IMG/VR virus record: IMGVR_UViG_3300005466_000079
Location: 1-22,951 of that record
Direction: 5' to 3' (one strand)
Length of the DNA stretch: 22,951 bases
Origin: a virus
Shown: piece after piece, positions 1 to 22,951 of the stretch
Layout: the number at the start of each line of letters is the position of its first letter
Position numbering within the stretch: position 1 is the first letter of the stretch
Notes under the pieces: model-generated
The model's input: the letters and a program-made list of their open reading frames with translations, nothing else
The model's database searches: none
What the model was told of the DNA's origin: nothing
Made by a program: the position numbers and the translations under genes

Positions 1-1
1 A

Positions 2-883
2 GACGAGAAACTCAAGAACCCGGTTCCGCCCGAAATCGAAAAAGAACTGAAGGAGCATCGGGAATGGCGTGCGAAGATCGATGTTGAATACGATCCGAAA
101 TTTACAGAATTCGATAAGAACGCGGACAACATCCGGGAATTCGTTTACGACCAACTCCGGAAGTCCCCGAACGTCTCCGCCGACAAACTGATTGAGAAAA
201 TCAAGGCCCTTGGCGGTCCGGAAATGGTGGACTGGACGAAGATTTTCGAATCTTTGAAGGACCCAACGCTCGAAAACATCATCAAGTCGAAGGTCTCCGA
301 CATTGAACTGATAAAGTTCAACAAAGCGGAATCGATCAAGACCGCGAAGAAAAACATCGAGCAATACATCACGGACAAAAATGCACAGTCTGAAAAAACT
401 CTTACGGCACGTCGCGACGAAACTAAGTCCCATCTCGATAGCTTTGTTCAGAAGCTCGGGTTTCTTAAGCCCGTGCCCGATGACCCGAAAGCGGATAGCG
501 CGAAGAAATCGCAGATTGAAGAACACAACAAATGGGTCGCCCAGGTGAATGAGAACATTCAAACCGCCTTGAATGACGACACGCCCGAGACTCGGGCTTT
601 GATGATTGCCGGTGTCGCGAACCTCATGTATCTGAATCGAATTCACGACGGCACGGTTGCGGAAAACGAGTCGCTCAAGAAAGAAAACGCAACCCTGAAG
701 GAATCCATCGCGAAATTCAAAGGCGCGAGCGTCAACCGAATCCGAGAAGGCGGAGCGCCGGCATCCGGTGACTTGCCTAAACCGAAGACGGACGAGGAGA
801 AGCTTTTCAAGACTCCGGCGACTCAGGCCCTCGATGATTTGGCGAAGGACATCATGGCGAAACGCGCTGCTGCCGGCCAATGA
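2..883 (+). CDS. Putative capsid scaffolding protein (5' end outside window)
   Basis: The reading frame is open from base 2 with no stop, so this is the C-terminal 293 residues of a longer protein. An internal ATG at 224 is unlikely to be the true start because the upstream codons (charged, EKELKEHREWRAKID-like) continue the same composition. The protein is highly charged, rich in Lys, Glu, Asp and Ala and almost free of Cys. It has a heptad-like coiled-coil stretch encoded at about 656-724 (AENESLKKENATLKES), followed by a Pro/Lys/Asp linker and a basic, Ala-rich tail ending KRAAAGQ. That architecture, upstream of the likely capsid gene, fits a phage scaffolding protein whose basic C-terminus binds the capsid protein. 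This is inference from composition and position; no family motif was recognised. Its TGA overlaps the next ATG (ATGA). Confidence 0.55.
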   Translation, partial: DEKLKNPVPPEIEKELKEHREWRAKIDVEYDPKFTEFDKNADNIREFVYDQLRKSPNVSADKLIEKIKALGGPEMVDWTKIFESLKDPTLENIIKSKVSDIELIKFNKAESIKTAKKNIEQYITDKNAQSEKTLTARRDETKSHLDSFVQKLGFLKPVPDDPKADSAKKSQIEEHNKWVAQVNENIQTALNDDTPETRALMIAGVANLMYLNRIHDGTVAENESLKKENATLKESIAKFKGASVNRIREGGAPASGDLPKPKTDEEKLFKTPATQALDDLAKDIMAKRAAAGQ

Positions 884-1104
884 AAACCACACGTCATTGG
901 GCACCCTTTGGTAGAGACAACGAATTCAACATTTGGGGTGATTTTAATCTCCTTGTCGCTGAGAGGGAATCTGACGAGATTTCTTATCGTATGACAAAAT
1001 ATTATTTGGAGGGGCCGAATAATCGGCGCAGGGATTTAACCGAGGAAGAATACAAGAAGTGTTGCATGTCTTTCGTTGTCCAAAACTCAACTTTTTCAGA
1101 ATGA
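880..1104 (+). CDS. Small hypothetical protein
   Basis: A 74-residue protein starting in an ATGA overlap with the upstream scaffold-like gene and ending in an ATGA overlap with the next gene at 1101. This tight coupling is the main support that it is real. The sequence is polar and mixed-charge (EGPNNRRRDLTEEEYKKCC near residues 44-63), with no signal peptide, membrane segment or recognisable domain. I do not recognise the family. Base use is more A/T-rich than the flanking genes, so it could be a recently gained small gene. Confidence 0.5.
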   Translation: MKTTRHWAPFGRDNEFNIWGDFNLLVAERESDEISYRMTKYYLEGPNNRRRDLTEEEYKKCCMSFVVQNSTFSE

Positions 1105-1421
1105 AACAACTTAGGCCGACCGCTAGATACCTCGTCATACGAATTCGGGTTCCCTCGATTTTCGCTCCGCACGGATTGTGGGCAAGATTCGTAACCAACG
1201 TTTTGAAATGTCCCCGGCTTTACAAATGTCGAGACACTTTCAAGATGATTAAATATCGGACCTCGCCGTTTCCTCGGATCAATCTCACTACGGCGATCAC
1301 CGAACATTTCGAAGATACTGAAAAAGCTCTCGATAAACTCGCGAAAGAAATTCATGATCGAAATAGCGGATCACACCTCGGGACTCCCGGCCCTTCCGGT
1401 CGATCCCCCCAGGACAATTAA
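1101..1421 (+). CDS. Small basic hypothetical protein
   Basis: A 106-residue protein. The ATG at 1101 is preferred over the upstream in-frame ATG at 1059 because it forms the same ATGA overlap used throughout this operon. The N-terminal half is basic and aromatic/hydrophobic (many Arg, Phe, Ile, Pro). The middle carries an acidic, helix-prone segment (EHFEDTEKALDKLAKEIHDR) and the end is Gly/Pro/Ser-rich. Its 3' end overlaps the longer version of the next glycosyltransferase by 68 bases, far more than other overlaps here. Either that gene starts later (1441) or the tail of this one is poorly constrained. Function unknown. Confidence 0.45.
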   Translation: MKQLRPTARYLVIRIRVPSIFAPHGLWARFVTNVLKCPRLYKCRDTFKMIKYRTSPFPRINLTTAITEHFEDTEKALDKLAKEIHDRNSGSHLGTPGPSGRSPQDN

Positions 1422-2274
1422 CGTATTCGACAAGAAAGTTATGGTCGCGCTGCCGTGGCACAAAGCATCGCATCCGATCACCGCTTTCTGTGTAGCGCAA
1501 TTACTCGACAAACGGCGCACATCGAGCGTGCTGAATTTTGGTGATGCGTTCGTGGCGCACTCGCGAAACAGCATCGTGGATGCTTTTCTGAAGACCGACC
1601 TAGACTATATCCTCAGTATCGACGACGATATGGTTCTGCCGATAGGGAACGCGGAGTGGTTCAAGCTGTATTCGGGGTGGAAATGGATGGGAGACAGTTT
1701 TGCCGGCTTGAATACCATCGACAGATTGACGTCACACAAAAAGTCCGTGGTCGGGGCGTTGTATTTTGGCCGATATATCCACGGTCCACCGGTTTTTGCC
1801 GAGGGAGTGAACGAAGAAGTGGCAAAAATGGTTCGATCAGGCCCGCACGACCGGCTGATGGCGACGAATTGGGTGGGCACAGGCTGCATTTTGATTCATC
1901 GGCAGGTTTTTCTCGACATTGAAAAGCGTTTTCCGCGCCTTGCGCGTGACAACTCAGGGAAATATGGCCAGTGGTTCACCAGTTCCGAACACGGAATCAT
2001 GGAAGGTATCGACAGAATGCGCGACATGCTCTCAAAAGGGCCGATGGACGGTCAAAAAGCGATGAAGGCATACGAAATGGCCGAGGGACTTGCCGCAAAA
2101 GCGAGACAATCGAGCGGCCTGGGCGTCGGTGAAGACGTTATTTTCTGCCGGCGAGCCCGGGAATGCGGTCACGAGGTTTATGTGGACCTCGGACTCGTCG
2201 CGGGGCATGTCGGACACTGCTGTTACGGACCGAAAAACACTTTTCAACGACCAACCGATGCGAAATCCACCTAA
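1354..2274 (+). CDS. Glycosyltransferase, GT-A fold (GT2-like)
   Basis: A 306-residue protein with the marks of a nucleotide-sugar-dependent glycosyltransferase. A first beta-strand reads VALPWHK (31-37), an xSRNSIVDAFL helix (70-79) is typical of phage GT-A proteins, and an SIDDDMVLP strand (88-96) supplies the metal-binding Asp-rich motif. NWVGTGCILI (172-181) would line the acceptor site, and GVGEDVIFCRRARECGHEVYVD (257-278) resembles the catalytic-base E-D region, followed by His residues at 285 and 288 suited to metal binding. A helical, Met/Lys-rich insertion (about 214-255) precedes the ED motif. The start is uncertain: ATG 1354 overlaps the previous gene by 68 bases, whereas in-frame ATG 1441 lies just before the VALPW strand. 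Neither has a strong ribosome site. Donor and acceptor sugars cannot be read from sequence. Confidence 0.8.
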   Translation: MIEIADHTSGLPALPVDPPRTINVFDKKVMVALPWHKASHPITAFCVAQLLDKRRTSSVLNFGDAFVAHSRNSIVDAFLKTDLDYILSIDDDMVLPIGNAEWFKLYSGWKWMGDSFAGLNTIDRLTSHKKSVVGALYFGRYIHGPPVFAEGVNEEVAKMVRSGPHDRLMATNWVGTGCILIHRQVFLDIEKRFPRLARDNSGKYGQWFTSSEHGIMEGIDRMRDMLSKGPMDGQKAMKAYEMAEGLAAKARQSSGLGVGEDVIFCRRARECGHEVYVDLGLVAGHVGHCCYGPKNTFQRPTDAKST

Positions 2275-3010
2275 AACCGATAAAATCCTGATCGCTCTCC
2301 AGTTTTGGAACGGAGATAAGCCCTATGCCATGCACCTTGCGAGGCTTCTTGCCGACATCGAGCCGGCCATGTGTCAAAAAGCGGATTTTCTGTTCGTTAG
2401 CCGGTTCGATTGCGATCACGATCAGGCTACGATCAATTATGTGGCACGAAAATTCAACACTTTCTCGTATGTGTCGAAGCGACGAGGCACCGGCTGGCCC
2501 TCCGGGTGCAACGCGACGTTTTTCGGAACCCTGGAGTGGTTCTATCACAAGAAAAACATGGGACAGATACTTCCTTACAAGTCGATTTTTCTTTTTGAGG
2601 CGGATGGAGTGCCGATGTCCCTCGGATGGATCGACGGCCTAAGTAAAGCCTGGGACAATGCAAATTCCGTGAAGCCCGTTTGCATGGCCGGCGCGTGGTT
2701 GGAGAACGGACCGATCCCGGACTGTGGACACATCAACGGAAACGCGATGATGACAGGTGATTTGAAATTCTTGCGCTGGCTCGTAACTCGCGTCACTGAT
2801 GTTTCGGTAAATGTCGGTTGGGATTACATTCTCGCGCCTCAGTTTAAACAACACGGATGGGCAAATCTCCCGCAAGTGAAAAGTGTGTGGAGACAACCGC
2901 TGACTGAAGAAATTTTTCTTCGACAAATCGAAGAGGGGACGCTCTGGTGGCACGGGTGCAAGGGCGATGCGGGAATCAAACTGGCGAGAAAATTCTTACT
3001 CGGACAATGA
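2258..3010 (+). CDS. Glycosyltransferase-like protein
   Basis: A 250-residue protein. The frame is open further upstream (to 2090), but that part lies wholly inside the previous gene. ATG 2258 gives a normal 17-base overlap and starts just before a first beta-strand (KILIALQFWNGD, 9-20). The sequence has a GT-A-like layout: a GWPSGCNATFFGTLEW segment (79-94), a hydrophobic strand running into FEADGVPM (113-120) where E-A-D sits in the place of the usual DxD metal motif, CGHINGNAMMTGDL (156-169) as a possible acceptor loop, VGWDYIL (186-192), and a C-terminal WWHGCKGD with a candidate metal-binding His (232). This supports a sugar-transfer role, but the family is divergent and was not firmly recognised. 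It belongs to the run of sugar genes that follows, with ATGA coupling to the next one. Confidence 0.62.
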   Translation: MRNPPKTDKILIALQFWNGDKPYAMHLARLLADIEPAMCQKADFLFVSRFDCDHDQATINYVARKFNTFSYVSKRRGTGWPSGCNATFFGTLEWFYHKKNMGQILPYKSIFLFEADGVPMSLGWIDGLSKAWDNANSVKPVCMAGAWLENGPIPDCGHINGNAMMTGDLKFLRWLVTRVTDVSVNVGWDYILAPQFKQHGWANLPQVKSVWRQPLTEEIFLRQIEEGTLWWHGCKGDAGIKLARKFLLGQ

Positions 3011-3729
3011 GCAAATTACTTGTCGCAATTTCCGGATATGACGGAGATCGTCATCAAATCGAAAGCAACTGGCAATGCTATGAGCATCACAACAGCCCGG
3101 TCCTGGTGCTGTCCCCGAAGGACGGAGCAATCGACCGCATGAATTCCGCAAAGTGTATTTCAATCGGAGCGAAGGGCTGGATCGGGGCGCATACGCTTTA
3201 TCGCCAGCGTCGGTTCCTTCAGATGATCCTGAATGAACCTGGGGAATTTGTTTTGTTCAACGACGCGGATTCGGTGTGCCTTTCTCCGCAAATTCCAAAA
3301 TACCTTTACGATTCTCCGGGAGTTTTCTGGTCGAACGAAGTCAGAGACACGAATCCAGCCGCCTCCAAACTACCGAAACTTGCGTTTCAACCGCCGTATT
3401 TTTTCTCTAAGAGCGTTCTCCATTCGCTCGTCAGATCGTCTGCAACTCCGGCACACTCCTTCACTCAACCGAGCCCCGAAGGTTGGCCGATGCCACTTCC
3501 AACCGAGTGTATCGACCATTGGATGCTTCAGGTGGTTTACGCGGCGAATTTACCTCACAGAAGTTTTCCGGATGGAGCGAGCTTTGAGACGACCAGCCAG
3601 CACGGACTCGATACGATGTCCGAGCATGTGCGGGCACACGGGAAGATTTTCATTCATCAAGTGAAAACTCGTCCGGTGCTCGACCGTCTTCTCGCTGATA
3701 GACAAATTTTCCTCGATACTCACCGATGA
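3007..3729 (+). CDS. Glycosyltransferase-like protein, first of a tandem paralogous pair
   Basis: A 240-residue protein starting at ATG 3007, which overlaps the upstream TGA as ATGA; an upstream in-frame start at 2947 would lie inside the previous gene. The N-terminal strand KLLVAISGY leads to YEHH (25-28) and LSPKD, then YRQRRFLQMIL (65-75). FVLFNDADSVC (81-91) carries a D-A-D motif expected to hold the metal and nucleotide-sugar. FWSNE (107-111), PKLAFQPPYFFS (123-134), CIDHWMLQ (168-175) and a C-terminal FIHQVKT complete the pattern. All these blocks recur in the next gene, so the two arose by duplication. A 25-30 residue insertion (about 142-166) and a longer C-terminal region set it apart from its twin. 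Substrate unknown. Confidence 0.65.
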   Translation: MSKLLVAISGYDGDRHQIESNWQCYEHHNSPVLVLSPKDGAIDRMNSAKCISIGAKGWIGAHTLYRQRRFLQMILNEPGEFVLFNDADSVCLSPQIPKYLYDSPGVFWSNEVRDTNPAASKLPKLAFQPPYFFSKSVLHSLVRSSATPAHSFTQPSPEGWPMPLPTECIDHWMLQVVYAANLPHRSFPDGASFETTSQHGLDTMSEHVRAHGKIFIHQVKTRPVLDRLLADRQIFLDTHR

Positions 3730-4385
3730 ACGAAAGCACACTCATCGCAGTTTTCGGATACGGACCGAGCAAACACGGTTCGAACACCTGGGATTACAAA
3801 AATGCCGGGGATGTCGAACGTATTCGAATGCTCCTCCCATATTACGAGCATCACAAATGCCCGGTGGTAATCATGTCTCCCTCAGACGCGCCGATCCTCA
3901 AACTCGGTCCGCACATCTGCCGGCAGGCCGGCAAACGCGCATATACAGGGCAGGCGTCCCTCGACCGTCAACGGGATCATTTGAGAATCTTGCTTGAGTA
4001 TCCGTTTAAACACTTCCTTTTATGTGATTCGGATTCGTGTTGTGTCACCCCGGAAATTCCACAGAATTTTTATGATGTGGACGCCTTCTGGTCGAACGAA
4101 ATTACGGAGCCGAGACCACATGAGTCGCCGTATCCTAAGATTGCGCTTCATCCTCCGTATTTTTGTTCTCGGGAAGTGCTTGGTAGGATGTTGACGGTTG
4201 CTGATAGGATCGTGGCGCACCCGATTACTCCGTTCATTGACCATTATATGCTTCAACTCGTGTGTGAGTCCGGAGCGGAGCACCGGAATTTTCTCGACTA
4301 CATTTTGGATCGTCGGATTATGATTCATCCGGTAAAGACGAAGGAAGACATTATCAAATGTCAGTGCATAGGAGAAACTAAATGA
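3726..4385 (+). CDS. Glycosyltransferase-like protein, second of a tandem paralogous pair
   Basis: A 219-residue protein coupled to its upstream paralogue by an ATGA overlap at 3726 and to the epimerase by another at 4382. It repeats its neighbour's blocks: YYEHHKCPV (39-47), LDRQRDHLRILL (79-90), FLLCDSDSCC (97-106) with a D-S-D metal motif, FWSNE (121-125), PKIALHPPYFCS (137-148), FIDHYMLQLV (170-179), HRNF and IHPVKT (200-205). The region before the YEHH block is longer here and the inserted region after the PPYF block is missing. Retention of the Asp motif and the IDH-MLQ block in both copies argues that both are active, perhaps adding successive sugars or using different acceptors. The family is not firmly identified. 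Confidence 0.65.
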   Translation: MNESTLIAVFGYGPSKHGSNTWDYKNAGDVERIRMLLPYYEHHKCPVVIMSPSDAPILKLGPHICRQAGKRAYTGQASLDRQRDHLRILLEYPFKHFLLCDSDSCCVTPEIPQNFYDVDAFWSNEITEPRPHESPYPKIALHPPYFCSREVLGRMLTVADRIVAHPITPFIDHYMLQLVCESGAEHRNFLDYILDRRIMIHPVKTKEDIIKCQCIGETK

Positions 4386-5350
4386 GAGATTTGCATGTTG
4401 TATGCGGTGGTCGCGGATTTGTCGGACAGGCTCTCATCGCAGACCTGAAACAAAAGGGCCATGAAGTGAAATGCGTATCTCGCGGCCTGGGACAGAATAA
4501 TTGTGGGTGGTCGAGTGAACCGTGGGAAATTCGCGATGGGGTTGAATACGTAAACGCTGACTTGATGAAGCCAGATCACGCAGTCGGAGTGGTTCGAGAC
4601 GCTCGATACGTTTACAACCTCGCGGCGTCCGTGGGCGGGATCGATTTCATTCAGAACAATCGAGCAGCCTGCATGTCGTCAGCGTTGATTAACCTGAATC
4701 TCCTCCGCGCATGCCACCAATTCGGAACGCAGCGATATTTTTTCGCCTCCAGCGCGTGCGTGTATTCGAGCCGGGATTTTCCGATTACGGAAAGTTGCGC
4801 GGAGCCCGCAACCCCGGAAAGAGGATACGGGTGGGAAAAACTTTTTGGCGAGCAAGTTTGCCGAGAATATCGCGAGGCCGGATTTGTCGATACGCGAGCG
4901 GCTCGATATTTCACACTGTATGGCCCGGGCGACGACAAGAAGCACAACCATTTTCCCGCCGAGTTGTGCAAGAAAATCGCTACGGCAAAAATCCTCGCTC
5001 ACAAATCGATTGAGCTTTGGGGCGATGGTTCTCAAGTTCGGTCCCTTTTGTATATTGACGACTGCGTAGAGGGCACTCAAAGGATCATGGACTCTGGCGT
5101 GACGATCCCTCTGAATCTCAGTGGCGCGGAATACGCTTCCACAAATCAAATGGCCGATCTCGTTCAATCGATTGCCGGCACGGACCTCCAGGTGAACTAC
5201 GTTCCGGGAGTTACCGGGGTCCAATCTCGATTCGCGAGCAATGAACGGATTCACCGAGAACTGGATTGGGAACCCTCGACGGGATTGAAGGAAGGGTTCG
5301 AGTGGACTTACCGGTGGTGGTTCGATAAACTTTTGAAGGAGTTGCGTTGA
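4382..5350 (+). CDS. GDP-mannose 3,5-epimerase-like NAD-dependent epimerase
   Basis: A 322-residue extended short-chain dehydrogenase. It has the Rossmann glycine motif GGRGFVG (9-15), the strand/loop NLAASVGGIDFIQ (79-91), the catalytic SSACVY (123-128), the Tyr-x-x-x-Lys pair Y149 and K153 (YGWEK), and the substrate-binding ELWGDGSQVRSLLYIDDCVEG (211-231). The SSAC-Y Cys (C126) and the whole WGDG-Q-RSF/L--ID-CVEG block are hallmarks of GDP-mannose 3,5-epimerase as known from plants and bacteria, which converts GDP-D-mannose to GDP-L-galactose or GDP-L-gulose through C3/C5 epimerisation. A Lys pair at 197-198 could supply the second acid/base residue. It closes the sugar module and probably makes the donor for the upstream transferases. 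A related sugar epimerase or dehydratase cannot be excluded. Confidence 0.82.
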   Translation: MRDLHVVCGGRGFVGQALIADLKQKGHEVKCVSRGLGQNNCGWSSEPWEIRDGVEYVNADLMKPDHAVGVVRDARYVYNLAASVGGIDFIQNNRAACMSSALINLNLLRACHQFGTQRYFFASSACVYSSRDFPITESCAEPATPERGYGWEKLFGEQVCREYREAGFVDTRAARYFTLYGPGDDKKHNHFPAELCKKIATAKILAHKSIELWGDGSQVRSLLYIDDCVEGTQRIMDSGVTIPLNLSGAEYASTNQMADLVQSIAGTDLQVNYVPGVTGVQSRFASNERIHRELDWEPSTGLKEGFEWTYRWWFDKLLKELR

Positions 5351-5376
5351 GGGAGATTTTCTGATAGAGTTTTGGA

Positions 5377-5784
5377 ATGACGAAGGTTTGCAAAAAGTGC
5401 GGTGTGGAAAGAACTCTCGACCGATTTCGAAAGCGGGACGGCAAAAGAACTGAATTCTGTTACGAGAGTGTTTGTAAGGATTGTGTCGCTAAGTCCAAAC
5501 GTGAAAAATATGATCGAGACCCCACCGCACTTAAAATGGCCCAACTCAAATGGAATTACGGAATAACTGAATTTGAATTCAATGGTCTAAGAAAATCTCA
5601 GGACGACAAGTGTGCTATTTGCAGAAGGGAATTTATACCCGGTAGCCTTTGTGTCGATCACTGTCATTTTTCCGGAAAAGTTAGGGGCCTTCTTTGCAAG
5701 CCCTGTAATATGTTCATCGCTTTGATTGGGGAAGACACCTCCGCCCTTGTTAGAGCGATTGAATACCTTCAAAAAAATTCTTAG
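5377..5784 (+). CDS. HNH endonuclease, recombination endonuclease VII type
   Basis: A 135-residue protein with two parts. The N-terminal zinc ribbon uses C5-x2-C8 and C33-x2-C36. The C-terminal endonuclease VII domain has C79-x2-C82, the catalytic DHCH (94-97), GKVRGLLC (100-107) and C107-x2-C110-N111. This is the pattern of the Recombination endonuclease VII family (T4 gp49-like), many members of which are free-standing phage homing endonucleases rather than junction resolvases. The gene sits alone between the epimerase (26-base gap, not coupled) and the capsid leader. It is somewhat more A/T-rich than its neighbours, which fits an independent mobile element. A role in resolving DNA junctions before packaging is the alternative. 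Confidence 0.85.
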   Translation: MTKVCKKCGVERTLDRFRKRDGKRTEFCYESVCKDCVAKSKREKYDRDPTALKMAQLKWNYGITEFEFNGLRKSQDDKCAICRREFIPGSLCVDHCHFSGKVRGLLCKPCNMFIALIGEDTSALVRAIEYLQKNS

Positions 5785-5790
5785 TTGACA

Positions 5791-5859
5791 GTCTTCTAAA
5801 CTCGCGTCACTTCTTTTTGAAGCCTAAAAAGGCTCGCGCTCGCTTCAGCGCGAGAAGAC
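5791..5859 (+). promoter_or_regulatory. Upstream half of capsid leader: competing RNA hairpins
   Basis: This stretch can fold in two mutually exclusive ways. In one, CTCGCGCT (5833-5840) pairs perfectly with AGCGCGAG (5847-5854) as an 8-bp hairpin with a 6-base loop, next to a small GCCT/AGGC hairpin (5822-5833). In the other, GTCTT (5791-5795) plus CTCGCG (5801-5806) pair with CGCGAGAAGAC (5849-5859), an 11-bp stem with a five-base bulge that uses the same 3' arm. A further AGAAGA/TCTTCT hairpin (5853-5869) competes as well. The region could be an attenuator or processing site. No convincing terminator T-run follows, and function is inferred only from pairing. Confidence 0.4.
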
Positions 5860-5870
5860 CTACTCTTCTG

Positions 5871-5953
5871 TTTGGTCGCAGAAACTAAACTCCGCTTACG
5901 CGGACCGAAAACTGAGTCTCGGAACAGACTCTATTCAGTTTAGAAAGACCAAA
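5871..5953 (+). promoter_or_regulatory. Structured leader RNA before the capsid gene (three-way junction)
   Basis: Two perfect 7-bp helices stack around the region: TTTGGTC (5871-5877) with GACCAAA (5947-5953), and CTAAACT (5885-5891) with AGTTTAG (5937-5943), separated by a small asymmetric internal loop. They enclose two hairpins, CCGC/GCGG with loop TTAC (5892-5903) and GAGTCT/AGACTC with loop CGGAAC (5914-5931), giving a three-way junction. The outer stem ends four bases before the ATG at 5958, so any ribosome site (AGAAAG at about 5942-5947) lies inside the structure. This would suit translational control or mRNA stabilisation of the most abundant virion protein. It is not a tRNA: there is no T-arm and no anticodon arm geometry. 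Confidence 0.5.
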
Positions 5954-5957
5954 TTTT

Positions 5958-7256
5958 ATGGCTTTTTTCTGCGATAATCCATCCGATATCTCTGATATTG
6001 CCTCCAAGGACGTGAACCGCATCGTCGGAACCATTGCAAAGGCTCTTGCGGCAAACTCCCCATACATGGGGGTAATCACTGGAGGCACCTTTCCATCGGG
6101 CACTTCTGACGCGATACGCTCTGTTGTGCAAATGCAAGCTGCCCCAGGGGACTCACTTGCAATTCCTACGTTCCTCTGCGATACCGAAATCTGCGGCAAC
6201 ACCGGCATCCAAGACCTCACCGACACAGTGGAGTTTACGCTCCGCCTGGAGTCGTTTCGCGGTCGCGGCCCGAACATCTGCGTCAAGAAAGGCTACAGCG
6301 CCTTCAAGGGCAGCTATGTTATGGCCGAGGACAGCTTGAAAAAGCTCGTCACTCAGTATGTCAACGCTGACATCCGCGCACAGTTGTATCTCCGATCCGC
6401 CTCCAAGTTCACGGCGAACGCCGGATACGACTTCAACAGTCTGTTCACTGGCGGTCTGGAAACCGACCTGGGCGTGAAATTCGCTCCGTTGCTTCCGACA
6501 GGCCCGATGACCTTCAAGGCTCTCCATTACATTGCGCGGTATCTCCGCGAGGTGCTTTTCGGCGAGTGGTATTCTCAGTCCGAGGGCATGCCTCACTTCC
6601 GATTCATCGGAGGTTCCGATCAGGTGGAATATTTCCGCTCTGAAGTCGGAGTCCAAAATGTGATGATCGCTCTTACGACCGGTCAATACAAACTCGGTGA
6701 GACCAGCCTTACGGCTTATTCCTTCGAGCAGTCGCCGGCCTACCGGGGAATTGCTTTCGGCGTGGATCAACGTCCGCTTCGTGCGACGGGATTCAATCCG
6801 GACGGCACACTCGCCCTGGTCGATCCCGTGACCGTGGTTTCGAACCCGGCACGTAACACCGCTTTTGCCAAGCCGAACCCGGCGTGGTTGAACGCGGACT
6901 ACGAAGTCGGTGTTCTGATTGCCGATGGCAGCTTCGAAAGGCTCGTGCCCGAGAAGTATGTCGGCGAAGGTTCCTTCAAATTCGCTCCGCAGTTGCACAT
7001 GGGCGAGCTTGAGTGGCACTACCAGATCGACAACCAATGTAACCAATGGGGGGACTTTGGATGGCACAAGTATCAAATCACCCGGGCATATCGCCCATTG
7101 CGTCCTCAGCACATCATCCCGATCCTCTACAAACGCTGCAAAGCGGACCTGGGTTTGGTGAGTTGCGCGGACACGGCCTCGTCCAGCTTCACGGGCGCTG
7201 ACTCCTTCGTGGAAATCGGCGTGTGCGGCGATGACGAAACGCCAGTGATCCACTAA
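5958..7256 (+). CDS. Putative major capsid protein
   Basis: A 432-residue protein called capsid from position and build rather than from a recognised motif. It lies downstream of a scaffold-like gene, has its own structured leader and its own terminator, and is of usual capsid length. The predicted mix is helix-strand: a helical N-terminus, a long central helix-prone segment (about 121-155, MAEDSLKKLVTQYVNADIRAQLYLRSAS) like an HK97-fold spine helix, then beta-rich segments and an aromatic, Pro-rich C-terminal domain (EWHYQIDNQCNQWGDFGWHKYQITRAYRPLRPQH, 352-385). It holds eight Cys (5, 74, 79, 108, 361, 394, 403, 423), high for a capsid protein. It could instead be another abundant head protein. 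Confidence 0.68.
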   Translation: MAFFCDNPSDISDIASKDVNRIVGTIAKALAANSPYMGVITGGTFPSGTSDAIRSVVQMQAAPGDSLAIPTFLCDTEICGNTGIQDLTDTVEFTLRLESFRGRGPNICVKKGYSAFKGSYVMAEDSLKKLVTQYVNADIRAQLYLRSASKFTANAGYDFNSLFTGGLETDLGVKFAPLLPTGPMTFKALHYIARYLREVLFGEWYSQSEGMPHFRFIGGSDQVEYFRSEVGVQNVMIALTTGQYKLGETSLTAYSFEQSPAYRGIAFGVDQRPLRATGFNPDGTLALVDPVTVVSNPARNTAFAKPNPAWLNADYEVGVLIADGSFERLVPEKYVGEGSFKFAPQLHMGELEWHYQIDNQCNQWGDFGWHKYQITRAYRPLRPQHIIPILYKRCKADLGLVSCADTASSSFTGADSFVEIGVCGDDETPVIH

Positions 7257-7273
7257 GTCTTGAATGACTCGCG

Positions 7274-7306
7274 AGGCGGTCGGGAATAAAACCTCGACCG
7301 CCTTTT
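7274..7306 (+). terminator. Rho-independent terminator after the capsid gene
   Basis: AGGCGGTCG (7274-7282) pairs perfectly with CGACCGCCT (7295-7303) across a 12-base A-rich loop and runs into TTTT (7303-7306). It lies 18 bases after the capsid stop, so the capsid transcript is probably ended or reduced here. The T-run is short, so partial read-through into the next genes is plausible. Confidence 0.85.
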
Positions 7307-7312
7307 CACTAT

Positions 7313-7330
7313 AGACAAAAAACTTTGTCT
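7313..7330 (+). promoter_or_regulatory. Short perfect hairpin AGACAAA/TTTGTCT
   Basis: A 7-bp perfect inverted repeat with an AAAC loop follows the terminator directly. It is too A/T-rich and lacks a following T-run to be a second terminator. It may stabilise the 3' end or take part in control of the downstream leader. Confidence 0.4.
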
Positions 7331-7355
7331 CAAATCCACTTAACACAAAATGATT

Positions 7356-7386
7356 TGTCACAATATCTCACGACGACATTGTGACA
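7356..7386. promoter_or_regulatory. 9-bp perfect inverted repeat, operator-like
   Basis: TGTCACAAT (7356-7364) and ATTGTGACA (7378-7386) form a perfect inverted repeat with a 13-base spacer, so the arm centres are 22 bases (about two helical turns) apart. That geometry suits a dimeric DNA-binding protein, although an RNA hairpin is also possible. It lies in the 192-base gap between the capsid terminator and the gene at 7449, where a promoter is expected. I see no clear -35/-10 pair. Confidence 0.45.
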
Positions 7387-7402
7387 TTGGGGGTGGGTAA
7401 AC

Positions 7403-7431
7403 CGGAGCGGGTGCTCAACACATCCGCTCCG
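7403..7431 (+). promoter_or_regulatory. GC-rich hairpin upstream of the 7449 gene
   Basis: CGGAGCGG (7403-7410) pairs with CCGCTCCG (7424-7431), and the stem can be extended inward by GTG/CAT with one G-T pair. It lies 17 bases before the ATG at 7449 with no T-run, so it looks like a leader hairpin rather than a terminator. It may protect the 5' end of the transcript or mark a processing site. Confidence 0.45.
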
Positions 7432-7448
7432 CAACTTTAGAAAAAATT

Positions 7449-8423
7449 ATGGCTGCTGACGAACTAACATTTAAACCCGGAGACACAGACAATAACCTGC
7501 TTCGAAAAATTCTCGGGACACTCGAAAACGGCCTGGATATTTCGGGCGGAACAATCAACATTCCAGGAGCGATTACCGCTTCAATTGCCGATGGCGCGGA
7601 CACCGCCGAAGGCTCTCGTGCCGATCCAGCCGAAACCAATCCAGCCGCCGTCGCTTCGATTGTTTCTCTGTTGAAGGGAATCCTTACAATCGACACTCAA
7701 TCGAACAGCGGAGTAGCCCAACTCAATACCGCTACCGGGCTCATCAATTCAGCGGCAGTTACAAATCCGGCTTCGAATGCTTCTGTAATCGCAGCCCTCA
7801 AGGGAATTTTGACCGGAGTAAACAGCATAAACACCAATACAGGTGCTCCGGCAGACGCGGCAGTCACCAATCCAGCATCCAGTGCCTCAATTATCGCGGC
7901 GATTAAAGGTCTTCTAACGTTAATTACGACTGGTAACGCCCAACTCGTAACGAATAACAATGTCGGCGGATACACTACGGCAATCAAGGACACTACGGCA
8001 GTAAGTGCTACTCCTGATTATTCGATTGGGGACGCAGTTGGCGGAAAAAGAACACTCACTAACGCGGTTCGAGTTAGCGGTGGAACCGGGGTTTTGGAAT
8101 CGGTTATCCTACTTGATCGAGCAAATCAAAAAGCGGGAATGGAACTTTTCATTTTCGACTCCGATCCAACCGCAGCGACGATCACGGATAATGCAGCTTT
8201 CGTTTTCAGCACTGACGACTTGAAAGTTATCGCCAGGGTGTCCATTTCATCCGGCGATTATGTTACAATCAACAGCAAAGCGGTCGCTGTTGTGAAGGGA
8301 CTAGGCATCGCATTAAAAGCCTCGGGAAGCACCAGCTTATATGCGGCTCTCGTTACTACGGGTGCCCCCAACCTTGCTGCTACGGACGACATTCAATTGA
8401 TTTATGGCATTTTACAGGACTAA
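7449..8423 (+). CDS. Repeat-containing virion structural protein
   Basis: A 324-residue protein, low in aromatic residues and rich in Ala, Thr, Asn, Ser and Gly, typical of trimeric phage fibre or decoration proteins. Three copies of a helix-prone unit, NPAxxASIIxxLKGILT, lie at about 64-80, 106-122 and 141-157, joined by Asn/Thr-rich linkers. The C-terminal part (about 186-324) is beta-rich and compact (GKRTLTNAVRVSGGTGVLESVILLD, MELFIFDSDPTAATITDNAAF) and recalls a domain seen in various phage structural proteins; this is a family impression, not a firm match. It starts at ATG 7449 with only an A-rich stretch upstream. As the first gene after the capsid terminator it is likely a virion surface or fibre component. 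Confidence 0.6.
   Translation: MAADELTFKPGDTDNNLLRKILGTLENGLDISGGTINIPGAITASIADGADTAEGSRADPAETNPAAVASIVSLLKGILTIDTQSNSGVAQLNTATGLINSAAVTNPASNASVIAALKGILTGVNSINTNTGAPADAAVTNPASSASIIAAIKGLLTLITTGNAQLVTNNNVGGYTTAIKDTTAVSATPDYSIGDAVGGKRTLTNAVRVSGGTGVLESVILLDRANQKAGMELFIFDSDPTAATITDNAAFVFSTDDLKVIARVSISSGDYVTINSKAVAVVKGLGIALKASGSTSLYAALVTTGAPNLAATDDIQLIYGILQD
7638..7919 (+). repeat. Three coding repeats, NPAxxASIIxxLKGILT unit
   Basis: Three 17-residue units are encoded at about 7638-7688, 7764-7814 and 7869-7919, spaced 42 and 35 residues apart. The Asn-Pro-Ala start, Ala-Ser-Ile/Val core and Lys-Gly-Ile/Leu-Leu-Thr end are kept in all copies, while the linkers vary. They read as short amphipathic helices, possibly forming a coiled-coil trunk of a trimer. 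Confidence 0.65.
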
Positions 8424-8425
8424 AA

Positions 8426-9178
8426 ATGCCTAATCCAGTTCTCATAAAAAGACTGTCACCGTCTTCTGTTTCATCGGGTGTTTTACCAACAGTGGGTTTG
8501 ACCCATCAATATAAAGCCGATAGTTATGTCGGAGTCGCAGACAACACCGCCCTCGGTGGAACTGGATTAGAGTGGGTGGATTCAGTTGGAGGTGTGTCTT
8601 ATCAAGCTGCCCAAGCCGTAGCAGCACTTCGACCAGTTTTTAAAACCTCTGTAACTAATGGGCTTCCTGGGGTTTTGTTTACTAATCTCACTACGTTCGC
8701 AACACAAAATTATTTGGACATCGCCACAGGAATCGCTCATGTGAACACCTACAGTGTTTTCGCAGTCATTAAAGCGAGCACTACCGCAGGACAGTTTCAA
8801 GGCGGATGCGTCATCGGTGCTTTTTCTGTGGGTGGAGGTGTGGCAGATGAAGATACCTTGATGATTATCAGAAACTCCGTTTCCGCTCAATCCGTTTCAG
8901 GATTGGCCAGTGATAAGGGAACTGTTTTGGCAGTAGGATTTATTCAGGACAATTTCAACGTCGCCTTTTTTCGAAACAACGTAACGCAATCCACCAACAC
9001 CTTGACTTTGGGAACACTCAATCTTAACGAAATTGGGGCTGCAGGTGATATGGGTTTCGGGCCGACTTCCTCGGTTAGATACAGCGGACACATTTTTGAA
9101 ATTTTGGTTTATGATCGTGCAGTCTCTAGTGATACTCGGGCGGCGATTCAGAAATATTTTGGACGTTGGGGGATTTAA
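8426..9178 (+). CDS. LamG/concanavalin A-like lectin-domain virion protein
   Basis: A 250-residue protein that looks like a single jelly-roll lectin (LamG/concanavalin A-like) domain. It has the opening GLTHQYKADSYVGVADNTALG...EWVDSVGG (24-56), a NGLPGVLF strand (78-85), a TYSVFAVIKAS strand (108-118) and the family-typical close GHIFEILVYDRAVSS (221-235) before IQKYFGRWGI. Such domains bind carbohydrate in phage adhesins. An AGGA (8416-8419) six bases before the ATG is one of the better ribosome sites here, and the gene follows its neighbour by two bases. A role in host glycan binding is inferred from the fold; no ligand can be predicted. Confidence 0.72.
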   Translation: MPNPVLIKRLSPSSVSSGVLPTVGLTHQYKADSYVGVADNTALGGTGLEWVDSVGGVSYQAAQAVAALRPVFKTSVTNGLPGVLFTNLTTFATQNYLDIATGIAHVNTYSVFAVIKASTTAGQFQGGCVIGAFSVGGGVADEDTLMIIRNSVSAQSVSGLASDKGTVLAVGFIQDNFNVAFFRNNVTQSTNTLTLGTLNLNEIGAAGDMGFGPTSSVRYSGHIFEILVYDRAVSSDTRAAIQKYFGRWGI

Positions 9179-9180
9179 TT

Positions 9181-9435
9181 ATGCCCGAGCTAGAAAAAAT
9201 TACTTTCCCTCTTGTTACTGGAGGTATGTCGAACGAACAACGAATCGAGTTGCTGGAGAAACAAATTCTCATCGTGTATCATCAACAGCAAAACATCGCT
9301 ATTGAAATCGATACCACACTCAAAGGAATCGAAAAACTCGAAAAACGTTTTCGACTCCTCGAACGGGCTAATTGGGTAGGCATTGGAATTATTTTGGTCG
9401 TGGAGTTTCTGTTCAGATCGAAACTTCTACCATGA
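9181..9435 (+). CDS. Small coiled-coil membrane protein, XhlA/holin-like
   Basis: An 84-residue protein starting at ATG 9181; an earlier in-frame ATG (9166) lies inside the previous gene. Residues 18-62 form a charged amphipathic coiled coil (NEQRIELLEKQILIVYHQQQ ... LKGIEKLEKRFRLLER), and one hydrophobic segment (WVGIGIILVVEFLF, 65-78) near the C-terminus is followed by RSK. Coiled coil plus a C-terminal membrane anchor is the layout of XhlA-type phage lysis accessory proteins. It overlaps the lipoprotein gene at 9432 (ATGA), so the two probably act together. No endolysin is visible nearby, so the lysis role is only a suggestion. Confidence 0.5.
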   Translation: MPELEKITFPLVTGGMSNEQRIELLEKQILIVYHQQQNIAIEIDTTLKGIEKLEKRFRLLERANWVGIGIILVVEFLFRSKLLP

Positions 9436-10169
9436 AGAAAATTCTCCAGGCGATACTCGTAGTTTTTCTGGCAACCGGATGCAGCAGTCTATTCCCCAAA
9501 ACCGTAGAATTCGGACAGGACAAAGTTGAAAAATTCCCAAGTCACCCAAAACAACAACTCGAAGCGGAGAGACAAGCTACTGCCCTCGCCGCAGAGAAGG
9601 CTCGCGAGGCTGAAACAATTGCAACCATCGATAACAGCACAGCATCCCAACCAGCCGGCGAAGCTGCCGACCTATCGGAATCTGTTGCGCGTTCATTGGG
9701 TCCACCTTCTGACCCGTGGTCTGGAGAGGTGAAAAAATTGACGGAAAGGCTCGACCGGCTCACTTCTAAATATAACGGCTTACTGGCCAACTTTCAGAAA
9801 GACAACGACGAAAATGCGGGAAAGAAAATCGAGGGAACCGGATTTTTGCAAGTCCCATATTTTTTATGGCTAGGTATCGTGGTCGGCGTGGTTATGATTT
9901 TGTGGATTATCCTGAAAACAGTGGCAAATGTTGCGGCGGCAGCGAACCCGGGTGTCGCCGTTGGCCTTCGGGCAGCGCAAGTCGGAGGCCGAGTTTTGTC
10001 CCGGGGGTTTTCTCAAGTTTTGAAAGGCGGAGAAGCCTTCAAGGACTGGCTGAAAAAAGAAGTCCCCGACGAAGCATTGAAAACGAAAATACTCGAAGCG
10101 TTTAAACAACATCACACCCAGGCGCAGGATGAGGATGTTCAAAACTTGGTGAAAGACTTAACGAAATGA
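9432..10169 (+). CDS. Lipoprotein with second membrane segment, spanin-like layout
   Basis: A 245-residue protein. The start at ATG 9432 gives an ATGA overlap and a clean lipoprotein signal: MKK, a hydrophobic core, then ATGC with the acylated Cys at 17. A Glu/Ala/Lys-rich helical region (40-65) and a coiled coil (98-125, VKKLTERLDRLTSKYNGLLANF) follow. A strong transmembrane helix lies at about 142-162 (PYFLWLGIVVGVVMILWII), and a basic, Ala-rich C-terminal domain of about 80 residues would be cytoplasmic. Outer-membrane lipid anchor, periplasmic coiled coil and inner-membrane helix is the layout of a one-piece spanin, though known u-spanins lack a large cytoplasmic domain. A virion or superinfection-exclusion protein is an alternative. 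Confidence 0.55.
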   Translation: MKKILQAILVVFLATGCSSLFPKTVEFGQDKVEKFPSHPKQQLEAERQATALAAEKAREAETIATIDNSTASQPAGEAADLSESVARSLGPPSDPWSGEVKKLTERLDRLTSKYNGLLANFQKDNDENAGKKIEGTGFLQVPYFLWLGIVVGVVMILWIILKTVANVAAAANPGVAVGLRAAQVGGRVLSRGFSQVLKGGEAFKDWLKKEVPDEALKTKILEAFKQHHTQAQDEDVQNLVKDLTK

Positions 10170-10741
10170 GCGGATGCAATTCATTCAACGTCCCGAGCGG
10201 TTGCTCGAATAACCCTTGCGCTGTCACTCAGCTTAATACGGCTCAATGCGAATCGCTCCCGAGCCAGATCAGCAATTTCACTCTTCAATTTTTCGGCACG
10301 GTCGTAAAAACCGAAATCGATGGCGTGGTTACGTGGTCGTTGCCGTGCAATCTTGATGTTGGTCTGACGAATAACCCTCGCGGAGCCGATGAAGGGCTTG
10401 CGTGCTACTTCCTTCGACTTTTCCAGGACGGAATTGTCGGCCTCACCGGTCCGAAGGGAGATCAAGGATGTCCCGGAACGGATGGATTCAACGCTTATAC
10501 CGTCACGCTCCAGGCATTCGTCCAGCCGACCGAAGATCAGCCGAATATTTCTGTCCTCACGCAATTTTCACCGGCAATCCTGGAGGGTTTGAACGTTTTC
10601 ATTGCGACGAGCGGATATTACCAAGTCACCGGCACAAGTTCAACCGGGCTCGTGTTTTTGACGCTCATTAAGCCGGTTGCCGGCGCGTCCGGAACGATTG
10701 CAGCCGGTAAAATCGTGGTCCCAACCGGGCCGGCGCTCTAA
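10166..10741 (+). CDS. Cys-rich virion protein with short collagen-like stretch
   Basis: A 191-residue protein starting in an ATGA overlap with the lipoprotein gene. The N-terminus is Cys-rich (C4, C13, C18, C28, then C61, C80 and C102). Residues 92-107 hold five Gly-X-Y triplets (GLT GPK GDQ GCP GTD, then G), a mini collagen-like trunk as found in trimeric phage fibres. A beta-rich C-terminal domain (109-191) follows: NAYTVTLQAFVQP, then GYYQVTGTSSTGLVFLTLIKPV. This order (base, collagen-like shaft, head) suits a small trimeric fibre or spike. Host target unknown. Confidence 0.55.
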   Translation: MSGCNSFNVPSGCSNNPCAVTQLNTAQCESLPSQISNFTLQFFGTVVKTEIDGVVTWSLPCNLDVGLTNNPRGADEGLACYFLRLFQDGIVGLTGPKGDQGCPGTDGFNAYTVTLQAFVQPTEDQPNISVLTQFSPAILEGLNVFIATSGYYQVTGTSSTGLVFLTLIKPVAGASGTIAAGKIVVPTGPAL

Positions 10742-10746
10742 AAACT

Positions 10747-11097
10747 ATGCTAGACTGCATCGACTCATTCAAAACGGGTGAATGCGGGTGTGGCTGCGGC
10801 TGCGTCCCGTGCCTGAACAACAGACCGCCACTCGGTCCGAAATGTCGCTCTTTGCCAGCACCGGTAATTGTCCACGACAATAAGGGACAATGTGTCCCGG
10901 TCCTGCACGACCCGAATCATCTCTTTTCGCACTCCTGTAAACGGCCCAAGGGAGGCGATATGACCGTAAGAGCGCCTTTATACGCTCTAACAGTCGAAAA
11001 CCCGCCTGATGGCGTCCTGAGAGACGCTGAGGGCTTCCCTGTGCTCGATGCAGAGGGGAATGTGCAGGCGGAAAACGCGGTTACACAACACTGTTAA
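10747..11097 (+). CDS. Cys-rich hypothetical protein
   Basis: A 116-residue protein with ten Cys, six of them packed near the N-terminus (C4, C13, C15, C17, C19, C22: GECGCGCGCVPC), then C33, C49, C64 and a C-terminal C116. This suggests metal binding or a disulfide knot. The C-terminal third is a separate-looking segment (MTVRAPLYALTVENPPDGVLRDAEGFPVLDAEGNVQAENAV). That segment begins at an in-frame ATG (10960) preceded by AGGGAGG (10949-10955), so a 45-residue product may also be made. It sits among virion genes, with a five-base gap before and two bases after. Family unknown. Confidence 0.5.
   Translation: MLDCIDSFKTGECGCGCGCVPCLNNRPPLGPKCRSLPAPVIVHDNKGQCVPVLHDPNHLFSHSCKRPKGGDMTVRAPLYALTVENPPDGVLRDAEGFPVLDAEGNVQAENAVTQHC
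10949..10962 (+). promoter_or_regulatory. Strong internal ribosome site with in-frame ATG
   Basis: AGGGAGG at 10949-10955 lies four bases before the in-frame ATG at 10960, inside the Cys-rich gene. It is stronger than the site at the gene's own start, which has none. It may give a second, Cys-poor 45-residue product, although the spacing is short. Confidence 0.35.
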
Positions 11098-11099
11098 TT

Positions 11100-11459
11100 A
11101 TGGCAAAATACAATCTTGACCTGGAAGGCGCAAATTACCCTGGTGGCGAACCGTATCCGGAATCTCCGGGTAACGACGAAAAGAACGATTACCCTCAGTT
11201 CACGTATTACCACGAGGAAGAGTTTGAGGGACCGGAAGAGGGGATCATGACGATCCGATATTGCAAGGTGAAATCGGACCACGACACTCGCCGGCCAGCC
11301 GACAAACAATACTCATGCACCCTCGGTGTAGAGGAAATTATTTCAGTCAAGGCCGTGAAATCAGAAGCACCAGCAAGCCGGGACCGAAGTGCGGAGGAAT
11401 CACTCGACGCACTCGCGGCGGAGAAATCGAAAGAGAATGATGCAGGGGAGGGATATTAA
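11100..11459 (+). CDS. Small acidic hypothetical virion-region protein
   Basis: A 119-residue, strongly acidic protein. The N-terminal third is rich in Gly, Pro, Tyr, Glu and Asp (GGEPYPESPGNDEKNDYPQFTYYHEEEFEGPEEG split over about 15-48). The middle is beta-like (IMTIRYCKVKSD ... QYSCTLGVEEIISVKAV, two Cys), and the C-terminus is a low-complexity, Ala/Glu/Lys/Ser helix. No domain, signal or membrane segment is seen. It follows the Cys-rich gene by two bases, and its stop abuts the GTG start of the next gene. Function unknown; it could be a small virion or assembly factor. Confidence 0.45.
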   Translation: MAKYNLDLEGANYPGGEPYPESPGNDEKNDYPQFTYYHEEEFEGPEEGIMTIRYCKVKSDHDTRRPADKQYSCTLGVEEIISVKAVKSEAPASRDRSAEESLDALAAEKSKENDAGEGY

Positions 11460-11462
11460 GTG
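11445..11462 (+). promoter_or_regulatory. Strong ribosome site supporting a GTG start
   Basis: GGGGAGGG (11445-11452) lies seven bases before GTG at 11460. This is one of the strongest ribosome sites in the window, and it decides the GTG start of the next gene: the next in-frame ATG is at codon 33, inside a segment that looks structurally needed. Confidence 0.65.
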
Positions 11463-12461
11463 TTCAGGGTCGATGACATCTACGACGAAGGTAAGAAAAT
11501 CGTGGGGCAATGCTCCGACGAAAAGTTTTTTCGTTGGTGCGGCGATGTCGTGACCATGACGGCCAACAAAGCCGACTTCGAAGGGTGGAAAGGTTGGATC
11601 GACATCTGCACAGCGGGATGCTCGTGCTCTTCCGGATCAGTTTGCAGTTTTGGCGCGTGTTGCGGAAAACGTTGCGTGACGATGCCGCGAGAAGTCGAAA
11701 CAGTTATCGCGGTCAACATCGGCGGTCAACCGTCTCTCGGATTCGAGCAACTTTTCAATTTCCATCTGAACGGCCCGGGTGACTGCCGCAATTCTTGCGA
11801 TTGGGCGTGGCAGGATCAAGGTCAATGGCACGTAACATATCGCGACTTGATTACACCCGCGCAACTTGTCGTTCACCTTCAAACGCCCGAAGACAATAAC
11901 AAACAGTTCGTGATTTTTGGTTATGACGACAAGGGAAATGTTCTGCGCCGGGAAGTTGGCGGCGTATGGATGGACGGACTTCAACTCCCAACCGTCTTTG
12001 GTTACGCCATCCCTGAAGTTACAGCGCCGAAGGTGGCTCGAATCACCGGACTTTTCAAAGCCGAATCTGTCGGCAGTATGCGTCTTGCAACGACTGATAG
12101 CAACGGACAAAGCGGTGTCAATCTTGGCGTTTACGAGCCCGACGAAACCCTCCCTCAACTGAGACGGATTACCCTCAATCGTCAATGCGGTTGGGTGCGG
12201 GTCGCGTATATCAAAACGTCGCCTATTTTCAAGAGCCGGTGGGATCATATACCGCTCAAGAGTCGCCTGGGGTTCCTTTTGGGACTCCAGGCGCATAAAC
12301 TTTATGCGGCACTCGATTTCGCCAACGCGCACTCGTGCGAAGCTGACGCTGCGCGTCTCGAACTCGAAGCTCAGATGAAACTGGAGCCTCCAACATACTC
12401 GCCGATACAAGTAATCGACCGCAACAACCTTCGTTCGAAAGACGACTACGATATTCGCTAA
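11460..12461 (+). CDS. Putative head-tail connector or tail tube (T7 gp11-like) protein
   Basis: A 333-residue protein with a GTG start backed by a strong ribosome site; the first residues (RVDDIYDEGKKIVGQCSDEKFFRW) form a charged helix and look native. An N-terminal helical domain is followed by a Cys-dense insert (C50, C54, C56, C62, C67, C68, C72), then CVTMPREVETVIAVNIGGQP (72-91), FNFHLNGPGDC and WHVTYRDLITPAQL, a beta-rich middle, RRITLNRQCGWVRVAYIKTSP, and a C-terminal helix (RLGFLLGLQAHKLYAALDFANAHSCEADAARLELEAQ). The pattern recalls a virion protein I have seen in many uncultured podovirus-like genomes. It precedes a nozzle-like gene as gp11 precedes gp12 in T7. The exact role is inferred from this order. 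Confidence 0.5.
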   Translation: MFRVDDIYDEGKKIVGQCSDEKFFRWCGDVVTMTANKADFEGWKGWIDICTAGCSCSSGSVCSFGACCGKRCVTMPREVETVIAVNIGGQPSLGFEQLFNFHLNGPGDCRNSCDWAWQDQGQWHVTYRDLITPAQLVVHLQTPEDNNKQFVIFGYDDKGNVLRREVGGVWMDGLQLPTVFGYAIPEVTAPKVARITGLFKAESVGSMRLATTDSNGQSGVNLGVYEPDETLPQLRRITLNRQCGWVRVAYIKTSPIFKSRWDHIPLKSRLGFLLGLQAHKLYAALDFANAHSCEADAARLELEAQMKLEPPTYSPIQVIDRNNLRSKDDYDIR

Positions 12462-14467
12462 TGGCTGGTGAAAGACTACTCGACTTTGACAGCAGTTGGA
12501 TCGGGGGAACAAATAGTTCCGTTGACCCAAGCCAGTTGCCTTTGGGACAAGCCTGGAGCGCGATTAACACAATCAACATCGGCGGCGTCATCTCCTGCCG
12601 CCCCGGGTATCGTTGCATACTTAAACTCCCAAAAGGAAATCTCCAAGGAGCCGCAATTTTTCGTCCTCTTGTCGGCCTAGAACAATTTCTTTTCGCAGTC
12701 GAGGGTCTGATTTACGTTTCCACCTACCCGTTCAAGGAATTTTCGCAAGTCCCGAATATCCTGTTCTCAACTTTCGCGAAGCAGGTTTTTTTCACTCAGA
12801 CACTTCAATCCGCACGTCGCATTAACCCCGGAGACCTTACCTCCGCCATCGAGTTAATCACTCCCCGCGCAGTCATGATTATGCAGGACGGCGGAGCAAC
12901 CGCGCCGGCATATTACGACGGATCAACATCGGGTCATATTAAGGGATTGCCTTTCGAAACTCCAATTGGCGGCGTGATGCAATGGGTCGGTGACAGACTT
13001 TGGGTCTCGAACGGTCCGGAAGTGGAAGCCAGCGACATTTCAAATCCATTTTCGTTCATCGAACAAATTTACCTCGGAGGAAAGACCAGCTTCAACTTCA
13101 GCCGGGACGTTACCGCGATGTCGAAGACTCCAAGTATCGAATCACCACAATTGATGGTTTTCACCGACGACGACGTTTCATTACTCCAGGCCGACATTCG
13201 GGATCGAAGCCTCTGGCCCACCACAATCGGATTCCAAAAGGAGATTTTGCAGGTTGGATGTTCTTCGGCTCGCGCAGTAACTTCAGAGTCAGGCCGTCTG
13301 AGTTGGTGGTCTAGCGCCGGAATAGTAGTTTTCGACGCGGCATCCGCGAGGGCTTGGACTTCGAGAGCACCTATTCGCGACAACGAAATGTTGATCTCTA
13401 AGAAGTTCCTCAAAGAAGATTTGAGCCAAGTCGCTCTTGGAGCTTTTGGACAGTGGACACTTATTTCTGTTCCTGCCGAAGATGTTTACAACAAACACAC
13501 ATGGGTCTATAATAATGCAAGCTACGAAACTGTCAGCGACGAAGGCGGGCCTACTTGGTCCGGTTACTGGCTCGGGACTCGCCCCGTGGAATGGCTTTAC
13601 GGAGTCATCGCCGGAGCAGAGAAAATCTATCACGTCAGCGCCGATGTGGATGGAGAAAATCGTCTTTGGCAATGCTTCACCCCGGACCGACTCGACAACA
13701 ACTGTCCGATCACCTGGGCAGTTTTCACCCGTGGTTATTTCGGATTGACGAGCAAGACCAAGCCTCCAGGAATCGACTGCCGATATACCTTTGCCGACAT
13801 CGGATTTACGGCTATCGCTGAAGATACCGATATTGGAATTTTTTCGGCCCCAGGCGTGCGCGGAAGCTTCAAACCGATTGCAACTCGAAGAATATCTGTC
13901 GAAAAAGGATCGTTGTCTTTTGATCGAGACATCAACATCAACACAGACCTTTTCGCTTACAAAGAGCAATCGAGGATTCTGCGGACTGAAGACCTGTCTC
14001 AACAGTTCCCCGATGAAGAGTCCGGATCATGCCCGGTCGAGTCGAACCTCAACGATGACAATGAAGAGTCTTTTCAACTTTTGATCGTTGGCCACGGTCC
14101 CGCTACCCTCCGGTGGGTTCGAAGCTTCGCGACTATCGCCCCCGAAGAAGATTTTTCTGGAAGCGCGAAGGCATGCGAGAACGAAGAAGAATTCAACACC
14201 ACTCGATTCGATGGTGAAAGTGTTTTCAATGTCAACTCCGACGAGGCCGAAGCATTGTTGTCCGCGAAGCCACTCAGAATTTTCACTTCGATTCAGACGG
14301 CCTCCGTCAGTCAAAGCGGAATTTCCGCCGTTGGTGTCGGAACAGCCGAATCAATCGTTAACCAGGGCGCAGCCGACAGAGTAGCGAATCGTGTGGCCAC
14401 TCGTGCGGCAGAAATCGAAGTGCAAGCCTTTTCTGAACCGTTTCTTTCACTCGGAATAGGATTCTAA
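12461..14467 (+). CDS. Putative tail nozzle / stabilisation protein (T7 gp12 or P22 gp10-like)
   Basis: A 668-residue protein starting in a TAATG overlap. The N-terminus has FDSSWIGGTNSSVDPSQL (9-26), LGQAWSAINTINIGGVISCRPGYR (28-51). This G--NS-DP-L----A--N------ISCRPGY signature opens many beta-propeller-like phage tail proteins of the gp12/gp10 class that form the nozzle below the portal. The rest is mostly beta-strand with repeated blade-like units, such as GGVMQWVGDRLWVSNGPEVEASDISNPFSF and LGAFGQWTLISVPAEDVYNKHTWVYN, with an acidic stretch and an Ala/Val/Arg-rich C-terminal helix. Length is in range for T7 gp12 (about 790) to P22 gp10 (about 470). It would form the distal tail tube that guides DNA into the cell. 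Confidence 0.62.
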   Translation: MAGERLLDFDSSWIGGTNSSVDPSQLPLGQAWSAINTINIGGVISCRPGYRCILKLPKGNLQGAAIFRPLVGLEQFLFAVEGLIYVSTYPFKEFSQVPNILFSTFAKQVFFTQTLQSARRINPGDLTSAIELITPRAVMIMQDGGATAPAYYDGSTSGHIKGLPFETPIGGVMQWVGDRLWVSNGPEVEASDISNPFSFIEQIYLGGKTSFNFSRDVTAMSKTPSIESPQLMVFTDDDVSLLQADIRDRSLWPTTIGFQKEILQVGCSSARAVTSESGRLSWWSSAGIVVFDAASARAWTSRAPIRDNEMLISKKFLKEDLSQVALGAFGQWTLISVPAEDVYNKHTWVYNNASYETVSDEGGPTWSGYWLGTRPVEWLYGVIAGAEKIYHVSADVDGENRLWQCFTPDRLDNNCPITWAVFTRGYFGLTSKTKPPGIDCRYTFADIGFTAIAEDTDIGIFSAPGVRGSFKPIATRRISVEKGSLSFDRDININTDLFAYKEQSRILRTEDLSQQFPDEESGSCPVESNLNDDNEESFQLLIVGHGPATLRWVRSFATIAPEEDFSGSAKACENEEEFNTTRFDGESVFNVNSDEAEALLSAKPLRIFTSIQTASVSQSGISAVGVGTAESIVNQGAADRVANRVATRAAEIEVQAFSEPFLSLGIGF

Positions 14468-15681
14468 TGGATACCATCCTCGATTTACTCTGGCTGAGAA
14501 TTCCGCCGATCAACTATGTAACGCCTCCGCTCTGCGAATTCATTTTCAGCGGCAGCGGCAGTGGTTCATTCGTCATCGCGACTCACCCGAGCCCGTGCAA
14601 AATAACGGGGGTTCGTATCGAGGGCAACACACTTTTTTGGGACGCACTAACCGCCGATAGTTGCAGCGCGGGAGTCGGAGCGATTTGTTACAACGTGTAT
14701 CATGCGACACTCGGATCGAATTCATACTCAGTGGTCGCTGAGTGCATCCCAGGAACCGAATATGATGTTACCGGTCAAACAGGATGCTTCCGAGTTACCG
14801 GAATCACGACCGAGGGAGAATGCGACTTGAGTGATCCGGCATGTATCGAGGGACCACCGCCCGAAGAATTTTTCAGCGAGGTTTGGAGAAATCAAAACGA
14901 TGCGGGGTTCGTTATTCTCGACACAGTTTCGGGAGAAACCGAATCAACTCCGGAACTCTTGTTGAATATTAACTCAGTCCCGAGTGATATACGGCTTAAT
15001 TGGGACTCCCTCACTTACGTTGACGCAACGGCAGGTATGGCGGCTGGCGATATTTGGTGTTACAAAGTTCGGTCCAGCGTTCCATCAGTCGGAAACTTCT
15101 CGAACGAAGCATGCGCGGTGATGGATCAATTTTTTCCGTTTAACACTGGAACTGTAGTAAACCATCCAACATGGCAAATCGCTTTTGGTGATTTCCAGCC
15201 CGCCGATAACGTGGATGTCACCGACATAAATCTTTCGGGACTTCGAGCAGTGATCGGAGGGAATCTCTTCCTTGATGCGCTATTAGTGATAAACACTCTC
15301 GATTTGAGCAGCCTCATACTCGTAACGGGAAGCTTATTTTTTTCGTCGGAGGGACTTATTGGTGGAACGCTCACAGTGCTGTCTCTCCCGTCTCTCGTAA
15401 ACGTAAACGGAAACTTGTTTTGCGATAATACCATGTTCACTTCGGTATCTATCCCGAACCTAATCATGCACAATGGCGGAACATACGCCTTCGATTTTAA
15501 CGCACTCGACATCCCTTCAGTAGAGGGAATCCTTGCTCGTGGTATTGCTTCCGGGGTAACATCAGCGACCATCTTCCTTGATGGAGGAACGAACGCGGGA
15601 TTATCGTCATTATCCGCCCAAGGACAGGCTGATTACGCAACTCTTATCGGTCTCGGAAATACGGTAAGCATAAACCCCTGA
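14467..15681 (+). CDS. Fn3-like plus leucine-rich-repeat-like virion protein
   Basis: A 404-residue protein coupled by TAATG to the nozzle-like gene. After a short N-terminus it has two Fn3-like beta domains, each with paired Cys: about 46-126 (ITGVRIEGNTLFWDAL ... CYNVYHA ... CFRVTGITTEGECD) and about 137-220 (IRLNWDSLTYVDA ... WCYKVRSS). From about 225 to 340 it has repeated 20-25 residue strand units rich in Leu, Ile, Val and Asn (VDVTDINLSGLRAVIGGNLFLD, LDLSSLILVTGSLFF, LSLPSLVNVNGNLFCDN, VSIPNLIMHNGG). These read as a right-handed leucine-rich-repeat or BspA-like solenoid. Such surfaces bind proteins or sugars, so a host recognition role is likely, though unproven. Confidence 0.58.
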   Translation: MDTILDLLWLRIPPINYVTPPLCEFIFSGSGSGSFVIATHPSPCKITGVRIEGNTLFWDALTADSCSAGVGAICYNVYHATLGSNSYSVVAECIPGTEYDVTGQTGCFRVTGITTEGECDLSDPACIEGPPPEEFFSEVWRNQNDAGFVILDTVSGETESTPELLLNINSVPSDIRLNWDSLTYVDATAGMAAGDIWCYKVRSSVPSVGNFSNEACAVMDQFFPFNTGTVVNHPTWQIAFGDFQPADNVDVTDINLSGLRAVIGGNLFLDALLVINTLDLSSLILVTGSLFFSSEGLIGGTLTVLSLPSLVNVNGNLFCDNTMFTSVSIPNLIMHNGGTYAFDFNALDIPSVEGILARGIASGVTSATIFLDGGTNAGLSSLSAQGQADYATLIGLGNTVSINP

Positions 15682-15699
15682 TATGCGTCACTGATTGAT

Positions 15700-16905
15700 A
15701 TGGCCTTACAAGCTACAAACCTCGTCATCCAGGCATCGCAACTGCCCGCAACATTCGCCGGCAAGCCGAACGACCTTTTCCGAGCAATGATCGAACGCAT
15801 GCGGATCGTTTCGCCGTCCGGGACCGGTTTTTTCGTGATTGGTGACAATGAACCACCGAACAATCAAGGCCCCTGGTTGAAGGGCGGAACTCAATGGTGG
15901 GTTTGGGATGAAGACTTGAAAAGATACGTCCCACTCGATGTCAGCGAGTCAGAGACAAAATGGTATCAAATCGGAGCGACGACCCCGACAACTTCCGAGC
16001 CTCCGCTTTGGCTCAGAACGACCGCGAACGCGACGGAAGCTAAACCGAGTTTCGGAACACCCGTTGCTTGGTATCTTTTCGATGGAACGACCTGGATACA
16101 GTTACCAGTATTGATTGAAGACCGGTCAATTACCCAGGCGAAACTTCATTGGAATACCCCATTTTTCGGGACGGCATCCGGGACCGATAATTACGTTATT
16201 TCGTTCAGCCCAAACACCGGATTTACTTTGGGCGACGGAGCAGCGACTTCGATTTTGTTTCTGGTGAAATTCCCGAACACAAACACGGGACCGGTGACTC
16301 TCAATGTCAATTCCTCGGGACCGATCCCGGTGAAAAAATTCACCAGCGAAGCAATCGTCGCGGGAGAGATTGTCGCCGGATCGATTCACGCGGTTTCGTT
16401 CGACGGAACGAATTATCAAATTCTAAGCTCGATCCCCAATCGCGAGTCGGGAGTTTTGTTGAATGTCGTCACAAAAATTTCGAATGTAGCTTTTAGCGGA
16501 GCACTGATGTTTCCTTACGACAACACGCCTCCGGAAAACACTGAGGGAAACCCATATAATGATTTGGAGACCGTCTATTCAGCGGAGAGGGCCAACTCAA
16601 AGTTGATTGTGGACGTGAAATTACAAGCGTCCACGAATAACGGAACCTATTTTATTACGGCTCTATTCAAAGACTCAGACACGAACGCTTTGGCAGCTAG
16701 TTCAACCTCCATTGTTGCTATCGAGGACGAGCAAGCCACTCTAAGAGCGATTTTCGATGTGGGGGATACGTCTCCGCACACTTACAAAGTTCGATTCGGG
16801 CCGTCAGCTTCGGCTGCGACGGTTTTCATAAATCAAAACTCCACTGCACCGACCTTCGGTGGAACGTTGATGTCGTCACTTACGATTATGGAGGTGTCAG
16901 CATGA
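15700..16905 (+). CDS. Tail fibre protein, first of a paralogous pair
   Basis: A 401-residue protein. Residues 1-150 are a conserved mount (LQATNLVIQASQLPATF, GKPNDLFRAMIERMRIVSPSG, EPPNNQGPWLKGGTQWWVWD, then a WYQ/PPLWL/AWYLFDG series), and 153-243 are a common phage fibre module (GTASGTDNYVISFSP ... VKFPNTNTGPVTLNVN ... EIVAGSIHAVSFDGTNYQIL). The C-terminal 150 residues (about 250-401) form a beta-rich, C1q/TNF-like head ending in LTIMEVSA. A near-copy of the first two parts recurs in the next gene with a different head, so this is a modular receptor-binding protein. The ATG follows the upstream stop by 18 bases with no clear ribosome site; the next gene starts within an ATGA overlap. Confidence 0.7.
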   Translation: MALQATNLVIQASQLPATFAGKPNDLFRAMIERMRIVSPSGTGFFVIGDNEPPNNQGPWLKGGTQWWVWDEDLKRYVPLDVSESETKWYQIGATTPTTSEPPLWLRTTANATEAKPSFGTPVAWYLFDGTTWIQLPVLIEDRSITQAKLHWNTPFFGTASGTDNYVISFSPNTGFTLGDGAATSILFLVKFPNTNTGPVTLNVNSSGPIPVKKFTSEAIVAGEIVAGSIHAVSFDGTNYQILSSIPNRESGVLLNVVTKISNVAFSGALMFPYDNTPPENTEGNPYNDLETVYSAERANSKLIVDVKLQASTNNGTYFITALFKDSDTNALAASSTSIVAIEDEQATLRAIFDVGDTSPHTYKVRFGPSASAATVFINQNSTAPTFGGTLMSSLTIMEVSA

Positions 16906-18362
16906 GTCTCCAAAACACAAACTTGATTATCCAGGCGTCACAGCTTCCGGCGACGTTCAAGGGTAAGCCGAACGATTTGTTCCGCGCAATGGTGGAACGA
17001 ATGCGGATTGTTTCAAGTTCCGGAACCGGATTTTTCGTAATCTCCGACACAGAGCCGCCGAACAATCAAGGCCCCTGGCTGAAGGGCGGGACTCAATGGT
17101 GGGTCTTCGATCCGGACTTGAAACGATATGTCCCACTCGACATCAGCGAGAGCGAAACGAGGTGGTATCAGGTTGGCAACAGCATCCCGACCACGACCAG
17201 CCCTCCGTTGTGGTTGAAAACAACCGCTACAGTTCCGCCTAGTTCTACCGTGGCGGAACCTACGCCGGGAACACCGATTGCATGGTATCTTTTCGACGGT
17301 AGCAACTGGATTCAACTTCCGGTGCTCATCGATGATCGATCCATTACGGCAGCGAAGCTGAATCCAACGGCGAATTTTTACGGCACCGCGTCCGGAACCA
17401 ATAACTATACCCTGGTGTTCACTCCGGACACCCCGTTCAATTACGGCAACGGATCAACCGAAGCTTTTGTCGGTTACGTTAAGTTCACCAACGCGAATAC
17501 CGGAGTCTCAACACTCAGCCTCAACGGTGGGGGCGGCGTTACGATCAAAAAGGCCGTCAACATGGACTTGGTTGCCGGCGAAATCAAAGCGGGCTCCGTT
17601 CATCTTCTCGTTTATGACGGACAGTTTTTCCAAATCCTTTCCGAGTTGCCTTCGACTGAAATCGATCCCGGCCCGGTTGGTGGAATTGGAAACTCTGAGG
17701 GACTCCTAATTACAAACGATTTGGTTACTCCAGATGACATCCTGGTAATCACTGCCAACAGTGTTTTGCTTGAGGACTCAATGGGTGATGACCTTCGAAT
17801 CAATACGGTCAATCTCGATTTGAATCTCACGCTTTCCGGCCTGGGCGGTCTCGATACGGGATCATCGACGGCGAATACATGGTATTACATTTGGTTGGTG
17901 TCGGATGGGACAACGATCAACGCGGTGTTTTCTCTCAGCGATTCGAACCCGACTCGACCAGCCGCTTATCGATTTATCGGACTCTTCGGAGCGGTTTTCT
18001 CCGACTCCAGCAACGACCTTACGAAGATGTGGCAGACGGCGAGGAAAACCTATTTGATCGTGTCACCTATCGTCAAAGGTCCAGACGGCTTCCAGGATTT
18101 TTCAACTGTTGTTCCGCCGATTGCGATAACTGTTTTCGGATCGACAACTCCAATAGGAGGACCGAATGCCGTTGCAGATTTGGTGATGTCAGGGGACGCG
18201 AACCTTGTGGGTGGGTTCACTTTTCATTTGCAAGATGTCGCCGGCAACACCACGGCGGTCGGAGGGTTTTTCGAGGTGCCGATGATTACTCCTCAGAATG
18301 TTTACGCAACCTCGACCGGGACACTCGGGGTGAGTTTCGATATTTCCGGATTTACGATATGA
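16902..18362 (+). CDS. Tail fibre protein, second of a paralogous pair
   Basis: A 486-residue protein. Its first 90 residues match the upstream fibre in 78 positions, and similarity continues more loosely to about residue 250 (GTASGTNNYTLVFTP ... VKFTNANTGVSTLSLNGGG ... EIKAGSVHLLVYDGQFFQIL). From about 257 it is unrelated to its twin: a longer beta-rich head (LLITNDLVTPDDILVITANSVLLED, LNLTLSGLGGLDTGSSTANTWYYIWLVSDG, YLIVSPIVKGPDGFQDF) that fits a second receptor or a second position on the virion. The shared mount suggests that both attach to the same virion site and may compete or form mixed complexes. It is coupled by ATGA to the acetyltransferase gene. Confidence 0.7.
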   Translation: MSLQNTNLIIQASQLPATFKGKPNDLFRAMVERMRIVSSSGTGFFVISDTEPPNNQGPWLKGGTQWWVFDPDLKRYVPLDISESETRWYQVGNSIPTTTSPPLWLKTTATVPPSSTVAEPTPGTPIAWYLFDGSNWIQLPVLIDDRSITAAKLNPTANFYGTASGTNNYTLVFTPDTPFNYGNGSTEAFVGYVKFTNANTGVSTLSLNGGGGVTIKKAVNMDLVAGEIKAGSVHLLVYDGQFFQILSELPSTEIDPGPVGGIGNSEGLLITNDLVTPDDILVITANSVLLEDSMGDDLRINTVNLDLNLTLSGLGGLDTGSSTANTWYYIWLVSDGTTINAVFSLSDSNPTRPAAYRFIGLFGAVFSDSSNDLTKMWQTARKTYLIVSPIVKGPDGFQDFSTVVPPIAITVFGSTTPIGGPNAVADLVMSGDANLVGGFTFHLQDVAGNTTAVGGFFEVPMITPQNVYATSTGTLGVSFDISGFTI

Positions 18363-18808
18363 GGTTGAATGAGTTGCTAATGCGGGAATATCTGAGCACT
18401 GTTATAGAGGCTAGACAGGATTTGCAAGAGCGTGAACCGGGCGGCTTCGGGAAAATCAACGTGGAATTTTTGGCGGAGACCTGGGCGGGGCTTATGGCAC
18501 AGGGTTCTGGAGTGGCCTACGGCGAAGAGGATTCGGGGAAACCGGTTGGGTTTTTGATTGGGACGCATACTCACGATCCGATGACCGGTATTTTGACCGC
18601 GTTTGAATACTTGTGGGTTCGCCGGAAAGACGCTCCGAAAGGGACCGGAATGAAGCTCCTGAATGAATTTGAATCAGAAGCAAAACTCGCCGGTTGCAAA
18701 CAGGTAGTGGTCGGATGCAATTCTGTGTATAAGCACGAGGCTCTGGCCTATTGGTATTTGCAAATCGGTTTCAAATTGTGCAGTCAATCTTTCCAGAAAT
18801 GGATTTAA
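18359..18808 (+). CDS. GNAT-family N-acetyltransferase
   Basis: A 149-residue protein. The frame is open far upstream (to 17879), but that part lies inside the fibre gene; ATG 18359 gives an ATGA overlap and a normal GNAT length. It has the GNAT core: an N-terminal helix, GKPVGFLIGTHTH (60-71), a strand AFEYLWVRRKDAPKGTGMKLLNEFESEAKLAGC (81-113) holding the acetyl-CoA pyrophosphate loop K94-G-T-G97, QVVVGCN and a final YWYLQIGFKLCSQSFQKWI motif. It would transfer acetyl from acetyl-CoA to an amine. The acceptor (protein Lys, N-terminus or amino sugar) is unknown. Its place among virion genes suggests modification of a virion protein or a host factor. Confidence 0.82.
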   Translation: MRLNELLMREYLSTVIEARQDLQEREPGGFGKINVEFLAETWAGLMAQGSGVAYGEEDSGKPVGFLIGTHTHDPMTGILTAFEYLWVRRKDAPKGTGMKLLNEFESEAKLAGCKQVVVGCNSVYKHEALAYWYLQIGFKLCSQSFQKWI

Positions 18809-18811
18809 TTT

Positions 18812-19783
18812 ATGGGTGATGTCCTCGGATTCGTTGGAACAATCGCCGGAGCAGAAATCTCTGCGGCGGCACAGAGAAATATTGCCAACAAACAAATCGC
18901 GGCCCTCGAACGGCAGCGACAGTTTGTCTATGACCAACTCGATCCAAGCCGACTTGCCAAAGCTGCGGCGGCTGGCGATACCGCAAACGCGAAGGCCCGC
19001 CTGGAGCTTCAGAAACAACTCGATCCCGAGCTTTTCAAGTTGCGTTACGGCGCACAGGCCGGCGTAAACGATGCGCTCGAACAACTGAAGTCCGGAGGCA
19101 CTCAGGAAGTCGCCGGTCAAGCTGTCAAGGAAGCGTTATCCGGTGGAGACGTAGCGGCCCAGGCGAAACAGAAGCTCATCGATGCCGCCCTCGAACAACT
19201 CAATGCCGGCGCGACATTGCCTCCCGATGTTCAGGCGGAACTTGTGAAAGCCGGCCTGGAGAAATCCGGAATGGTAACAGGCGCGGCTCGATCAAAAGGT
19301 GTCGGTGGTCAGTTGACTAGACAATTACTCGGATCAGGCGGAATCGCGCTCCAGCAGCAACGACAGCAGCAAGCGATGGGTCTCCTCGGTCGCGCACAAG
19401 ATTTGGAAACGCAGCGTTCGCAGCTACTCGGAACGCTTTTCCCGAACCTCGCGACGACTCAACTCAACGTGTTGAAAGGAAACGAAGGCGCACTCGCTTT
19501 TTCGAACGAGCTAATGCCGAATGCGGGACTCACTGGAAAAGACATCGTGAATCTCTGGCTCGCTCGCGTGGGCGCGAATAGCTCGCTTGAATCGCAGAAA
19601 ACTCAAGCAGGGTATCTTGGCGGGGTCAATAGTGCAGCCGCTCTTCAGCAAGGTTATGGCGCAGCTACTAGCTATGCGGCGAACGCTTTTCCGACGACCT
19701 ATCAGTTGATTAAGCAAGGTCAAAACAGTGGAAACGGAGGTTATACAAAACTTCCGGACGGTAGTTACGATTGGGGAACTTAA
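18812..19783 (+). CDS. Internal virion / DNA ejection-like protein
   Basis: A 323-residue protein starting three bases after the acetyltransferase stop. It is Ala, Gln, Leu and Gly rich and almost wholly helix-forming. It begins with a hydrophobic, membrane-active-looking segment (VLGFVGTIAGAEISAAAQRN, 4-23), continues with Glu/Gln/Lys helices (KARLELQKQLDPE, QAVKEALSGGDVAAQAKQKLIDAALEQLNAGA), then a Gln run (LQQQRQQQ, 188-195) and a Gly/Ser/Tyr-rich C-terminus. This composition and its position after the fibres match the T7 gp14-type ejection proteins, which leave the capsid with the DNA and enter the host envelope. No family motif was recognised. Confidence 0.5.
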   Translation: MGDVLGFVGTIAGAEISAAAQRNIANKQIAALERQRQFVYDQLDPSRLAKAAAAGDTANAKARLELQKQLDPELFKLRYGAQAGVNDALEQLKSGGTQEVAGQAVKEALSGGDVAAQAKQKLIDAALEQLNAGATLPPDVQAELVKAGLEKSGMVTGAARSKGVGGQLTRQLLGSGGIALQQQRQQQAMGLLGRAQDLETQRSQLLGTLFPNLATTQLNVLKGNEGALAFSNELMPNAGLTGKDIVNLWLARVGANSSLESQKTQAGYLGGVNSAAALQQGYGAATSYAANAFPTTYQLIKQGQNSGNGGYTKLPDGSYDWGT

Positions 19784-19789
19784 AAACCT

Positions 19790-21256
19790 ATGGCATTTGG
19801 ACCAGCAGAACCAGACGTGCAGCTTCGACCCGAGTTATCGACAAATCGTGTGCCCGTGGATTTTAATGTCGAACAGAACGCGGTCGCGCAATTGGCGGAT
19901 GCGTTCCGTAAAGGCGTTGTTACGGCTGACGATTTGATTGAGCGATACGGCACTCTCGCGAAGACGAGGGACAAAGCGCAAATCACCGGTCTGGAGGAAT
20001 TTATTTCTCCTGAATCGATTCAGACGAGGCAGAACCAAGTTCATGCAGCGAATACAGAAGCGATTCTTCGATCCTCTCCGGAATATCAACAAGCGAAACA
20101 AGCAGAATTTATCGACCTTCGAAACAAAGCTGAGGGCGGGGATTACAATGCAATGCGTCAAGCGATGTTGACGAAAGGTTTTCCGATTTCCACTTTCGAT
20201 GTCAAAGCGGGATGGACCCCCGACACGATTAAGCGGACCCAGGATGAGTTTCAAGAATTTGTGAACTATAATGACAACGTGGAATCCGCGAAGGCTTTTA
20301 TTTCCAGTGCTAAGGCGGTTCCCGTCAAGGATACAAAGACGGTAATCCAGGACGGAAAACAAAAAACCGTAATTACGGAAACGCCTCAGCATGTAAATAG
20401 TTTCGGACAGGTAGTCCCCGAAAAAGATTTAGCAGACGCTTACAAATACGCCACGATGACTCCGAGTATGTGGCGGCACATGGGCAAGCCTCAGTTTGCC
20501 GAATTATCGAGGATTAAGCCCGGAAAATTTGGCGGGGGAATGACCGGTCCATTGAGCGAACCTGAAGTAACTGCAAAAACAACTGCTGTGACTACACCAA
20601 CTGTTGTCGAACCCGAACCTTCGGCGATTGTGACCGAGACTAAGGAAATTCCCGTGGACAAATCAACCGTAAAGGCACCTACAGAAGCGCAACAACGCGC
20701 CGAATTAGCGTTGGCGAGGTTTTCTTCGTCCAACGACGTGTTCAATTATTTGCAACAGCGTGGATACGATCCGACCACAGTTACGTCCTGGGTGAATAGT
20801 TTTCTTCCCGAGATTCTGAAGAGCGGTGATCGTAAAACTTATGACGCAGCCGTTGATGCCTGGTCCCAAGGTTTGCTCCGGCTTGAGTCTGGTGCCGCGA
20901 TTTCGAAGCAAGAGAAAACTTGGTATGACAAAGCATTTTTCCCACAAGTGAACGACCCACCTACGGTGGTTGAAAACAAATCGAGGATGCGACGGGACAT
21001 CGAACGAATGGTTGGAGAAATTGCACAGGCCGGAGGAATCGATTCTCCGGAATCGAAAGCACAAGTGGCCCGCATTGCGGACGAAGCCAAAAAGGTCTAT
21101 TCTGAAGCCGGTGCTGCGGCTGGCGTTCCGCCAAAAGGTGCAGCTACACGTTTCCGTCCTCAAACTGGAGGTGCTAATGTCGCTCCAGTCACCACACTTT
21201 CCGGAGGGACAAATCTTACCTACGTTCCCGGAGTGGGCTTCAAATACGTAAAATAA
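19790..21256 (+). CDS. Internal virion / ejection-like protein with ESGAAI motif
   Basis: A 488-residue protein, mostly charged and helical. An N-terminal half (21-235) is rich in Ala, Asp, Gln and Lys. A Thr/Pro/Val/Glu-rich linker follows at about 255-300, then a second helical domain. In it GLLRLESGAAISKQEKTWYDKAFFPQVNDPP (about 373-403) followed by a Lys/Arg-rich helix recalls a conserved segment of phage internal virion proteins. The C-terminus turns Gly/Ala/Thr-rich. It starts six bases after the previous gene and overlaps the next by TAATG. The likely role is a component of the ejectosome or the head interior. Confidence 0.55.
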   Translation: MAFGPAEPDVQLRPELSTNRVPVDFNVEQNAVAQLADAFRKGVVTADDLIERYGTLAKTRDKAQITGLEEFISPESIQTRQNQVHAANTEAILRSSPEYQQAKQAEFIDLRNKAEGGDYNAMRQAMLTKGFPISTFDVKAGWTPDTIKRTQDEFQEFVNYNDNVESAKAFISSAKAVPVKDTKTVIQDGKQKTVITETPQHVNSFGQVVPEKDLADAYKYATMTPSMWRHMGKPQFAELSRIKPGKFGGGMTGPLSEPEVTAKTTAVTTPTVVEPEPSAIVTETKEIPVDKSTVKAPTEAQQRAELALARFSSSNDVFNYLQQRGYDPTTVTSWVNSFLPEILKSGDRKTYDAAVDAWSQGLLRLESGAAISKQEKTWYDKAFFPQVNDPPTVVENKSRMRRDIERMVGEIAQAGGIDSPESKAQVARIADEAKKVYSEAGAAAGVPPKGAATRFRPQTGGANVAPVTTLSGGTNLTYVPGVGFKYVK

Positions 21257-22951
21257 TGCCCCTCGATCCGCTAATCGCCGACGTGCCGTATGCGTCAGAG
21301 AATCCGCCTCCTACCGAGACTCCGAGCAATGTTTTTCACACCGAAGGTCCAGAACTCGAACAAGGCGGGCCGGCAGAAAAACCTCCGTTACAAATCGCCC
21401 CAGGCACCCCGACACTCGACGAGATTAAAGAATACCACCGTTTAAACGGCACGGTTAATCCGATCATCGATCTGAGTGCGGAGGACATCGCGAAATTAGC
21501 GATTAACGATCCGGAAAATTTCCAACTCAGTAAGGCCATGATCGAACTCCGGCCTCAGTGGAACAAGGAGATCGTAAATAAAGCCGCCGACGCTTACAAC
21601 CTACTCGAACGTCGCGGTTGGAAACCGCCGAAAGACTTGGGATTTTCTCAGCTTCCGAAAATGGTGAAGGAAACCGTTGCTGGCGCTGCGGATTGGTTGG
21701 GCGCGGTAGCTAAAGGTTCATTCGGTGTTCCGGCTTCTTTGGCGATGGAAAAAATCGACGAACTTTCGGGAATTTCCCCGGCTATCGACATTCGCCGTCG
21801 CCAGGAACTTCAGCAAGGAGTTTCTGAAGCTGCTGCGGCTACGGAGGCCAGCGTTACCGGGCTCGCGTTCCTGGGCGAGAAAGCGTGGAACAAACTTTTC
21901 GGCAAGAAACCTGAACTGAAAAATCAGCAGGAAAAATTAGAATCGCTGAAGGCTTTTCTCATTCCGCACCTCGCGCACGAAACAATTTCGAAAGGCGGAG
22001 GACTCGTCCAATACAGCCCCGAGATTCAGGCGGAGCAAGCGCAAGCTGGATTAGCCATTAGACCGGAGGAAGTGAACAAGAAAATTGCCGGTGATCCGGT
22101 GGGATTTTTGGCTTTCGGTAAAGGTCTCGAAGGTGTCGCCGGCTTGGTTGGAGTAACGAAACCAGTCGCTACTGCGGTCAGTAAAATTCCAGGATTGAAA
22201 AAAGCTGCGGCTGCGGTTGCTCCGGAGAAAATTGCCGGTGGCGCAATTGAACTTGCGGGTGGAGCGGTTAAGGGAACGGCTAAAGTCGCTGAAGTCGTCG
22301 CTCCGGTCGCCGTTCCGGTTATCGGCGCGGTCGCGGGTGGGGACGTTCTCTCCAACCTCGGTCACGCGGCTGCGGGGGCTATTACCGGTGGATTAACGGC
22401 GATTCGTGGAGTTAAGCCGGTTCAGGCTGCGGCTCGGGCCGTCCAAAAAGGCGGAGAAGCGATTAAAACTTTCGGTCGCGAAGTCGCCGGCAAGGAGCTT
22501 CCGACAGGCGCGACTTCCCAACTTGCTCGGGATGTTTTTCAATCGTTGCCGAGTGCAGCCGGCGAAACGGCCAAAGGCGCAACGCTCGATCTCGGGCTTG
22601 CCGCGCTTACCGCAACGACTCCGGAAGATCAACAAGGGTTGCAACTCGGAACAATTCTCGGAGCAGCCCAAGGGCTCAGACGGACCGGCGCATGGGTTGT
22701 AAGTGGTCAGAAAATCGCTCCTCGTGCTTGGGGTTCAAAGGGTGCAGTCGGAACTTCCGGCGACTTGCCAATTTTCGACCGCATGCACAATGCCGCGTAT
22801 TCGAGTGCTTCTCCGGCAGTGCGAGAGCACATGAATGCAGTCAGGCAGTTTTTGAAAGGTATCGGTGGCGATACTGAAGCTTTCATGGCAAACCCGGAGA
22901 ATGTCCGGACGGCGGCTGACGGTCGCGTGGTGAACACCGACATCGAGAAAG
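21256..22951 (+). CDS. Large internal virion-like protein (3' end outside window)
   Basis: A frame opens at ATG 21256, overlapping the upstream TAA as TAATG, and stays open to the window end, giving at least 565 residues. The N-terminus is Pro/Glu-rich and extended (MPLDPLIADVPYASENPPP). A structured, helical part follows (about 55-130), then a long Ala/Gly/Val/Lys-rich stretch with many short hydrophobic segments (about 130-470, such as GLEGVAGLVGVTKPVATAVSK and APVAVPVIGAVAGGDVL). It ends in a mixed-charge region (DLPIFDRMHNAAYSSASPAVREHMNAVRQFLKGIGG). Long, Ala/Gly-rich, membrane-compatible proteins at the end of the late operon are usually large ejection proteins, such as T7 gp16-like. 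No transglycosylase or protease motif is seen in this part. Confidence 0.55.
   Translation, partial: MPLDPLIADVPYASENPPPTETPSNVFHTEGPELEQGGPAEKPPLQIAPGTPTLDEIKEYHRLNGTVNPIIDLSAEDIAKLAINDPENFQLSKAMIELRPQWNKEIVNKAADAYNLLERRGWKPPKDLGFSQLPKMVKETVAGAADWLGAVAKGSFGVPASLAMEKIDELSGISPAIDIRRRQELQQGVSEAAAATEASVTGLAFLGEKAWNKLFGKKPELKNQQEKLESLKAFLIPHLAHETISKGGGLVQYSPEIQAEQAQAGLAIRPEEVNKKIAGDPVGFLAFGKGLEGVAGLVGVTKPVATAVSKIPGLKKAAAAVAPEKIAGGAIELAGGAVKGTAKVAEVVAPVAVPVIGAVAGGDVLSNLGHAAAGAITGGLTAIRGVKPVQAAARAVQKGGEAIKTFGREVAGKELPTGATSQLARDVFQSLPSAAGETAKGATLDLGLAALTATTPEDQQGLQLGTILGAAQGLRRTGAWVVSGQKIAPRAWGSKGAVGTSGDLPIFDRMHNAAYSSASPAVREHMNAVRQFLKGIGGDTEAFMANPENVRTAADGRVVNTDIEK

Follow-up and report, generated by a model that had tools for sequence, protein, structure and literature searches.

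Introduction

The conserved N-termini of tail fibres are usually attributed to a shared socket. Phage K1-5 carries two receptor proteins per virion, both held through a common N-terminal anchor; the heads of K1-5/SP6-type tailspikes are enzymes and their socket is a separate adapter protein (PMC5380687). Two paralogous short tail fibre genes per genome are found in the Vequintavirinae, e.g. rV5; the available sections of that account do not mention homogenised N-termini (PMC8594841). In Salmonella phages, two tailspikes or fibres with a conserved N-terminus and a divergent C-terminus provide several receptor proteins, and the excerpts of this study compare the phages with one another, gene by gene, and contain no test for homogenisation within a genome (PMC3728262). 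For the contractile-tailed phage Pa193, the N-terminal third of the tail fibre is described as beads on a string (PMC11042391). A search of the open-licence literature, which matched words and not ideas, found no report of homogenised mounts in paralogous fibres.

The locus analysed here belongs to a soil phage and lies on a virus record of 22,951 bases, hereafter called the window. Its adjacent genes A and B resemble the K1-5 type: two receptor-protein genes with a shared N-terminal anchor and different C-terminal domains. They differ from K1-5 in a mount of about 105 residues and in heads without an identifiable enzyme, and none of the conserved neighbours of the fibres is identifiable as an adapter. 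The presence of two paralogous fibre genes is shared with rV5, and the conserved N-terminus combined with a divergent C-terminus with the Salmonella phages. The phage appears to be of the two-receptor-protein kind known from K1-5, and the new element would be a homogenised mount.

Organisation of the gene pair

A and B probably encode a pair of tail fibres (or spikes) in a single, uncultivated phage (Table 1). The term fibre suits both, because the necks of A (E = 7.3e-6, residues 154-246) and B (E = 1.4e-7, residues 157-250) match the tail family phrog_4900 and the neck of A also matches seven phage records (E = 2e-4 to 7e-4), five of which carry a tail fibre annotation, the other two being listed as hypothetical. 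Since B starts inside the stop codon of A, behind a ribosome binding site in the last codons of A, both are probably made together from one messenger, presumably by coupled translation. The start within the stop codon and the spacing of 7 nt between GGAGG and the start codon of B occur in all three of the window and two divergent pair-bearing relatives, L004 and L009.

Table 1 Features of the tail gene cluster in the window (positions of the window)
Feature	Position	Strand	Remarks
Conserved virion structural protein, 668 aa	12461-14467	+	upstream; related genes in 44 of 47 mount loci besides the window
Second modular tail gene, 404 aa	14467-15681	+	directly upstream; conserved N-terminus, variable remainder
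Putative fibre A	15700-16905	+	ORF of 401 aa
Mount of A	15700-16014	+	residues 1-105; 83 % identical to the B mount over 105 aligned residues
Neck/shaft of A	16015-16443	+	residues 106-248; phrog_4900, groups by gene
Head of A	16444-16902	+	residues 249-401; stop codon 16903-16905
Shine-Dalgarno-like GGAGGTG for B	16890-16896	+	within the last codons of A; kept in the window, L004 and L009
ATGA overlap, B start/A stop	16902-16905	+	present also in L004 and L009
Putative fibre B	16902-18362	+	ORF of 486 aa
Mount of B	16902-17216	+	residues 1-105; groups with the A mount
Neck/shaft of B	17217-17657	+	residues 106-252; phrog_4900, groups by gene
Head of B	17658-18359	+	residues 253-486; stop codon 18360-18362
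GNAT-like acetyltransferase, 149 aa	18359-18808	+	directly downstream, ATGA overlap with B; Acetyltransf_1, E = 4e-4

The predicted structures are poor (mean pLDDT 53.4 for A and 39.5 for B), too poor for a comparison of the head folds. The best Foldseek match of model A is the Pa193 fibre (PDB 9b45, E = 6.6e-4), a likeness which rests on this poor model and has low TM-scores of 0.20-0.23. In a viral fold library 28 entries reach E <= 0.001 with model A, several tail fibres among them, likewise with low TM-scores. Compared with the structure library by sequence, the head profiles gave matches at chance level only (best E = 0.16 for A and 0.39 for B), and the full-fibre profile and the profile of the 668-aa protein gave nothing at E <= 0.1.

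Relatives and neighbouring genes

A scan with the mount profile yielded 47 loci besides the window. The pair is present in four (L003, L004, L008 and L009), while the other 43 carry one mount. L008 and L003 are near-identical to the window, the former with 100 % identity over 11.6 kb and the latter differing over 10.9 kb at two positions, neither of them in the fibres. Through the 668-aa gene 67 further loci were reached (nine repeats left out), comprising 52 with one mount, 15 with none and not one with two; in the mount-less loci the sequence after the 668-aa gene is no longer than 2,037 bases. Taken with L090 included, the 95 single-mount loci form 73 clusters when the mount DNA is grouped at 95 % identity, and in 81 of these loci the sequence continues for at least 1 kb behind the fibre, with no second copy found there. 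Of sixteen records searched whole, G001 and G002 have two mounts each and the other 14 a single one. A single fibre is therefore the usual state among the relatives. When heads were grouped by single linkage, leaving out L003 and L008 as repeats and all rows of 200 residues or less, 39 of 47 rows fell into one type; the A group and the B group have three members each and two rows stand singly.

That most relatives manage with one fibre might mean that one gene of the pair is a decaying or unused copy. This is very improbable, as all six A and B genes are open in the three genomes and the heads of the window and L004 orthologues differ with a pN of 0.35-0.36, well below the pS of 0.76-0.79, which suggests that both heads are in use.

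The 668-aa protein is a candidate for the socket, and the tree of its gene served as genome tree. Viral contigs contain at least 487 relatives of it, several of them on records of about 70-75 kb, and at E <= 1e-3 none of 50,697 phage records matches it; phrog_3287 is matched by 3 of 13 members of the family, which apparently represents a large phage group without cultured members. In the 404-aa gene, conservation across much of the family is limited to the first ~110-140 residues. Its counterpart in L004 (3074-3430) encodes only 118 aa and reaches barely beyond the conserved part. Of the 47 mount loci besides the window, 33 have a relative of the acetyltransferase, and several end too early to include it.

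Some relatives have additional genes in this region. Genes for endonucleases of the GIY-YIG/NUMOD3 type flank the fibre pair in the tail cluster of L009 (3893-4519 and 8856-9530), and one lies in the tail cluster of the sister records L005/L010 (L005, 3733-4464); the window has none among its ORFs from 12461 to 21256. In L040 the single fibre is separated from the modular upstream gene by two extra genes (5308-6994), one without a Pfam match and the other with a weak match only. A protein of 2,621 aa follows the tail cluster in L078 (1004-8869, G001), and its only two matches are families of unknown function. Terminase (PF03237) was found in none of six records. The sole match in the genome collection, with 30 % in an Omnitrophota MAG, is too weak to name a host.

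Similarity between A and B

According to the original prediction, 78 of the first 90 residues of A and B agree and short DNA stretches are identical. The recount gave the same 78 of 90, and 82 of the first 100. DNA identity is 74 % over 300 nt and 72 % over another 92 nt, the longest exact run in the first 300 nt measuring 21 nt, in line with that description. Homology extends beyond residue 90, with ~52-54 % identity over residues 106-248, and similarity ends near residue 248 of A and 252 of B. The heads that follow had been called unrelated after about residue 250, which is borne out by sequence: their best local score was attained by 21 of 500 shuffles, and profile-profile comparison (hhalign) gives a probability of 0.1 %. 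A and B thus appear to combine the same mount of ~105 residues and a homologous shaft with unrelated receptor-binding heads.

Age of the duplication

A recent duplication followed by head exchange had been proposed for the pair. The duplication itself and the different heads on one mount stand, and the high protein identity of the mounts (78 of 90 residues) would agree with a recent event. The silent sites do not: over the first 105 codons of the mount pS is 0.67 and NG86 dS ~1.7, near saturation, and the first 100 codons comprise 47 identical ones, 35 with silent differences and 18 replacements. Moreover, L004 and L009 possess the same A-B pair in the same order and with both heads (A of 404 aa and B of 482 aa in L009), even though these genomes and the window differ from each other by 21-24 % in the 668-aa neighbour, in the tree of which they form one clade (SH-aLRT 99). 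Between L004 and the window A is 62 % and B 54 % identical; the head orthologues are 45-52 % identical to those of the window for A (L009, L004) and 47-58 % for B (L004, L009; 58 % in L009). On account of the saturated silent sites and of the same pair with both heads in L004 and L009, the recent origin was rejected and is almost certainly wrong. Instead, a single fibre was duplicated long ago, before at least three lineages, now divergent, had separated, and neither head has been lost since.

Phylogeny of mounts, necks and heads

When 49 mount rows were placed in a tree, the two mounts of each pair-bearing genome joined each other, with supports of 96/89 in the window, 94/93 in L004 and 99/88 in L009, and grouping by gene is rejected (p-AU 0.026 for A and 0.0375 for B). 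With four single-fibre outgroups all nine by-gene mount trees tested were excluded (p-AU 0.011-0.020). Addition of the A gene of L090 lowered the by-gene p-AU to 0.0039 and 0.0027, but several or most supports then lay below star level.

The same genes behave differently behind the mount. In a test with the six genes the grouping by genome is favoured by 29.3 lnL in the mount protein, whereas grouping by gene is favoured by 42.3 lnL in the neck and by 222 lnL in the head. For all DNA positions of the mount the preference for the genome is 16.4 lnL, the by-gene p-AU of 0.059 being borderline; third codon positions of the mount differ by 0.58 lnL, which is no signal either way. The switch from by-genome to by-gene lies near residue 105-130, and in protein windows of 40 columns the sign flips from columns 90-130 to columns 105-145. 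In the mount, eight columns are fixed by genome, all within residues 3-43 except one at residue 89, compared with one fixed by gene (residue 2); wrong pairings of the genomes yield 0-3 such columns.

In all three pair-bearing genomes the paralogous mounts within a genome are more alike than the orthologous ones, which is the pattern of concerted evolution. The statement is based on three genomes, the window, L004 and L009, of which L004 is a fragment of 6.7 kb.

Heads on other mounts

Both heads were sought in other phages, and both occur on other mounts. Head A was found in L075 and L076; head B in 13 loci at E <= 0.01 (L056-L068, two from one contig), none of which has the mount of the window. 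Several head-B-like proteins of ~250 aa are clustered in larger contigs (L058, L059, L061 and L063), with N-termini unlike this mount. Head B matches phrog_17105 (E = 2.2e-11). Among cultured phages neither head B nor the L009 version of head A has a match at E <= 1e-3; only the neck of A matched there, with the seven records named above. From their occurrence on other mounts it follows that the heads are exchangeable parts, in agreement with the original prediction, but the exchange is old in this lineage.

Exchange of whole modules could by itself produce the phylogenetic pattern, if cassettes of shaft and head of the A and B types moved among phages onto the recipient's own, already duplicated mount. 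The breakpoint at the border of mount and neck would suit such grafting as well as the presence of the heads on unrelated mounts does, and in L090 a neck and head of the A type sit on a mount that is as distant from the A mounts as from the B mounts (its record ends inside A). We nevertheless regard it as improbable. The same two cassettes would have had to arrive in the same order in three genomes, and since these form one clade in the 668-aa tree, vertical descent of the pair is simpler.

Two known kinds of receptor variation were also considered. Mu-type switching by an invertase was rejected, as A and B lie on one strand and the inverted repeats are only short and imperfect (14-24 nt). A serine recombinase (Resolvase domain, E = 9.7e-21) is encoded in L080 at 6776-7594, i.e. 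G001 46776-47594, ~22 kb from the fibres. A diversity-generating retroelement with an Mtd-type target was rejected too: reverse transcriptase (RVT_1) matches in neither of two records, and head B reaches 21.1 bits with the second Mtd domain of Pfam, below the curated cut-off of 24.6.

Cause of the homogenisation

The pair is most likely an old one whose mounts are kept alike in each lineage by occasional gene conversion, while shafts and heads were left to diverge; we consider this reading probable, though well short of certain. Conversion between the neighbouring genes would keep the first ~105-115 codons alike in each lineage. The shared DNA had already been taken for a recombination site between A and B, and the mounts homogenised in all three genomes fit such an exchange; saturation of the third positions in the mount means that no recent conversion tract can be seen. 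Enzymes of possible use in recombination, namely an endonuclease VII (5377-5784), an exonuclease and a RuvC-like resolvase, are encoded by the genome.

The saturated third codon positions also keep parallel adaptation to one socket viable. Here the same socket would drive the same residues independently in both mounts, and selection would be coupled without any exchange of DNA. This fits a by-genome signal which is strong in the amino acids and absent at third positions, and it fits the small number of shared residues, eight columns mostly within residues 3-43. Against it stand the fairly sharp switch to by-gene grouping at residues ~105-130 and the choice of codons. Where mount residues are shared, the same codon is used in 130 of 243 cases by paralogues, compared with 199 of 442 by orthologues and 180 of 434 by cross pairs, a bootstrap difference of 0.101 (95 % 0.038-0.164); the corresponding difference in the neck, 0.028, is not significant. 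After correction for codon usage the excess of mount over neck is 0.072 (P 0.062) and suggestive only. Codon sharing thus leans towards old gene conversion, short of proof, and independent adaptation of the two mounts is rather unlikely, yet the most serious competitor of conversion.

Biological meaning

The advantage of conversion would lie in a continued fit of both fibres to one and the same tail socket as it evolves. The shared mount would fix them at one site, leaving the unrelated heads to contact different receptors. We infer from the genes that both proteins are in the virion, that conversion is the cause of the homogenisation and that there are two receptors; two receptor specificities for this phage are plausible.

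The pattern is sharper than a conserved N-terminus, as two mounts co-vary within a genome while the same genes show ordinary descent in their shafts and heads. Conversion, if it is the cause, accounts for the long coexistence of two receptor proteins without loss of fit in either, and the region of residues ~105-130 then becomes a natural breakpoint for reading modular fibre exchange. As a general rule, multi-receptor phages may rely on continuing gene conversion, confined to the mount, to keep the mounts exchangeable; the anchor would then evolve as a single sequence, with the heads insulated from it. This extension is tentative and, in our estimate, has somewhat less than an even chance. If true, concerted evolution would be a maintenance mechanism for multi-receptor virions.
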